Assembly: GCF_001634365.1 (NCBI RefSeq)
Contig: NZ_CP014578.1
Location: 744,001 to 808,000, forward strand
DNA from: Paraburkholderia phytofirmans OLGA172
GTDB taxonomy: Bacteria > Pseudomonadota > Gammaproteobacteria > Burkholderiales > Burkholderiaceae
Length of the DNA: 64,000 nt
Direction of reading: 5' to 3'
Positions within the stretch are counted from its first letter, which is position 1. Each line of letters begins with the position of its first letter. Below the pieces are notes generated by a model. That model worked only from the letters and a program-made list of their open reading frames with translations. It searched no databases and was not told where the DNA came from. Below, piece by piece: positions 1-64,000 of the stretch. Position numbers and translations under genes: made by a program.

Positions 1-234
1 CGTCGTGAATGGTTGCTGCCATTCGCTGGCGAAGGTATGGTCTTTCAGCGTCGCCAAGACGTTGTAGAGGTCATCTCCAAAGAAGACTGATGGCTCCCAC
101 CGCACAAACCGCCAGTACGTCATCGCGGCAAGCGCCAAGGCCACTACTATCCAAAGTGGTATCGCGATGCGTACTTCTGAGCGGGCGGGCGCCTCAAGGG
201 ACCGGGGTGGCAAGTTACTTAAGCGACTCTGCAT
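1..234 (-). CDS. Membrane protein, N-terminal part only (possible GT-C-type transferase)
   Basis: The complement of 234 to 1 is an uninterrupted reading frame of 78 codons from an ATG at 234-232 and runs off the left edge. After about 20 polar residues comes a hydrophobic segment (VRIAIPLWIVVALALAAM, about residues 21-39) followed by an acidic stretch FFGDDLYNVL. A first membrane helix followed by an acidic loop is the usual start of GT-C membrane glycosyltransferases, which use lipid-linked sugars and carry catalytic acidic residues in that loop. The family call is inference from this short stretch and the polysaccharide neighbourhood. It lies divergent-free upstream of the acyltransferase gene on the same strand, about 300 bp away. 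Confidence 0.6.
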   Translation of the reverse strand, partial: MQSRLSNLPPRSLEAPARSEVRIAIPLWIVVALALAAMTYWRFVRWEPSVFFGDDLYNVLATLKDHTFASEWQQPFTT

Positions 235-530
235 GGACTTTCTTGGGATGGTCGGTCTTGGGTGCGTGACGTGCACTGAGCTCAGTCCCGCGCGGCTGTT
301 GGCGGGACATATCGCATTTGGAGATGCGCGAATTATGACACATCGGAAGCGGACTCCCGTGGCCTGGGGTTTTGGAAGGAACCCTGTCTTCGTGCCTCCA
401 ATAAAATTGCTTCGTTTGAGGTGTTGCACGACCTCCGAGACGTCAAAAATTTGTGTACGGCAGTTCGCGCGCCGGTGCTGCCGGTTCGACGAGCTGGATC
501 GCAACTGCGACAAACGGCGCTAAACGGTCA

Positions 531-1742
531 CTAAGCAGAAGCGGCCGAGGCTTCATTCGCTGAATGCTCGGAAATGGAAGTTGGTGATGCCGGCCGATCA
601 GCTGATTCGCCGTTTCCGATTCGCCTCGCTATGTCCGCGCCCTTTCTTCGAAGTGGTGTCTCGAGCAACCGGTAATTCAGTTCGCTCAGAATGACGGTCA
701 ACGCGATCCATACCAGCAGGTACCGTAATGTATATCTCCCGTCGAATACTGTACGGGCTGGCTCAACGAACCACCAAATAGTTTTCGTTGCCTGAATGGA
801 AAACCAGTGAATCAGGTAAATTGAGTACGAGCGGGACCCGATCCATAGCAGAACGGTTTTCGCAATTGGTCCCTTGGCGATATAGTCGCCGTCGAATGAG
901 GCGATAAACACCAGCACAGATGCTATTATCGCGACCATTCCAGTTGAGAACGGTACGGAACTGATTTTTCTCGCCGCATCGGGCATTGATGCCATTAACA
1001 CAAGTAGAACTGCGACTATAGGAATCGCATACAGGCGATTTGCCAAGAACTTTGGATTCACCGCTTCTCGGAGCTTGGTGTTCGCGAATATAGCCAATAG
1101 AACCCCAAGGGCAAGCGCATCTGTTCTAAATACCCACCCGTAGGTCCAACTCGGACGATGAAGAAATATCTGTGCCACCACGACGAGCACCATGAAGTAA
1201 GCGATTTTTCTTCTAAAGAGAAACGCGGCGAATGGCAATAATATATAAAACTGTTCTTCGAGCGAGAGACTCCACCATGGCCCCGCATTTCCGCATTCCG
1301 ACCGAGGGAGGCAACCGACCATATGGAAGTTAGCGGTCTGAGTTACAACCGCTGCGAAGTCAGCTAAGTTCTCCCTGAAGTGGCCGAAGTACCCAGCGTG
1401 CCTGAAGATGACCCCACACGCGACGATGGCCGTTACCCAAAAAATAGATGTAGGCCAGATGCGAAACACTCGACGCACCCAGAAGGCGAATACGCGGCGC
1501 CAGAACGTCTCGTTGTCCGACGCAGAATCTAGGGTTCGGAGGAGGCTTCGCGCTATAACGAACCCCGATATGCAAAGAAACAAGTCGACGCCGGTCGTGG
1601 CACTAAAAAACAGGTCGAATATGTACACATAGTGGTTGCCCCATGACAGCACATATCTGACATGTTCAATAACCGTGAACAGGACGGCAAACGCACGAAG
1701 GGCTTCGATATCGTCAATGCGGCGATGGGCGTGCTGGATCAT
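531..1742 (-). CDS. Acyltransferase-3 family membrane protein (OafA-like)
   Basis: A 403-residue polytopic protein of the acyltransferase-3 family, which O-acylates (often O-acetylates) surface polysaccharide sugars at the inner membrane. Visible hallmarks are the His in the first helix (VIEHVRY, about residue 26), the Arg-rich motif FWVRRVFRIWP (about 86-97) and the family signature WWSLSLEEQFYILLP (about 155-169). About ten hydrophobic helices follow, then a polar tail without a C-terminal SGNH domain. The ATG at 1742 has no clear ribosome site. The donor and the acceptor sugar cannot be read from sequence; the neighbours point to O-antigen or capsule decoration. Confidence 0.88.
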   Translation of the reverse strand: MIQHAHRRIDDIEALRAFAVLFTVIEHVRYVLSWGNHYVYIFDLFFSATTGVDLFLCISGFVIARSLLRTLDSASDNETFWRRVFAFWVRRVFRIWPTSIFWVTAIVACGVIFRHAGYFGHFRENLADFAAVVTQTANFHMVGCLPRSECGNAGPWWSLSLEEQFYILLPFAAFLFRRKIAYFMVLVVVAQIFLHRPSWTYGWVFRTDALALGVLLAIFANTKLREAVNPKFLANRLYAIPIVAVLLVLMASMPDAARKISSVPFSTGMVAIIASVLVFIASFDGDYIAKGPIAKTVLLWIGSRSYSIYLIHWFSIQATKTIWWFVEPARTVFDGRYTLRYLLVWIALTVILSELNYRLLETPLRRKGADIARRIGNGESADRPASPTSISEHSANEASAASA

Positions 1743-2050
1743 GTAGCAGTTCGTAGGGTAAATGGCCGCGTAGAATTCCCGCGATTCTATCCCATCCGCA
1801 AGGCAAGGTGCCCGATTTGCGGACTGGGCAACCAGTAGCTTTCGGGCGCGACTGGCACGATTAGATGGTGGTAAGGACCGGTTGGCTTGTGACGTCTAGT
1901 CGACATTCGCGCCGGCTGTATAAATCCGGTCGGTGTTCCCGCGGGACTCCATGTTTGACTCCCTGCCAATCCTCAGTTCCGGCATGTACGTGCGGCGATC
2001 AAGGACAAAAACTGTGGCAAACTTGCCGCCTCAAACTGTATGGGAATAAC
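1743..2050. other. Divergent intergenic region
   Basis: 308 bp between the leftward acyltransferase and the rightward beta-propeller gene, so it should hold both promoters. A short inverted repeat TAGAAT/ATTCTA (1771-1776 and 1784-1789) lies near the acyltransferase start. No convincing -35/-10 pair or operator was identified. Confidence 0.35.
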
Positions 2051-2641
2051 ATGGAAAAGAAGCTGGCCGTGATGGCCGCATGCCTCGTCGCCGTAGTTGT
2101 GCAAGCGGCACCTGCGGCGCCGCTTGGAGACGATTTTACTCTCGCACCGTCCAAAGGTTTGGCAGCTCCCGTTCCTCTCAAGATAGAAAATGTGCTTGCG
2201 AAGCCGGTGTTAACGCGAGGCGCTCCTACGCAATGGGACGCTGTTGATGTTTTGAACCCGTCGGTTGTGCGATTGAACGGGAAGCTCTTCAACTACTACT
2301 CGGGTTATGACGGAAAAGTTTGGAGGACTGGAATTGCTACGTCCTCAGACGGTATTGTCTGGCGGAAATTTGACAGCAATCCCGTCCTGCAACCCGACGG
2401 AAAAAGCTGGGATGTTTCCTATATCGCGGCGAACGGAGCCGCCATAGTCTGGAAGGGCAAGATTCTCTATTTCTACCAAGGTCGTGATAAATCCGGGCGT
2501 ACACAGATTGGTCTCGCGACTTCCAGCGACGGGTTTAAATTCACAAATTATCCCAAGCCGGTATTTGCGACTGGTGCGTCCCATACGTGGGATAGTCAGG
2601 CAGTTGGTGATCCCTATGTTATCGCCAAGGACGGCTATTTA

Positions 2642-4278
2642 GTCGGCCCTGCAAAATTCAGTTTGCTTGACGCACGACGCCGATCGGGTATTTTGTCGGA
2701 GCGGGACGGTTAGCCCGCCGGAAGCGTTCCCGGTGCGCAAGCAGCGGATGCGACAGGACATCGGCGATCGAATGCAGCCAGGCGAGGACAAAAAAGATGG
2801 GCCCCAGACCCAGGCGAACAATCGCGCGTAACAGCCAGCGCAGGTTGTAGCCCGTGGCGCACAGCACGGCATGCAGCGCATCGCCGGTTTGTCCTTTGAG
2901 CCAGCAGCGACGCATACCGTGGTCGTGCTTCACATGGCCGATGATCGGTTCAATCGCCTGGCGTCGCTTGAGCCAACGTCGCTGCGTGCTGGTCAGTGTC
3001 CTGTGTTTGCCGCGATGAATCAGGTGTACTGATGATACCTCCACGTCGACGCCGCGAAACCCGAGATCGACCAACACGGTCTTCGGCTGTGGTGTACCGG
3101 GCAGGTCCTGCAACAGAATGGAGCTCTGTTCGAGTTGCTCGGCCAGCGTATGGCCGTCATAGGGGTTGCCGGGGAACGCCCGCGCACCGACGATCAACCC
3201 TTGTTTCTCCGTGATCGCGAGGCTCACCTTGACGCCGAACTCGTAGGGCTGGCGTGCCTTTCCTTTCCCAATGCATTCAACTTCAGGCGCATGCAGTGCG
3301 TAGAGTTTGTTCCTGTCCTTTGGACGTTGGTGGCAAATGCGCCAGGCCCGCTCAAGCCAGACGCGCAGTTGTGCCTGCCGTTCGTCTGAAGCTCCAGACA
3401 GCTTGCGTTCGATATCGCGCAGCAACCGTCCCAGTACCGTGCGCTGACGCTTGAGTACACGACGCAGGCGCCTGAACTGCTTCGCATGGGCATAGCCGCC
3501 CGCGCGGCGACGCAGTCGCTTGCCTTCGCGCTCGTACGTTTGCTTCAGCCCCAACCCTGCGCGTTGCGCCAACTGAACGAGTCTGGCCCGCGCCACCTCA
3601 AGCAGACGGCTGTCGGTCGGATACGCAATCGCCTTCTCCTGCACCGTGGTGTCGACAATCACGCGCTCGAATTCGACCGGCGTCACCGCCTTCATCTGCA
3701 CCGCAGCCGCGATCGTCGCCGCGAGCAGCTCCTCGACACCGGCTTCGCCCAGCGCCTGCCGAAAACGCACCAGGTTGGTCGGGTCGCACGGCAGACGCGG
3801 CTGGAAATACTCCTCGCCGCAGAAGAACTGAAAGTACACGTCCTGTGCCCAGCGCTCGCACACCGTTTCGTCACTCTCGTTGTAGGCGTGCTTCAGGTAC
3901 AGCAGACCCACCATCAGCCGCATAGGCAAGCGCGGACGTCCAGCCGCACTGACGCCACCGGCAAATTCCAGCGAGTTCGAGCCAAACAGGTCAACCGCTT
4001 CGCTCACCCGTCCATCGCGTGAACGTCGCTCGAACAGGGGAGCAAGCGTCGTTTCGATTGAAGCCCATGACATCTTCGTTGCCAACACGGCAAGCGGGTG
4101 ACGTAGATCAATCATCGCGTCCAGACGGCTACGAAAGAAATCAGGCGTGCTCATTGGCGACCACTCCGAAACTCCCAGAATCTTTATCAGATCGATATTC
4201 GTTCTGGGAGTTCTATTACCCTCCAACAAACTGCATCGCTTGGCCAGGCGGGGCTTCACGAACTTCTGCAAGGCCGAC
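2642..4278 (-). mobile_element. DDE insertion sequence (IS4/IS5/IS1182-like), 1637 bp
   Basis: The ends are imperfect inverted repeats of about 18 bp beginning GTCGGCC (left GTCGGCCCTGCAAAATTC; right end, complement, GTCGGCCTTGCAGAAGTTC). It is flanked by a 6-bp direct repeat TATTTA at 2636-2641 and 4279-4284. One transposase gene fills the element. It sits inside the beta-propeller gene, transcribed against it. Intact ends, a perfect target duplication and an open transposase imply a recent insertion. The family placement (IS5 versus IS1182) is uncertain from sequence alone. Confidence 0.9.
2658..4154 (-). CDS. Transposase, DDE type (IS4/IS5/IS1182 superfamily)
   Basis: About 498 residues from the ATG at 4154 (MSTPDFFRSRLDAMIDLRHP, a start typical of Burkholderiales IS5-annotated transposases). 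The frame is open further upstream to 4271 but that extension lies in the end repeat. An N-terminal DUF772-like region (LPMRLMVGLLYLKHAYNESDETV) is followed by the DDE core: FERVIVDTTVQEKAIAYP (first Asp), TVLVDLGFRGVD (second Asp) and the RRQAIEPIIGHVKHDH block (Glu). All three acidic positions appear present, so the enzyme is probably active. Confidence 0.9.
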   Translation of the reverse strand: MSTPDFFRSRLDAMIDLRHPLAVLATKMSWASIETTLAPLFERRSRDGRVSEAVDLFGSNSLEFAGGVSAAGRPRLPMRLMVGLLYLKHAYNESDETVCERWAQDVYFQFFCGEEYFQPRLPCDPTNLVRFRQALGEAGVEELLAATIAAAVQMKAVTPVEFERVIVDTTVQEKAIAYPTDSRLLEVARARLVQLAQRAGLGLKQTYEREGKRLRRRAGGYAHAKQFRRLRRVLKRQRTVLGRLLRDIERKLSGASDERQAQLRVWLERAWRICHQRPKDRNKLYALHAPEVECIGKGKARQPYEFGVKVSLAITEKQGLIVGARAFPGNPYDGHTLAEQLEQSSILLQDLPGTPQPKTVLVDLGFRGVDVEVSSVHLIHRGKHRTLTSTQRRWLKRRQAIEPIIGHVKHDHGMRRCWLKGQTGDALHAVLCATGYNLRWLLRAIVRLGLGPIFFVLAWLHSIADVLSHPLLAHRERFRRANRPAPTKYPIGVVRQAN

Positions 4279-5301
4279 TATTTATACCTGTATTACCTTG
4301 GGCAAGATGAAATAGCAACGCAGCGACTCGGCGTCGCCAGATCATCGGATGGAGTTACTTGGCAAAGGTCCCCGGCTAATCCGATCTTGGATGTCGGCGC
4401 TTACGGCGCGTTTGATGAGAACGGCTTGGGGGAGCCGAGCGTTGCGTATGCCCCGCCCTATTTCTACATGCTTTATACGGGGAGAAGCAATGCGGAGATT
4501 CGGAACCTGGGTTATGCGGTTTCGACGGACGGGATACACTGGAAAAAGATGTCGATCGCAGGTCTCATCACGGATCGGCAGCGCGCTGCTTGGAATTTGA
4601 AGGTCATTTGTGACTCGACCTTGCTTTCAATGGGGAACGGAAAATGGGCGGTGTGGTTTGGTGGTGGCGATAAGGCTGAGCCCGCACAGAATTTGAATGG
4701 CGAAGTTGGCATGATGACGGTCGATCTGACCCAAGGTCGGAATGTCGCGGAATTCGACGCAAACGCAGACTGGGACAAGACTCCGATCCGATCCACTGAT
4801 GTCGTACGTGGCTCCTTTCCTATTGAAGGGGATCCCGGTAAGCGCCATGCCTGGGTTGGCCCCTCGACATTTTTCACTTTCCCAATCGAGCAGACACCGT
4901 CGGACAAATCGCTTTTGGTTTCCGGTTGGGTGCCTGCTGCGACGATTGCGAAAACGACCAAAACGCAGGGGAGCGATCGTATTTCTGTTGTCGTCAATGG
5001 CACCGAAGTCGCGTCGAAGGAGTTCATCGATGACGACGTCTTCACAATATCAGTACCGCTAAAGAGCGTGCGCGTAGCCGCCCGTGATGCGGACTACGCA
5101 GAAGTTGAAATCCGCGCTAGTCGGTCAATGGTGCCCGCCGAGGCCGGAAGCAGTCCGGATACTCGACGTCTTGCGTTCACCTTAACATCAATCAAAACTC
5201 AATAGGGCGTCCTAAGGGCCGATTGTGTGACCGTCCCCGCCTAGGCTCGACTCCCTGCCAGGTTGCCGTAGCTGATGGCATTGTGGCGGCATCGTCTTTC
5301 T

Positions 5302-5327
5302 GCGGCGCCATCGCGAAATGGCGCCGC
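5302..5327 (+). terminator. Strong stem-loop, possible terminator of the beta-propeller gene
   Basis: Perfect 10-bp stem GCGGCGCCAT / ATGGCGCCGC with a 6-nt loop, about 100 bp downstream of the stop at 5205. The run after it (CTTCATC) is only weakly T-rich, so rho-independent termination is likely but not certain. The rest of 5206-5514 shows no gene. Confidence 0.5.
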
Positions 5328-5514
5328 CTTCATCAGCCGTATGAATGGTCAGGGTGAGACGGGGACAAATGTCCCGTGCTGGGTTGTGCTGCTATGAGGC
5401 TTGCAGACCGTATGAGTGCTTTCGTTCGCTCATACCTCAACCAATCCGGAGAGCGTGTCTGACCAGGAGCACCAGTTGTAGCGAACGTACAGATCGCGGA
5501 CAGTGGTGCGTCTG

Positions 5515-6558
5515 CTAACTCGCGTGGCGCTGCACCCAGCGCCGTGCGCGTCCAAAGAAGCCAGCATGATCGATGGGGCTGCCCGTTTCTGCGGATGTAT
5601 CGTGTACGAGGGTCTTATTCGCAAACTTCCCTTCCACGCGCTCGATGTCCGCTTGAAGCGATCGAACCCATTCCATGCGTTCCACCGCTGTTGCATGCTC
5701 AAGATAACAACGAGCCGAATCTAGCCCTGCGTGGAACATCAAGGAGCCTCCACTGCCGTCTCTGAGCGTGGCGGCGTTCTCGGGAATAGGGGACCAGATT
5801 CGGGCCTCGAGTTGTTCAATGGGCGGTTTAGTTGTGGATTTCGATTGGTATTCGACAAGAAAAGCCCAGTGACGCCCCGGCAAGGGAATTACCGTGAAGC
5901 CGTGCGGCTCAAATATCCGTCTTGCCCCCTCGAGAGAATAAGACATAATGTGTCCCCGACCGTGAGGGTCCAGATAGCCGGGATCTTCTTTCAGCACGTA
6001 GTTAGGTTGACCGGAATTGATCAAATAAACTGCCTCAGGTGCTGAGGTCTGTGCCATTTGCTTTGCGAGTGTGTCGAGCATGGACGGCGTCAAATGTTCG
6101 ATGACCTCGATACAGACACCTCCCTCGAACTTTTGATCAACGTCTGCGAGAGGGCACAGCTTGTAGTTCGGGTGTTTTGACCGGAATGCAGGCTCGGGAG
6201 GAAAGAGTTCCACTCCATAGAACATATCTGTTGCGTCGGGTAACGCAGCTGCAACCGCATCCAGCAGGTACCCGGGTCCCGAACCGATATCAACAAAACG
6301 GGTAATTGGAACCCGGCTGTAGAAGAACGTCTCGGCAATCCGCTGCAATGACGATCCGTACGCCCTTTCCTTTGCCGCACGCAGTTCCATTTCCCAGTAG
6401 GTGTCGCGGTAGTTTGAGACGGTACCGTCTTCCACTGCGCGCAGGAAACCTGGGTCTGCAAACATCGAGCCGCACGCGCCGCAGATGTAGTAGGCGATGT
6501 CATCAATCTTTTGGTAGGCGTCTACGGCATGTGATGAACAGACTGCACAACGAGTCAT
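5515..6558 (-). CDS. SAM-dependent methyltransferase with N-terminal zinc ribbon
   Basis: About 347 residues. The ATG at 6558 is preferred over an upstream GTG (6576) because GGAG lies 7-10 nt before it. The N-terminus has two CxxC pairs (CAVCSSHAV and YICGACGSMF), a rubredoxin-like knuckle common in class I methyltransferases of polysaccharide clusters. The Rossmann motif I is FVDIGSGPGYLLDA (about residue 92) and the motif after beta-4 is CIEVIEHLTP. The C-terminal 100 residues are not recognised. It probably methylates a sugar or another cluster intermediate; the acceptor cannot be told. A large IS21 element separates it from the membrane protein gene behind it. Confidence 0.8.
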   Translation of the reverse strand: MTRCAVCSSHAVDAYQKIDDIAYYICGACGSMFADPGFLRAVEDGTVSNYRDTYWEMELRAAKERAYGSSLQRIAETFFYSRVPITRFVDIGSGPGYLLDAVAAALPDATDMFYGVELFPPEPAFRSKHPNYKLCPLADVDQKFEGGVCIEVIEHLTPSMLDTLAKQMAQTSAPEAVYLINSGQPNYVLKEDPGYLDPHGRGHIMSYSLEGARRIFEPHGFTVIPLPGRHWAFLVEYQSKSTTKPPIEQLEARIWSPIPENAATLRDGSGGSLMFHAGLDSARCYLEHATAVERMEWVRSLQADIERVEGKFANKTLVHDTSAETGSPIDHAGFFGRARRWVQRHAS

Positions 6559-6847
6559 ATCTGTCTCCGGCAGCACGAGCGTGCCGCAAGTTGTCTAGTC
6601 AGTGGGATGTTTCAATCTATAACATACCGAAATTACCTGAGTGATATTACTTACAAATGTATCCGGATGTATTCGCCTTACGCGTTGTGCGCCTCGTGCG
6701 CTGGGACAAAGATTTCGTGCCCCAGCGCACTATTGATTGGGAGACGTCAAGCTAGTTTCGTGCAGATGCTCCCGGACGGTCAGTTGAAACTCCCCCACTT
6801 ATGGTCGCGCAAATTCCCCCACCCTGTGAAGCAGGACTAAGGGTTAT

Positions 6848-7618
6848 TTAGCTGGTTTTCGATTTCCGTGCAAGCGTTTCAGCGGCTTCCTTGAGGCGGT
6901 AGCTGTGGCCGTCGAATTCAAGCAGGTGGCAGTGATGCATGAGCCGGTCGAGGATCGTGGTGCTCATCGTGTTGTCGCCCAGGTATGCGCCCCAATCCTG
7001 CACAACGCGGTTGGACGTGACGACAACGCTTCGATGCAGTTTGTAGCGTTGATGGATCAGCGTTTGCAGCAGTGCGCCAGCGGCGTCGGGGATCGTACGC
7101 GACAGGAACAGGTCATCCAGCACGAGCAGATCGCTCTCGAGGATGGCTCGCAGCCGGGCTTCGCGCTGGGCAGTCGGGCTCAGCGCGTAACGGTTAAAGA
7201 ATTCGTCGGTCTCAAAATACTGCACCTTGTGGCCTTGCAGGACGGCCTGGTAGGCGACGGCCTTCGCAACGTGCGATTTGCCGGTGCCTGGTTTACCGAT
7301 GATCAGCGCGTTGTCGCCGGCGGCGATGAACTTCAGCGTGTGCAGCTGGAAGCAGGCCTGGCGAGGCACTTTGGGATTGAAGGCCCAGTCGAATTCGGCG
7401 AGCGTGAGTTTCTCTTCGAGGCCGGAGAGCTTGTAGCGGCGTTCGATGAGCCGGGACTGGCGGCGATCCAGTTCGTCCTGCAGGATCAGTGCGAAGGTTT
7501 CAAGGAACGGCTGCTGGGAGCCCTGGGCCTGCAACACGCGCGTTTCGAGTGTGTCGCGCACGCCAGACAGGCGGAGCTGTCCGAGAGCCCGTTCGATTTC
7601 CGGTAACGTCATGGTCAT
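6848..7618 (-). CDS. istB: IS21 IstB-type helper ATPase
   Basis: 256 residues, an AAA+ ATPase of the IstB/DnaC family that loads on target DNA and stimulates the IstA transposase. Walker A is GKPGTGKS (about residue 107), Walker B is LLVLDDL (about 166), and a sensor region VVVTSNR follows. The length is normal for the family. The start MTMTLPEIERALGQLRLSGV matches IstB N-termini. It is intact, although its partner istA is frameshifted. Confidence 0.93.
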   Translation of the reverse strand: MTMTLPEIERALGQLRLSGVRDTLETRVLQAQGSQQPFLETFALILQDELDRRQSRLIERRYKLSGLEEKLTLAEFDWAFNPKVPRQACFQLHTLKFIAAGDNALIIGKPGTGKSHVAKAVAYQAVLQGHKVQYFETDEFFNRYALSPTAQREARLRAILESDLLVLDDLFLSRTIPDAAGALLQTLIHQRYKLHRSVVVTSNRVVQDWGAYLGDNTMSTTILDRLMHHCHLLEFDGHSYRLKEAAETLARKSKTS

Positions 7619-7706
7619 GCTTGTGTCTCTCCAGTTGGAGGTTGAGGTTCGGCGCCGTGCTGCGCACCGAGGGTAAAGAGTTCGCCGTACTCGGCGGCAG
7701 GACGGA

Positions 7707-9198
7707 TCAGGGGTGATCCTGCGTAAGAGGTAGCTCTAGCTGCGGTGCCTGATCGAGACGCTCGAGTGCCTGTTCGAACAGCCGTTCGACGATCGCGCGC
7801 ACCTGTTTGTAGCGGTAGACGTGATGACGCAACGCGTGATCGCAGGCCTGCTCGACGAGCCGGGCGGGATACTTCTTCGCCAGACCAACGATGCCCCACA
7901 TGGCGCGATGGCCGACGCGACCTTCGCTATCGAACATGTGCTGGCACAGCGCCTTTGTTTGTGGCCCGATGTCGCCGGCGCTCGCGAGCAGGAAGGCGCT
8001 CTGGCGGGACGGATTGAACGGGCGTTCGTCTTCGGGCAATTCAAGCGAACCGGCCTGCAGGGCGCGAGCATGGGTGCGCAACAACGCCTGCGTACGGCGA
8101 TCGCGAATCTCGATGGTGGAATCGTATATGCGCACTGAAACGAGACTGCCGATCGGTGCAGGTCGTGCCGCATAGTTGCTGCGATCGATGTTGACAGTGG
8201 TGTCGTCCCCGACGGTACGCACGACCTCCGTGAAGTAGCGAAAGCCGGTGGTCGACAACGGCCGCAGATGCGGCCTCTCCTCCTGGAACATGGCCTCGAC
8301 CTGTCGCCGGGTGCTGCCATGGATGCGTTTGGCCGCCCAGTTTGCCTCCCAGTGCATCAGGAATTCGTTCTGGGCTTCGAGCGACTCGAAACGGCGGCCG
8401 GCAAGCGCGGTGCCCTGCGTATGTTGAATCGCGTTCTCGACGGTCCCCTTTCGATTCGGGTCCCGCACACGTGCCGGATCGGCGACGACACCGTAGTGCT
8501 CAAGCATCGCCTCGTAGAGCCGGTTGATCTCGGGTTCGTACAGGTCGGGCGTGATGACGCCCTCCCGGAGGTTGTCGAGCACAACGTAGCTGACCGCTCC
8601 CCCAAAGTAACGAAAGGCTTCTTCGTGAAGCTGGGCCCAGACCTGCTTGCTGGACTTCCAGACCACGCGCCGGAAACTGCGCCGCGAGTACCGCAGGGTC
8701 ATCACGAACAACCGCGGGCGTCGGTAGCGGCCGGTCTTTGGATCGCGGGTCAGTGCACCTTCGCCATAATCAACTTGAGCTTCTTCGCCGGGGGCGAACG
8801 CGAGACGGTCGAACTGCTCGGGATCAATGTGGCGCAAGGCGCGCACGAAACGCTTGACGCTCTCGTAGCTCGCGGTGAATGCGAACTGATCGACCAGATC
8901 CTGATAGATCGCCTGCGCGTTGCGCCTCAGGCGGACCTGCTGTTCGATCCACTCGCGATGCGGTTCGCTTGCGGAGCGGGCGAAATTGAACGTTGTGGTC
9001 TTGCTGGAACCGTCGGTAGCCGGTGGTCGCGGCGGTGGGGGAGTTTGCCGAAGCGGACTTCTCCGACTCGAAGATCGCCTGATAGCGACGAATCGTCTTG
9101 CGGTCGATGCCCGTGAGCCGCTGGATCTGGCGCTGGCTCTTGTTGCGCTCGAGTAATGTGAATACGGTGCTTTGCAGGTGCGGCTTCAAGACGTTCAC
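7707..9198 (-). pseudogene. istA: IS21 IstA transposase with a single-base frameshift
   Basis: Two overlapping frames make one IstA. The first (from the ATG at 9198: MNVLKPHLQSTVFTLLERNK, with HTH RQIQRLTGIDRKTIRRY) leaves register near 9030-9041. The second continues GSSKTTTFNFARSAS...EWIEQQVR and then MRALRHIDPEQ from 8846, with rve-type core GEEAQVDYGEG (first Asp), YVVLDNLREGV (second Asp) and a downstream Glu (NRKGTVENAIQ). The total is 1492 nt; dropping one base gives 497 codons, a normal IstA length. The likely site is a run of five G at 9037-9041, where reading one base fewer gives a proline-rich linker SPPPRPPATDGSS. The transposase is probably dead unless frameshifting occurs. Confidence 0.85.
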
Positions 9199-9286
9199 TC
9201 CCTGAACTCCTTCTTGTTCGAAGGAGACGAAGATAGACGTCCTGCAACACCTCTCCCGGCGGCTTTAGTGGCTCAGCCGACGGTCG

Positions 9287-10948
9287 TCAGGTGGGGGAGT
9301 TTGAAGTGACCATACCCGGAGGAATTTGACCGACCGCCGGGGCAGATGCTTTGTTTGGATGTGCCCGGCAAACCTCTAAGTTAGCGGGAGCGGGTGGTTC
9401 AATGGCAATGCACGAAGAGTCGTCAACCGTAATTTGATCGAGTTCGTATAACCGTCGAACGTCGTCGCCCATTTGTCGATTATCGCGCAAAACGTAAATA
9501 GGGCCATTATGTTCTGCGACTCGCTGCGCAATCATTTGTTGCAGCTTCGGGTTATAGGAGGGGCTCGTGAGATTTGATATTGCCGCAAAAAATTTCGGAT
9601 GATCGGGCCATTGCGGTACAAGGTACCCAATCGGTTCTTGTGTGGTAGAAATGATCAGCGAGTCATACGGCAACGTCGGCAATTTGTTCCGAAAGTAGGG
9701 GCCGCCGTCCAACGGTAACCTTCCCCAATCCGGCACCGACGTCAGCAGTGCAAGTGCAACGAAGGTCAGCACAGCAATAGTTGAACCAGCTTCCAAGCCC
9801 GTCCGACAGATGTCTTTGAGCACCACAAACAGCATAGCGCCACAGAGCAGTTCCAATACGATAGCGTAACGGTAGATCGCAAAGAGTTCTGACCAAATGA
9901 GGTACATAACAATGTAGCTCACGGCGAAGAACAGTTTTAAGCGCCAGATATCGCCTTGTTGCTTACGTGCAATGGCACGCACCATGCCGCCCGCTACCCA
10001 GCCAAGTGCGATAAATAGACCCACTAATAACCTGGGATCCCTAAGGCCGAGCTCCGATCGCAGCGTGTTTCCGACCAGTGCTGAGTAGGCCGGAAAGCTT
10101 ATTAGAGCGGTAACGTCGTGCGGAATGAATCTGATATCCCGGCCGCTGGACGGGCCAATTAATGGTGATCGGAAAAACCCGTTGAAGTAAGGGAAAATTG
10201 GATTGTGGAAGTTTGAATACATTTTCCACATCCAAGGTCCAGCGAGGACGATGAATCCTGCCGCCCCGGCCAGCACATAGGCTATGGCCAGTCGCCCCAT
10301 TTGTTTTTTGTCTACTCCAACGACGAGAAAAGGTAGCGCGATGGTCAGCGAGAGTGCCGGCACAACTGCAGTGAGCTTCAGTGCTGCCGCGGCGCCGATC
10401 GCCAAGCCGGCACCTAACATCGCGGCGCGTCCGCCCAGCTTGCCTGTTTGCCATAGCGTAAGCGCTAGCACGGCCCCAATAATCAGCGCAGCCACGGTCC
10501 ATTCGCCCGTGGTGCTGCCAATTTGCCCGAGTCCTGCGGCCCCCGTCATTCCGACAACACATGCGCCCGCTCGGACCCAGAAGCCTGTCAGGGCGGGCTT
10601 TTGGGCGTCACCCTCATTTAGGCTAGCCAGCAACCGCCACAAGAAATAGGCTGCCAATCCAGCGGGCAGACCCATTAAAAATACAACAATGTAGTCCGGC
10701 AGTTGCGAGTCCGCCAGCTTGTAGAAAGGCAGGTCCGAGAGCGGGTTGAGGAACGTTTGCAGTTGCGCCGGGAAGAGGTCGACACCCCATCGATCATGCG
10801 TCAGCGCCCACGGATTATAAAAGTGGTAATTACGAAGATCCCAGTTCCAGTCCTTGCCTAGATATATCGACACCACACCGCCCATTAGCAAAAATGGGAG
10901 CAATTGGTATGTTATTTCTTGAAAAAGGGTACGCCAACGAACTTTCAT
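9287..10948 (-). CDS. Polytopic membrane protein, GT-C glycosyltransferase-like
   Basis: 553 residues with about 11-12 hydrophobic helices. After the first helix lies WNWDLRNYHFYNPWALTHDR, the acidic loop expected of GT-C enzymes that use polyprenyl-linked sugars, followed by a periplasmic-looking C-terminal domain of about 130 residues. The C-terminus runs into the IS21 end (last residues PGMVTSNSPT). Before the insertion it would have ended GQIPPGASARN, so only the tail changed and function may survive. The ATG at 10948 (MKVRWRTLF) is used. The specific sugar is unknown. Confidence 0.75.
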   Translation of the reverse strand: MKVRWRTLFQEITYQLLPFLLMGGVVSIYLGKDWNWDLRNYHFYNPWALTHDRWGVDLFPAQLQTFLNPLSDLPFYKLADSQLPDYIVVFLMGLPAGLAAYFLWRLLASLNEGDAQKPALTGFWVRAGACVVGMTGAAGLGQIGSTTGEWTVAALIIGAVLALTLWQTGKLGGRAAMLGAGLAIGAAAALKLTAVVPALSLTIALPFLVVGVDKKQMGRLAIAYVLAGAAGFIVLAGPWMWKMYSNFHNPIFPYFNGFFRSPLIGPSSGRDIRFIPHDVTALISFPAYSALVGNTLRSELGLRDPRLLVGLFIALGWVAGGMVRAIARKQQGDIWRLKLFFAVSYIVMYLIWSELFAIYRYAIVLELLCGAMLFVVLKDICRTGLEAGSTIAVLTFVALALLTSVPDWGRLPLDGGPYFRNKLPTLPYDSLIISTTQEPIGYLVPQWPDHPKFFAAISNLTSPSYNPKLQQMIAQRVAEHNGPIYVLRDNRQMGDDVRRLYELDQITVDDSSCIAIEPPAPANLEVCRAHPNKASAPAVGQIPPGMVTSNSPT

Positions 10949-11350
10949 AGTTTTAGTGCGAGAACAGGTGGTGGGAACATCCGACCGAAAAAAGGCGGCT
11001 CGATACTACCATCCGCGACACGCACGTTGAACGAGTTTGTGTGTGGGGGAGCCTTCCTATACCACAGTGAAAATTCACGTGGGCTGATTCAACTGCGGCC
11101 GAGCGCTTCGCCTTCCTGATGTCTCATGAGACGACGTCCGCGCACGATGTTGCGGTTCGCCATCGATGCGTCGCTTCCATGTCGCCTTCTCATCTGCGAT
11201 GGCCGGACAAACCATCGCTTGTTCTGTCACGCAACAATCTCGGCAGTGCCGGGCGCGGGCCCGTCGCGTAGGTCGTTAGCGTCGTCGCACAACGTAGAGT
11301 CCGGCGCAGGGTCCCCTCGTATCGCTCTCACCCCGCCTTCGCTGTATCAT
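10949..11350. other. Divergent intergenic region without a supported gene
   Basis: About 400 bp between the leftward GT-C-like gene and the rightward acyltransferase gene. Short frames here lack codon bias and ribosome sites. It probably holds both promoters, but no pair of promoter boxes stands out. Confidence 0.35.
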
Positions 11351-11378
11351 CCGATCCTTAACGACGGATAAGGATCGG
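11351..11378 (+). promoter_or_regulatory. Inverted repeat overlapping the acyltransferase ribosome-binding site
   Basis: Perfect 10-bp repeat CCGATCCTTA (11351-11360) / TAAGGATCGG (11369-11378) with an 8-nt loop. The right arm abuts the Shine-Dalgarno GGAG at 11377-11380, 7 nt before the GTG start at 11388. In RNA the hairpin would cover the start of the ribosome site and could limit translation; as DNA it could be an operator. Confidence 0.5.
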
Positions 11379-11387
11379 AGAGATTTT

Positions 11388-12503
11388 GTGAGGATTGTCG
11401 GCAACAAAGGTAGTCAGTTTGTCCCCTGGCTAGACAACATGCGCCTGATGGCCATGGTCGGGGTGTTGTCGTTCCATTTTTGGATATTTTTCTATCCGAT
11501 GGCGCATAGTCTCCATGAACTGGTTTCGACGCCCCAGCGGATTCTCGCCCTGCCGTTCCAGCTCGGCTGGGAAGCGGACGATCTGTTCTTTGCCGTCAGC
11601 GGGATGGGGTTGGCTCTTTCTCTAACAGGCAAGAAGCCTGACTGGCTCACCTTTATCGTTGCTCGCGCCAAGCGTATTTACATACCTTATTGGGTGACGG
11701 TTGTCGCCATTTTCGCTTTTCAGGGGGCCTCAGTTGCCGCAGGAACTTGGGATCGTCCATTCGGCGGACCATTTACGCCGGCGGATTGGATTTGCAATGT
11801 CATCCTCGTTCTGAAAAACGGCTTCAGTCCGTTCTCTACGCACTACTGGTTTTTATACGCACTGATCGAGCTGTATCTCGTGTTTCCCTTGCTCTACATG
11901 GCGATAAAGCGATATAGGCTGCGCGCGGTTGTTGCGATCGTGATATTTCACTCAGTGTGGATACATCATCCTCTCGGTATGGGCTTGTTCTCGCAGGCCT
12001 CATCGGTGATTTTCTGGCTGGCTTCGTTTGCCATCGGCACGTATATCGGCATCAATCTCGGAGAAGACCGCACTCGCACGGAGGCTCTCCTGAGGAGGTC
12101 GCTGCCGCTGGGCATGCTGCTGTTTGTGACGGGGACAGTCCTGACTTTTTATAAGCCTTTCGACCCGATCGTCCACCCGATGCTTGGGCTTGGCGGCGTC
12201 ATTGTTGCCTTTGGAATTTGCTCACTGCCTTGGCACTTGCCACGTCTGACGCAGATCAGCTTCGAAGTCTACCTCGTCCATATGCCGTTTATCGGGTGGT
12301 ATCGCCACTTCTTCGGTTTCGTTGAGCAACCCAAGGTTGCTATCTACGTATTCTATATGGTCACTGTCACGATCATGGGGTTTGCGCTTCATTACATATC
12401 CGGTCGCTTGACTACGCCGAAGCCGCTAAAGATCCCTGAAGGATCTGGCAGCCGAAACTCGCCGCGTAGCCATGAAGCCTCTGCCTATCAGAATCCCACT
12501 TAG
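11388..12503 (+). CDS. Acyltransferase-3 family membrane protein
   Basis: 371 residues from a GTG start supported by GGAG 7 nt upstream. Family hallmarks are the first-helix His (VGVLSFHFWIFF), the membrane signature AVSGMGLALSL, the Arg motif ARAKRIYIPYW (about residue 93) and THYWFLYALIELYLVFPL (about 145). Ten or so helices and a short polar tail follow. It probably O-acylates a surface polysaccharide or lipid intermediate. It is only distantly like the acyltransferase at 531-1742. Its 3' end converges on the sulfotransferase gene 48 bp away. Confidence 0.88.
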   Translation: MRIVGNKGSQFVPWLDNMRLMAMVGVLSFHFWIFFYPMAHSLHELVSTPQRILALPFQLGWEADDLFFAVSGMGLALSLTGKKPDWLTFIVARAKRIYIPYWVTVVAIFAFQGASVAAGTWDRPFGGPFTPADWICNVILVLKNGFSPFSTHYWFLYALIELYLVFPLLYMAIKRYRLRAVVAIVIFHSVWIHHPLGMGLFSQASSVIFWLASFAIGTYIGINLGEDRTRTEALLRRSLPLGMLLFVTGTVLTFYKPFDPIVHPMLGLGGVIVAFGICSLPWHLPRLTQISFEVYLVHMPFIGWYRHFFGFVEQPKVAIYVFYMVTVTIMGFALHYISGRLTTPKPLKIPEGSGSRNSPRSHEASAYQNPT

Positions 12504-12551
12504 CGCCGATCTCATGTTTGCTAGGTCCCCCGTGAAGGACCGGCCGCAGCG

Positions 12552-13418
12552 TCACGCGCGCGGCCTTGCTTTGGGGTTTGGTCGAAACGCTCGGATGACC
12601 CGTTCTCGTAGCCTTTTTCGAACCGAAGGGGGACTGTTCTCCAGTTGGCGTGTTAGTAGATTTGCCGCAAACCTTTGCTCTGCTTCGCGATAGAGCAATA
12701 GGTCAAGCGCGTTGTGCTCGAGTAGTTCACGGTACAGTGACGGTCCGAGCTCGCTTTCGATATGTTCGAGTCGATCTTCCAATGTCGCCTTGCGCCCCGG
12801 GGTGAAGTTCTCGATCGAAAAGTCGATATTGAGTTCCCCGACGTGAGGTCGGAGGAACTCCTGCAATATCTGCATTGACTCTTCGAATGACTCGACGATG
12901 CCGAAGAACGGAAGGCTCCTCAGATGAGCTAGCGCCTGGAGGTAGTCGCTATGCGTCGCACGCGCTTCGCGCATATCGCTCTGGGCGCTAGCGAGGTGAG
13001 CAACCTGGAAGTTCCGACAAACGGCAGTCGCTTGACGGTCGACAACCCAGTTTGCAAACGCGACCAGCCCGCCGTTTCGGGCAATCGCTACGCTTGGACT
13101 GATGCTATCCGCGGGTTGCCGCCGCTCAAACTCATAGACCGACGCAAAGCGGTCGATTGGGTGTCGAAGGAAGAGGATGGGGAGAAAGGTAATTGATGGG
13201 TGCTCGGGCAGCGGTAGCCGGGCCTGATGACTCGAGATAACGCGCAGTCCCGGATTAGCAAGTGCGTACTCCAGAATTTCGTTTGGGCTGACGGTGGACC
13301 AAGGGTAGGGACCTTCAAGGTGGCCGTGCGCATCGCCGGCGAAATTTCGATCCAGAACGCTGTCCATCGTAGTGCCAGCGTTTTTAAAAAGATGGTAGTG
13401 AACGATTACGGTCCGCAT
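12552..13418 (-). CDS. Sulfotransferase-2 family protein (PAPS-dependent)
   Basis: 288 residues. The N-terminus HYHLFKNAGTTMDSVLDRNF carries the 5'-phosphosulfate loop (FKNAGTT) of the family that includes heparan sulfate 2-O-sulfotransferase and bacterial relatives. FLRHPIDRFASVYEFER (about residue 82) is the 3'-phosphate-binding motif with the conserved Arg and Ser. No signal peptide is visible, so the protein is cytosolic and should move sulfate from PAPS to a sugar hydroxyl, perhaps on a lipid-linked glycan. The context (two acyltransferases, several glycosyltransferases) points to polysaccharide decoration. The ATG at 13418 opens straight into the core strand. Confidence 0.82.
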   Translation of the reverse strand: MRTVIVHYHLFKNAGTTMDSVLDRNFAGDAHGHLEGPYPWSTVSPNEILEYALANPGLRVISSHQARLPLPEHPSITFLPILFLRHPIDRFASVYEFERRQPADSISPSVAIARNGGLVAFANWVVDRQATAVCRNFQVAHLASAQSDMREARATHSDYLQALAHLRSLPFFGIVESFEESMQILQEFLRPHVGELNIDFSIENFTPGRKATLEDRLEHIESELGPSLYRELLEHNALDLLLYREAEQRFAANLLTRQLENSPPSVRKRLRERVIRAFRPNPKARPRA

Positions 13419-14684
13419 TTTTGTGAAATAAAAGAATTTATTGGAAATAACTTTTACGCTGAGTTAGCCCGCACTCTGCGGATTATTGGCGGTCAGGTCA
13501 TCATCTTGACCAAACGTTAGGCGGATATGGTTATTAATGGAGCTGGCCAGCGTCGTAATTGTCGATATCGATCTCGAACAAAAAATTGATATCAACCGTT
13601 CTCCCATCTGCACATTGTCTTTGCGCGGATTGACCGGTTCGAATCGGTCACGTATTTGTGGCAGCGGGACGGAGCGTGTTGGCTGGGCTGCCCTCCTGTC
13701 GCGATAGGAGGAAGACGGCTTCGCATCGCCTGAGCCTGCTTCGGTAGCAGCAACCCGAGGGGGCTGTTCGACCGCGGAGGTGGCAACTCCGCCGCCGCAG
13801 TTACGTGGATCGCGTACTGCTCCATTGTGTGTTGCACGACTTTGACTGCCGGTTGTCGACCTCTGCTCCTTGCGACGAAATCGGGCCGGCCTTCGCGTAC
13901 CGGCATTAGCTGAAGTTGTGCCTTGGCGAGTCATCGTTACGGAGTGAGGGGTGACGTGGTTTCGGGTCAATGTCCGACTCGTTCAACGGGTTTGTGTCAT
14001 CGCAACCGACTTAGCGCTACCGGCCAGCACGAGTGCACGCAGTGCCGGAACATCGGCCAGCGTGCCGGAAGGCTGATTGTAAGCAGCGATTATAGCGAAG
14101 TCATTAGTTCGGTACCCTGTCCCCGGCCGAGACGGGCTCCCGTCGAGAATGGACCGCTATGCCATTCAGATCGTTGGGTGCTTTTGAGTCGCACCTGAGA
14201 TTGAGGCGGTGTTGTGTTCCGTCAAGCTGTCCGTTGACTTGTTTGTTGGGCGGGACTTTCCCGCTCCGGGGGGCAGTGTGCGCTCAATTTTCGATTTGCT
14301 TGCTCTTGTTTTCAAAAGCGGCCCTCGAACGAGTGCCCGAAATTCGGCAACAGTCCACGATGAAGATCGTGCTTTTTCGGAGTAAGGGCTGATGTTTATA
14401 TTAAGCCGCTTAAAATCGTTTGTATTTAACAAAACAAAAACGTAAGTTCGTCGACTCGTTACTACTCGCTCGGTGGTTATCACATAGTCTCTCACGCCGA
14501 GACATTTGATCGGAAGGTGTCGCTTTTTGACTAAAACCGTGTATTTCCCGTCGCCAGTTGGTCATTTCAAAGACAAGGGCAGGTATCATGTCGGCTTTGA
14601 ACATTAGCGGTGTTCTGGGGCGGGGCTTGCGCTCGTATGAATTAGATCGCCCCGGCTACGCCGATCGACGAACGAGGGAAAGAA
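13419..14684. other. 1.27-kb stretch without a supported gene
   Basis: Several frames of 60-170 codons exist on both strands, but none has a recognisable domain, hydrophobic pattern or ribosome site, and they overlap one another. The base composition is lower in GC around 13420-13620 and 14380-14480 than in the flanking genes. It probably holds the promoter of the gene cluster starting at 14685. It may contain decayed sequence that could not be identified. Confidence 0.4.
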
Positions 14685-15620
14685 GTGGATCACGATGTTG
14701 CGGTCATCTTGCCGTGCTACAACGAGGCGAGCACCATCGCTCAGGTCGTCGCGGACTTTCGGCAGTATCTTCCGAACGCCCGGATATACGTTTTCGATAA
14801 CAACTCAACGGACGGAACGTCGGAAGTTGCGCGTGCGGCAGGTGCCCAGGTACGTCGCGTTGCGCTTCAGGGTAAGGGTAACGTGATCCGTCGCATGTTC
14901 GGTGATGTGGATGCCGACGTCTATGTGATGGTCGACGGCGACAATACCTATGACGCCAGCGTTGCGCCTCAGTTAATCGAGACCCTCGTCAACGATGGCC
15001 TTGATATGGTGGTGGGTTGCCGCGTGTCGGATGAAGCTGCGGCCTACCGGACGGGCCACCGTCTCGGCAACGTCATGCTTACCGGCTTCGCCGCGTCAAT
15101 CTTTGGCCGTACGTTTCGCGACATGTTGTCCGGCTATCGCATCTTTTCGCGCCGGTACGTGAAATCGTTCCCCGCCCACGCGCTGGGTTTCGAGACCGAA
15201 ACTGAACTGGCCGTGCACGCTCTGGAGTTGCGCATGCCGGTGGCGGAAGTGGACACGTACTATGGGAGCAGGCCGGAAGGCTCGGTCAGCAAGCTCAACA
15301 CCTACCGGGACGGCTTCAGGATTCTGATGACGATTCTCAAGCTGTTTAAGCTTGAGCGTCCTCTGGCGTTCTTTTCCATCTGTTTTGCTGCAAGTCTGCT
15401 GCTCTCGATCATCCTCGCCATCCCCCTCTTCGAGACTTACCTGGAGACAGGGCTTGTGCCGCGCATGCCCACCGCGATCCTGTGCGCCGCGCTGGTGTTG
15501 CTCGGTTTTCTGTTCCTCGTTTGTGGACTGGTACTCGATACGGTGACGAAAGGCAGACTTGAAGCGAAACGTTTTGCTTATCTGGCGGTGCCAGGACCGT
15601 CCTCCACGTCGCGCCAATGA
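14685..15620 (+). CDS. GT2 glycosyltransferase, DPM1/GtrB-like, with C-terminal membrane helices
   Basis: 311 residues from a GTG with GAGGG 8-12 nt upstream. The GT-A fold starts at once: VAVILPCYNEASTIAQVV, then YVFDNNSTDGT, and the DxD-type motif MVDGDNTYD (about residue 83). Two hydrophobic helices end the protein (SICFAASLLLSIILAIPLF and AILCAALVLLGFLFLVCGLV). This is the layout of polyprenyl-phosphate-sugar synthases (DPM1, GtrB/ArnC-like), which make membrane-anchored sugar donors. GT-C enzymes such as the next gene would use such a donor. The sugar is unknown. Confidence 0.85.
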   Translation: MDHDVAVILPCYNEASTIAQVVADFRQYLPNARIYVFDNNSTDGTSEVARAAGAQVRRVALQGKGNVIRRMFGDVDADVYVMVDGDNTYDASVAPQLIETLVNDGLDMVVGCRVSDEAAAYRTGHRLGNVMLTGFAASIFGRTFRDMLSGYRIFSRRYVKSFPAHALGFETETELAVHALELRMPVAEVDTYYGSRPEGSVSKLNTYRDGFRILMTILKLFKLERPLAFFSICFAASLLLSIILAIPLFETYLETGLVPRMPTAILCAALVLLGFLFLVCGLVLDTVTKGRLEAKRFAYLAVPGPSSTSRQ

Positions 15621-15729
15621 TGATCTCGCCGTGCTTTCGCCCCGGTGTCGTTGGGGCGATTGTGCATCGAGACAGCGGGCGAGCTATATGCTGGCGACAT
15701 CCTGAGGCGGACTCACCATTCAATACCAG

Positions 15730-17757
15730 ATGCAAGCATCGAATCGAGCGAAGGCGTCAACCGTAGCGATTGTGGCAAGTGTGCTGTTTGGCGCACTCGT
15801 TGCCTACACCCTCATCGGTCTGGTGCGTTACTCGATGGTCGCGCCTCCAAGCTTCGACGGGGCGATGAATCTCAACACGGCCGCGTCTTTCGCCCGTGGG
15901 GAAGGTTACGGATTCTTTTACGACCAGTTCTTTACGTTTCCAGCGCAAACGGATGGGCCATACATCTTGCCCGCGGCGTTCGCATTCTGGGTAGGTGGCA
16001 TTACGCCGTTCACCAGCCAGGTTGTCAATCTTTTCTACGTGGTCGCGCTGATTTGCGTGGTGGTTGCTCTGGCCTGTCGCGTCGGCGTACCGCTGTGGCT
16101 TTCCCTGTTTGGCACGATGGCATGCATGGCGACTCCGGGTTTCATCGAATACTCGATGAACGGATACGGAGAGATCCCGGTACTCGTCTGGTTCCTCGCC
16201 GCGATCTTCGTGTTGGCGCCGGGCAAAGTGCGTGGCATTCCTGATCATCGCAGACTGTCTGTCGCCGGCCTGTTGTTCGGCATGGCCTACCTGACGAAGG
16301 TCGTAGCGCTGGTTTGTGTTGCCCCTGCGATGTTGGTTCTCGCATGCCTGATTTTGACGCAGCCGCACAGATGGCGTCGCTTGATTGCTCTTGGGGTCGG
16401 ATTTGCCGCGCCGGTCGTGGCTTGGGAGATATTCCGGTTCGTCGAAGTGGGAACTGCGCATACCTACGCTAGCTGGTGGCGGTTGCAATTCCAGCAGATT
16501 CGGATGCAATCGGGAGCAAAGCACAGCGATGTTGTCCAAGGCTTTCGGAGCAAGGGCTTGCACCATTTGTCAATTCTTGCAGACATGACGGGCGTGGCTG
16601 CGCCGATGCTAGCCATATTCATCATTGTGCCCCTTGTGCTCGGCTCGATCTTTGCCGTCGACCGTAGGACGTCTGCGCATGTCCGCCTGGTTCTCGCGGT
16701 GCTCCTGTTCGTCACTGGGCTGTACTTTTTCTGGTGGATCTTCATCAGCCCGGACGCGATGACCTGGTTGCGTCGAATCGTCGATGGCTTGCTGCTGTTG
16801 CATTGTCTCATCGTGGTGGTGCTTGTTCAGACGTGGCGCCGTCCGGTTGGGGGCCCCGACCGTTCCGTGTCGGATCGCCGGGGTGTGCGTGCGGTCATGC
16901 TGCTTGCGCTCGTACCGGTGGTGATTTGCCAACTGCTCCTGATTCGAAGCGGGGAAACCGTCACTCGTCCACCGCAACCTCCGAGCTACGCCTTGGACAT
17001 GTTCAGTGTGGCGAACAAGGTGCGCACATTGCCGCGCGATGCGACCATCTTTGGTACTGGCTGGTGGCAGGCGCCGAGCATTTCACTGTTTTCCCAGCGT
17101 CAATTCATGAACTTCGAGCACTGGTCGCCCGAAAGACTCAATGCGGTCCGGGACAAGTACTTCGTGACAGACATGTACACCGAAGGGATTAGCCAATCGT
17201 CGATCCACAACGTTCTGGACGAGTCACAGTACAGCACGCTCCTGAAGCTGAACGGAGGCGCTTTGTACAAGCTGGATTCCATCCAGCCTTATCCTCCATT
17301 CACGCCGCAAGACAGCGATCCAGCAAACTTGTCCAGCGGACTTGACTTTGCCCGTGAGGACTACTCGCATAGACGGGGCATATTCCAGCGAGAGAGTGAC
17401 CGTGACGCGTGGGTGGGTGTCGACGCGGCGGTGATGCTCAAGCGCTCGAACGAGAACGCCCTTAGGATGACAATCGAGGTGCCGGATGAATTCATTCAGG
17501 GAATTGCTCGGAAGCAACCAATCCTCCACGTGACTAGTCCCGGGTGCCTGGACCAGACGCTGCCGCTTGTTAAGGAAGGTGTGCAGACCATAATGCTGCC
17601 GTTGACCTGCGAAAGCTGGCCGGTTGCGAGAGCCTTCCAGCTCAATCTGGCCGCAAATGACCACGTTCCTTTCAAGCCGCAGATCGACGCCGACAATCGC
17701 CTGAGGTCGTTCAGGCTGCACTCCATGGAACTGATCCGGACGCCAGCCCAGCCCTGA
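15730..17757 (+). CDS. Large membrane glycosyltransferase-like protein (GT-C/GT39-like)
   Basis: 675 residues: about eleven hydrophobic helices in the first 430 residues, then a soluble region of about 240 residues probably in the periplasm. The first periplasmic loop contains SFDGAMNLNTAASFARGEGY, the acidic loop of GT39/ArnT-like enzymes. It follows the GT2 donor-synthase gene by 109 bp in the same direction, a pair often found together: GT2 makes the polyprenyl-phosphate sugar, GT-C transfers it. The soluble C-terminus is not recognised. Confidence 0.72.
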   Translation: MQASNRAKASTVAIVASVLFGALVAYTLIGLVRYSMVAPPSFDGAMNLNTAASFARGEGYGFFYDQFFTFPAQTDGPYILPAAFAFWVGGITPFTSQVVNLFYVVALICVVVALACRVGVPLWLSLFGTMACMATPGFIEYSMNGYGEIPVLVWFLAAIFVLAPGKVRGIPDHRRLSVAGLLFGMAYLTKVVALVCVAPAMLVLACLILTQPHRWRRLIALGVGFAAPVVAWEIFRFVEVGTAHTYASWWRLQFQQIRMQSGAKHSDVVQGFRSKGLHHLSILADMTGVAAPMLAIFIIVPLVLGSIFAVDRRTSAHVRLVLAVLLFVTGLYFFWWIFISPDAMTWLRRIVDGLLLLHCLIVVVLVQTWRRPVGGPDRSVSDRRGVRAVMLLALVPVVICQLLLIRSGETVTRPPQPPSYALDMFSVANKVRTLPRDATIFGTGWWQAPSISLFSQRQFMNFEHWSPERLNAVRDKYFVTDMYTEGISQSSIHNVLDESQYSTLLKLNGGALYKLDSIQPYPPFTPQDSDPANLSSGLDFAREDYSHRRGIFQRESDRDAWVGVDAAVMLKRSNENALRMTIEVPDEFIQGIARKQPILHVTSPGCLDQTLPLVKEGVQTIMLPLTCESWPVARAFQLNLAANDHVPFKPQIDADNRLRSFRLHSMELIRTPAQP

Positions 17758-17790
17758 ACGAAAGCCCCACGCCCAGAGCCTCCTCAATAT

Positions 17791-17864
17791 TTACGGCGCG
17801 TTTCCTGCCGTAACAAAAGGAAAGGCAAGTTGCCGAAGCACCCCAATATGAGCAAAATTGGGGT
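17791..17864 (+). terminator. Two stem-loops between the membrane protein and the next GT2 gene
   Basis: The first is a perfect 7-bp stem TTACGGC/GCCGTAA (17791-17797 and 17807-17813). The second is a perfect 8-bp stem ACCCCAAT/ATTGGGGT (17840-17847 and 17857-17864) with a 9-nt loop. Both lie 30-110 bp after the stop at 17757. Neither is followed by a long T tract, so terminator or attenuator roles are both possible. Confidence 0.5.
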
Positions 17865-17919
17865 TCCGTCGCGGGCCAAACATACATAAGTGTCGCTAAG
17901 ACGACGCTCACTTTCGCAC

Positions 17920-18765
17920 ATGACAGCTACAAACGCGCCCCGTCCTGAGAGCGATAACTTGTCCGTGTCCGTCGTCGTCTACCGGCCGGACCTGGCGCTT
18001 CTCACTCGCACGTTGTCGAGTCTGGAGGCCGCATGCAATGCGTTGCGCGTCAACAATCCTGCTTTTACGGTCACCCTTTACCTGGTCGACAACGGTGAAC
18101 TGCCGGACATCTCCGCAGAACTGCGTGCGTTGCACGATCGTGGCATTCCCTCCGTTGTGATCAGCGGCCACGGTAACGTCGGGTATGGGCGCGGCCATAA
18201 CCTGGCAATCGAACGGTCTGCGAGCCGTTACCACCTCGTCCTGAATCCGGATATCGATCTCGACGGCGACGCTTTGGTAAACGCCCTCGATTTCTTCGCC
18301 AAACATCCTGAGGCAGGTCTATTGACGCCGTGGATTGGCGACGACGAACGGCGTTTGCAGTACCTGTGCCGCCGCTATCCGACCCTGCTCGATCTATTTG
18401 TCAGAGGATTTCTGCCGGCCAGTATCGCGCGTCTGTTCGCGAGACGACTCTCGCGCTACGAAATGCGCGATGTCATCAATGACCGCGACATAGTCTGGGA
18501 CCCGCCTATTGTGAGCGGCTGCTTCATGCTGTTCCGCACGGAATTGCTGAAAGGGCTCGCCGGCTTCGATCCGCGTTACTTCCTCTATTTCGAAGACTAC
18601 GACCTGAGCATGCGCACGCACGAGCACGCACGTGTGGTCTACACGCCGGATGTGCGGGTGCTCCACCACGGCGGCGGCGCCGCGCGCAAAGGGTCGACGC
18701 ACATCCAGATGTTCGTCGCGTCTGCGTTCAAGTTTTTCAACCGGTTTGGCTGGAAGTGGCTATGA
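17920..18765 (+). CDS. GT2 glycosyltransferase (WbbL-type, rhamnosyltransferase-like)
   Basis: 281 residues from the ATG at 17920; a GTG at 17890 would add ten residues, and neither has a clear ribosome site. GT-A core: LSVSVVVYRPDLALLTRTL, LYLVDNGELPD, GNVGYGRGHNLAIERS, then the DxD-like LVLNPDIDLDGD and the acceptor-side WDPPIVSGCFMLFR...FLYFEDYDLSMRTH. These are hallmarks of the WbbL-like subgroup, many of which add dTDP-rhamnose. It is soluble and acts at the cytosolic face. Its stop overlaps the next gene's start (ATGA at 18762-18765), so the two are translationally coupled. The position corresponds to the glycosyltransferase before wbiG in Burkholderia O-antigen clusters. Confidence 0.85.
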   Translation: MTATNAPRPESDNLSVSVVVYRPDLALLTRTLSSLEAACNALRVNNPAFTVTLYLVDNGELPDISAELRALHDRGIPSVVISGHGNVGYGRGHNLAIERSASRYHLVLNPDIDLDGDALVNALDFFAKHPEAGLLTPWIGDDERRLQYLCRRYPTLLDLFVRGFLPASIARLFARRLSRYEMRDVINDRDIVWDPPIVSGCFMLFRTELLKGLAGFDPRYFLYFEDYDLSMRTHEHARVVYTPDVRVLHHGGGAARKGSTHIQMFVASAFKFFNRFGWKWL

Positions 18766-19718
18766 GTCATGTTCTCGTCACCGGCGCCAACGGTTTTGTC
18801 GGACGCGCCCTGTGCGGCGCGCTGCTACAGGGCGGTCATACGGTGACCGGCTTGGTGCGTCAGCCGGGCGGCTGCCTGACGGGTACGCAGGAGTGGGTGC
18901 ACACGGGGCAGAATTTTGCGGCGCTCGCCGAGGCTTGGCCTGACGCACTTCAGGCTGACTGCGTCGTGCACCTCGCGGCGCGTGTTCACGTCATGCAGGA
19001 CGTGGCTTCGGATCCGCTTGCCGAATTCCGGGCGACGAATGTCGACGGGACCTTGCGGGTCGCGCAGGCCGCTCGCGCAAAAGGCGTACGGCGCATGGTC
19101 TTCGTCAGCAGCATCAAGGCGGCAGCGGAGGCCGATGCCGGGCGCCCACTGCGCGAGGACGCCCCGTCGTTGCCGCAAGACCCCTATGGCCAGTCGAAAT
19201 ACGAGGCCGAGCAGGCCCTGGTGCAATATGGCAAGGAGTCCGGGCTCGAGATTGTGATCGTCCGGCCGCCGCTCGTGTACGGTCCCGACGTGCGCGCCAA
19301 TTTTCTGCACCTGATGACGGCCATCTCCAAAGGCTTGCCCTTGCCGCTCGGCGCCATTCGCGCGAAGCGCAGTCTTGTCTACGTCGAGAATCTGGCTGAT
19401 GCGCTGGTGCACTGCGTGACCGACCGGCAGGCGGCGGGCCAGCGTTTTCACGTCGCGGATGGCGAGGATCTGACCGTTGCCGAGCTGGCTCGCTCCTTGG
19501 CCAAACACTTGCATGCACCGGCTCGTCTGGTGCCCGTGCCGGTGAGCTGGTTGCGCGTGGCGGGCCGGTTGACCGGTCGTTCTGCCCAGGTCGATCGTTT
19601 AATCGGCAGTTTGCAGGTCGATACGAGCCACATTCGCACGGCGCTCGGCTGGCAGCCTCCCTTTTCAACCGATCAGGGGCTCGCCGCAACCGCCCGCTGG
19701 TATCGAGCGGCGCACTGA
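18762..19718 (+). CDS. wbiG: NAD-dependent sugar epimerase/dehydratase (WbiG-like)
   Basis: 318 residues. The start is set at the ATG of the ATGA overlap with the upstream stop; the GTG at 18756 is less likely. It is an extended SDR enzyme: nucleotide-binding GANGFVGRAL at the N-terminus, VVHLAARVHVMQD, catalytic SSIKAAAEA (Ser) and YGQSKYEAE (Tyr-x3-Lys, about residue 143). The family interconverts UDP-HexNAc epimers (UDP-GlcNAc/GalNAc or quinovosamine/fucosamine type). The order GT2, this gene, WecA-like and FlaA1-like matches wbiF-wbiG-wbiH-wbiI in B. pseudomallei group O-antigen clusters; the symbol rests on that order. Confidence 0.82.
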   Translation: MSHVLVTGANGFVGRALCGALLQGGHTVTGLVRQPGGCLTGTQEWVHTGQNFAALAEAWPDALQADCVVHLAARVHVMQDVASDPLAEFRATNVDGTLRVAQAARAKGVRRMVFVSSIKAAAEADAGRPLREDAPSLPQDPYGQSKYEAEQALVQYGKESGLEIVIVRPPLVYGPDVRANFLHLMTAISKGLPLPLGAIRAKRSLVYVENLADALVHCVTDRQAAGQRFHVADGEDLTVAELARSLAKHLHAPARLVPVPVSWLRVAGRLTGRSAQVDRLIGSLQVDTSHIRTALGWQPPFSTDQGLAATARWYRAAH

Positions 19719-19726
19719 GGTCGTCC

Positions 19727-20761
19727 ATGGTCACGCAAGCTCTTACGACGACGCTCTGGGCGGATACCGCACTGGCTGCCTTGATGGCCGCGTGTGCCTG
19801 CGCGCTGATTCTGCTGGTTTTGCTGAGAACCGGGCTGGCATGGCGTCTTGCCACCGATATCCCAAACGATCGTTCGCTCCATGTCCGGCCCACGCCGCGA
19901 GTAGGGGGGTGGGGCATCGCGCCGGTCTCGGTGGTGGGCATTCTGCTGGCTGCCCCGAGCCTGTGGTGTGCGGCTGTGGCGGCGGCGTTCCTCGCCGCGG
20001 TGTCGCAGATCGACGACCGTCGCGGACTTCCAGCTCGCGTCAGATTCGCGGCCCATCTGATCGCAGCCGTCGGCTTCGTGGTTCTCTATCCGGCGCCGGT
20101 GCCCTGGTTTATGCTCGCCGCCTTGTCATTTTTGATGATCTGGCTGGTCAATCTTTACAACTTCATGGACGGCGCGGACGGTTTGGCCGGCGGTATGGCG
20201 CTATTCGGCTTCGGCGGTTATGCCGTGGCAGCGCTGACAGGGGGCCATCCACTGCCCGAACTGGCTCTCGCGTGCGCTTTGGTCGCGGGGGCGGCGCTGG
20301 GCTTTCTGTTGTTTAATTTCCACCCAGCGCGGATTTTCCTCGGCGATGCCGGCTCGATCTCGTTAGGCTTTCTCGCCGGCGCTTTGGGCTACTGGGGCTG
20401 GCTCCGCGGCGCCTGGCCTATCTGGTTTCCGGTTATGGTGTTCGCGCCGTTTATCACCGATGCGTCAATCACCCTGGCGCGGCGCCTGTTGCGCGGCGAG
20501 AAATTTTGGCAAGCTCACCGGGAGCACTACTATCAGCGTATGGTGCGTTCAGGAATGGGGCACGCCAGAACCGCCAGTACCTGGTATGTAGTGATGGTGG
20601 CGGGCATAATGCTTGCAGTCTATACGCTTGGCCGCCCTCCGGCTGTTCAATGGTGCGTCGTCGCTGCGTGGATCGCCGTTCTCTGTCTGTTGGGCCTTGC
20701 GGTGGATCTGCGTTGGCGTCGTTTTCAATCAACACTGTCTGAACAATCCTCTGAGGTATGA
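19727..20761 (+). CDS. wbiH: Undecaprenyl-phosphate sugar-1-phosphate transferase (WbiH/WbpL-like)
   Basis: 344 residues, about ten membrane helices, MraY/WecA/WbpL family. It starts lipid-linked glycan synthesis by moving a HexNAc-1-phosphate (WbpL prefers FucNAc/QuiNAc types) to undecaprenyl phosphate. The catalytic loops are present: SQIDDRRGLP (Mg-binding Asp pair), NLYNFMDGADGLAGG and HPARIFLGDAGSISLGF. The C-terminal cytosolic loop HREHYYQRM is family-typical. It is 8 bp after the epimerase and overlaps the next start by 4 bp, so all are one operon. Confidence 0.88.
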   Translation: MVTQALTTTLWADTALAALMAACACALILLVLLRTGLAWRLATDIPNDRSLHVRPTPRVGGWGIAPVSVVGILLAAPSLWCAAVAAAFLAAVSQIDDRRGLPARVRFAAHLIAAVGFVVLYPAPVPWFMLAALSFLMIWLVNLYNFMDGADGLAGGMALFGFGGYAVAALTGGHPLPELALACALVAGAALGFLLFNFHPARIFLGDAGSISLGFLAGALGYWGWLRGAWPIWFPVMVFAPFITDASITLARRLLRGEKFWQAHREHYYQRMVRSGMGHARTASTWYVVMVAGIMLAVYTLGRPPAVQWCVVAAWIAVLCLLGLAVDLRWRRFQSTLSEQSSEV

Positions 20762-22650
20762 CGCTGATGTTCAAAAATAAAGCCTCACTACTGTCCCTCA
20801 GTGCTTTCCTGTTCGATCTGTTTGCGGTCACGGCGGCATGGCTGACCGCTTACATCATTCGCTTCAACGGCTCGGTCCCGTTTGATTTCATGAACGGCGC
20901 ATTTCGTTCGCTGTTCTGGGTGCTGCCCGTCTATGGCGTGATGTTCCGCATCTTTGGTTTGTACCGCGGCATGTGGGTGTTCGCGAGCCTGCCGGACCTC
21001 ATGCGCATCTCGAAGTCGGTTATCGCCGGCGCGCTGGTCGCGATGGTGGTTTCGGTGATGGTGCAACCCGTTCCGATCGTGCCGCGTTCCGTGCTGGTGG
21101 TCTCGCCACTGCTGCTGTTCCTTGTCATGGGCGGCTCCCGCGCACTCTACCGCGCGACCAAGGAGTTCTATCTGTATGGCGGTCTCGTAGGCCAGGGCAA
21201 GCCCGTTGTCGTGCTTGGCGCGGGCTCCGCAGGCGCGAGCCTCGCCCGCGAACTGTCGCGCTCGAGCGAGTGGCGTCTGGTTGGCCTGCTGGATGATGAT
21301 GTGGCCAAGCATGGCCGCGAAATCTACGGCTACAAGGTGCTTGGCTCGATCAGCGAGCTGCCGAAACTGGCAGAGTCGCTCAAGACCGAATACGCCATCA
21401 TCGCGATCCCTTCTGCTTCCGTGGAAGCGCAGCGCCGCGTGGCGACGCTTTGCGTGCGCGCTGGAGTTCGCGCCATGGTGTTGCCGGCCTTGACCACGTT
21501 GACGCAAGGTGAGGCGTTCCTGTCGCGGGTCCGGCAGATCGACCTCGAAGACCTGTTGGGACGCGATCCGGTCAAGATCGATACGCCGCACGTCGAAGCC
21601 CTGCTGCGCAATCGGGTGGTGATGGTGACGGGAGCGGGCGGTTCGATCGGCTCGGAACTGTGCCGTCAGATCCTCCGCTTTGAGCCGGCGCAACTGGTCG
21701 CGTTCGATCTGTCCGAGTATGCGATGTACAAGCTCACGGAAGAGTTGCACGATCGCTTCCCGGGCTTGCCGGTGGTGCCGGTGATCGGCGACGCCAAGGA
21801 TTCGCTGCTGCTCGACGAGGTGCTGTCGCGCCATGCGCCGCACATTCTGTTTCACGCCGCGGCCTACAAGCATGTGCCGCTGATGGAAGAGCAGAACGCG
21901 TGGCAGGCGGTCCGCAACAACGTGCTGGGTACTTACCGCGTGGCGCGCGCCGCGATACGTCACGACGTGAAGCACTTCGTCCTGATCTCGACGGACAAGG
22001 CCGTCAACCCGACCAACGTGATGGGTGCGAGCAAGCGCCTCGCTGAGATGGCGTGTCAGGCCTTGCAGCAAACCAGCAAGCGCACCCACTTCGAGACGGT
22101 GCGCTTCGGCAACGTGCTGGGCAGCGCAGGCAGCGTGATTCCGAAGTTCCAGCAGCAGATCGCCAAGGGCGGTCCGGTCACGGTGACGCATCCGGAGATC
22201 ACGCGCTTCTTCATGACGATTCCCGAGGCCTCGCAACTGGTGTTGCAGGCGTCGAGCATGGGACGCGGCGGCGAGATCTTTATTCTCGATATGGGCGAGC
22301 CGGTGAAGATCGTCGACTTGGCCCGCGACCTGATCCGTCTGTATGGGTTCAGCGAGGAGCACATTAGGATCGTGTTCACGGGGCTGCGACCGGGTGAGAA
22401 GCTTTACGAGGAATTGCTCGCCGACGACGAAACAACCACACGTACGCCGCATCCGAAACTGCGGATCGCGCAGGCTCGTGGCGTACCGGATAACCTGCTG
22501 GATGAGTTGCTGCCCTGGTTGATGCAACACCGAGTGTTGCCCGACCAGGACGTGCGTCGCGATCTGCGTCGCTGGGTGCCTGAATATCAGCCGACGCTAT
22601 CAGCGCCTCTGCAGAGCGTGCCATCGGTGACCAGCGTTCGCGCGTCGTAG
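20758..22650 (+). CDS. wbiI: Nucleotide-sugar 4,6-dehydratase/epimerase, WbpM/FlaA1 type
   Basis: 630 residues: four N-terminal helices (to about residue 130), a CoA-binding-like Rossmann domain (VVVLGAGSAGASLARELS) and a C-terminal SDR dehydratase domain (MVTGAGGSIGSELCRQI, about residue 290). The catalytic site has the SMK-type arrangement STDKAVNPTNVMGASKRLAE, where Met replaces the usual Tyr, as in WbpM-type UDP-GlcNAc C6-dehydratases. It feeds 6-deoxy-HexNAc such as QuiNAc/FucNAc to the transferases before it. The start overlaps the wbiH-like stop (ATGA). Length is normal. The symbol rests on gene order. Confidence 0.9.
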   Translation: MTLMFKNKASLLSLSAFLFDLFAVTAAWLTAYIIRFNGSVPFDFMNGAFRSLFWVLPVYGVMFRIFGLYRGMWVFASLPDLMRISKSVIAGALVAMVVSVMVQPVPIVPRSVLVVSPLLLFLVMGGSRALYRATKEFYLYGGLVGQGKPVVVLGAGSAGASLARELSRSSEWRLVGLLDDDVAKHGREIYGYKVLGSISELPKLAESLKTEYAIIAIPSASVEAQRRVATLCVRAGVRAMVLPALTTLTQGEAFLSRVRQIDLEDLLGRDPVKIDTPHVEALLRNRVVMVTGAGGSIGSELCRQILRFEPAQLVAFDLSEYAMYKLTEELHDRFPGLPVVPVIGDAKDSLLLDEVLSRHAPHILFHAAAYKHVPLMEEQNAWQAVRNNVLGTYRVARAAIRHDVKHFVLISTDKAVNPTNVMGASKRLAEMACQALQQTSKRTHFETVRFGNVLGSAGSVIPKFQQQIAKGGPVTVTHPEITRFFMTIPEASQLVLQASSMGRGGEIFILDMGEPVKIVDLARDLIRLYGFSEEHIRIVFTGLRPGEKLYEELLADDETTTRTPHPKLRIAQARGVPDNLLDELLPWLMQHRVLPDQDVRRDLRRWVPEYQPTLSAPLQSVPSVTSVRAS

Positions 22651-22789
22651 TGATGCTTCGGGCGCGTCGGCGCCTAAGGTGAGTAGCGAACCTTTCACTG
22701 CAGCATGGAAGAACAACAAAGGCACAACAAAGGCGCCTGTTGAACTGCACCCCAAAAGTTGGACGCCGATCCAACCTGGGTGTGTTATT

Positions 22790-23088
22790 GATGACGAACA
22801 GTGAGCGGCGGCACGCCACGAGACCCAGAATCCTCTCCCTCAACAGCTGGATGGCGTGATGCAGCTGTGGGGTCGACACCGCCAGCCGATCAGGATGCTC
22901 GTTCTGACAATTCGCGGTGCCGGGCGCACATTGGACTTTCCGCACCCCAGCCAGATCGGTATCGGTGGAGAATTTTTCGTGCGATGCGCGTAGCGCACGA
23001 TCAACAATGTGACCGGCAGTGAGACGAGAAACACGAGCGCGAAACTAAGCTTGAGGGCGCGCCTGAGCGAAGACGCCGAATCATACAA
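22790..23088 (-). pseudogene. Decayed 5' fragment of a WecA-like gene
   Basis: The complement reads ...SFALVFLVSLPVTLLIVRYA and then NVRPAPRI, matching the first 60 or so residues of the intact protein at 50317-51426 (SFALGFLVSLLITLLIVRYA, HVRPVPRI). The rest is frame-shifted and missing. Nucleotide similarity is clear around 22976-23088 and 51346-51470. It is the first of three copies of this gene in the window, all on the minus strand. Confidence 0.75.
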
Positions 23089-23219
23089 ATGAAATAAGCG
23101 GGCCTCGAAAAACCGGCCGGGACGGACTAAGGTTTCAATCAGCGGCCAGTTAGCTAGCGCATCGCCGGTATCTGCAGCAATGCACTCGCCGCGCCACTGA
23201 AAAGAATTGCCATTTAGTC

Positions 23220-23669
23220 ATGCTGTTGGATTCCCGTTTAGCCGAGCGCCCCCATGTTGGCGATCTCGTCGTGTCTTTCATTCTGGTTTCGATTGCAGGC
23301 AACGTCCTAGCCGATGGCTATTCGCGCCCTGTTGTGATGACTGGTGTCACGCAAATGGCCGACACGGCTGAGCTGCACTTCGATCCCGCTCCAAAGGACA
23401 GCGGCACGCTGGTTATTCTGGGCGATCACACGAAAACGTCAAAGCAAAGCTATTCTTTTGTCTACAGCGTGCTGGCGGCGCAGCACAGTGGGGTTGACCC
23501 GGCGGTCAACCTCGATTTCAGCGGCAAGCAAAAGTTGACCATCTTATGCGATCCACGATCGGATAACTGTATTTCAACCGGCTATGTGACCTTCGGGTCT
23601 GCGACCTTTTCGATGCTGTGGAAAGTCACGCTGCGTATTTCGGCGAAGCCGAACAGAGATTTCGGTTGA
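23220..23669 (+). CDS. Hypothetical protein, 149 residues
   Basis: Not recognised. The first 32 residues contain a moderately hydrophobic stretch (VGDLVVSFILVSIAGNVLA) that could be a signal peptide, followed by a strand-rich region of about 110 residues. The last 12 codons run into an IS21-like end-repeat array, so the original C-terminus is probably lost. No good ribosome site is visible before the ATG. It could be a truncated exported protein or a chance frame. Confidence 0.35.
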   Translation: MLLDSRLAERPHVGDLVVSFILVSIAGNVLADGYSRPVVMTGVTQMADTAELHFDPAPKDSGTLVILGDHTKTSKQSYSFVYSVLAAQHSGVDPAVNLDFSGKQKLTILCDPRSDNCISTGYVTFGSATFSMLWKVTLRISAKPNRDFG

Positions 23670-23830
23670 TGTCGAACAGGGTTTTCGCTGGAAGATGAAC
23701 ACGCGTTTCGGTTGAAGTCGAACAAAGACGCTGGTGTTCCGAAACGGTTGTTCGATTTGCCGAAACACCTGTTCGGATTCCCGGAATGAGTGTTCGGCAA
23801 ACCGAAACGGATCGTCGGCTTCATCATGGC
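23640..23830. repeat. Inverted pair of IS21-like terminal repeat arrays (remnant)
   Basis: About 190 bp of imperfect 20-25-bp units. The left half has units like TTTCGGTTGAAGTCGAACA; the right half has the opposite orientation, TGTTCGATTTGCCGAAACA. The same unit type appears at 36080-36115 at the right end of the IS21-like element (GTTCGACTTCACCGAAACGA). This looks like two element ends joined head to head, not a gene. Confidence 0.6.
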
Positions 23831-23959
23831 GGTGCTGCGTATGGACCAATCTGCCAGCATTAAGGTAGCTCCCTTTGGGAGTATCCGTCAGCGCATCCCG
23901 TCTTGAACGCGCGTAAGCGCGGTGCGAAGGTGATGCCATCGTAACGACGGAGCAAGGCA

Positions 23960-24373
23960 ATGGACGACGCAACGGGCGAGGCCGTACCGACGGGCGCACG
24001 GCGCCCCCGGCAAGGCGAAGCATTCTGGCGCGAGATGGTCATGGCATGGACCACAAGCGGACTGGGCCGTCGACGTTTCTGTCGTGAGCAGGGGCTCGCC
24101 GTCAGTACCTTCGGCCTGTGGCGCAAGAAGCTCTCTGGCGAGGCACGAGCAGGCGCGCACCCGCTCGCGGTCACACCAGACGCTGCATTTATCGTTTCCC
24201 ATCCGGACACCGCACCAGCCACTCCTGCGCCACCGTCGACGGCGGACGCTTTGTCATCTTCGCGTGATCGGGTGATGTTGTCGCTCGCCGGTGTTCGCAT
24301 CGAGCTGACCGGTGCTCATGCCGAGCGCATCGTGCGTTTCGTGCTCGGACAGCTCGGAGGTAGCCGGTGCTGA
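23960..24373 (+). CDS. tnpA: IS66 TnpA (Orf1), HTH protein
   Basis: 137 residues. The N-terminal region FWREMVMAWTTSGLGRRRFCREQGLAVSTFGLWRKKLSG is the IS66 TnpA helix-turn-helix that binds element ends. The C-terminal half ends in LAGVRIELTGAHAERIVRFVLGQL, the usual beta-hairpin tail. AAGG precedes the ATG. Its stop overlaps the GTG start of tnpB (24367). Confidence 0.88.
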   Translation: MDDATGEAVPTGARRPRQGEAFWREMVMAWTTSGLGRRRFCREQGLAVSTFGLWRKKLSGEARAGAHPLAVTPDAAFIVSHPDTAPATPAPPSTADALSSSRDRVMLSLAGVRIELTGAHAERIVRFVLGQLGGSRC

Positions 24374-24475
24374 TCGCAGCCGATGTTCGGTATGCGGTCC
24401 GTCAACGACGTCCTTGAGCGAAATTCGTAACACTCTGATGCTACGTGTCCACGTGGACAGCTGGCATCAGAGTGT

Positions 24476-24964
24476 ATGAGTGAGAAACGAGATTTGCTTA
24501 GCCGGTTGGTGATCGGCCGGAAACGAGATGGTCGTCGTGAATACGACGATGCTGCTCGCGATGAACTTGTGCAGCTTTGTCTGCAGCCTGGCGTCTCCGT
24601 CGCGAGGACTGCAATGGAGCACGAACTCAATCCGAACCTGCTGCGCAGCTGGATCGCGCGGTATCAGAAGAGCCAGGCCCAGGTAGAGCGCGAGAAGGTC
24701 GCCCAAGCGCCGATGGTCGCCGATGGCGTCCCGATCGACCTCTCGGGTACACCGTCGGCATTCGTGCCGGTCGTGTCGACTGCAGATCCGCCGGTGGCAC
24801 TGCCACCAACATCGTCGGCTTCAGTTCCTTCGATGACCCTCTCGTTGCGCGTGCGTCTTTCGAACGGCGTCGAATTCGATGTTGGTGAGGCTAGCATCGA
24901 CGAACTGATCACGGTGATCCACACGCTCGGGAGGATGCCGTGTTCCGGTTCGACAAAGATCTGA
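24476..24964 (+). CDS. tnpA: IS66 TnpA (second element)
   Basis: 162 residues, with an HTH region EYDDAARDELVQLCLQPGVS followed by MEHELNPNLLRSWIARYQ, the TnpA DNA-binding domain. The C-terminal part LRVRLSNGVEFDVGEASIDE is typical. The last codons overlap tnpB by 25 nt, suggesting translational coupling. Confidence 0.9.
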   Translation: MSEKRDLLSRLVIGRKRDGRREYDDAARDELVQLCLQPGVSVARTAMEHELNPNLLRSWIARYQKSQAQVEREKVAQAPMVADGVPIDLSGTPSAFVPVVSTADPPVALPPTSSASVPSMTLSLRVRLSNGVEFDVGEASIDELITVIHTLGRMPCSGSTKI

Positions 24965-25296
24965 AGGTGTACCTGCACCGCGATCCCATCGATTTCCGGG
25001 CCGGCATCAACAGCCTGTCGATACTTGTCGAGCAGGCGATGCGTTTGAATCCAATGTCGTCAGCGCTCTACGTGTTCGGCAACCGGCGTTGCGACAAGAT
25101 CAAGATTCTCGGCTGGAGTGGCAATGGCTTCTGGCTCCTGATGAAAAGACTCGAAGCGAAGGACCATTTCGTCTGGCCTGATAGCAAGACGCAGATCGTA
25201 ACGCTGTCCGTGGAGCAGTTGCATTGGCTTATCGAGGGCATCAACATCACGGCGGTCCAGCGACATCCCAAACGCAACTATGCCCGGGTAAGCTGA
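24940..25296 (+). CDS. tnpB: IS66 TnpB (second element)
   Basis: 118 residues from a GTG with GGGAGG upstream (24929-24934). The sequence MFRFDKDLKVYLHRDPIDFR, with GINSLSILVEQ and YVFGNRRCDKIKILGW, is the canonical IS66 Orf2/TnpB family, of unknown biochemical role but needed for transposition. It is unrelated to the RuvC-like TnpB of IS605 elsewhere in the window. Confidence 0.93.
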   Translation: MFRFDKDLKVYLHRDPIDFRAGINSLSILVEQAMRLNPMSSALYVFGNRRCDKIKILGWSGNGFWLLMKRLEAKDHFVWPDSKTQIVTLSVEQLHWLIEGINITAVQRHPKRNYARVS

Positions 25297-25326
25297 ACAT
25301 GTCATCAGCAGACTGGTCTAAGCGGT

Positions 25327-26907
25327 ATGCCGATCAACGTGACGATCACTGCTGAAGAGCTGAAGCAGTTGCTCGACGAGCGCAACGCCGCTCGTGAACT
25401 CCGGGACGAGCGCGAAGCTTTACGTGGCGAATTGCGCCTTGTGACCGCACAACGCGATCTCGCCGAAGAGCGGCTACGAGCTTATCGGCGTGAACTTTTC
25501 GGCGCGAAGAGCGAAGCGCGCGCCTCTGAGCAGCCCGGTCTGTTCAATGAAGCCGAAGCGCTCGGCACGAACACCACGCCCGCGCAGGAAGATACTCCGG
25601 AAACGAAGGTCGCTGAACACACACGCAAAAAGCGTGGTCACCGCAAACCGCTCGATCCCAATCTGCCCCGCGAGGTCCGTCGTCACGAACTTCCCGAAGC
25701 AGAACGTTTCTGCGCTCACGACGGTCATGCTCTTGTTGAGATCGGTGTCGAGACCAGCGAGCAGCTCGACGTGATCCCGGAACAGGTTCGTGTGGTCCAG
25801 CACCAGCGCGTTAAATACGCGTGCCCGTGCTGCGATCTCGGCATCAAGGTGACGCCGGCGCCGCCGCGGATCATTCCGCGCGGGCTGTTTACCGAATCGG
25901 CCCTTGCGTGGATAGCGGCCGGCAAATATCAGTTCGGCATGCCGATTTACCGTCAGTCGGGCTTGCTGCGCCGCTTCGGCGGCGACATCTCGTCGAACAC
26001 GGTCGCCGCGAGCATGGTCCGGGTTGGTGTGGCTGCACAGCCCGTGATCAACCTGATGCGCGACGCGCTACTTGATGCAGAGGTGATCTACTGCGACGAG
26101 ACAACGTTCCAGGTCCTGAAAGAGAAAGGACGTCGCCCACAAACGAAGAGTTACCTGTGGGCGCAGATGACCGGTTCGGGTATCCCGATACGATGCTTCA
26201 CTTATACACCCGGACGTGGCGGTAAGCTGGCCGACAAACTGTTCGCCGGCATCCGCGAGGGTGCAGTCCTGATGACCGACGGGTATGAACCGTACAACGG
26301 CATCGCGGAGCGCTACCAGCTCGTCCACCTTGGATGCCTGGCTCACGCGAGACGGTACTTCGTCAAGGCAGAGGACAACGTTCCCAAGGCTGCGCGCACG
26401 CCGGATCTGCTTGCGACCCGCTTCATCAAATTATTCGGCAAACTGTTCGCCGCCGAAGCGCGCAGCGAGACGTGGACCGTCGGGCGACGGCAGCGGTTGC
26501 GACGCCGATACAGCGCACACGTGCTCGACGCGATCAAGAAGCTGATGCTCGAACAGCTGCCTGCCGTCCTGCCCAATAGCCTGCTTGGCAAGGCGCTGAA
26601 CTACCTGCGCGGGCAATGGCCGAAGCTCGTTCGCTACGTCGAGAATGGCAGTTGGCCAATATCAAACAATGCCTGCGAAAATTCGATCCGCCCCTTCTGC
26701 CTTGGACGCCGCAGCTGGTTATTTGCTGACACCGTTGACGGTGCCCGTGCAAGCGCGAATCTCTATACCCTGGTCGAATCTGCGAAGGCGAATCAGATCG
26801 ACCCGTATCGATACCTTACCTGGCTATTTACGAAGCTGGCGCTGGCAAAAACCGTCGACGACTACGACGCGCTTCTCCCCTGGAAGATGCCTGCCGAACT
26901 CCGCTGA
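25327..26907 (+). CDS. tnpC: IS66 transposase TnpC (second element)
   Basis: 526 residues. A leucine-rich coiled coil (about 8-60: ELKQLLDERNAARELRDERE) is followed by a zinc-binding segment (KYACPCCDLGIKV), then the DDE_Tnp_IS66 core: VIYCDETTFQVL (Asp), VLMTDGYEPYNG (Asp) and NNACENSIRPFCLGRRSW (Glu). The IS66 C-terminal motif ends the protein. The start follows tnpB by 30 bp. All catalytic positions are present. Confidence 0.95.
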   Translation: MPINVTITAEELKQLLDERNAARELRDEREALRGELRLVTAQRDLAEERLRAYRRELFGAKSEARASEQPGLFNEAEALGTNTTPAQEDTPETKVAEHTRKKRGHRKPLDPNLPREVRRHELPEAERFCAHDGHALVEIGVETSEQLDVIPEQVRVVQHQRVKYACPCCDLGIKVTPAPPRIIPRGLFTESALAWIAAGKYQFGMPIYRQSGLLRRFGGDISSNTVAASMVRVGVAAQPVINLMRDALLDAEVIYCDETTFQVLKEKGRRPQTKSYLWAQMTGSGIPIRCFTYTPGRGGKLADKLFAGIREGAVLMTDGYEPYNGIAERYQLVHLGCLAHARRYFVKAEDNVPKAARTPDLLATRFIKLFGKLFAAEARSETWTVGRRQRLRRRYSAHVLDAIKKLMLEQLPAVLPNSLLGKALNYLRGQWPKLVRYVENGSWPISNNACENSIRPFCLGRRSWLFADTVDGARASANLYTLVESAKANQIDPYRYLTWLFTKLALAKTVDDYDALLPWKMPAELR

Positions 26908-27200
26908 TCCCTGTCACTAACAAATATGACGCGTTCCTCGACGTCACTCTGAGGGGCGTCGTCAATGGACCGCATACGATGTTCGTGCGTATATCTGCCG
27001 TGAGCCGGTCGACATGCGCAAATCCATCGACGGCCTGTCGTATCTGGTCGAACCACTGCTTGCCCAGAACCCTGTCTCCGGCAATCTGTTCGTGTTCGTC
27101 GGGCGCGACCGCTCGAAAGTCAAATGCCTTTACTGGGATCGCACCGGCTTCGCGCTCTGGTACAACTAGCTGGATTCATACTGCAACTCCTATTCGCGGA

Positions 27201-29294
27201 TCAGAGGGTTTTAGATGCTACGCTCGCTTGCGCCGCTTTCGCACGGTTAGTGAGTCGATCCCATCGGCTGCTGTGCTTTATTGGCGGGTTGGAATCCGGG
27301 ACTTCATAGAGAAACGCGTAATCGTTATAGGCGTGTCGTTTGACGAGGCCGTATTCGACCCACCTTGTGAGCGTGACGACGTGAATTCCAAGGCGGGTCG
27401 CAGCTTCCTCCTTCGTCAACATGCCTCGTTCCCGCAATCTATCGCGGCAGGATCGAAGTCCATTTCGCTGTGCGATGTATGAGACGCGCAGTGCGTCGAA
27501 CCGAATGTTGCTCTTACCTGGACGGACACAACCGCCGGGGCGGATACCCCGATCATTAAGGATCTGTGCAATCTGAGAGCACGTATGGTCATCGAGAAGC
27601 TTGTCGATGAGCTCCAGGACCTCTGGCTGGGTTTTGACCTGTTGTGCAGATGTTTTGGGATTCTGCGCCGTGAGCGTTTCAGTCTTGCCGGCCTTGAAGC
27701 GAACGTGAATCTTTGTTGTCCCTTCGTCTGGAAGTTTGACCAGTGTGACGTCCTCGACGACGTAGGCTAGCAGCCGCTTTCGCTCTCGATTCGCCAGCGA
27801 TGGATCACGCCAAAGTGTTTTGAAGTCCGCTGTCATTGCAATGAGCCGGTCGCGGATCGCATCGTCGAGTACGAGACGCTCCTGCTGCTGGCTACGCTCC
27901 CTTTGTTCTCTCGCGTCGGCCAGTATGCGCAGCTTGTCGTTCCATTCTTGCTCGAGGGTGTCGGCGACCAGTCGGTTACTCGGGTCGACCAGCATGTAGC
28001 GCCGTTGCGCAAGATCCGCATCGAACTGGGCGCGTTCGATGGCGCGCAGGCGTAATCGGTCGGCTTCATCGTGACGCGCTTCGATTTCCCTGCGTATCTC
28101 CCATGCCAACTCAACGGCAGCCGGAGTCATCGACGCGACGATCAATGCGCCAACTGCCTCATCAATCGGTGCTCCCGCAATTGACTGGCAGCAAGGTTCT
28201 CCACGAGCGCCTTGTGCTCGATCGCAAACATACCAGGCTTCCTGTCGCCCCCGCCGCGTAGCGTACCGGAGTCGAAGGTGCCGACCACAGCGTCCGCAGA
28301 CGGCGCGTCCCTGCAGTAGAGCAGCTCCCTCGCGAGGTGGCGACGATCGCGCAACTTTGTACCCGCGACCATTCATCTCCAGAACAGCAAGGTTCTGCTG
28401 AAACTGCTCCCAGGTAATGTATCCAGGATGGGCGTCCGGAATGCAAGCAAGCCAGTCATTGCGATCACGCTTTCTCGGCACTTTCCGCCCGTCCGCAAGC
28501 CGGCGATAATGCCGCCGGCCGTAGGCGTAAGCACCTGCGTAGCGCGGATTGTTCAACATCCGAAGTGCCGTCGACGCGGTGAGGTGCTGGAAGACTAAGA
28601 ACTTCGCATTGCGCATGCGGGACGGGAACAGGAGGCCTTCCTTCTTGAAGACCTTGACCGTCTGGCTGGCAGAGCCGACTCGCAAGAATGTCTCGAAGAA
28701 GTAAGTGATGGTCTCTCTGACCTGGGAATCTGGGTCAAGCACTACGTTACCAAGGTCGTCATATACGAAGCCGGTCGGTAGCAGGCACCGATACTCGCCT
28801 CGATTCACCTTGTTCAGAATGCCGCCTCGTAGGCGCGCTTTGAGAACATGGAGCTCAGCTTCACTCATTGTTCCCTTGAGCCCAAGCAGGAGCCGGTCAT
28901 TGAAGCTAGCTGGATCGTATATCCCGTCTTCGTCGAGAATCAGCGTATCAGCGAGCGCGCAGATTTCCAGGAGCCGATGCCAGTCAGCATTGTTTCGGGC
29001 CAGGCGTGACACCTCCAGGCCCATGACGATGCCTGCGCGGCCCATGCCCACGTCAGTGACCAATCGTTGAAACCCCTCCCGCCAGGACGCCGATGCTCCA
29101 GACTCCCCTTGGTCGCTATCGATAGTGACGATCTGCTCGTCACGCCAGCCGAGCGCCGTCGCGCGTCCACGCAGGGCATATTGTCGCTTTGTGCTCTCTA
29201 CGTTCTCGAGGACTTGCCGCATCGACGACTGCCGGACGTAGAGGTAAGCGCTCCGTTCGAGGTGGTGAGGCTGAACTTTAAGGGACGCGTTCAC
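27201..29294 (-). CDS. Large serine recombinase with zinc ribbon and C-terminal HTH
   Basis: 697 residues. The resolvase domain (about 10-150) has YLYVRQSS with the candidate nucleophile Ser and MGLEVSRLARNNADWHRLL. A Recombinase domain follows (about 165-300), then a zinc ribbon with CGRCGRHLRLRY...WYVCDRAQ...CCQS (about 340-390) and a long coiled coil (about 400-500). Unusual is a C-terminal excisionase/MerR-like HTH (about 625-665: MLTKEEAATRLGIHVVTLTR), absent from most large serine integrases. It should catalyse movement of the 27166-30539 element. The start overlaps the upstream gene's stop (ATGA), and the stop lies 35 nt from the element's left end. Confidence 0.9.
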   Translation of the reverse strand: MNASLKVQPHHLERSAYLYVRQSSMRQVLENVESTKRQYALRGRATALGWRDEQIVTIDSDQGESGASASWREGFQRLVTDVGMGRAGIVMGLEVSRLARNNADWHRLLEICALADTLILDEDGIYDPASFNDRLLLGLKGTMSEAELHVLKARLRGGILNKVNRGEYRCLLPTGFVYDDLGNVVLDPDSQVRETITYFFETFLRVGSASQTVKVFKKEGLLFPSRMRNAKFLVFQHLTASTALRMLNNPRYAGAYAYGRRHYRRLADGRKVPRKRDRNDWLACIPDAHPGYITWEQFQQNLAVLEMNGRGYKVARSSPPREGAALLQGRAVCGRCGRHLRLRYATRRGRQEAWYVCDRAQGARGEPCCQSIAGAPIDEAVGALIVASMTPAAVELAWEIRREIEARHDEADRLRLRAIERAQFDADLAQRRYMLVDPSNRLVADTLEQEWNDKLRILADAREQRERSQQQERLVLDDAIRDRLIAMTADFKTLWRDPSLANRERKRLLAYVVEDVTLVKLPDEGTTKIHVRFKAGKTETLTAQNPKTSAQQVKTQPEVLELIDKLLDDHTCSQIAQILNDRGIRPGGCVRPGKSNIRFDALRVSYIAQRNGLRSCRDRLRERGMLTKEEAATRLGIHVVTLTRWVEYGLVKRHAYNDYAFLYEVPDSNPPIKHSSRWDRLTNRAKAAQASVASKTL

Positions 29295-29557
29295 GGTGTT
29301 CTCCGCTCATTGACCGTCACAGCCATGCCTGCGAGTACGTAGATAAAGCCTTGGCGCTCGATGGGCTGAGCGTTCGACGATGACCGAGTAACATTTGGTT
29401 CGGTGGGCGGTGCACGCCCCGGAACCGTCATGCGTGCCCACGCCCACATCCCTCGCGCAAGGAAGACGCTGAGTCCGCGCCGGGCTTCTACAGGCAAGGC
29501 CTGGCCAAGAGCGGCGGAACGCATCACCTCGTATTGCGCGGTGATCGGCGCCGACAC
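29291..29557 (-). CDS. Small protein, recombinase partner (unknown function)
   Basis: 88 residues from a GTG: MSAPITAQYEVMRSAALGQA, then LPVEARRGLSVFLARGMWAW. The N-terminal half is helical and amphipathic; no known domain is recognised. Its stop overlaps the recombinase start by 4 nt, so the two are co-translated. The tight coupling suggests a regulator or cofactor of recombination, but that is inference. No clear ribosome site is visible before the GTG. Confidence 0.65.
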   Translation of the reverse strand: MSAPITAQYEVMRSAALGQALPVEARRGLSVFLARGMWAWARMTVPGRAPPTEPNVTRSSSNAQPIERQGFIYVLAGMAVTVNERRTP

Positions 29558-29583
29558 GGCCGACGGCCAAGCACAGCATCCCG

Positions 29584-30054
29584 CTATTCCACCGTTTTTT
29601 TTACACCGAACGCTCGCTCGATCGTTCTCGGGTGTACATCCAGACCAAATTCTTTGCGAACTAGCTTTGCCAGTTCGCGCGCCCGAAGTGGTTCTCCGGG
29701 CGTGTGTTGTAACTTGAGGAACGCCAACACCTCGCCCTGGATCTTGTGCGGACCGTGCGGCCCTCGCTTCCTCGGAACCAGCCCTGCGATTCCTCCTTGC
29801 TCGAAGTCCGCCCGCGCCTGATAGAAGGTTGGCCGCGAAACACCATATTCGTCGGAGATCTGCGTTATGGAGGCCTTCTCAACAGAAACGCGACGCAACA
29901 TCTCGTACTTGACCTGCACAGCGTCATGGGGATCGAAGAATCCACCCTCTTGGAACTTGGCATCGAGAACGTTCGACGGCGTTGGATTCAGCGTACCGTC
30001 CTCCGCGAGGACATCCGTCTTCGAGCGCTTGCGTTCATTGGGCGGCACATTCAC
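29584..30054 (-). CDS. Helix-turn-helix protein of the serine-recombinase element
   Basis: 156 residues from the ATG at 30054, with GGAG 8 nt before. A homeodomain-like HTH lies at about 55-100 (EMLRRVSVEKASITQISDEY, GVSRPTFYQARADFEQGGI), followed by a winged segment (LRARELAKLVRKEFGLDVHP, RTIERAFG), the two-part paired-type DNA-binding layout of IS630/IS481-type transposases but without a catalytic domain. It probably binds the element ends or its promoter. It is 26 bp upstream of the small gene, same strand. Confidence 0.75.
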   Translation of the reverse strand: MNVPPNERKRSKTDVLAEDGTLNPTPSNVLDAKFQEGGFFDPHDAVQVKYEMLRRVSVEKASITQISDEYGVSRPTFYQARADFEQGGIAGLVPRKRGPHGPHKIQGEVLAFLKLQHTPGEPLRARELAKLVRKEFGLDVHPRTIERAFGVKKTVE

Positions 30055-30228
30055 TCCAAATGGTTGTATCTCACTGTAATTAAATTATGCCGCGAAACAG
30101 GCTTTGTCAAGCTCTAGGACGTTCAGTTTTTGGCATTTAATAAGCCGATCTATGCCCATGTCGTAAGACGTATCCTTGAATTTGGCGGCGTTAATTATCT
30201 TACATGTGCGGCAAAAATCCCTTTACGG

Positions 30229-30573
30229 TCAAGTACCGCTCCCGGCACGCCTGTACGAAAGGCGTCTCACGAGTAGCGCAAGCTCCATCAAGTCGTTGAC
30301 CGTGAACAACGCGCGCTCTCGTCCGATAGAGATCTCGGGATCAGGCACGCTCATATCGGTCCACTTCGGAGGAACGGAGCAATAACTCTTGTCGTCGATG
30401 CGCAGCAGGAGACGTCGGCCAGACCGGTTATAGCGCTCACCGACACAAAGAAGTTGCTGTCCGCTGAACGGGTGGAACGGGTGAGTGATGCGGACAAGAT
30501 GTTCTGTGGCAGCCCCAGAGCCTGCATTTCGAGGTATGTTACAAGCGCCTTGAACGGGGACGCTTTCCATCAC
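30229..30573 (-). CDS. DUF5372-like protein; reading frame crosses the element boundary
   Basis: The core VRITHPFHPFSGQQLLCVGE, YNRSGRRLLLRI, PPKWTDMSVPDPEISIGRER and LFTVNDLMELALLVRRL resembles the short DUF5372 family found next to recombinase genes of this kind; the function is unknown. The only ATG in frame (30573) lies in the host IS66 sequence, 34 bp outside the element; inside the element no ATG/GTG/TTG is in frame before VRITHP. Either the start is non-standard or insertion supplied a new one. It precedes the HTH gene by 174 bp. Confidence 0.6.
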   Translation of the reverse strand: MMESVPVQGACNIPRNAGSGAATEHLVRITHPFHPFSGQQLLCVGERYNRSGRRLLLRIDDKSYCSVPPKWTDMSVPDPEISIGRERALFTVNDLMELALLVRRLSYRRAGSGT

Positions 30574-30755
30574 CGTTAGCGCTCGCGCAACGCGGCTTCA
30601 CGCTCGCCGAACTCAACGCCTGGCTCGAAGGTATTGAGATCCCGGCACGCGAGCCACATCGCGCCGTCGCGGTGACGCGCGTGAGCTGAACTCGCTGTCG
30701 CCTGCGCAGATACAACGCTCCCCCGATCTTGTAAACGTAGCGCGAGTTGGGCATC

Positions 30756-32279
30756 ATGATAGCCATGCCGCCCACCGCCATCACTGTCGCGGAATTGCCG
30801 GTCGAGCCCGACGCGCTGCAAGCCTTCGCGCTCGAACAGAACCGGCTGGCATGCGTGCTGTGGGAGCAACTGGAAGCGCTGCAGCACCAGATTGCCCAGG
30901 CGAACCGTGCGCGCTTCGGCGTCAGTTCCGAGCGGCTGGCGGGTCAGGCGGAACTGTTCGACGCCGCGACAGAGTTGCCCGTTCCTCCTGAGCCGGCGCA
31001 GGTTCCGGTCGCGGGCCACACCCGCAAGGGCCGTCCGGTGCTGCCGAAGGACCTGCCGCGCGAGCGCGTTGAATACGATCTGAAGGACGAACAGAAAGCC
31101 GCATTCGATTCGCTCGAGCGTATCGGCGAGGAGCGCAGCGAGACGCTGCACTACGAGCCGTCGAGGCTCACGGTCATTGAACATATCCGCTTCAAGTACG
31201 TGGCGAAGAAGGATGACGAGTCGACCATCGTGACCGCAAGTGCCCAGCCTTCGCCGCTGCCAAAGAGCAATGCGAGCGCGAGCCTGCTGGCTAACATCCT
31301 GGTCAACACCTACGTCGATCACCTGCCTTTGAACCGGCAGGAGATGCGCTATGCACGACGTGGTGTGCACCTGCCCCGGGCAACGCTGTGCGAATGGAAG
31401 CTGGCGGCAGCCGAACTGCTCGAAGTGCTGCTGCCACCGCTACGGGCTCACCAGTTGCAGGCACCCCGCATGCACGTCGACGACACGACGCTGCCATTAC
31501 TCGAGAAGGGTCGCACGGCGACGCGCACGGCACGATTATGGGGATACCTGGGCGCGGGCCAGCGCGAGGAGAACGGCGTCTGGGTTGACCACCCGCCAGC
31601 GGTCGTGTTCGAGTTCGCCGAATCGCGCTCCGGTTCGCATCCGCTGCGGTACCTGCAGAAGTACAAAGGTTATCTGCAGGCGGACGCGTACAGTGGACAT
31701 GGCGCACTCTACGAAACCGGAGACATAGTCGAGGTCGGATGTTGGGCCCATTGCCGTCGACGCTTCTTCGAAATCGCGAAGGCGCAGAGCAAACCGGGAC
31801 TTGCGGCGCAGGCGCTGCAGTGGATTGCCAGCCTGTATGCGATCGAGTCGCGGATCCGGGACCAAACACCTGATCTCAAATATGCGGCGCGGCAAATCGA
31901 TGCGCTGCCGGTGCTCGCACAGTTCCGGCATTGGCTGGAAGGCAACGTCATCGGTTTGCCGGCTCAGGCGCCGCTCGCGAAAGCCTTCGGCTATGCGTTA
32001 CGCCATTGGCCGGCGCTCGTTCGTTACACCGAGAGCGGTATCCTGCTGCCTGATAACAATGCTCTCGAGCGTCAAATTCGCCCTATCGCCCTGGGGAGAG
32101 CCAATTGGACATTCGCGGGCTCGCCGCGTGGCGCAAGGGCCGCCGCCACGATGTACTCGCTACTCGGCACGGCTCGGCTGAACGCCTTCGAGCCCTATGC
32201 ATGGCTCAAGGACACACTTCAGAAGTTGCCGTCGTATCCTGTCAATCGCGTGCACGAACTGTTGCCGCTCGCCCGTTAA
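30756..32279 (+). CDS. tnpC: IS66 transposase TnpC (first element)
   Basis: About 507 residues; possible starts are TTG 30747, ATG 30756 and ATG 30765. An N-terminal coiled coil (LEQNRLACVLWEQLEALQHQ) is followed by IS66 core motifs MHVDDTTLPLLEKG (Asp), GYLQADAYSGHGALY (Asp) and LPDNNALERQIRPIALGRAN (Glu), and the C-terminal LNAFEPYAWLKDTLQKLPSY. It is open throughout although tnpB before it is broken. A 3' copy exists at 38955-39176. Confidence 0.93.
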   Translation: MIAMPPTAITVAELPVEPDALQAFALEQNRLACVLWEQLEALQHQIAQANRARFGVSSERLAGQAELFDAATELPVPPEPAQVPVAGHTRKGRPVLPKDLPRERVEYDLKDEQKAAFDSLERIGEERSETLHYEPSRLTVIEHIRFKYVAKKDDESTIVTASAQPSPLPKSNASASLLANILVNTYVDHLPLNRQEMRYARRGVHLPRATLCEWKLAAAELLEVLLPPLRAHQLQAPRMHVDDTTLPLLEKGRTATRTARLWGYLGAGQREENGVWVDHPPAVVFEFAESRSGSHPLRYLQKYKGYLQADAYSGHGALYETGDIVEVGCWAHCRRRFFEIAKAQSKPGLAAQALQWIASLYAIESRIRDQTPDLKYAARQIDALPVLAQFRHWLEGNVIGLPAQAPLAKAFGYALRHWPALVRYTESGILLPDNNALERQIRPIALGRANWTFAGSPRGARAAATMYSLLGTARLNAFEPYAWLKDTLQKLPSYPVNRVHELLPLAR

Positions 32280-32293
32280 ACGCCTAGACATTC

Positions 32294-32785
32294 ATGGACA
32301 TTCTCGACTCGCTTCGGCAGGCGCCCAGCGCCGAGTTGTATCGCCTCTATCTCGCCATCGGCAAAATGCTGGACGACCCGCGACGTATTCTCGAAGTACG
32401 TCAACGCTTGCACCTGGGAATGGAGGTCAGTTATATCGGGGGCGATCCGCTCGCACCACCTTCGCACGGAACGGTGGTGGAGCTGCGGCAAACCCAGGCG
32501 GTGATTCAGGACAACCAGAGCCGTCAGCGTTGGTCGGTGCTCTACGCGGCGGTTATCCCTGACACTGCGAGCGGCCCAACCCACGCGCCTGCGTCGCCGC
32601 CACCGCGAGCTCAGCGCGAGGAATTCTTCATCGGCGACACCGTCGGCTTCACCGACAAACATCTGAGCGAGCGGGTCGGTATCATCGTCCGCCTCAACGC
32701 AAAAACCGCGTCCATCGCTGTTAATGATTCGGAAGGTCAATGGCGGGTCTCTTACGCTCTGTTGCGGAAGATCGTCGACATCTAA
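32294..32785 (+). CDS. Fourth gene of the IS66-type element (unknown function)
   Basis: 163 residues, no family recognised. It starts MDILDSLRQAPSAELYRLYL and has two strand-rich segments (EVSYIGGDPLAPPSHGTVVE and EEFFIGDTVGFTDKHLSERV) that look like two repeats of a small beta-barrel, each with a GxxV...R pattern, split by a proline-rich linker. The start is 14 bp after the tnpC stop and the stop is 39 bp from the element end. The nearly identical copy at 38449-38940 shows it travels with the element. It is not one of the three standard IS66 genes. Confidence 0.7.
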   Translation: MDILDSLRQAPSAELYRLYLAIGKMLDDPRRILEVRQRLHLGMEVSYIGGDPLAPPSHGTVVELRQTQAVIQDNQSRQRWSVLYAAVIPDTASGPTHAPASPPPRAQREEFFIGDTVGFTDKHLSERVGIIVRLNAKTASIAVNDSEGQWRVSYALLRKIVDI

Positions 32786-32824
32786 CCGCGCGACACCGTC
32801 AACATGGGTTCCGCTGACGGATAC

Positions 32825-33436
32825 GTTGCAACTGCTCTGGGAGGAATACGTTGAGTCCCATCCCGGCGGGCGCACGTACCGCTACACGCAGTTCTGCCAG
32901 CGCTACAAGGACTGGGCGCAAACGCTCAAGCGTTCAATGCGTCAGCAGCACCGCGCCGGCGAGAAGTTGTTCGCCGACTTTGCCGGACAGACCATGCCGG
33001 TCCTCGCTCGCGACGGCGGGGTTGCCTTCCAGGCCCATATCTTTGTTGCTGTACTCGGCGCATCGAATTACACATATGCCTGTGCGACACGCTCGGAGAC
33101 GACGCCGGACTGGATCGGCGGGCTGATCGACGCGATGGAATTCTGTGGCGGCGTTCCCGAACTGCTCGTCCCGGACAACCCCCGCGCGCTAATCGCGAAG
33201 CCCGACCGGTACGAGCCTGGTCTCGGTCGAACCACGCAGGACTTCGTGAACCACTACGCCACCGCGATGCTCCCGGCGCGGCCGCGCAAGCCACAGGACA
33301 AGGCCAAGGTCGAAGTCGGCGTACAGATCGTCGAGCGCTGGATTCTCGCCCGGCTGCGCAATCACCGCTTCTTCAGTCTTGCCGAGCTGAACAGAGCGAT
33401 CGGCAAGCTCATCACCGACCTGAACCAGCGCCTGAA
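32825..33436 (+). pseudogene. istA: Internal fragment of an IS21 IstA transposase
   Basis: It reads LLWEEYVESHPGGRTYRYTQ, FADFAGQTMPVLARDGG, FVAVLGASNYTYACATRSET and on to RNHRFFSLAELNRAIGKL, the rve core region of an IstA distinct from the other two in the window. The 5' end is cut by the IS66 right end at 32824; the 3' end stops at about 33436 where another IS21-like end array begins. The frame continues by chance into the array (to 33680). Confidence 0.88.
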
Positions 33437-33560
33437 TATTCCACGCCAAAGTAAACAGGGATTCCACGGGAAAAAGAACACGAATTCCACGGCAAAGTTA
33501 ATGCCGATTCCACGGCAAAAAGAACAGGGTTTCCACGCCATCGCGAACAGGATTTCGGGG
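33437..33560 (+). repeat. Array of five 22-24-bp direct repeats at the IS21 left end
   Basis: Five imperfect units share the pattern TTCCACGGCAAAAAGAACAG (variants at 33439, 33462, 33486, 33508 and 33531, approximate starts). Such multiple end repeats bind IstA in IS21 elements. Units are adjacent with no spacers, so this is not a CRISPR array. Confidence 0.7.
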
Positions 33561-33615
33561 TGGCGGCGACGCGGGTCAACGGTGGCACGATCGACGGTTT
33601 TGTCGGGAGTGCCGA

Positions 33616-35164
33616 ATGGCAAATGTCAGGTTGACCATGCGCAAAATCAGGGAAGTGCTGCGGCTGCATTTCGAGTGTGACCGCAACCAGAGGGAGATCG
33701 CCGACGCGGTCGGTGCCTCGACAACGACGGTGTGGCATTACCTGCGCCGCACGCGGCTGGCAGGGCTGAGCTGGCCGCTGCCACCGGAACTGCTGACGGA
33801 CGACGCGGCGCTCGAGGCGAGACTGTATCCGCCGCCGGCACGGCGCGAGCCAACGCGCGGCATGCCGGACTGGCCGACTGTGCATCGCGAGATCGGCAGG
33901 AAAGGCGTCACGCTCGATCTGCTGTGGCAGGAATACAAGGCGCAGCATCCGGACGGCTGCGGCTACAGCTGGTTCTGCAAGGCTTTACCAGGAATGGGCG
34001 CAGCGGCTTCCGGTCACGATGCGGCAAACGCACGTGCCGGGCCAGAAGCTGTTTGTCGACTACTCGGGCAAGAAGCTGGGCATCATCAACCCGAGCACCG
34101 GTGAAATCCGCGAAGCCGAGCTGTTCGTCGCTGCGCTCGGCGTGTCCGGGCTTACGTTTGCGGAGCTCACCTGGACCCAGCAGCTTCCAGACTGGATTGG
34201 CTCGCACGTGCGCGCCTTCGCGTTCTATGACGGCGTGGTCGAGATCCTGGTCCCCGACAACCTGAAGTCGGGCGTGCACAAGCCCGGCTTCTACGATCCG
34301 GACATCAACCCGACCTATCAGGAGATGGCTTCGCATTACTCCGTGGCGGTCATTCCAGCCCGGAGTAAAAAACCCCGGGATAAGCCGAAAGCAGAGTTAT
34401 CGGTTCTCCTGGTGCAGAGATGGGTCCTCGCCCGCCTGCGGAATCAGCGCTTCTTCAGCCTGGACGACGCGAACCGGGCGGTCGCCACGTTGCTGACCGA
34501 TCTGAACAACCGGCCCTTCAAGAAATTGCCCGGCTCCCGCCGGAGCGTGTTTGACGAGATCGATCGTCCGGCACTCAGGCCGTTGCCCGAGCGGCCCTAT
34601 CAGTACGCTGAGTGGAAGGTCGCGCGTATTGGCCCGGACTATCACGTTGAACTTGATCAGCACTATTACTCGGTGCCGTACCGCTACGTGCGCGAACAGG
34701 TCGACGTGCGCCACACGGCCAACACCGTCGAAATCTTCCATCGTGGCCAACGCATTGCTGCCCACGGCAAAAGCGCTCGCCGTCGCTACCACACCACGAT
34801 CGACGCGCACATGCCGCCCGAGCATCTCGCGGTCGCGAAAGGCTGGGATCCGCAACGGCTGCGCGACTGGGCCGCCGACATCGGCCCGCATACAGCGGCC
34901 GTCATACAGCATCTGCTGGGTGCCCGCAAGCATCCGCAGCAATCCTATCGAACCTGCCTGGGCGTGCTGCGCATGGGCAAGGACTACGGGCGTGACCGGC
35001 TCGAAGCCGCCTGCCGCCGCGCCATCGATCTGAAAGCGCCGAACTACAAGTTCATTGCCTCGACGCTGAAGAACGGCCTGGACCGGGAGCCCGAAGCGGC
35101 TACCGCCCAGGCTGACCTGCCGCTCATGCACGCCAACGTGCGCGGGCCGTCTTACTATCATTGA
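33616..35164 (+). pseudogene. istA: IS21 IstA transposase with a one-base insertion
   Basis: The N-terminal frame (MANVRLTMRKIREVLRLHFE, HTH QREIADAVGASTTTVWHYLR) runs to WFCK at 33981. An extra G at 33981-33982 breaks the frame, after which [20 protein letters not shown] continues in the second frame to the stop at 35164. The total of 1549 nt minus one gives 515 codons plus stop, normal for IstA. The core motifs [11 protein letters not shown] (Asp), [13 protein letters not shown] (Asp) and [18 protein letters not shown] are intact. An internal ATG at 34019 could give a protein lacking the HTH. Confidence 0.9.
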
Positions 35165-35176
35165 AAGGGAGTCGTT

Positions 35177-36025
35177 ATGCTGCAACATCCCACTGTCGAC
35201 AAACTGCACGCGCTGCGCCTGCCCGGCATGGCCGCGGCGCTTGCCGAGCAACAGACCCAGGACGGCATTGACCGGCTGGGCTTTGAAGAACGTCTGGGGC
35301 TGCTGGTCGAGCGCGAAGCCAGCGAGCGTGACTCGCGACAAACGGCGGCCCGGCTGCGCCGGGCCAGACTGAAGGTCCCCGACGCGTCACCTGAGGACAT
35401 CGACTATCGCACCGCCCGCGGGCTGGATCGGGCACTTACCGCCCGACTGCTGACCGGTGAGTGGCTTCGGGAGCGGCAGAACCTGATCCTGGTCGGCCCA
35501 ACCGGACTCGGCAAGAGCTGGTTGGGTTGTGCCTTCGCCATTCAGGCGTGCCGCCAGGGATTCTCCGCCTGCTATCTGCGCGTGCCAAAACTGAACGACG
35601 AACTCGCGATCGCGCACGGCAGCGGCCGCTACGCGCGGTGGCTTGCACAACTGGCCAAGACGGATCTCGTAATTCTCGACGATCTGGCGATGGCGCCGCT
35701 GACCGATTCGCGCGACGTGACCTGCTGGAGGTGCTTGATGACCGGCACGGACACCGATCCACGCTGGCCACAAGCCAGATTTTACGGGTTCGACTCCGTA
35801 AAATCTGTAATGCGATGAACAACATTATGCGGAGTTCGTCCGTACGAACCCCGCATAATGTTGTTCATCGCATTACAGTTGCCGCTCGAACACTGGCATG
35901 CATGGCTACAGGATCCGACGCTCGCTGACGCCATTCTCGATCGCCTCGTGCATCAGGCCCACAAGCTTCCGCTAAAGGGCGACTCGATGCGCCGAAAGAA
36001 TAAGCCCGATGACGGCGTAGCCTGA
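35177..36025 (+). pseudogene. istB: IS21 IstB ATPase, frameshifted and carrying a 100-bp insert
   Basis: Normal IstB up to LVILDDLAMAPLTDS (Walker A GPTGLGKSW, about residue 109). A one-base deletion near 35711 shifts the frame (the true continuation, RRDLLEVLDDRHGHRSTLAT, is in the next frame). After TSQ the 100-bp segment 35779-35878 intervenes, and the rest ([20 protein letters not shown] ... [11 protein letters not shown]) ends at TGA 36023-36025. The total of 849 minus 100 plus 1 is 750 nt, exactly 249 codons plus stop. Confidence 0.92.
35779..35878. repeat. 100-bp insert made of two adjacent perfect palindromes
   Basis: Palindrome one, 35779-35804: 9-bp arms ATTTTACGG/CCGTAAAAT around GTTCGACT. 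Palindrome two, 35805-35878: perfect 28-bp arms (35805-35832 and 35851-35878, beginning CTGTAATGCGATGAAC and ending CATCGCATTACAG) around an 18-nt centre that holds a further GTTCGT/ACGAAC stem. The limits coincide with the insertion limits in istB; CAG occurs on both sides (35776-35778, 35876-35878). It encodes nothing. It resembles a non-autonomous folded-DNA element or a recombinase attachment site. Confidence 0.85.
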
Positions 36026-36129
36026 TCCCGAACACTCACGCTACAATCCATGCACCTCGCAGCACCGCCCTCCAGCTTGTTCGACTTCACCGAAACGAGC
36101 GTTCGCCTTCCCCGAAATCCGCAGTCACG

Positions 36130-36310
36130 CAGCGATAATAGCCGTCTCTCCGTAGTGGTGTGGCCGAGCAGGCCGCTTGCACGAAGCGACGCAATCGGTC
36201 GAGCATGTGACCGGCATCATCGGCGAAATCTAAGCTGCGGCGCTCGGATAGAGCGAGGACATCGTGCAGGTCAATTCGCCGGAGCGATTGCTCCGCTTCA
36301 GTCGGCCTAG
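36130..36310 (+). pseudogene. Remnant of a methyl-accepting chemotaxis protein (C-terminal part)
   Basis: One frame reads LHEATQSVEHVTGIIGEI, stop, AAALG, stop, SEDIVQVNSPERL, resembling the MCP signalling-domain segment SVxxVTxIIxEIxAASxEQSxGIxQVN. Two in-frame stops mark it as dead. A second MCP piece lies at 37921-38204, same strand, but comes from an earlier part of the domain, so the gene has been rearranged. Confidence 0.6.
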
Positions 36311-36320
36311 CGCAACGTGA

Positions 36321-36707
36321 TCAGCGTTGCTTGAAAACCCACAGCTTAGCCGAGGCGAAGTTGACTACCATGCCCGCCAACGAACCGACCCCGACCGCGA
36401 CGATGGGCAAGAACGGCAGCCCGTTTAGGGTGAGAACTGTCGCGCTGTATGCGCCATAGTTGACAACTCCGCCCACCGACATCGCGGCAAGATAACGCCA
36501 CCACTCAACCCAGGCCGACTCGCTGCGGCCTGAGGCGAACGTGTAGCGGCGGTTGATTTGCCAGGTGGCCCAGACTGCGCAGAGGAACGAAACTGCGCGA
36601 CCGGCGAAATAGCCGAGGCCCACGGCGAGCGCCAGGTATAGGATGCCGGCGTCCACCACGAAGCCGGCGACGCCGGCGATCACGAATCGAATCACTTGCT
36701 GGCGCAT
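36321..36707 (-). CDS. GtrA-family membrane protein
   Basis: 128 residues, four helices, GtrA/DPMS-type family (RFVIAGVAGFVVDAGILYLA, then SFLCAVWATWQINRRYTFAS, and the end LVNFASAKLWVFKQR-like VNFASAKLWVFKQR). These small proteins are thought to flip or accommodate polyprenyl-phosphate sugars made by GT2 enzymes such as the one at 14685. It is intact although both flanks are decayed DNA. ATG at 36707. Confidence 0.9.
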   Translation of the reverse strand: MRQQVIRFVIAGVAGFVVDAGILYLALAVGLGYFAGRAVSFLCAVWATWQINRRYTFASGRSESAWVEWWRYLAAMSVGGVVNYGAYSATVLTLNGLPFLPIVAVGVGSLAGMVVNFASAKLWVFKQR

Positions 36708-37040
36708 GCTATTGAGAGCTCCAGTCGAGTTTTTGCTGCTTGATCGGCAGACTGGGGCACGACCCAGTCTCGGGACGCACGCTGGAGGTTGCTTCGAACT
36801 GCAATATCGTACGGTGGTACCGGGGTGTCGGTCTTGGATGGATTCACGATAATCGGCGATGTCACAGCAAGGGATTGGGGTGGCAACGAGGCCTGATGCC
36901 GGGCCTACGGCAACTGGCGGGATTTTAACCCGGCCGTTGTCAAAGTAGTGGTCACCTCGACGGTTGAACTTCAGACTGCTCTTCGCGCCTGGTGACGGGG
37001 TTGCGTAGTGACATCGTGGTCGTTGACCCGATTGCTCTGA
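36708..37040. other. Intergenic region without a supported gene
   Basis: 333 bp between the GtrA gene and the damaged transferase gene, both leftward. Short frames only; no motif, repeat or promoter could be supported. Confidence 0.35.
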
Positions 37041-37763
37041 CTACCGCTTCCCCTTCCTCACCACCATCCACCGTGACGACTTAAGCGGCACGATGCTCAT
37101 ATAGAGCCACACATAAGTCGCCGCAAACACCACCACAAAGCAGAAAAGGTGCAGCGTATGCCGCCAGAACATCGTCGCCGGCACGACTGCGACCAGACAT
37201 AGCAACCACAGATACGGCGACGTCAGCGAGTTACGCCGTGTCAACTCGCGAGCGGTACGTGCACCGACCGCCCAGCGCATCAAGCGCTTATAAATCAGCA
37301 TATGCAGATGCACGCCGTCGGGAATCCCCGGCGACATCCCGCGAATGAACTTCTTCCGGTAGATCGAGAAGCACGTCTCGAAGATCGGGTACATGAAAAG
37401 CAGCACCGGATACCACGCCGACACATCGCGATTGCGCATCACGAGCATGATCGATAGCTCGGCGAGCATGAAGCCGATGAAATACGCGCCACCGTCGCCG
37501 AGGAAAATCAGCCCCGCCGGAAAATTCCAGATGAAGAAGCCGAGCACCGCGCCCATCATCATGAACGATGCCGACAGCACGATCGGATCGGACACCTGGA
37601 ACGCCACGTAGGCGAGCGCGGCGACGGCGAGCACCGTGACCGCGCACGAGATCACCGCATAGGAGAGCAGGAAGTCGAGCACCGGCACGCCGATGCGCGT
37701 GACAGCGATATTCAGCATAAAGTAAGCAAGGGCCGTCGCGACGATCGTGCAGATCAGACGCAC
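37041..37763 (-). pseudogene. Truncated WecA-like transferase lacking its catalytic loop
   Basis: An open frame of 240 residues almost identical to the last two thirds of the protein at 50317-51426, but without about the first 140 residues. Inside, 25 residues are missing in frame: the intact copy reads VAALANAINIIDGFNGLASM ... ASLAYVAFQV where this one has VAALAYVAFQV. The loss removes the NxxNxxDGxxGL motif of the MraY/WecA family, so even the open part cannot be an active enzyme. The deletion falls between short GCGAG-like repeats. Confidence 0.9.
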
Positions 37764-37920
37764 GATCAGTGTTACCTCGCTGCCGTCGAGAACACCTTGC
37801 GGTGCGCGCGAGTGCCGAGGTGGCGAGCGCGAGCAGCAAACCGACGAGACGGCGCGTCACGCAGCGCGCGAGCGAAACTGCCCGGGAAACGCCGAGCTGT
37901 AGTAGCAGCACAGAGCACAA

Positions 37921-38204
37921 GGCGGACATCTTGCACAATGCTGCGGCAAGCATGGAAGATCTGTCGGCCAACGGCAAGCAGAATACCGACGTCGCGAAGC
38001 CCATTCAAGCGTTCCGCGCAAGGAGCGCTCAATTGCGTAGCGCGCGGCAGCGACCTCATGACGCCCGTCGCGGAAAGGATGAGCGGGCTTACCGATTATT
38101 CGCTGAAGGTTAGCGAAGTCGCTTGCGTCATCGCGAATATAGCGCTCCAGACCAGTACACGTGCCTTGAATGCGGTCGTGGAAGCGGCGCGTGCGGGCGA
38201 ATAA
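37921..38204 (+). pseudogene. Remnant of a methyl-accepting chemotaxis protein (central part)
   Basis: It reads ASMEDLSANGKQNTDVAKP and, after a frame change, VARGSDLMTPVAERMSGLTD ... [25 protein letters not shown], then a stop. This matches the MCP hairpin segment (MEELTATVxQNAxNA ... [24 protein letters not shown]). Substitutions at invariant positions and the frame change show decay. It runs opposite to the truncated transferase next to it. Confidence 0.75.
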
Positions 38205-38448
38205 AAACGGGACGTCAAGAGCGTCTACTGCAGCGCGCTCGCCAACATGATGCGGCGGATGGTAAACGTCGTCGATCTGGAAGACAACGGGGCACAATGT
38301 CTGCGCATTTTGGCGGCGCGGCAAAGTCTGATCGTCGTCGGCTCATGTGCAGCGCCAGCAGGCTAGGCTACTGGTCGTCATTGAACCGGGATCGATACCG
38401 CATTGCTGTGTATCCGTCAGCGGAACCCGTGTTGACGGTGTCGCGCGG

Positions 38449-38940
38449 TTAGATGTCGACGATCTTCCGCAACAGAGCGTAAGAGACCCGCCAATGGCCT
38501 TCCGAATTATTGACGGCGATAGACGCAGTTTTCGCGTTGAGCCGGACGATGATGCCGACCCGCTCGCTCAGATGTTTGTCGGTGAAGCCGACGGTGTCGC
38601 CAATGAAGAATTCCTCCCGTTGTGCTCGCGGTGGCGGCGACGCAGGCGCGTGAGTTGGGCCGCGCGCAGTGCCGGGGATAACGGCCGCGTATGGCACCGA
38701 CCAACGCTGACGGCTCTGGTTGTCCTGGATCACCGCCTGGGTTTGCCTCAGTTCCACCACCGTTCCGTGCGAAGGTGGTGCGAGCGGATCGCCCCCGATA
38801 TAGCTGACCTCCATTCCCAGATGCAAGCGTTGACGTACTTCGAGAATACGTCGCGGGTCGTCCAGCATTTTTCCGATGGCGAGATAGAGGCGATACAACT
38901 CGGCGCTGGGCGCCTGCCGAAGCGAGTCGAGAATGTCCAT
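38449..38940 (-). CDS. Fourth gene of the IS66-type element (second copy)
   Basis: 163 residues, the same length as the copy at 32294-32785 and differing at about five positions (for example VPYAAVIPGTARGP for VLYAAVIPDTASGP, NNSEGHW for NDSEGQW). An open frame kept in a broken element indicates recent copying, not necessarily function. No family is recognised; two beta-rich halves are joined by a proline-rich linker. Confidence 0.7.
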   Translation of the reverse strand: MDILDSLRQAPSAELYRLYLAIGKMLDDPRRILEVRQRLHLGMEVSYIGGDPLAPPSHGTVVELRQTQAVIQDNQSRQRWSVPYAAVIPGTARGPTHAPASPPPRAQREEFFIGDTVGFTDKHLSERVGIIVRLNAKTASIAVNNSEGHWRVSYALLRKIVDI

Positions 38941-38954
38941 GGGCGGTGAGGTGT

Positions 38955-39176
38955 TTATCGGGCGAGCGGCAACAGTTCATGCACGCGGTTGACAGGATAC
39001 GATGGCAACTTCTCAAGTGTGTCCTTGAGCCATGCATAGGGCTCGAAGGCGTTTAGCCGAGCCGTGGCGAGCAGCGAGTACATCGTGGCGGCGGCCTTGG
39101 CGCCACGCGGCGAGCCCGCGAATGTCCAATTGGCTCTCCCAAGGGCGATAGGGCGAATTTGACGCTCGAGAGCATT
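38955..39176 (-). pseudogene. tnpC: IS66 tnpC 3' fragment
   Basis: It encodes NALERQIRPIALGRANWTFA through NAFEPYAWLKDTLEKLPSYP to LLPLAR, the C-terminus of the TnpC at 30756-32279. Upstream of 39176 the frame continues into unrelated DNA for about 33 codons (to 39275), so a fused short product is possible but should be inactive: it has only the final Glu of the catalytic triad. Confidence 0.9.
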
Positions 39177-39227
39177 ATGCCGACTCCCGGATAACTCCGC
39201 GTCGCGAAGCCGGACCGCCGTCCACCG

Positions 39228-39536
39228 ATGTATGACCAGGCGGCGATGCAGCGGCTTGTTGAGGCGGCAGGACATAGCCTGGCGGCCAAGGCTACCGCAT
39301 ACATTTCGACATTTGCCACCGGTGAACGTCTTTCCCGGCCCGCCGTTTCTCCGGAAGAGGCGATAGCGGCCGTTGTGGCCGCAAACGGCAACAAGTCAGG
39401 CGCAGCCAAAAGCCTCAACATTTCCAGGCAAGCACTTTACCGAATCCTGGCGAAGTGCGGGAATCGGCACGCTGCGCCGCTCGTACGCGAGGACGCGATC
39501 GTTCTGGGCGAAACAGAGGGCGACCCTCACCACTGA
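39228..39536 (+). CDS. Small protein with Fis-type HTH (possibly a fragment)
   Basis: 102 residues. The C-terminal half PEEAIAAVVAANGNKSGAAK, then SLNISRQALYRILAKCG, is a Fis/NtrC-type HTH_8. The N-terminal half (MYDQAAMQRLVEAAGHSLAA) is helical and not recognised. No ribosome site precedes the ATG and the frame stays open upstream for some 11 codons to the IS66 junction, so this may be the tail of a larger regulator cut by rearrangement. Confidence 0.45.
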   Translation: MYDQAAMQRLVEAAGHSLAAKATAYISTFATGERLSRPAVSPEEAIAAVVAANGNKSGAAKSLNISRQALYRILAKCGNRHAAPLVREDAIVLGETEGDPHH

Positions 39537-39752
39537 CTCATAGCGTGGACTATTGTCGATCCGCATGGAGTTGTCGACTCTGCTTCCTTAACCGTAGAGC
39601 GTCCGAGGCCGGCGCTGGCCCGAGCGCGCCGCGCTCAGCGCCGCTACCGGTGAGCGAGGTCGGATTCGGCGTCTCGACTTCACTGCTCAAGTTAAGTGAG
39701 TTCCTTGGCGTCCTCCCCGCCCTTCTGAAGAGGACGGGGATTCCTACGGTGC

Positions 39753-40967
39753 TTAGGCCGCGATGGCCCGAGTCACTTCGGCGGGTTCATGCTTCTTCGA
39801 GCGGCCCGACTGCGCCGTCTCTCCACAGGCTAACAAGCGCTGTCCGCGCTCTAAAACATTGATCGCGCCGACGTGATCGGCGTTCGCTTCGTGGCTGCAG
39901 CGCACGCACGCGAACAGCGCCTGCGTGCGACGGTTGTCGGCCGAGATATGCCCGCATGACGGGCACGTGCGGCTCGTGTTCTGCGGCGGGACGGCGACAA
40001 AGAATCCGCCGCGCCACGCCGTTTTGTACTCCAACTGGCGGCGGAATTCGAACCACCCCTGGTCGAGAATCGACTTATTGAGGCCCGATTTTGCGCGGAT
40101 ATTGCGTCCCGGCGCGTCGGCCGTACCGCTTGCCGACTTGCTCATGTTGCGTACCTGCAAGTCCTCGACGGCGATCATTGCGTGGCTTTTGCTGATCTCG
40201 TTTGAGGCTTTGTGCAGGAAGTCCGAGCGGGCGTTCGCGATACGAGCATGGACGCGCTGCACGCGGGCCTTCGCCTTTTTCCAGTTCGACGAGCCCTTGA
40301 CCTTACGCGCCATGCGTCGCTGATACTTCGCGAGCCGCTGTTCGTGCTTTTTGAAGCTGGCGAGCGGGGCGATGAATGTGCCGTCGCTCAGAGTCGCGAA
40401 GCGGGCCACGCCGACGTCGATGCCGACCACCGGGCCGTGCGGAACCGGCTGTTCGACCTCGCGCCTCGTGAGGATCGACACGTACCACTTGCCGGCGCGA
40501 TGCGATACCGTCGCGCTGCGAACCTCGCCGAGCACCATACGGCTGTTGCGGTAGCGGATATACGCGAGTTTCGGCAGAGAAATGCGGCCGTTCTCGCGGT
40601 CTAGCTTCATCTGCTTCGGGTCTGGATAGCGGAAGCTATCGCCCATACCTTTACGCTTGAAACACGGGTAGTCGGCGCGCTTCTCGAAGAAATTGACGAA
40701 TGCGCGGTCCAGATCCTTCAGTGCGTGCTGCTGGGTATGGACCGGAGCATCCTTCAGCCACGGCGTATCGGGGCCATTGCGCCATTCGGTGAGCCGCTTC
40801 GCCATGCCGACGTAGCCGATGAACTTCCCGCCAGCCTCGCGATTCTCCTGCTGCAACGCCAAAGCCTTGTTATAGACAAACCGGCGTGCGCCGGCGAACT
40901 GGCGCATCTTGCGCGCCTGCTCGCCGGTCGGCATAAGCTCGAATTTGAAGGCTTGGAGTCGTTCCAT
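39753..40967 (-). CDS. tnpB: IS605 TnpB (RuvC-like, RNA-guided nuclease family)
   Basis: 404 residues from the ATG at 40967 (MERLQAFKFELMPTGEQARK); the longer frame to 41087 runs through tnpA and is discarded. RuvC residues are all present: Asp in VVGIDVGVARFATLSDG, Glu in MIAVEDLQVRNM, Asp in EANADHVGAINVLERG. The zinc finger is CPSCGHISADNRRTQ...CVRC. TnpB proteins cut DNA guided by an RNA copied from the 3' end of tnpB and the right end of the element, which here would span roughly 39700-39900 on the minus strand with the guide taken from DNA left of about 39706. Confidence 0.93.
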   Translation of the reverse strand: MERLQAFKFELMPTGEQARKMRQFAGARRFVYNKALALQQENREAGGKFIGYVGMAKRLTEWRNGPDTPWLKDAPVHTQQHALKDLDRAFVNFFEKRADYPCFKRKGMGDSFRYPDPKQMKLDRENGRISLPKLAYIRYRNSRMVLGEVRSATVSHRAGKWYVSILTRREVEQPVPHGPVVGIDVGVARFATLSDGTFIAPLASFKKHEQRLAKYQRRMARKVKGSSNWKKAKARVQRVHARIANARSDFLHKASNEISKSHAMIAVEDLQVRNMSKSASGTADAPGRNIRAKSGLNKSILDQGWFEFRRQLEYKTAWRGGFFVAVPPQNTSRTCPSCGHISADNRRTQALFACVRCSHEANADHVGAINVLERGQRLLACGETAQSGRSKKHEPAEVTRAIAA

Positions 40968-40989
40968 AGTCACGATTATAATTTGGTCT

Positions 40990-41406
40990 ATGAGTACTGA
41001 CAACGACATTCGATACGGACGCCACTGCGTTTTCTTGATACACGTGCATTTGGTCTTTGTCACCAAGTACAGGCGTGGCGTCTTCACGAAAGATATCCTC
41101 GACGATATGCGCGTTGTGTTCGCAAGCGTGTGCGCCGACTTCGAGGCCGAGCTAGTCGAGTTCGACGGCGAGGACGACCATGTGCACCTGTTGGTGAACT
41201 ATCCGCCCAAGGTCGCCGTATCGGCGCTGGTGAACAGCCTGAAGGGCGTTTCGAGCCGCATGATCCGAAAGAAGAACTACCCGAGCATCCGGCGCAAATT
41301 GTGGGGAGGTGCGCTTTGGTCGCCATCCTATTTCGCCGGTAGCTGCGGAGGCGCTCCCATTGCAGTGATCCGTCAGTACATCGAGCAACAGCGAACGCCG
41401 CACTGA
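40990..41406 (+). CDS. tnpA: IS200/IS605 TnpA, Y1 HUH transposase
   Basis: 138 residues from the ATG at 40990. The HUH motif is IHVHLVFVTKYRRGV (His-Val-His) and the catalytic Tyr is in VIRQYIEQQ near the C-terminus. It works as a dimer on single-stranded DNA, recognising hairpins at the element ends such as those at 39715 and 41454. Length is normal. It is divergent from tnpB. Confidence 0.93.
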   Translation: MSTDNDIRYGRHCVFLIHVHLVFVTKYRRGVFTKDILDDMRVVFASVCADFEAELVEFDGEDDHVHLLVNYPPKVAVSALVNSLKGVSSRMIRKKNYPSIRRKLWGGALWSPSYFAGSCGGAPIAVIRQYIEQQRTPH

Positions 41407-41470
41407 GCACCCCAAAGGACGGCTATGCCGTCCGCGCTATCCTTCCCCGCCCTTCTGAAGGGGCGAGGTT

Positions 41471-43071
41471 TGACGCGCACTAGATCACTTCTTTCGCGTG
41501 AGGCGCGAGCACGCTTGCGACAGGTTCCAGTACTTTGGCTTCCGTGCAATGGCCGAACGCCTGCGTATTGGTTGCCGACTGGTTACAGGCGCCAGCCGGG
41601 CGCAATCCGGCGGGGTGTGGACAATTGAGGCGCAGAAGTGATGTCAGACCCGTTTCAGGTATTTGCAGCAATTGCCGCTTCCTGATCGTGTAGTTGAGTG
41701 TGAAGACGGGTCGCCGCGGCTTGCGATGCAAGCGGCATCGGTTTGGCGAGCATGCGGGTTCAGGTGCAGGAGAGCTGCCGTAGCGGTAGGTCCGGCTGCG
41801 CTGATGCCTGGACGTGAACTGCGACTTGCACATGCCACGCGCGGCGCGCGCGACGCGGATTTGCGAAATCCGCGCGCTTGATCAGTCAATCCGTTTTTCG
41901 CAAATCGCCCTGTTTTGTCAATCAAAACAAGGCAATGAAGTCAGTCGACCAGTGGCGCCACAGGCTTTAACACGTTAAACGCGACGGCGCTTATCTAGGA
42001 GGAAGACGCCCGAAGTCGAAGAAGCGCAGAGCCCACCTGTCGTCGATTCGCCAAGACAGAAATGACTGGCTCAAGTGCTTGGCATGCTCCCGCCGCTCCC
42101 TGGGAGTGGACGAGGTACACGTCGATCATGCGTAAGCAGCTGGCGGTAACACCTTCGCATGCGTTGCGTTTTCCCGCGACGAAACCGGCGCCAGGGTCGA
42201 CTTCGCAGACGCAGCAATAGCACTGCGTTCCTATTGCGCGAGAGACCCACTTTCTGACAAGGAAGCCGATTTTTGACGCCTTTGGCGGCCGCCACACGCA
42301 CAGGCGCCCGCTATTAGGGTCTCGATAACTCAGGACGAGTGGGAGATGTCCTCACAACGCGCATATCCTTCCAGTCCGCATCGGTTTTCTTCGACCGTTC
42401 TCACCCGCCCAGATAACGCGGAAAGAGCAAGAGAGGTACTGGGTGGGCTTCGGTCGGCCCTGATGCTGCGACGCTTCGGTTAGTGCGGCACGTCCTAACG
42501 TGTTACAACGTGGCCCTAATTTTACGGTGGCTAACCCGTTGAAAAAATTGTGATTTAATGAAGTCGTGTTATTTCCAACTTTACATCACCCCCCAATTGG
42601 AAACAACCAAAACGGCGGGGGATCCCGGACTACTACCAGTTGGCGCCCATCTTTGCGCACCAGAAAGACGACGAAAATCGGCGCCTTTGTTCGGAACTGG
42701 CAGTAACACGTTGTGCGCTAGTCCAAGGAGTAGCTATGTAAAAGGTCAACCCGTTTTCAGGCGACCCTATCGAGCTGCAGGGGGCTTCACTCGATCCGAC
42801 GTTGCGAAAATTGTGCGCATGAGCTGTGAATGGGTGCGTCTATTTTCGAGTACCCCCGGTAACGGGCCGCGCCGTTCATCGCTGCCCGCCGGTCGTGCCT
42901 CCGCCCGGGACGCCCATGAATGCGTGACCATTCTTTATAGCCGTTTATCGTCCTTTCTTTTTTCGAAAGACGATACGTTTTGCACTCCATTCCGTCGCCA
43001 TTCGCGCGCAAAATCGCGTATCGTTGATACGGTGGCTGCGGAAGACTGCGACACCAGCCCAAATGTGAGAT
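41471..43071. other. 1.6-kb stretch without a supported gene
   Basis: Overlapping short frames on both strands, none with a recognised domain. Structures seen: a 9-bp perfect hairpin at 41854-41874, a second possible pairing of 41858-41868 with 41895-41905, a hairpin TGTTTTG/CAAAACA near 41912-41930, and TATCGTC/GACGATA near 42947-42978. GC falls in 42480-42610. It may be the decayed edge of the element that carries the genes from 43072 on. Confidence 0.4.
41854..41905. repeat. Hairpin with competing alternative stem
   Basis: CGCGGATTT (41854-41862) pairs perfectly with AAATCCGCG (41866-41874). Its inner part GATTTGCGAAA (41858-41868) can instead pair perfectly with TTTCGCAAATC (41895-41905). 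The two folds exclude each other, as in attenuators, but no gene directly follows. Confidence 0.5.
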
Positions 43072-44052
43072 ATGACTATGACCCATAATGGACTGCTTCG
43101 ATCATTCAAAAAGCGCAGTTGCTACACTATTGAGTTTCTCTATGAAAATGGACTTGCCGAGGGGAAGTGGACGACGCAGGCGGACGCATTGAATGCACTG
43201 GGTGTCAGTCAGGCGGAACTGTCGTTGGCACTTAAGTTAGCTGAATTGCCAGATGGGTTGATCGAGTTGTTCGAAAAGCCTGCTGAGATAACCCCTTATT
43301 CGGTACGGGTTATGCGCGAGGTTATAGCGCGGGATGGCCTTGAAATCGTGGGTCAGCGAATTGGGGAGCATGTTGCCGCTGGCAACAAGTTTCCAACCAG
43401 GGCGGTGCTTGCGATGGTAAAAGGGCAAGTGTTCGCGTCGAAGCAATCATTGCGCTGGTCCCGCGAGTCTGAGAATCGAATCCTGAAAAGCACACTAGAC
43501 TTACCCAGGAACATCTCCCACCGATATCATCTCGGTGTCGCCAAAGGGGAATGGACAAGTTACAGCGGTTGCTCCCGTGCGCTCAATATTTCCCGAAAGA
43601 ACATACGCGACGCCGTGTACATCAAAGCGCTCTGGCACAGTCTGCCGGTTCTTTTCGCCGAGACTGAACTGACTTTTGCCGTCGGACGGAAACTCCTTGC
43701 GCTTGACAAAGATTGGGGCAGGCAAGTACTGCTCCAGCGCGCTCAGAGCATTTATTTAAAAATGAAGGGGATGGGGGCGACGGCCGAAACCGTCCTTCGA
43801 GAGTTTAATAACGAGAATGTCCGGCCATCTGATCTTTCTCGTGTGCGCATCAGGCGGGGAAGGGGAACTAAACGACTCATTATCGAGTGCAACCATGCAG
43901 ACTTCCTCTTCCAATATCGTCGGGAATTGGAGTTCGCCATTCGCAGTGCTCTGAAAAAAATTACTGTTACCTCCGAGGGCATCGAGATCAACCGTCTGTT
44001 GAGCAATCATCTCTGCTTCAAGACCGCGGCTCCTCGGTTTTCCGCTACCTGA
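43072..44052 (+). CDS. ParB/KorB-like HTH protein with two related halves, no nuclease domain
   Basis: 326 residues. Residues about 15-90 (YENGLAEGKWTTQADALNAL, GVSQAELSLALKLAELPDGL) resemble the central HTH of ParB/KorB proteins. A second similar block is at about 155-230 (HLGVAKGEWTSYSGCSRALN, ISRKNIRDAVYIKALWHSLP). The N-terminal ParB CTPase/nuclease box (GERRxxA) is missing. It could bind a partition-like or regulatory site of an integrative element. ATG at 43072 or 43078. Not identified to family with confidence. Confidence 0.6.
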   Translation: MTMTHNGLLRSFKKRSCYTIEFLYENGLAEGKWTTQADALNALGVSQAELSLALKLAELPDGLIELFEKPAEITPYSVRVMREVIARDGLEIVGQRIGEHVAAGNKFPTRAVLAMVKGQVFASKQSLRWSRESENRILKSTLDLPRNISHRYHLGVAKGEWTSYSGCSRALNISRKNIRDAVYIKALWHSLPVLFAETELTFAVGRKLLALDKDWGRQVLLQRAQSIYLKMKGMGATAETVLREFNNENVRPSDLSRVRIRRGRGTKRLIIECNHADFLFQYRRELEFAIRSALKKITVTSEGIEINRLLSNHLCFKTAAPRFSAT

Positions 44053-44510
44053 CACGCTGCGCACGGCGCATTGCCTAGGCAGCGGGCATCAGGGTCCAGC
44101 CTTTGAAAGACCACGCGCATCAACACCGTCCGGATATGGAGCGACCTCGTCCCAGCGGCCAGTCAGCGCTCCCCCTGAAGGCGGGATGATCGTCGAGATT
44201 TTCTCGCTCAGGAGTTGTATTCGGAGGCATGACGTCTCCATTGAAGCTCTGCTTCTTAACACTGCCCTGGTCGCAATCCTCCCGTCGATTCGCCCCAAAC
44301 CCCCCTTGTTCGCGGGCGTCACATTCCTGCTCTCCGTTGGACTTACTAAGTTTGAGTTCCCGCGCGTCACAGCCGTGCTCTTGGTGCCAGGTAACCCGAC
44401 CAATGGCCACGAGGCTCCAGATCTCCTTTTTGTTGCGCCGTTACCTTGACTTCCAGCTGCACAAGGCAAGCTCAAGGTATCGAAAACAGCAGCGAGCGAA
44501 AGGAGAACAG
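44053..44510. other. Intergenic region without a supported gene
   Basis: 458 bp. Open frames exist on both strands (for example 44186-44449 plus, 44089-44475 minus) but lack ribosome sites and recognisable domains. It probably contains the promoter for the gene at 44511. Confidence 0.35.
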
Positions 44511-45173
44511 ATGGAAAAGGTTAAGGTGCAGCTTCCTTCAGCGGGCAACGAGGCATTCAACATTGCTGCGTGCTTCGAGGGTCTAGGCATGGATTCCAGG
44601 CGGCTGGATTATGAACGCGCCGGATGGATGGCGCAGCGACGTCGGCTATGTTCTCCATTAGCAAAACATGTTGCATCGGTGCTCAAGGCGATGACCGACA
44701 GTGCGTTCGTTGTCCGCCGTGGAGTTGTGTTGGAGCACGCGCCGGGCACGCGCAATCCCGTAACATGGATAGATTGTCTTGCTGTCTCCGCGTACGGCGC
44801 GTTTGCCATCGATCGATACGACTGGATGGGCATGGTCAAGAGCTCAATGAATGCTGACGAGCTTCTTTTGCATGAAAGGCCTGGCGTTGTTTCCGTGCAG
44901 ACATCTCCATTACGCAGGGCAAAGCCAGCACTGCGACACCTGCGCGTGATACTTGGCGCATACAATTGCCCCGTTGAAAGCATCGCCGTATTTTCTGCCT
45001 CGCACTGTGTGCTTGATCCCGCGTTGCCGGAAACCATCCTGCAAGCGGCTGAGCTGCACCATTTCATGCGAACTAGGTTAAAGCGCTATCGCGAGACCCA
45101 TTCCCAATATCTTGATTCCGACAGCATCTCCGCGCATTTGCAATCGCGCTGTGCGGATTGGGGGAAAAGCTGA
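44511..45173 (+). CDS. Divergent NERD-domain protein, probably without nuclease activity
   Basis: 220 residues; the ATG at 44511 has AGGAGA 5-10 nt upstream, so the 94 upstream codons are excluded. The core VVLEHAPGTRNPVTWIDCLA...YGAFAIDRYDW aligns with LILIHAPGSAFPTAEIDHLV...FGIFVIETKHW of the NERD protein at 49443. The first Asp of the PD-(D/E)xK-type site is kept, but the ETK element has become DRY, losing the catalytic lysine. It may have become a binding or regulatory partner. No membrane helix. Confidence 0.65.
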   Translation: MEKVKVQLPSAGNEAFNIAACFEGLGMDSRRLDYERAGWMAQRRRLCSPLAKHVASVLKAMTDSAFVVRRGVVLEHAPGTRNPVTWIDCLAVSAYGAFAIDRYDWMGMVKSSMNADELLLHERPGVVSVQTSPLRRAKPALRHLRVILGAYNCPVESIAVFSASHCVLDPALPETILQAAELHHFMRTRLKRYRETHSQYLDSDSISAHLQSRCADWGKS

Positions 45174-45699
45174 AATTGCCAACTATTGATTAGTAAATGG
45201 CCGGGAATGAGGGGGCTGGAAGTCCCAGTCAATGCGGCGCGGACGTTTCGGGCACTCACGTGAAACCAGCAAAACCCGTATGGCCGCTAGACTGCGGGCC
45301 GGGTGAGACGCCTGATGATGGTTCGGCCGCCGTAACACGAGCACGCGGTGAACGGCACCTGCTATTTCGTTGGACGAGGAAAAGACCCCCTCTTTTCCTT
45401 AGCTTTCTGCGTGGAACGTAGTGCGTAGGGGCGCTATAGTCACCTTACACACCGCGTTTTCAACGCATCGACTGGAACGAATCGTACGATTCACGGAAGG
45501 CCTTTTCTCTCGCCCATCAGCGTCTGACGCTGATCTGGACTCGGGAACCGGCTTGGGGATTGTCGAGATTCTCACTGCTTTTTTGACCACCGGAAGGTGG
45601 CAGCCTCTTCTGGAAAAGCGCTTTTTTTCGGATCATTCATCGTCTTTGGGCGATTGGCCTTACGAAGAAAACCATCAATCATTTAATAGTGGAGTAGCC
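45174..45699. other. Intergenic or unassigned coding region
   Basis: 526 bp. A frame continuous with the gene at 45700 runs from 45421 (93 codons) but lacks a ribosome site at its start. No other feature could be supported. Confidence 0.35.
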
Positions 45700-46170
45700 A
45701 TGAAATTAATAGGTGTTGTCGTGTCCTATGAAGATGGGACTGTACTTGCTGATCGTGCTTTACTGAGCCCCGAATCAGCGCAGGTGACGTTGCCGGCACG
45801 TTTAATATCGCTAATAGAGATCCTTGATCAATTCGACCGACGAAAATCATTTATTGCTGAATACGGTAGCGCTCGATTCGCGATAAAGCATGATTCTGAA
45901 CGCGGGTATTTCATCGATTTCAATGCCGCTGTTCGTCGCGAGACGCTTTTTAACGTCAAGCGCCTCTTTTCTCAGTCCGCTGGTCAGCGGGAACTTAACG
46001 GGCGATTTGCACACATGCTTAGTGCCATTGCTTTAATTGGAGCCTGCCTTGAAGTTGCAACTACTCCCGCTCTGAGCGGGAAGTCCCTTGTTGAACCTGT
46101 CGCACTTTGTTTTTTGTCGATAGCACTTCTCGTTATTGGGCATCGCTGCTTTGCTATTCAAAGTTCATGA
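45700..46170 (+). CDS. Hypothetical protein with C-terminal membrane segment
   Basis: 156 residues from the ATG at 45700, with GTGGAG 6-11 nt upstream; the open frame extends to 45421 without a start signal. The soluble N-terminal 105 residues (MKLIGVVVSYEDGTVLADRA) are followed by one or two hydrophobic segments (MLSAIALIGACLEVA and VALCFLSIALLVIGHRCFAI). No family is recognised. It lies between the two NERD genes and the recombinase, so it is probably part of the same island. Confidence 0.5.
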   Translation: MKLIGVVVSYEDGTVLADRALLSPESAQVTLPARLISLIEILDQFDRRKSFIAEYGSARFAIKHDSERGYFIDFNAAVRRETLFNVKRLFSQSAGQRELNGRFAHMLSAIALIGACLEVATTPALSGKSLVEPVALCFLSIALLVIGHRCFAIQSS

Positions 46171-46981
46171 ACTTGTGCGCCGCAGTTGGTCAATGCCGCA
46201 GCGGCGCAGCCATGCAGGAGGAAGGCAGCGGTGTCAGACCGATCAATGGTCGCGTTGCCGCGCCTTCCTCAGCGGTACCGCGGCAATCCTGCCGCATAGT
46301 GAGTCCTCGTTGCGATGCGCCAGAGTCTATGCGCGCCATCTTAAGATGGCTGCCAACTATGCGTTGCGGCGAGCTGACGTCGTATCGCATGGGAGGCCAA
46401 TGGGCAAAGCGCGAACTGTACCCAACAGAGAGAAGTATCGTCCAGGCCAGTCGGCCACCTGGCCAATACTCATTACCTGTCTGTGCCAAGTGCTGTCACG
46501 CGGTTTTGTAATCCGACGTGACAGCGACTGGTTGCGTGACAATTTCACAATAGACTAATTGCTGTTTTTACAACGCCCCCCGCGCTACCGGCGTTTTCAC
46601 GACGGCGAACAAGCCCAGCTTTCCTCAGGCATCTCAGCGGAGCATCCGTCAAATTGACCTTGAGTTCATTCATCATCAGATAGTGCGCCTCACGTCAACT
46701 TTACGTGAGTCCGTATCTCGCTGTGGGCATCCACCCCGTTCCGGGACCTTTCCACTCAAGGGCCTATCCGATAACGGATCCCACAGCTCAACGCGTCACC
46801 CGGCCCTTCCAATTACCTCGAAAACCCTCGCATATGCGTGTGGGCAACCTCCGCCCAGCGCGCTTTTTTAGACATCCAACGATGTCCAGATGTGTCACGA
46901 GCCATTCGTGACCGGAGGCGTGTTCGCGTATCCCGCGCGCGAACATGGGTTGAGACGCGGGTCGGACTCTGGAGGTAGGCG
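46171..46981. other. 0.8-kb non-coding region before the recombinase gene
   Basis: No convincing gene. The 3' 120 bp hold a run of hairpins listed separately, plus an ATCCG/CGGAT inverted repeat near 46767-46780. This is the likely place for the promoter and attachment site of the recombinase. Confidence 0.4.
46871..46945. repeat. Three consecutive hairpins upstream of the tyrosine recombinase
   Basis: GACATC/GATGTC (46871-46876, 46881-46886), TCACGA/TCGTGA (46895-46900, 46906-46911) and TGTTCGCG/CGCGAACA (46921-46928, 46938-46945), all perfect, 4-9-nt loops, ending 37 bp before the recombinase start. The spacing of about 25 bp suggests DNA-binding or folding sites and not chance. Confidence 0.6.
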
Positions 46982-48076
46982 ATGAGCATGATGTCAAAAG
47001 CCATACACGATTCAGCAGTGAGCAGCAAAAAGGCGGGCGGTAGCTTTGCAACACAACAGAACAGGCGGTTTGATACGACAGGTCTTTTGCGCTTCGCCAG
47101 ACAGGTTGGCGAGTTACATTCGTCGATCAGCGAGATTCCAGCATGGGTAATTCATGCGTATGCCCAATACTGCGCAGCGCAGGGCAAAGCTGCGGGCACG
47201 CTGGCAAATATATTCGCGGCTATTCGAGTCACGTCGCGCTATGCCGGTCGGAACATTGATGCCGTCTGCAGCAATAAGGAGCTGCAACTGGTTCGGCGAG
47301 TAAGGAAAGGAACAAAGCGGGCCATGACCCCGAGGGAAATTGAGGCGTTGTTCGTGCGAGCAAGGAGGATTGACCAGGGGCTAACCCACATGATTTCGCT
47401 CGCACTTCATCTGGGCCTGCGGCGTAAGGAAGCGTTGATGTGCCCGCCTGATCTAAGGATGTGGCTTGATGCACTCGAGCGCGGCGACTCCACGATTTCG
47501 CTAATGCGCGGTTCTAAAAATGCAAGACCCCGGCAAGTACGAGTCATCGAAAGCGAGCGAGCGCAGACAACTGAATCGGTCCGGTCTGCACTCGCTTACT
47601 GTCGCGAGCATAACTTGGAATTGATCACGGGCAATGGCAAAACTCTCAAATCGGCAATGAATCGCCTGAAGGCATTGCTGCGGCGTGCCGGCGTCACCGG
47701 TCCTACAAGTTTCCATTCTCTTCGCTATACCTATGCGCTCAAGAGTGCGCTGGAGCTGCTGGAAGCCGGAGTACCCCCGTATGATGTTCTAGTCCAACTA
47801 AGCGAATCGCTCGGCCACGGTCCAACACGCGCCCAGATGATCCTTGGACACTACTGCCAGTCCATCAGGGACAAATTTGAAGGTCAAATATCGCTGTACA
47901 ACGTCAAAGATGAGCGCCGCCCACCGGCCAAATTGCCGCGTGCAGCAGCCCGTCAATTGGCGAAGCGCCGACATAGCGCGCTAAGTGGCTATCCGATCGG
48001 CCGCGCTGGCCCCGCAGACGATGAGACAGCACTCCACGGCCGCACTTCGGTCGAGAAGTGTCTTTTCAAATCCTGA
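46982..48076 (+). CDS. Tyrosine recombinase/integrase
   Basis: 364 residues from the ATG at 46982; GGAGG lies 9-13 nt upstream. An N-terminal SAM-like core-binding region precedes the catalytic domain with the R-K-H-R-H-Y set: HLGLRRKEAL (Arg), TSFHSLRYTYA (His and Arg), ESLGHGPTRAQMILGHY (His and nucleophile Tyr, about residue 296). A basic tail of about 65 residues is added. It is not a phage lambda-like attP integrase in an obvious way; no tRNA target is seen beside it. It probably moves or once moved the surrounding island. Confidence 0.88.
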   Translation: MSMMSKAIHDSAVSSKKAGGSFATQQNRRFDTTGLLRFARQVGELHSSISEIPAWVIHAYAQYCAAQGKAAGTLANIFAAIRVTSRYAGRNIDAVCSNKELQLVRRVRKGTKRAMTPREIEALFVRARRIDQGLTHMISLALHLGLRRKEALMCPPDLRMWLDALERGDSTISLMRGSKNARPRQVRVIESERAQTTESVRSALAYCREHNLELITGNGKTLKSAMNRLKALLRRAGVTGPTSFHSLRYTYALKSALELLEAGVPPYDVLVQLSESLGHGPTRAQMILGHYCQSIRDKFEGQISLYNVKDERRPPAKLPRAAARQLAKRRHSALSGYPIGRAGPADDETALHGRTSVEKCLFKS

Positions 48077-48085
48077 GGTATTTCT

Positions 48086-48454
48086 ATGTCAGATTCTCTG
48101 TTGATTCATCAAGTGAGATATTGCGCCGAACGAATCGGATTCAACGACACAATGCGCACTATCACGAATACCGTTTGGCTTGCAATTGAACAATTTACTG
48201 CTCGATATTCGGAAATTCCGAAGCGGTTAGAAGACCTGAACGTAGCTTCGGTTGCGCGCTTCATCGAAACTCGTTCAGAGGGGAATCCGGACGTGGAATC
48301 GCTACTGTTGGAGCTCACCTGCGTCAGGCTGATTTTGCTCGAGTCAGGTTTCTCCCACAACGAGTTGACACAGCTTAGCGTTCGCGTGAGACGCGAACGG
48401 CTTGTCAATGACAAAAGCGGTAAATACCAGTTTGCCAAAAGACTTTATGCCTGA
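48086..48454 (+). CDS. Hypothetical protein, 122 residues, downstream of the recombinase
   Basis: It starts 9 nt after the recombinase stop with GAGG 8-11 nt before the ATG, so it is co-transcribed. It appears all helical (LIHQVRYCAERIGFNDTMRT, LTCVRLILLESGFSHNELTQ) and contains no known motif. The tight coupling suggests an accessory factor for recombination, by inference only. Confidence 0.6.
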   Translation: MSDSLLIHQVRYCAERIGFNDTMRTITNTVWLAIEQFTARYSEIPKRLEDLNVASVARFIETRSEGNPDVESLLLELTCVRLILLESGFSHNELTQLSVRVRRERLVNDKSGKYQFAKRLYA

Positions 48455-48758
48455 TTCCAGTAGGCGACGAGGCCTCGGGCTGACGCCGCGTTGAGCGCGT
48501 CGGCGACGCAATCGATGGTAGAGACGCAGGCTGCAGGCTGCGATCGCATCACACGTGCGTGTGTCGGCTCCGTCTGCCATGGATTAAATAATACGCAGCA
48601 AACCAGACTGCGAGGTCCACCTTGTGAGCCCCGCCGGTTTCGCAGTTCGCCTCTTCGCTTCGCCGATGGCGCACGCAGCCCGATAAACGACGCGCCCCCG
48701 AAAAAGCCGGCGCGTTGCGCCGCAGTGATCTTTCACCGGTTAAAAAAGGAAAATTGGT
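48455..48758. other. Intergenic region without a supported gene
   Basis: 304 bp between the two island genes. An AAGGA ribosome site belongs to the gene at 48759. Nothing else stands out. Confidence 0.35.
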
Positions 48759-49379
48759 ATGCAAGTTGTCTATGATTACCGATACGTTATTGCCTGCAGC
48801 AGTTTGCCGGGCGAATTCAAGCGCGAATTTCGCAAGCTTGTCAGGCGCAAAGTCAACTGGAAATATGATCGGCGAACAGGTGCGAATTACCCAGTCTCGC
48901 CCGAAACACAATGTCGTCGCGTGGCGGAACTGATGGATGGCTTTGAGGCGTTGCGTGCTGGTGGCTTTGCCCTGCAAACGCCATGGAACTTCCAGGGCAA
49001 GCATTTAAGCTATCTCATTGCCCGATGGTCGGCGCAAGATGCAACCTGGTACGATCAGGCCAAACTCGTACATTGGCGCGAGTTTCTGCTTTGGATCAGA
49101 AAGCGCACACTCCTTGCGCTGCTCAATTCGACTGTGCGAGCGCAGACGGCGTACGGCGACAAATCACCCGCTGTGGCGGCCGTTGCGCCAGCCCGCGGCG
49201 GCCCGGCTATCCCCGTGCTCACATATGACAACGTCCTGTCGGCGTTGACGGAGCATCGCGGCAATCTGCGAAAGGCGGCGCGTGCGCTTGGTACGACGAC
49301 GCGCGCGTTGTCACAGGCCTTCACCGAAGATACTCCATCAGAAAAGCGGCTTCCTTCTGGCATTCGGATTCTCACGTGA
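48759..49379 (+). CDS. Integrase-N-like domain joined to a Fis-type HTH
   Basis: 206 residues, AAGGA before the ATG. The N-terminal 130 residues (PVSPETQCRRVAELMDGFEA, LQTPWNFQGKHLSYLIARWS) resemble the SAM-like core-binding domain of a tyrosine-recombinase subgroup. No catalytic domain follows. Instead the C-terminus has a Fis/HTH_8 motif (NVLSALTEHRGNLRKAARAL, GTTTRALSQAF). It may be a regulator or directionality factor that binds the same DNA as the recombinase. The two-domain reading is by eye. Confidence 0.55.
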   Translation: MQVVYDYRYVIACSSLPGEFKREFRKLVRRKVNWKYDRRTGANYPVSPETQCRRVAELMDGFEALRAGGFALQTPWNFQGKHLSYLIARWSAQDATWYDQAKLVHWREFLLWIRKRTLLALLNSTVRAQTAYGDKSPAVAAVAPARGGPAIPVLTYDNVLSALTEHRGNLRKAARALGTTTRALSQAFTEDTPSEKRLPSGIRILT

Positions 49380-49442
49380 TCCTTGACTTCGCAAAGGACT
49401 GCATAAGCTGGTTTTACCGATATCAACACAGGAGAAACCAGT

Positions 49443-50150
49443 ATGCTGTTACAACTAATTGCGCTCGGCGCCTTGTTGCTGTGGGCGTATCTGAGCTGCA
49501 ACAGTAAGTGTTTTTTGGATGACAGAGCCCCCATAGCAGGGACGTTTCCGCCTATGGCGCCCGGCGAGGAAGGGGAGAGGCGGATTTCAGGCGATCTGCA
49601 CAGGCATCTCGCACGCTTGTGTGGCGATGACTGGTTGGTATTCGATGGCCTCATTCTTATTCACGCGCCGGGGAGCGCCTTTCCGACCGCCGAGATAGAT
49701 CATCTGGTGATCACGCCGTTCGGAATATTCGTTATCGAAACAAAGCATTGGGCTGGCGCTGTCACACGTGGTGAAACCGACGATAAGCTGATGCTCGCGG
49801 CGATTGACGGACAGCGACTCGCGGGCACATCGCCGATGAAGCAGAATGCGGCAAAGGTGCGGTTTCTCAGGGGGCTGCTCCCGCCGCGACTGTGGAACGT
49901 CGAAGGTCTCGGCGTGTTTTCGCACGAAGCAGGAACGGTGGATCCGACACTTCCCGCCGCATTGCTTGAGCGTGGCGAACTTTACAGGCATCTGAGGACA
50001 TGCCAGAAGCGATTTGCACATACTGGAACGGGGCGCTTGCCTGTGCGCACGGTCGCCGACGAGATTCTGCGGCATGCAGACATGCGACCACAAGCCCTCG
50101 TAGAACACCGGCAACGCATTCAGGAAGGTCGCGCACGCGGTCAAGGGTGA
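49443..50150 (+). CDS. Membrane-anchored NERD-domain protein (nuclease-related)
   Basis: 235 residues, AGGAG before the ATG. One N-terminal helix (LLQLIALGALLLWAYLSC) anchors a NERD domain with the complete PD-(D/E)xK-type core: EIDHLVITPFGIFVIETKHW (Asp, Glu, Lys). A tail of about 100 residues follows (LRTCQKRFAHTGTGRLPVRT). NERD proteins are often in mobile elements and are thought to be nucleases. Context: last gene of the 43-50-kb island and homologous to the inactive-looking protein at 44511. Confidence 0.82.
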   Translation: MLLQLIALGALLLWAYLSCNSKCFLDDRAPIAGTFPPMAPGEEGERRISGDLHRHLARLCGDDWLVFDGLILIHAPGSAFPTAEIDHLVITPFGIFVIETKHWAGAVTRGETDDKLMLAAIDGQRLAGTSPMKQNAAKVRFLRGLLPPRLWNVEGLGVFSHEAGTVDPTLPAALLERGELYRHLRTCQKRFAHTGTGRLPVRTVADEILRHADMRPQALVEHRQRIQEGRARGQG

Positions 50151-50316
50151 TACGAATTGTCTGCCCTGATCTGAGTTCGGGACCGCTTCAAAGTGCTGTT
50201 GCTGCCAGCTAATCAGGATGGCGACTCTGAAGTCACGCCCCGATCACGGCGAAGGTGAGCCTTCGGAAGAGACTAAACTGCGGGTAAGCATGGTGGGGCG
50301 GTTTCTGTCGGGCGTG

Positions 50317-51426
50317 CTACCTGCGATCACCGCCTCGCTTTCTCACCACCATCCACCTCGGCGACTTGAAGCGCACGATGCTCATGTAGAGCCACACATA
50401 AGTCGCCGCAAACACCACCACAAAACAGAACAAATGCAGCGTATGCCGCCAGAACAACGTCGCCGGCACAACCGCAATCAGACACAGCAACCAAAGATAC
50501 GGCGACGTCAGCGAATTCCTCCGCGTCAACTCCCGCGCCGTCCTCGCCCCCACCGCCCATCGCATCAACCGCTTATAAACCAGCATATGCAGATGCACGC
50601 CATCGGGAATCCCCGGCGACATCCCGCGAATGAACTTCTTCCGGTAAATCGAGAAGCAGGTTTCGAAGATCGGATACATGAAAAGCAGCACCGGATACCA
50701 CGCCGACACATCGCGATTGCGCATCACGAGCATGATCGACAACTCGGCAAGCATGAAGCCGATGAAATACGCGCCACCGTCGCCGAGAAAAATCAGCCCC
50801 GCCGGAAAATTCCAGATAAAGAAACCAAGCACCGCGCCCATCATCATGAACGATGCCGACAGCACGATCGGATCGTGCACCTGGAACGCCACGTAAGCGA
50901 GTGAAGCGAACATCATGAACGCGACCATCGACGCCAGGCCATTGAAGCCGTCGATGATATTGATCGCGTTGGCAAGCGCAGCGACCGCCAGCACAGTGAC
51001 CGCGCAGGAGATCACCGCATACGAGAGCAGAAAGTCGAGCGGCGGCACGCTGATGCGCGTGACGGCGATATTCAGCAGGAAGTAGGCGAGGGCGGCTGCT
51101 GCCATCGTGCAGACGAGCCGCGCGAGCGGCGACACGCGCTTGGTCAGATCCTCGACCAATCCCGAGCCGAACGCCGGCACACCGCAAGCGATCAGCCCCA
51201 GAATGCCGCCCGACACGGCGGGATACGCATGATGCAACTGCACCGCGGACACGATCAGCCCGATCAGAATCCCAACGCCGCCGATACGTGGCACCGGGCG
51301 CACATGGAATTTCTGCACGCCGGCCAGATCGGTATCGGTGGAGAATTTTTCATGCAGATGCGCATAGCGCACGATCAACAGCGTGATCAGCAGTGAAACG
51401 AGAAAGCCGAGCGCAAAACTAAGCAT
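50317..51426 (-). CDS. Undecaprenyl-phosphate sugar-1-phosphate transferase (WecA-like), intact copy
   Basis: About 369 residues from the ATG at 51426; a TTG at 51462 would add 12. Some ten helices. Family motifs are FHVRPVPRIGGVGILIG, ALANAINIIDGFNGLASM (NxxNxxDGxxGL) and AGLIFLGDGGAYFIGFML, then the cytosolic HLHMLVYKRLMRW. It starts glycan chains by transfer of a sugar-1-phosphate to undecaprenyl phosphate. Two broken relatives lie at 22790-23088 and 37041-37763. It stands alone, leftward, before the capsule genes and could be their initiating enzyme. Confidence 0.9.
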   Translation of the reverse strand: MLSFALGFLVSLLITLLIVRYAHLHEKFSTDTDLAGVQKFHVRPVPRIGGVGILIGLIVSAVQLHHAYPAVSGGILGLIACGVPAFGSGLVEDLTKRVSPLARLVCTMAAAALAYFLLNIAVTRISVPPLDFLLSYAVISCAVTVLAVAALANAINIIDGFNGLASMVAFMMFASLAYVAFQVHDPIVLSASFMMMGAVLGFFIWNFPAGLIFLGDGGAYFIGFMLAELSIMLVMRNRDVSAWYPVLLFMYPIFETCFSIYRKKFIRGMSPGIPDGVHLHMLVYKRLMRWAVGARTARELTRRNSLTSPYLWLLCLIAVVPATLFWRHTLHLFCFVVVFAATYVWLYMSIVRFKSPRWMVVRKRGGDRR

Positions 51427-51521
51427 GAAAGTGGGCCTGAGCGAAGACGCCGAATTATACAAACGAAACGCGCGCCGTCCTGAAAAGTAGCGTTCGCGCC
51501 AAGCGTGTGGAAAATCCCGGA

Positions 51522-51659
51522 TGGCGAAGTACTGGAGGAAGGGCGAATCTGCTTGGCATCAGCAGGCCTGGCGACAAGAACATCAGGCGCGTGATGGTTT
51601 TGTGCGCGCGAGCTTACATGCGACAGCTTGATAAGCGAACCGGCCGCCTCGCCGAGTAG
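51522..51659 (+). pseudogene. C-terminal remnant of an IS110-family transposase
   Basis: The frame reads TGGRANLLGISRPGDKNIRR, VMVLCARAYMRQLDKRTGRL, AE, stop, resembling the IS110/IS116 C-terminal domain (GGxxRLLGISKRGDKYLRxLLIHGARAV). The 5' part is absent and no end repeats were found. Confidence 0.7.
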
Positions 51660-51916
51660 GTTCGTTCAATGTTGACACGCCGGCATTCGAACGTCGTGGC
51701 ATGAGCTAGCCAACAAGCTAGCGCGCGCGTCGTGGGCCATCACTGCCCGAAATGCGGTGTTCGACGCGGGGCAGGCTAGCTCTGTACCTGAACGAATTAA
51801 GGAACGGACCGTATGAAGCCGCCATACACCGGTATAGACATAGCTACAGATGCGATGGCATGCGCAGTGAAGGCGGCGTTAATGCGCTGTTGCTACATTA
51901 CTTTGAACGGCCGTCG

Positions 51917-52189
51917 TCAACCGACGCTCTCTGCAGCGACTTGCTGGCTGCTTTGCCGGTATACAGCGACAGACAGGCCGATAAGCGGCACCGCAAATGC
52001 CAGGGCAGATGCTTCGACGCCGCTTACGATGTCCCGGGTCGCTATTGACAGTCCCATTGCTAAAGCAGGGCCACCCGCGACGGTGATCAGCAGATTAGCC
52101 CACCACAGCGGCCCGTTGCTCCCGGCTGCCGCCGCAATGATCGCGGCTACCGATGCCCCATATACCAAAAAGCCCAGCAGTGCGTCCAT
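51917..52189 (-). CDS. Small membrane protein, 90 residues
   Basis: Start MDALLGFLVYGASVAAIIAA at 52189 with GGAGG 6-10 nt upstream; the longer frame to 52468 has no such support. Three hydrophobic segments (LLGFLVYGASVAAIIAAAA, WWANLLITVAGGPALAMGL, ALAFAVPLIGLSVAVYR) and a short polar tail. Family not recognised. It is isolated between an IS110 remnant and the aminotransferase gene, pointing away from the latter. Confidence 0.6.
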   Translation of the reverse strand: MDALLGFLVYGASVAAIIAAAAGSNGPLWWANLLITVAGGPALAMGLSIATRDIVSGVEASALAFAVPLIGLSVAVYRQSSQQVAAESVG

Positions 52190-53016
52190 TCTCGGCCTCC
52201 GTAAATCTCGCGGTTGTGGGGCAAGTCTATCTGAGAAGGGAAATTCGAAGGGGTGTTTGGTATCACGAAATGGGCCTGAACTGTGCGGAAGGCCCCATAC
52301 GGCGAAAAAAGGGCAGCAATAGCCCATTCGAGCGGGCCGGGGACCGGCAAAGTAGTACCAAAAGCGCCGGTTGGCCCGATGTCCAATACGTGCGCCCGGC
52401 AATCGGTCACGCGCGGCGGCCCAGGAGATGTCTGGGCGTCGTCTGCGTTGATCGCTAATAGGCGTCAAAAACCAGTATGCCCATTACCGGTCACTGCCGG
52501 CATTTCGGAAATGGATACCGATTGCCAAAGATAAAGCGATCTTCGAACTTCCGCACCGTTGCATAAAATGCACACCGATTTATTGCCGGCGGCAGTTACC
52601 CCTCTTGTGTTGTTCAGCGCACGGATATCCCGGAGATCGAAACGTAATCTGCATGTAACGGCAAGGCAAAGGTGTTAGCGGCCTGGAGTGGCGCGAGGCA
52701 CGCATCAGGCTTTGTCATCATTCGGCTCGGAATTCCGGAGCCAGCGCGGGACACAGAATTAATACTTTCTGCACCGGGTTGACTGGCCAAATCGGGCGCA
52801 TGCCATTTTCAAGTGCGCGCTCGCGTCGAATCTTCAGACCAGAGGCAGAAGAAAAACAACAAGAACATAAGTCCGTAAATACAAGGCGACACTCGAAGTC
52901 CAAATAGACGGGACGGCGGGGTGTTGAGGGCGAGCGACAAAAACAGTTGGTTTCTGTCCGCTCACGGAATTCTTCTTATCGTTAGTTTCGGCTGTTTGAT
53001 AATAGGATATGAGCAT
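52190..53016. other. 0.8-kb region upstream of the capsule genes
   Basis: No supported gene. GC is lower than in the flanking genes from about 52490 on. It should hold the promoter of the aminotransferase and perhaps the whole rightward locus, but no JUMPstart element or clear promoter boxes could be identified. Confidence 0.4.
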
Positions 53017-54153
53017 ATGAACCTCAGATATCCCGTCTATTCTCCTTACCTAAACGGTCGCGAGAAAGCTTTGGTGGTCGATTGTATCGATTCGACATGG
53101 ATCTCGTCGAAGGGCAAATATGTAGGGCAGTTCGAGGATTCGTTTGGATCATGGCTGGGCGCGCAGCACGCGATTACCGTCAGCAATGGCACCGTCGCGC
53201 TGCACGTCGCGTTGGCCGCGTTGGGCATTGGCCCGGGCGATGAGGTGCTGGTTCCGACCTTGACCTACATTGCCTCCGCGAATGCAGTGAAGTACACCGG
53301 CGCGGATGTGGTGTTCGTCGATAGCGAGCGCGCTTACTGGCAAATCGACATTGAAGATGCCGAGCGCAAGATCACCAGCAGGACCAAAGCAATCGTCGTC
53401 GTGCATCTCTACGGTCAGGCTACTGACATGGATGCGGTGATGGCGCTGGCGAAAAAGCATTCGCTAAATGTGATCGAAGACTGTGCGGAGGCAATCGGAA
53501 CGCGATACGGCGACGCACACGTGGGCACGATTGGCGATGTCAGCTGCTTCAGCTTTTTCGGCAACAAGACCATTACGACCGGCGAAGGCGGCATGGTGGT
53601 GACCAACAACGCCGAGCTTGCCCGGAAAGTCAGGCATCTTAGAAGCCAGGGAGTGAGCAGCGAGCGGGAATACTGGCACGACGTAATCGGCTTCAACTAC
53701 CGGATGACGAATTTGTGCGCGGCGATTGGATGCGCGCAGATGGAGTCCATCGACGATCTGATCGCCAAGAAGCAGCAAATTGCCGAATGGTATCGGCAGA
53801 GCCTGGTCGGGCTGCCAGTGCGTACGCACGATACCAATCCGCGTACGCAACACAGTTACTGGATGGTATCCATTCTCGTCGACGACGCCCGCGAGCGCGA
53901 CGCGCTTCGCGCCGCGCTCCAGCTCGACGGTATCGAAACCCGTCCGCTGTTTTATCCGGTCCATCAGATGGAGATGTATGCGGCGCCGGGCCAAAATTTC
54001 CCGGTTGCGGACGACATCTCGCGCCGAGGCATCAACCTGCCGAGCTACCCGGCTCTGATGCGCGACGACATCACGTTCATCTGCGAGCGCATGCGTGACT
54101 TCTTCGCCCGACAGGAGACAAAAATGGAGCCTTTGCTGGAGACGAAAAGCTGA
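53017..54153 (+). CDS. DegT/DnrJ/EryC1 aminotransferase, perosamine-synthase-like
   Basis: 378 residues from the ATG at 53017 (MNLRYPVYSPYLNGREKALV), the family-typical start; a GTG 96 nt upstream is less likely. It is a PLP enzyme with SNGTVALHVALAALGIGPGD, EDCAEAIGTRYG and the PLP-lysine motif FSFFGNKTITTGEGGMVVT (about residue 185). Closest by eye to GDP-4-keto-6-deoxymannose 4-aminotransferase (Per), which makes GDP-perosamine; the precise keto-sugar cannot be fixed because no GDP-mannose dehydratase gene is in the window. It lies 248 bp before hddA. Confidence 0.82.
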   Translation: MNLRYPVYSPYLNGREKALVVDCIDSTWISSKGKYVGQFEDSFGSWLGAQHAITVSNGTVALHVALAALGIGPGDEVLVPTLTYIASANAVKYTGADVVFVDSERAYWQIDIEDAERKITSRTKAIVVVHLYGQATDMDAVMALAKKHSLNVIEDCAEAIGTRYGDAHVGTIGDVSCFSFFGNKTITTGEGGMVVTNNAELARKVRHLRSQGVSSEREYWHDVIGFNYRMTNLCAAIGCAQMESIDDLIAKKQQIAEWYRQSLVGLPVRTHDTNPRTQHSYWMVSILVDDARERDALRAALQLDGIETRPLFYPVHQMEMYAAPGQNFPVADDISRRGINLPSYPALMRDDITFICERMRDFFARQETKMEPLLETKS

Positions 54154-54401
54154 AGACGCCATCGCGGGCGCCCGGTTTTTGTTACGGCGACGAAGCGCTT
54201 TGACGGTCAAGTGAAGCGCCGTTCCAGTGTTGTTGTAAGGCTCGATCAGGTTTTGTATTCATCAGGCTGTCAAGGCAGTTGCATCAAGTATTCATTGTTA
54301 TTCGCTGTACTAATGTTTTGTTGATTGCGGTTTGGTTCTGATGTTGCTGTCAATACATAACAGGTTGACATGGCCGGTCTAATACCGAGAAAGGACAAAT
54401 C

Positions 54402-55436
54402 ATGACGCACTTCATCGCCCGCGCACGCGCGCCCCTGCGGCTTGGACTGGCTGGAGGCGGAACCGACGTTTCCCCTTACTCCGATCGTTTTGGCGGACTG
54501 GCGCTTAACGTCACCATTGACAAGTTTGCCTACGCGTCGATCGTGCCACGCGATGACGCGAAGCTCGAACTGAGCGCAGCGGATACGCAGGTGCGCTGGA
54601 TCGGAAATATTTCCCCTGAACTCCCGCCAATCAAGGGCCTGGGTTTGCATGTCGGGGTGTACAACCGGATCGTCAGGCAATTCAATGGCGGCCATCCGCT
54701 TGCCGTATCGATCACCACGCATTCAGAAGCACCTCCGGGATCCGGATTGGGTTCTTCGTCGACCGTCGTGGTCGCGCTCGTGCGGGCCTTTTGCGAACTG
54801 CTTTCGCTGCCACTCGGCGAATACGACGTCGCGAAACTGGCTTACGACATTGAACGGATCGATCTTGCCCTCGCAGGCGGCAAGCAGGACCAGTACGCGG
54901 CGACCTTTGGCGGCCTCAACTTCATGGAGTTTTATGGCGACAAGGTCATCGTCAATCCATTGCGGATCAAGCAGGAAACGAAGGCCGAGTTGGAGGCGTC
55001 GCTGGTGCTGTTCTACACCGGCGTATCGCGCGAATCGGCCAATATCATCAAAGAGCAAAGCAACAATGTGACGGAGAATTTGACCGATCCGCTTGCCGCT
55101 CTTCACGAAGTCAAGGTGGAAGCGACAAGAATGAAAGAGGCGATTTTGCGCGCCGACTTCGCCGGTTTTGCCGCCTCCATGCGCGACTCGTGGGAATCAA
55201 AGAAGCGCATGGCGAAAAACATTTCGAATCCGTCGATCGACGAGCTGTGGAGGATCGCCACCAACGCAGGGGCGAAAGCCGGCAAGGTCTCGGGCGCGGG
55301 AGGCGGCGGTTTCATGATGTTCTTCGTCGACCCGATCGACCGCTCGGCTGTGATGCGCGCGCTCGACAGCCGCGATGGCCAGGTCATGTCCTGCACGTTT
55401 ACCGACGTCGGAGCCCAATCCTGGAGGGTATCGTGA
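54402..55436 (+). CDS. hddA: D-glycero-alpha-D-manno-heptose-7-phosphate 1-kinase
   Basis: 344 residues, GHMP kinase family: RAPLRLGLAGGGTDVSPYSD at the start, ATP loop PPGSGLGSSSTVVVAL (about residue 110) and C-terminal GKVSGAGGGGFMMFF. It phosphorylates D-glycero-D-manno-heptose 7-phosphate at C1 (alpha) in the GDP-heptose pathway. It is the first gene of the hddA-gmhA-hddC-gmhB block. The ATG has AAAGGAC before it. Its stop overlaps the gmhA start (GTGA). Confidence 0.93.
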   Translation: MTHFIARARAPLRLGLAGGGTDVSPYSDRFGGLALNVTIDKFAYASIVPRDDAKLELSAADTQVRWIGNISPELPPIKGLGLHVGVYNRIVRQFNGGHPLAVSITTHSEAPPGSGLGSSSTVVVALVRAFCELLSLPLGEYDVAKLAYDIERIDLALAGGKQDQYAATFGGLNFMEFYGDKVIVNPLRIKQETKAELEASLVLFYTGVSRESANIIKEQSNNVTENLTDPLAALHEVKVEATRMKEAILRADFAGFAASMRDSWESKKRMAKNISNPSIDELWRIATNAGAKAGKVSGAGGGGFMMFFVDPIDRSAVMRALDSRDGQVMSCTFTDVGAQSWRVS

Positions 55437-56020
55437 GCATTACCGTCAACAACGAAATCGAAAAGACCGTCGCGGTTCTGAGCGCGCTCGCAAACAGCCG
55501 CCAGGTCATCGCAAACGTCGAGGCGCTGGCGCAGCAGGTCACGAAAGCGCTGCGCGCCGGCAACAAGGTGTTGCTCGCGGGCAACGGGGGCAGTGCGGCG
55601 GACGCGCAGCATATTGCGGGTGAGTTCGTTAGCCGGTTCAATTTCGATCGCCCGGGCTTGGCGGCGTTTGCCCTGACCGTCGATACCTCCGTGATGACGG
55701 CGATCGGCAACGACTACGGCTATGAAAAGCTGTTTGCGCGGCAGATCGAAGCCGTCGGCCGGCCCGGTGACATCTTCTGGGCGTACTCCACGTCCGGCCG
55801 CTCGCCGAATATTCTCCGCGCGCTCGAAGTCGCAAATGAACGGGGCTTGTTCAGAGTCGGCTTCACCGGCAACCATCCGGAGGGCGTAGCCGAAATGCGC
55901 GCCCGCACCGATCTCTGCATCGAGATCCCCTCGACGTCCACACCCAAGATTCAGGAAGGCCATCTGGTCTGCGGCCACATCGTGTGCGGCATTGTGGAAG
56001 AGAACATCTTCGCGTCATGA
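55433..56020 (+). CDS. gmhA: Sedoheptulose-7-phosphate isomerase
   Basis: 195 residues from a GTG at 55433 with GGAGGG 5-10 nt upstream, overlapping the hddA stop. SIS domain with LLAGNGGSAADAQHIAGEFV, YSTSGRSPNILRAL and zinc/active-site residues EGHLVCGHIVCGIVE. It converts sedoheptulose 7-phosphate into D-glycero-D-manno-heptose 7-phosphate, the first committed step. Length is normal for GmhA. Confidence 0.95.
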   Translation: MSITVNNEIEKTVAVLSALANSRQVIANVEALAQQVTKALRAGNKVLLAGNGGSAADAQHIAGEFVSRFNFDRPGLAAFALTVDTSVMTAIGNDYGYEKLFARQIEAVGRPGDIFWAYSTSGRSPNILRALEVANERGLFRVGFTGNHPEGVAEMRARTDLCIEIPSTSTPKIQEGHLVCGHIVCGIVEENIFAS

Positions 56021-56754
56021 GAAAAATGCTTCCATGTCTGATCCTGGCGGGTGGTCTCGGTACGCGTTTGCGGCCAGTGCTCGGCGAAGGTTTTCCTAAA
56101 GCACTGGCCAGTGTCGATGGCCAGCCGTTTCTCGCCTGGATGCTGCGCTGGCTGGAGCGGCAGCGGGTGACGGACGTCGTCCTGTCGCTGGGTTATGGAT
56201 GCGGCGAGATCACCCACTGGTTGTCACGGCAGTCCCTGGGACTGTCGGTGACGATCATCGAAGAGGACAAGCCGCTCGGCACGGGCGGCGCGATCTTGCA
56301 TGCGCTGTGGACCTGCGGCGCGCCGCGGATGATCGTCCTGAACGGCGACACGATCACGGATCTGGATCTGTGCAGCTTCGTCGAATTTTTCGATGTCGGG
56401 GGCGCCGACCTGGCCATTGCCGCGACGAGCGTGTCCGATGCGTCACGGTATGGAACGCTCGAATTCGACGCCGGATCGAGGCGCCTGATCGCATTCGAAG
56501 AAAAGCGCCCCGTGCAGGCGCCGGGGTTCATCAATGCCGGCGTGTATGCGGTCGATGCAGCCCGGCTGCTCGGCTTTGATTTACCCGAACGCTTTTCATT
56601 CGAAGACGATTTCCTGCGCCGCCAGATCACCTCTCTCGACATCCGCGTCTTCCCGGAGATCACGGAGTTCATCGATATCGGCATTCCGTCGGACTATGCG
56701 CGGGCCCAGCATGTGGTGCCGCTCATGTGTGAACAATCGGCCCATGACACGTAA
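56017..56754 (+). CDS. hddC: D-glycero-D-manno-heptose 1-phosphate guanosyltransferase
   Basis: 245 residues from the ATG at 56017, overlapping the gmhA stop (ATGA). It is a nucleotidyltransferase with the signature LILAGGLGTRLRPVLGEGFP, KALASVDGQPFL, DKPLGTGGAI and NGDTITDLD. It makes GDP-D-glycero-alpha-D-manno-heptose from GTP and heptose 1-phosphate. The upstream GTG at 55984 is within gmhA and not used. Confidence 0.93.
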   Translation: MRKMLPCLILAGGLGTRLRPVLGEGFPKALASVDGQPFLAWMLRWLERQRVTDVVLSLGYGCGEITHWLSRQSLGLSVTIIEEDKPLGTGGAILHALWTCGAPRMIVLNGDTITDLDLCSFVEFFDVGGADLAIAATSVSDASRYGTLEFDAGSRRLIAFEEKRPVQAPGFINAGVYAVDAARLLGFDLPERFSFEDDFLRRQITSLDIRVFPEITEFIDIGIPSDYARAQHVVPLMCEQSAHDT

Positions 56755-57349
56755 AGCGCTTTTCCTCGATCGGGACGGGGTCGTCAATATCGATTCCGGG
56801 TATGTGCACGAGCCGAACGAATGCGTGTTCGTCGAAGACATTTTCCAGCTTGTGCGAGCGGCGAATCACGCGGACTATGCGGTGGTCCTGGTCACGAACC
56901 AGGCGGGCATCGGCCGGGGTTATTTCCCGGTCAGTCAGTTCCAGGCATTCACTGATTGGATGTTGGGCGAATTCCAGAACAGGGGCGCGCGAATAGACCG
57001 TGTCTACTACTGCCCGCACCACCCGGAGTTCGGGCTGGGGGATTACCGGCAGGCGTGCGATTGCCGTAAGCCGCAGCCCGGCATGTTGGTCCAGGCGCGC
57101 GCGGACCTTGATCTGGACATGGAAGGATCGCTGATGATAGGCGACAAGCTGTCGGATCTGGAGGCGGCGGCGCGTGCCGGAGTGGGGCATCGTTTCCTGC
57201 TGGCGCCCATCGGCGGGCACGACCTCGAATTGCCCGCATCGCTCGGTTCGCGCATCGACTGTCTGTCCGAACTGACCGACTGGTTCGGACAGGACCGGCT
57301 GCGCGAGTCTGAACGTCAATCGGGCGTCACTCTGAGCGCCCGACCATGA
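56744..57349 (+). CDS. gmhB: D-glycero-D-manno-heptose 1,7-bisphosphate 7-phosphatase
   Basis: 201 residues, HAD family: ALFLDRDGVVNIDSGYVHEP (nucleophile and acid/base Asp), VVLVTNQAGIGRGYF, zinc site CPHHPEFGLGDYRQACDCRK and MIGDKLSDLEAAARAG. It removes the 7-phosphate between the HddA and HddC steps. The start overlaps hddC by 11 nt. The last 23 nt overlap the convergent hydrolase gene, so no terminator separates them. Confidence 0.95.
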   Translation: MTRKALFLDRDGVVNIDSGYVHEPNECVFVEDIFQLVRAANHADYAVVLVTNQAGIGRGYFPVSQFQAFTDWMLGEFQNRGARIDRVYYCPHHPEFGLGDYRQACDCRKPQPGMLVQARADLDLDMEGSLMIGDKLSDLEAAARAGVGHRFLLAPIGGHDLELPASLGSRIDCLSELTDWFGQDRLRESERQSGVTLSARP

Positions 57350-58652
57350 TCGGCGACGATAAAACGTTTCTGAAGAAGGGTTTGCCGACCGCCTTCAGGT
57401 AAAGCGTTCCGGAGGCGCTCGCCGGGAGCGCGATAACGGCCGTCGCCGGCGCATACCGATTCATCAAACGAAACCCGCCCCCCGCCAACGACTCATAGAG
57501 CTCGAGGTGATCGACGGTCGCAGCATGTGACAGTTTGACGGCGAGCGCGTTGCCGGAAAGATGTGTCTGCAGCGTGACGCAGTTGTCGATCCCGGGTTCC
57601 AGCGCCGTACCTTCCTCGTAATCGTTCCAGGTAATCAACTGCAGGAAGGGCAGTTGACGCGTGGCGCTGTAATTCTGGTTGATGAGATCGAAGGTCTGCA
57701 GCCAGGTATTGCCACAAGCTTGCGGCATATACTGCTTTTCCTTGGGCTTGGCCCACGAGGCCAGATCATCGTCGAAGCCCTTGAAGACGCCGCCAGTCGC
57801 TATCTTCGCCGGCTCCGTTCGCGCATACCGGTAGAACTCCTTTAGCTGGGATAGATTCGCAACGCTGACTTTGTGCGCCGCGGGGCCAGCGGTAACCCAC
57901 ACGAAGGCGCCCGCGCTGTAATCCCGGTCGAATCCCTGCTTGTGGATGTGAATCCAGGAAATCTCGGGATGCGCGGCCTGGATGCGCGACCAGTCGACTT
58001 TGCCGGACCAGTCCATGCCGAATTCGAATACCACCGGATGGCCGTTATACCTTAGGTATTGTCGGGAGGAAAAGTAGGTGCGTGAGATATAGTCGAGTTG
58101 AGAAAGGACCGTCTGAGTAACGTCACAGTCCTTGCAGCGATTGAAGGAGTAAGTCCCGCTGTCGACCATGATCGAGAACGAGAGATCGGGGAATTTCGCC
58201 AGTTCCGGCATCGACTTGCGCCACGCGACATCAATGGGTTCGGGCTGGTCGCGCGTATCTGGCTGGCCGCCGTGCGTATCTGTCTGGCCATACCAATCGA
58301 CGATGACGCCGTCGACACCGCGCGCCTGCATGTCCTTGAACGTCCGCAGCGCTTGCGCCGGATCGTCTGAGCGATAGCCTACCGAGACGCGGCGCGACGC
58401 GGGATCGGCCCACCACGGCAGATAGTGCGCAAGCACCTTGGTCGTGTGCCCCGGATAAAGCAGCGTGTGAATATTGACATTGGAAACTGATGTCGATCCC
58501 CCGAGATTACCGTTTGACGTGCCCGCGAAAGTAAGGCTTGCCGATGTATTCGGCGGCGCGAGCGTCTGGACCGATTCTTCGCATTGTGCAGTGAGGGGTA
58601 GCGCACTGAAACACATAGTCAGCACGGGCAGTATCCACTTAACTGTTCTCAT
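57327..58652 (-). CDS. Secreted GH71/GH99-like glycoside hydrolase
   Basis: 441 residues. A signal peptide (MRTVKWILPVLTMCFSALPLTAQC) is followed by a (beta/alpha)8-type domain: VLAHYLPWWADPASRRVSVG, GVDGVIVDWYGQTDTHGG, HPVVFEFGMDWSGKV, LITWNDYEEGTALEPGI. YLPWW and TWNDYxEG are features of GH71/GH99 and related endo-acting mannan/glucan hydrolases. A beta-sandwich follows (last 90 residues). It probably trims or releases the polysaccharide made by this locus, in the periplasm or outside. It is convergent with gmhB, overlapping 23 nt. Confidence 0.75.
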   Translation of the reverse strand: MRTVKWILPVLTMCFSALPLTAQCEESVQTLAPPNTSASLTFAGTSNGNLGGSTSVSNVNIHTLLYPGHTTKVLAHYLPWWADPASRRVSVGYRSDDPAQALRTFKDMQARGVDGVIVDWYGQTDTHGGQPDTRDQPEPIDVAWRKSMPELAKFPDLSFSIMVDSGTYSFNRCKDCDVTQTVLSQLDYISRTYFSSRQYLRYNGHPVVFEFGMDWSGKVDWSRIQAAHPEISWIHIHKQGFDRDYSAGAFVWVTAGPAAHKVSVANLSQLKEFYRYARTEPAKIATGGVFKGFDDDLASWAKPKEKQYMPQACGNTWLQTFDLINQNYSATRQLPFLQLITWNDYEEGTALEPGIDNCVTLQTHLSGNALAVKLSHAATVDHLELYESLAGGGFRLMNRYAPATAVIALPASASGTLYLKAVGKPFFRNVLSSPIMVGRSE

Positions 58653-58842
58653 GATTCAGAGCGTGAACCGAAAGTCTGCATTTTATGAATTATTCGCGGA
58701 CGTTGGTATTCCAGTCCAGCAGGTTTTGTTCCGTCAGCTCTATTTTCCGGACGCCTAGGCACGCAAGCCATGGTGCCCCGAGAACGGCCCCGCGGATTTT
58801 GCCCGGCGCCAGAGCACCGTTTTCATTTCTCGGAGTTTGCAA

Positions 58843-61050
58843 ATGCGCAACGATATCGGTCGCGAAAGAAGCCCCGCTATTGGTCAAGATGAATCGGCGC
58901 TATCGATGTTCGATGTGTTGGAAAATGTACTGACTTATCGATATCTTTTCCTCAGCGTCCTTTTGTCGGGACTGCTGCTGGGATGCGTCTACGTGTTGCT
59001 CGCCACACCCATGTACTCGGCTAACGCGCTGATCCAGATCGAGGACAAAAAGAGCAGTGCTTTGGGCTCGTTATCGACCGTGACACGGGCTCTCGATGTC
59101 AATGGTTCTCCGATTCTCGGCGAGATCGACGTGGCGCGTTCACGGACCGTCGTCACGCAGGCAGTCGAAGCAGCTGCTGCCGATACGACCTTCACGGTCA
59201 CGAACACTTTCCCCCTATTTGGCCGCTGGCTCGCCACGGTCCTGTCCAGAGAGCCGGATGGTCTCGCAAGCGCGCCGTTCGGGGCGACGCATTGGGCATG
59301 GGGGGGTGAGAACCTCACGCTGGGTTCGTTCGAAGTTCCCGCGGCTCAGATGGGCAAGCCCCACAAGCTCATTTATCAGGGTGACAACAAGTGGACGTTG
59401 CAGGACCGTAACGGCAATGAGTTGCTTGGCGGAACCATCGGGGTGCCCGCCGTCTCCGGCGACTACCGGGTCCTCGTGAAGGCGGTGGTCGGGCGTCCGG
59501 GAACCGAATTTAGCATCATCAGGCATGCGACGCAGGGGCAGGTCGACCGAATCATCAAGAAGCTCAACGTTGCCGAGACCAAGCGGGAATCCGGCGTGTT
59601 CGAGGTGGAATACAACGACGACAACCCGTTCTATGCCGCACGGCTCGTCAACGCGATTGCTGACGCGTACCTGGCGAACAACGTCACGCGCCGCGCCCAG
59701 GAGTCGGAACGCAGCCTGAGCTACCTCAACACCCAAATCCCGGCTGTGCGCGCCCGGCTGCAAAAAGCGGAAGAGGCACTCAATGCGTTTCGCTATCGCG
59801 AGGGCAGCATTGATGTGGAGGGCGAAATCAAGGTGTTGCTCGAACAGTCCGCGGCGGTCGAGAAGGCCAGACTCGAAACCAACCTGAGTTACCAGGAGCT
59901 GCGGTCAAAGTACCAGCTGGGTCAGGCGCCGCTGGATGCCGTACTGGGAAAACTCAAACAACTCGACGTCACATCGCACCAGCTGTCCGCCCGCATTGCG
60001 CAACTGCCTGGCTTGCAGCAGGAACTCCTGCGGCTCTCACGGGATGTGGAGGTCGAGAACCAGCTGTATGTGGGCCTCATGAATAATGCGCAGCAGTTGC
60101 AGATCGCTACTGCTGGCAATGGGGGCAACGCGTCGATCGTGGATCACGCGGAGGTGGCGGAGAAGCCGGGGCGCCCGAATCCGGTGCTCGCGCTGGCGCT
60201 CGGGGGCATGGCGGGCGCGTTATTCGGTTTCATTGCCACGCAGCTGACGGCACTCGGTTCAGGCCGGATTCGTGACCCGAAGCGGTTGGAAGCCTTGGTC
60301 GGTATCGATACGCTCGGTATCCTGCCGACTTCGCCGGCGCAGAGAATAGAGGCAAAAAAGGCAGAACATACCTTCCTGATCAGCGCAGAGGAAACGGAAA
60401 CACCGCTGGTCGAGGCCATGGAGAGCCTTGCGCTCGCGGTGCGATGCTCGCTTGCGGAGAAGGAAGGGGGCAAGGTCGTCCTGATCACTTCTGCGGTGCC
60501 CAACCAGGGCAAGTCGCTGATCTCGGCCAACCTTGCGTATCTGCTAGCCGAAAAAGGACTGAAGACCTTGCTGCTCGATGCGGACATGCGTCGATCCAAG
60601 TTCCATCGCTATCTTTCCGTCAATACCAGCAACGGTTTGTCCGGGGTCCTGCAGGGCACACTCGAGTCGGGCGACGTCATCGCCAAGCCGAGTGAGAATT
60701 TTCACGCGATGCCGGCAGGCAAGAAAACGAATAAGGCGGCAAAGCTATTGGGCTCCGACAATTTTGGACCGCTGATCGAGTCGCTGCGAGACGAGTACGA
60801 CATTGTCATCATCGATTCTCCGCCGGTCCTTCCGGTGCTCGATGCGGCAGCCATGTCGAGACATGCGGACATGACGGTTTTCGTGGCGCGGCAAGGGCAA
60901 GTGAGCTATGCCGAGGTCGTCGAATCGGTGGCGCGGCTCGCGAAGGTCGGGACGACTATCGATGGCCTGGTGTTTAACGGCTTTGCACCTTCACCGCTGC
61001 GTTACGGGTATTACTCGAATGCTTACCGGTACATATCTTCCCAGGACTAA
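58843..61050 (+). CDS. Polysaccharide co-polymerase with tyrosine autokinase (Wzc/BceF type)
   Basis: 735 residues from the ATG at 58843 (CGGAG 8-12 nt upstream); a TTG six nt earlier is ignored. N-terminal Wzz domain between two helices (about 30-55 and 445-465), coiled coil (about 290-400), then a BY-kinase domain: Walker A SAVPNQGKSLISANLA, Walker A' LLLDADMRRSKFH, Walker B IVIIDSPPVLPVLDA. The C-terminal tyrosine cluster RYGYYSNAYRYISSQD is the autophosphorylation site. It controls chain length and export. A partner phosphatase (Wzb) and outer membrane Wza are not in the window. Confidence 0.93.
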   Translation: MRNDIGRERSPAIGQDESALSMFDVLENVLTYRYLFLSVLLSGLLLGCVYVLLATPMYSANALIQIEDKKSSALGSLSTVTRALDVNGSPILGEIDVARSRTVVTQAVEAAAADTTFTVTNTFPLFGRWLATVLSREPDGLASAPFGATHWAWGGENLTLGSFEVPAAQMGKPHKLIYQGDNKWTLQDRNGNELLGGTIGVPAVSGDYRVLVKAVVGRPGTEFSIIRHATQGQVDRIIKKLNVAETKRESGVFEVEYNDDNPFYAARLVNAIADAYLANNVTRRAQESERSLSYLNTQIPAVRARLQKAEEALNAFRYREGSIDVEGEIKVLLEQSAAVEKARLETNLSYQELRSKYQLGQAPLDAVLGKLKQLDVTSHQLSARIAQLPGLQQELLRLSRDVEVENQLYVGLMNNAQQLQIATAGNGGNASIVDHAEVAEKPGRPNPVLALALGGMAGALFGFIATQLTALGSGRIRDPKRLEALVGIDTLGILPTSPAQRIEAKKAEHTFLISAEETETPLVEAMESLALAVRCSLAEKEGGKVVLITSAVPNQGKSLISANLAYLLAEKGLKTLLLDADMRRSKFHRYLSVNTSNGLSGVLQGTLESGDVIAKPSENFHAMPAGKKTNKAAKLLGSDNFGPLIESLRDEYDIVIIDSPPVLPVLDAAAMSRHADMTVFVARQGQVSYAEVVESVARLAKVGTTIDGLVFNGFAPSPLRYGYYSNAYRYISSQD

Positions 61051-61125
61051 ACAACGTTCACCGGCTGCCCAGCAGCTCCAGCTTGATCACAAGGCGGACG
61101 CGCATTGTCGCAATCGGGGATATTC

Positions 61126-62367
61126 ATGAGATTTTTGTCGATGCTGGCGGGTCCGGAAACCGGGGGGCTGGAGAATTCAGGCTCATCAGAAAGCGCAGTT
61201 CCGAATGCGCGCGGCGACCTACGGATCGTCTGGTTTATGGGGCCGCGGCCAAGCAGTTGGAACGGCGTAAGTCAACATAGCCTGATATTTATCCGGGCTT
61301 TGAACAGGAGCACCGGCTTCAATGTCGAGGTGATCGATATTCCTGCTGAATCCCGTTCACTGAAGCGCTACTGGTGGCAGTTCGTTCTGTATCCGCTTCA
61401 TGCGATCCGGGTAGCCCGGTCGTGCGAAATGGTCGTGCTTTATCAGGAGGATCTGAGCTTCCTCGTTCCGTTCATCCGCCTTGCCGGTGGCAAGGTCTGC
61501 GTGCTTTTCCATCACGTTCAGCGTCCTGGGCAAGCGCGAGGCTTAACGGAGCGGCTTAAGGAATTGTATGTTCGCGCAATCCGGGGACAAGTCGCCAGGT
61601 CGAATCTCGTGCTGGTGGAAAGTGAAGTGACCGCGACGGAGATGCGCGAAGTCGTGCCGGTCCCACCCGAACGCATCCAGATCATGCCTTGCCCGTTCGA
61701 AGACAAATATTCGCCGTTTGATGAGCCAACGCCGCGCGCTGCGCGGGCTCGCGCCAGGGCGATCGTCAAAGAGCACATGGGTTTGGAGATCGGCGATGCG
61801 ATCCTGTTGCTGAACGTCGGCTCCGACGAGACCCGCAAGAACAACGTGACGCTATTTCGGGCGTTGGCCAGGATGGCGCGCAAGGATCTCGTGATCGTTC
61901 GCGCCGGCAAGCCGTTCAACCTCTCCAATCGCAAGGAATGCACGAGGCTGGTCAGCGAGTCGGGCATCCGCGCTCATTTTCTCGATTCCGTCAGCGACGA
62001 AGACCTCGGTTATCTCTATCAGTCCGCGGACATGTACGTCTCGGCGTCACTGCATGAGGGCTTCGGCCGGACCGTGATCGAGGCGCAGATCGCCGGGATT
62101 CCGGTCGTTGCTTCCGACACGCAGGTCTATCGGGCGACGATGGGCGATTCGTTTTTACCGGTCAGTGATCCGGCCGATCCCGACGCGTGGGTGACGGCGA
62201 TCACTCGTCTCGCGAACGACCCCGCGCTGGCGGAACGCCTCGTCGAACGCGGCAAGATCAATGCGCGGCAGTACTCGTCGGACGTCGTCTGCGTTTCATT
62301 GCGCCGCAGTCTGCTTAGGGCTATCGGCGCTGACGCTCCCGACGGCGAGTACACATCTGCAGAATAA
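61126..62367 (+). CDS. GT4-family glycosyltransferase
   Basis: 413 residues from the ATG at 61126 (GGGG about 9 nt upstream). GT-B fold: an N-terminal acceptor domain (RIVWFMGPRPSSWNGVSQHS) and a C-terminal donor domain with LLNVGSDETRKNNVTLFRAL, ADMYVSASLHEGFGRTVIEA (E-x7-E motif) and GIPVVASDTQVYRATMGD. It adds one sugar of the repeat unit at the cytosolic face; the donor could be GDP-heptose or the amino-sugar made next door, but this is inference. It is 75 bp after the kinase gene and 14 bp before the polymerase. Confidence 0.88.
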   Translation: MRFLSMLAGPETGGLENSGSSESAVPNARGDLRIVWFMGPRPSSWNGVSQHSLIFIRALNRSTGFNVEVIDIPAESRSLKRYWWQFVLYPLHAIRVARSCEMVVLYQEDLSFLVPFIRLAGGKVCVLFHHVQRPGQARGLTERLKELYVRAIRGQVARSNLVLVESEVTATEMREVVPVPPERIQIMPCPFEDKYSPFDEPTPRAARARARAIVKEHMGLEIGDAILLLNVGSDETRKNNVTLFRALARMARKDLVIVRAGKPFNLSNRKECTRLVSESGIRAHFLDSVSDEDLGYLYQSADMYVSASLHEGFGRTVIEAQIAGIPVVASDTQVYRATMGDSFLPVSDPADPDAWVTAITRLANDPALAERLVERGKINARQYSSDVVCVSLRRSLLRAIGADAPDGEYTSAE

Positions 62368-62381
62368 GAAGCGGACAGGCC

Positions 62382-63818
62382 ATGCAAATCCATCAGGCTA
62401 GCGAACCGACGATCTCTGTGACTCACCTGATCGTACCGGCGGTCGGCATCGTCGCATTGCTGTTCAATACGGCGCTGCCATACCTCGGCTACGCCGAGGC
62501 GAGCGCGACGTGGACCTTCGTGCTGGCAGTGCTCGCGGTCATCTATCTGGTGGTAACGCAACCGCTCTTTTCAGTATCGACGCTCTTTTTCATGATGATC
62601 GGGCTGACTGGATTTGTCGCCGGCATCGGCATCGAGGCGGGCGGTCTGATGACCGAAACGGCGGTCCAGGGTGAAGCGAACGGCGCCTTTAGCCGGCAGT
62701 TGCTTTTCTATGTCGCCTTCGTCGGTTGTGCGCTCTACGGCTTCAATCGATATTTGAAAGTTCGCGACACGAGCGTGCCGGTTGCGCTGATCACCACTGA
62801 ACTGCGCAGTGTAGCGCTGGGATTCACACTGGCGCTCGCGATTATCGGCGCCGGCGTGGCAGCGGGGCTGACCCAAGGGTTCGCGCTGCTCAATGGTGTG
62901 AACCGTTACACCATTCGCAATGGAAGTACTGGGACCGAGAGTGTGTTGTTCAACCTGTTCCTGAACAATCAGACGTTTCTGGCGTTGATTCTCGGCGCGC
63001 TCGCCACCAGCAAAAGCCGTGCAGTCAAATGCTTTTCGATCCTGCTGATCATTGCGACGACGGATCTCTATATCCTTCACGGCGAGCAGTTCATGTCCGT
63101 GCTGCACTTCGGCCTCTCCGTCCTCGCCCCTGTGGTTGCGGTGCTCGTCATGAAAGGCAAGCCAGTACTACGATACATGGCAATCGGAGGCGCCATCGCG
63201 CTGGTGATCGGTGTCGGTTCGGTGTTTTCGGCCTACCAGGGGCAGGGACTCGATGTGCAAAACACGATGACGGACCGTTCGCTACTGCAGGGGCAGGTCT
63301 GGTACGTGGTCGATTACGACGCGCATCTCTTCGCCGCGCCTCCGTTGGGCGGCGCGCCGGCATTCTGGCGCTTCGTGCATTCGCTGTTCTCGATGGACGC
63401 GCCCAGCTTCGACGACAGCTTTGGCTACAGCGGCTTGCGCGACGTGATGGTCGCATACGGCGAGCCGCACGTGATAACAGGGTATATAAAGGACGACATC
63501 ACCTTCACCATGGGGCAGATGGCGATTCCAGTATTCTGGTTCGGCCTGGCTGGCGGCGCGTTGTTCGTCGCGTTAACGGGCGTGATATACGGTGCGCTTT
63601 GCGCATTGCAGATAGTGTTCGCGCTTCGTGGCGGTGTGATCATGCTCTGGCTGGTCGTCAAGGTGCTGAGCTATGCGTCCTCCGGGCTCCAGCAAGGCGA
63701 CTACTGGTCTTTCTTCGGTGTTCGCACGCTGTTCTACGTGGCCATGGCGTTCCTGTGGTGGGTCCTGGTTGATTCGCGGTCCACGGCGAGAAAAATGAAA
63801 CGGCTGGTGGCATCGTGA
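62382..63818 (+). CDS. Wzy-like polysaccharide polymerase
   Basis: 478 residues with about 11-12 hydrophobic helices and a large loop of about 80 residues (about 285-375: YQGQGLDVQNTMTDRSLLQG ... SMDAPSFDDSFGYSGLRDVM), the layout of Wzy polymerases, which join repeat units in the periplasm. No sequence motif is diagnostic; the call rests on topology and position between a glycosyltransferase and a flippase. Its TGA overlaps the next GTG (GTGA, 63815-63818). Confidence 0.72.
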   Translation: MQIHQASEPTISVTHLIVPAVGIVALLFNTALPYLGYAEASATWTFVLAVLAVIYLVVTQPLFSVSTLFFMMIGLTGFVAGIGIEAGGLMTETAVQGEANGAFSRQLLFYVAFVGCALYGFNRYLKVRDTSVPVALITTELRSVALGFTLALAIIGAGVAAGLTQGFALLNGVNRYTIRNGSTGTESVLFNLFLNNQTFLALILGALATSKSRAVKCFSILLIIATTDLYILHGEQFMSVLHFGLSVLAPVVAVLVMKGKPVLRYMAIGGAIALVIGVGSVFSAYQGQGLDVQNTMTDRSLLQGQVWYVVDYDAHLFAAPPLGGAPAFWRFVHSLFSMDAPSFDDSFGYSGLRDVMVAYGEPHVITGYIKDDITFTMGQMAIPVFWFGLAGGALFVALTGVIYGALCALQIVFALRGGVIMLWLVVKVLSYASSGLQQGDYWSFFGVRTLFYVAMAFLWWVLVDSRSTARKMKRLVAS

Positions 63819-64000
63819 AATCTTTCAGAACACTGCTGTTTTCGTCGCTCTCCGGCGTGGTGTGCGAAAAGGTCATCGGGGCGCTCGCGGCAGTCGCGAG
63901 TAATCACCTGTTCGCCAGTCTGTACGGCGCTCATTTTTTCGGTGAACTGCAGTTCGCATTGTCGCTCGCGTATGTCGTTAGCAGCGCCGCACTGATATTC
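63815..64000 (+). CDS. Wzx-like flippase, N-terminal part only
   Basis: The GTG at 63815 opens an uninterrupted frame of 62 codons to the right edge: VKSFRTLLFSSLSGVVCEKV, then IGALAAVASNHLFASLYGAH and FFGELQFALSLAYVVSSAAL. Two helices with the F/YGxxxFGxLQ-like turn are typical of oligosaccharide flippases of the MVF/Wzx group, which move lipid-linked repeat units outward. It overlaps the polymerase stop by 4 nt, so it is in the same operon. Confidence 0.8.
   Translation, partial: MKSFRTLLFSSLSGVVCEKVIGALAAVASNHLFASLYGAHFFGELQFALSLAYVVSSAALIF

Follow-up and report, generated by a model that had tools for sequence, protein, structure and literature searches.

A small serine-recombinase element within an IS66 tnpB gene and a DUF5372 reading frame spanning its joined ends

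The element and its genes

We analysed a window of 64,000 nt from Paraburkholderia phytofirmans OLGA172 (NZ_CP014578.1, 744,001-808,000, forward strand), the whole stretch to which all coordinates below refer. Within it, an IS66 tnpB gene is interrupted by a compact element carrying four leftward genes. The features are as follows.

26930-27165, + strand: host IS66 tnpB, 5' part, open frame
27161-27165: left TACAA copy, crossover dinucleotide AA at 27164-27165
27166-30544: whole element, 3,379 bp with one TACAA copy counted, delimited by an empty site in the same genome
27166-27179, - strand: first part of DUF5372, ATG (27177-27179) and 11 further bases, in frame with 30543-30229 upon end joining
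27187-27191, - strand: Shine-Dalgarno AGGAG for this far-end DUF5372 start
27201-29294, - strand: serine recombinase, 697 aa, with Resolvase, Recombinase and zinc-ribbon domains and a weak C-terminal HTH
29291-29557, - strand: small conserved protein, 88 aa, GTGA overlap with the recombinase start
29584-30054, - strand: HTH protein, 156 aa, resembling IS630/IS481 transposases over their N-terminal HTH part
30075-30094, + strand: inverted repeat-like copy, seen by eye, with a sub-threshold score in the window
30105-30110 and 30084-30089: promoter-like TTGACA and CATAAT beside the inverted repeat-like copy, noted by eye
30185-30204, - strand: second direct repeat, 23 bp on from the first, likely operator
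30208-30227, - strand: first direct repeat, consensus TGTAAGGnnAATTATGCCGC, likely operator
30229-30543, - strand: main part of DUF5372, beginning with the codon that follows the crossover and ending at the stop; PF17342, 55.9 bits against a curated cut-off of 25
30540-30544: right TACAA copy, crossover dinucleotide AA at 30543-30544
30545-30689, + strand: host IS66 tnpB, 3' part, up to the stop codon

Profile searches matched the recombinase to PF00239, PF07508 and PF13408, all above cut-off, and its N-terminal YVRQS is presumably the serine-recombinase family motif. Its best NCBIfam matches were XisF and Ccr, all far under cut-off. A sequence-only reading of this DNA had described the same four leftward genes and a C-terminal HTH on the recombinase; the HTH is present, but the match is weak (HTH_23, E 0.002, below cut-off; PHROG MerR-like, E 0.00058). 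The overlap of the small gene with the recombinase, given there as ATGA, is GTGA. The small protein matched no known family in profile searches and contains conserved helical segments. No cargo was recognised in the 3.4 kb element, and among the four proteins profile searches detected no tyrosine recombinase. The predicted structure of DUF5372 is barrel-like; an SH3-like barrel was considered, and no function was apparent from the model.

Limits, targets and movement

Insertion of the element into IS66 tnpB is precise and occurred at a short core. An uninterrupted IS66 relative on contig C2 of the same genome (2128527-2128923, 91-92% identical) provides the empty site, in which the counterparts of window positions 27165 and 30545 are adjacent. 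This bears out the earlier proposal of a precise insert at 27166-30544, and the 5-bp TACAA common to both ends was likewise found as proposed. Once the insert is taken out, tnpB reads open over 126 codons from stop to stop, or 98 from the ATG at 27014; we could not reproduce the exactly 115 codons claimed before. Across relatives, AA/TT alone is shared at fixed positions, and the same end offsets recurred in 52 of 57 loci, so the other copies do not overturn these limits. The full DUF5372-HTH-small-recombinase set was present in 66 of the 76 loci with enough upstream sequence, which likewise does not speak against the four genes being a unit.

For the host genes, 60 recombinase-end pieces of at least 25 codons were made and 50 scanned, the ten omitted being mostly close-relative repeats; two loci (L087 and L088), with the host gene in the opposite reading direction, were handled apart. 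Transposase-family matches were obtained for 45 of the 50 pieces (40 IS66 TnpB, 5 rve), and several transposase families are targeted across the loci. Identical elements reside within unlike IS66 copies (L022/L068 and L043/L045), therefore the element itself moves. Rhizobium lusitanum P1-7 and Mesorhizobium sophorae are among the strains in which identical elements occur in multiple copies. At the level of sequence comparison, its ends, targets and movement are established, and the limits, the empty site, the gene set and the identical elements in unlike IS66 copies lend good support to the earlier description of a self-moving serine-recombinase unit of minimal size. It is scarcely credible that IS66 simply carries the element along as a dead passenger: one pair of loci (L053 and L054) is identical in both element and flanks, as if co-carried, and several copies are truncated, but such a passenger is contradicted by the identical elements in unlike IS66 copies, the empty site and the range of transposase families targeted.

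A closely similar arrangement is found on pNGR234a of Sinorhizobium fredii NGR234 (NC_000914.2, 33989-37258), in a four-gene set which we take to be y4bA-D/y4pH-K. Gene order is as in the window (DUF5372-HTH-small-recombinase), and here too a recombinase-end start is in frame with DUF5372. The set lies inside a transposase gene at TPQA|KGRVER, its host IS differing from that in the window (ISNCY/IS481-like by motif). Its genes are annotated as separate genes, unlike the split-gene reading developed below, and we found no account of its ends or of such a split.

A DUF5372 frame across the joined ends

The far-end DUF5372 start lies 22 bases past the recombinase stop in the window and overlaps that stop as xTGA in 28 of 57 loci. 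When the ends were joined at AA/TT, an in-frame DUF5372 resulted in 54 of 57 testable loci, 52 of them without any offset adjustment; L008 and L085 were in frame only with the offset moved by one codon post hoc, and L048, L062 and L075 were out of frame. All members were in frame in 32 of 35 clusters at 90% and in 12 of 14 at 70% (single linkage). For this test, 31 of the 88 loci were excluded (end absent, cut, or without start motif), and L002 gave way to OWN2, which covers more of that copy. Because a start-motif score was used to pick loci (L025 and L044 by a pattern containing TT), start-codon conservation is partly built in. An in-frame reading over the joined ends was not demonstrated for L011, a distant relative in the same genome. 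In the sequence-only reading, DUF5372 was a gene like the other three, and the far-end start was overlooked.

The in-frame start over the ends is likewise established from sequence, and it very probably places attP inside the DUF5372 gene, with the crossover straddling codons 5 and 6 and integration detaching the start. We propose that a small large-serine-recombinase integrating element resides in transposase genes, its recombinase joining the attP of a circle to an IS gene at the AA of a conserved codon for Lys or Asn, in the window at K|RLERG of IS66 tnpB. The circle would carry the genes in the order HTH-small-recombinase-DUF5372; integration would sever DUF5372 from its start while the other three genes stay whole, and DUF5372 would be properly made from the excised circle only. 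The circle and expression dependent on its state are inferred. Ends joined as in a circle or a tandem array were spanned in 0 of 32, 0 of 18 and 0 of 3 matching plasmid records, and five pattern matches in viral contigs were all due to chance.

The two attP arms, which flank the crossover, are related as an inverted repeat, though an imperfect one: they agree at 11.24 of 24 positions, compared with a shuffled mean of 6.16. As judged from this comparison, far-end conservation is partly owed to a symmetric recombinase site. We rejected GAGGTGCAGTATG as a pure translation signal since its TGCA part belongs to this site, and therefore counted only the start-codon TG and AxGAG for translation, which are kept on the recombinase-end arm and unmirrored on the other. 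Further, in 41 of 57 loci the far-end start is preceded by a Shine-Dalgarno match of at least 4 bases. The 19 codons from core to domain are open in the DUF5372 frame in 52 of 52 loci, while each of the other frames has stops in 37 of 52. Protein-level selection over the junction was not shown by pN/pS, which was 0.84 over 18 codons near the junction against 0.76 for the control frame of the same stretch, 1.27 for codons 2-4 and 0.37 for the DUF5372 domain.

That integrated copies translate DUF5372 from a host start or from an internal GTG directly ahead of the domain, the end-spanning frame being a by-product of constraint on attP, appears improbable to us. Among integrated copies an in-frame start is element-internal in 36 of 52 and host-supplied in 18 of 52, and 41 of 52 have some start ahead of the domain; an internal GTG is also used in the public pNGR234a annotation, and the weak amino-acid constraint near the junction would suit such a by-product. 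However, Shine-Dalgarno matches of at least 4 bases accompany just 4 of 52 internal and 3 of 52 host-supplied starts, 11 of 52 copies lack any in-frame ATG, GTG or TTG ahead of the domain, the joined ends read in frame in 54 of 57 loci, and the TG and AxGAG are unmirrored.

Possible roles and relation to known systems

If the gene is split as proposed, DUF5372 may act in the free phase, either aiding integration or restraining the recombinase, and be switched off by integration; this is the role that we favour, though tentatively. A product made from the circle might, with similar reservation, instead help to maintain or transfer the circle, or act on the host. A circle without known replication genes must persist until integration, SXT offers the precedent of a maintenance system on an excising element (in the part of PMC2654960 consulted), and the barrel-like model reveals no function; on the other side, profile searches of the four proteins gave no match to replication, partition or toxin-antitoxin families, which is weak evidence. 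The earlier suggestion that the HTH and 88-residue proteins govern end recognition or direction, taken together with an incidental DUF5372, seems unlikely. The two proteins are retained with the recombinase in 66 of 76 loci, and the conserved helices of the small protein would fit such a task, yet DUF5372 is equally conserved (78 of 88 loci) and lies on attP. In 35 of 41 representatives, two 20-bp direct repeats at a spacing of exactly 23 bp precede the HTH gene. Because these repeats sit there and not at the ends, the HTH protein is more likely an operon regulator than an end-recognition factor.

Large-serine-recombinase elements (phages, ICEs, SCCmec, XisF elements) share the Resolvase, Recombinase and zinc-ribbon domains and precise short-core insertion; the window element is unlike them in its size of 3.4 kb, its lack of recognised cargo, its IS-gene targets and the accessory gene over attP. 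In mycobacteriophage BPs, attP lies in a non-integrase protein gene and integration alters the product, removing the C-terminal end of a repressor that works in the prophage (PMC4557955), whereas DUF5372 in the window loses its start codon and would be expected to fall silent. SSV1 and other archaeal suicidal integrases also have a gene over the attachment site that is split by integration, in their case the integrase itself (PMC8371274); in the window the recombinase gene stops at 27201, short of the attP core (27164-27165), and is whole. The RIT elements described from Cupriavidus metallidurans, one of which interrupts IS66 tnpA, are likewise recombinase elements in an IS66 gene with ATGA-coupled genes, but they carry three tyrosine recombinases and, in the part of the source consulted, no serine recombinase, where the window element has a single one (PMC2864759).

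The one-way running of serine recombinases is a long-standing question, to which these elements suggest a simple answer: if the proposal is true, the recombination event itself might be a genetic switch, with direction control built into the position of attP. In its widest form, which we regard as doubtful, a widespread bacterial family of four-gene elements preys on transposase genes and DUF5372, made from the circle only, licenses or enforces re-integration, attP position setting direction with no separate regulator. A proper start codon kilobases away would further account for DUF5372 genes being overlooked or annotated with doubtful starts. In reading conserved IS-gene codons, the recombinases of this family could act as a natural transposon brake, and their natural sites are readable from the insertions.

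In the recombinase tree, L003, meant as outgroup, falls inside the tree on a long branch, the sequence composition of L074 and L080 is unusual, and the default IS66 label of L085 and L066 is unsupported by their flanks. One clade inserts next to a motif which we take to be the catalytic-glutamate motif of DDE transposases.

Limits, relatives and movement of the element

Four leftward genes at 27201-30543 encode a serine recombinase (697 residues), an 88-residue protein, an HTH protein (156 residues) and a DUF5372 protein, and lie in a 3,379-bp insert that interrupts an IS66 tnpB gene. The empty site was found in an uninterrupted tnpB relative on another contig of the same genome, where the counterparts of 27165 and 30545 sit side by side. 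TACAA is present at both ends of the window's element, whereas relatives share only AA (TT on the element strand) at fixed positions. Instead of the 115-codon tnpB frame of the sequence-only reading, we counted 126 codons between stops, or 98 when starting at the ATG of 27014. The small gene and recombinase overlap by GTGA, where that reading gave ATGA. The region forms a nest of IS elements; a further set of IS66 genes, seemingly complete, is located immediately upstream of the interrupted copy (24476-26907). At 33438-33552, four tandem 23-bp repeats resembling ATTCCACGGcAAAaagaAcagg lie within an interrupted istA-like frame, directly upstream of an ORF resembling the beginning of istA from IS21; they probably belong to an IS21 element, whose termini characteristically carry multiple repeats.

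Recombinase matches were obtained in 523 plasmid records using tblastn, and at least 549 related stretches came from scanning genome contigs with a profile. Our sample of 88 loci comprised the best 80 of these stretches, six loci from plasmids, the copy in the window and a second one from the same genome (protein 96% identical). DUF5372 was detected in 78 of the 88 loci and was accompanied by both the HTH and small genes in 66 of the 76 whose sequence extended 1,350 bases or more upstream of the recombinase. Searching for DUF5372 first, we found it in 6/150 genomes of the family and 7/398 of the phylum, counts that overlap by the window's own genome and one other. Among nine loci fetched from this search, a related recombinase adjoins DUF5372 in eight while one carries DUF5372 and the HTH gene only. 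DUF5372 genes also lie next to related recombinases at L118, L119 and L121-L124, where profiles detected neither the HTH nor the small gene; the element may exist there in reduced form.

Two IS66 copies of Mesorhizobium sophorae harbour identical elements of 3,401 bp, and alignment of the flanks of these copies extends over just 20 and 28 bases. In Rhizobium lusitanum P1-7, an element of identical sequence (3,388 bp) is present on each of three contigs; the two comparable flanks (L043 and L045, recombinase end) could not be aligned. Identical elements are thus found within unlike flanks and the element therefore moves by itself. In contrast, loci L053 and L054 have both element and flanks in common. 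Four contigs (L021, L028, L030, L055) measure 3.38-3.41 kb, almost exactly one element, as expected for collapsed multi-copy repeats ending at attachment sites.

Target sites in transposase genes

Host sequence was scanned in 50 of 60 recombinase-end host pieces (threshold E 0.001). IS66 TnpB was matched in 40/50 and the rve integrase core in 5/50, two of the latter (L081, L082) below Pfam's cut-off, while 5/50 matched neither. In the host frame, the crossover AA supplies positions 1 and 2 of a codon for Lys or Asn.

Target motifs (the slash marks the break in each motif)
IS66 TnpB: K/RLERG
IS3-like: DN/AAMESFF, YDN/ASCESF
IS21-like: QDK/AKVE, NEK/GKIER, NEK/GRVER, DRK/GRIER
IS481/ISNCY-like: QAK/GRVER

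The IS3-, IS21- and IS481/ISNCY-like names are our presumed assignments, and the motifs presumably include the catalytic Glu of DDE transposases. Two elements (L087, L088) lie inside IS91-type genes of opposite reading direction, L087 being backed by Y2_Tnp. Two flanks did not fit when inspected by eye, that of L029 at the recombinase end and that of L090 at the DUF end. In the recombinase tree, every locus with a non-IS66 label falls into one supported clade, which also holds L085 (target unassigned) and, on a long branch, L003, a distant relative from the window's genome that was seen by eye to lie within tnpC of an IS66 element, close to a CENAIRPF motif.

A DUF5372 reading frame divided between the ends

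The start signals for DUF5372 were located at the end opposite to the bulk of the gene:

27191-27187, minus strand: AGGAG, Shine-Dalgarno sequence at the element's recombinase side
27179-27177, minus strand: ATG, DUF5372 start, beginning 14 bases before the core (crossover dinucleotide)

When the ends of the window's element are joined at TT, MNPAS-CNIPRNAGSG... is read in one frame with DUF5372. Both gene parts are readable at 57 loci, of which 52 have an open frame with TT precisely at +14 and precisely 57 bases ahead of the domain landmark THPFHP. The joined ends are in frame in 54/57 if L008 and L085 are counted, which requires an offset shifted by one codon and chosen after inspection; the other three lack a resolved core (L048, L075) or have a damaged end (L062). 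All members were in frame in 32/35 single-linkage recombinase clusters at 90% identity (binomial P 1.1e-12 against one third) and in 12/14 at 70% (P 8.2e-5), while at 60% just four clusters were left, three fully in frame (P 0.11). The 19 codons from core to domain are open in 52/52 in the DUF frame, whereas each other frame contains stops in 37/52. The start overlaps the recombinase stop (ATGA or GTGA) in 28/57 and follows it in the window. By eye, L116 and L122, found via DUF5372, also join in frame, L122 with a different core.

An attachment site alone partly accounts for the conservation of the far end, where the recombinase gene lies. The two arms of attP, the joined ends of the proposed circle, form an imperfect inverted repeat (mean 11.24/24 positions identical; shuffled mean 6.16, maximum 7.48), and A15, T17 and C19 are invariant on both arms in 33/33 representatives. 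The recombinase-end arm additionally carries TG at the start-codon position in 33/33 (first base A 23, G 9, C 1) and a near-invariant AxGAG farther out, neither of which has a mirror copy on the other arm in these representatives. This is the trace that a start codon and ribosome-binding site would leave, their conservation being partly built in through a selection score that included these positions; the frame and TT offsets are independent of that score, except for L025 and L044, which were admitted via a pattern including TT. Near the junction, pN/pS was 0.84 across 18 codons and reached 1.27 in codons 2-4, compared with 0.37 in the domain and 0.76 for the junction stretch in a shifted control frame. 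This weak amino-acid constraint counts against a translated split gene. A disordered N-terminal tail, as predicted for residues 1-10 (pLDDT ~44), would fit such constraint but is no proof of translation.

Expression, regulation and known systems

Comparison of loci establishes the ends, targets and movement of the element as well as the far-end start signal and its frame. The element would exist as a free circle, with HTH, small, recombinase and DUF5372 genes transcribed across the joined ends, and integration would shut off DUF5372. No circular form with joined ends was found in viral contigs or plasmid records. We tentatively assign DUF5372 the role of a free-phase factor favouring integration or restraining the recombinase, a possibility we hold at somewhat less than even; a function in circle upkeep is just as likely. 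The far-end start has a Shine-Dalgarno match of at least 4 bases in 41/57 loci and of only 3 bases in 16/57. Among 52 integrated loci with enough flank, the host supplies an in-frame start in 18 (match of at least 4 bases in 3), the element an internal one in 36 (in 4), and neither does so in 11. Because of these counts, DUF5372 expression in the integrated state is expected to be weak and haphazard, yet possible; a fusion product could start in the window at a host GTG/ATG (30573/30570).

Upstream of the HTH gene, two copies of TGTAAGGnnAATTATGCCGC are present in 35/41 representatives, spaced by exactly 23 bp in 35/35, and 18/41 have an inverted copy closer to the gene. Shuffled segments gave 0/820. 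Since the upstream segments also served to derive the motif model, the motif count, unlike the spacing, is partly built in. The HTH protein would be the obvious candidate to bind these repeats.

The Sinorhizobium fredii plasmid pNGR234a (NC_000914.2) carries the same gene set as the window and likewise joins in frame (by eye); the gene set itself has therefore long been in public annotation, by what we take to be its date. Phage BPs has attP within its repressor gene and integration removes the gene's far end (PMC4557955), archaeal suicidal integrases split their own gene (PMC8371274), and a RIT element with tyrosine recombinases interrupts an IS66 tnpA gene (PMC2864759). Among the publications listed by our literature search, none gives an account of this element or its split gene, which does not prove that there is none. 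Elsewhere in the window's genome (L011, contig C2 2280500-2291000), a distant recombinase (34%) inside an IS66 tnpC gene is followed by the same Shine-Dalgarno sequence and ATG, GGAGGTGCACAATGAACGG. A DUF5372-like frame, VHYRWHPLYGHHVKV, lies upstream and gives no match to the DUF5372 profile; such a split arrangement may extend far outside this element family.
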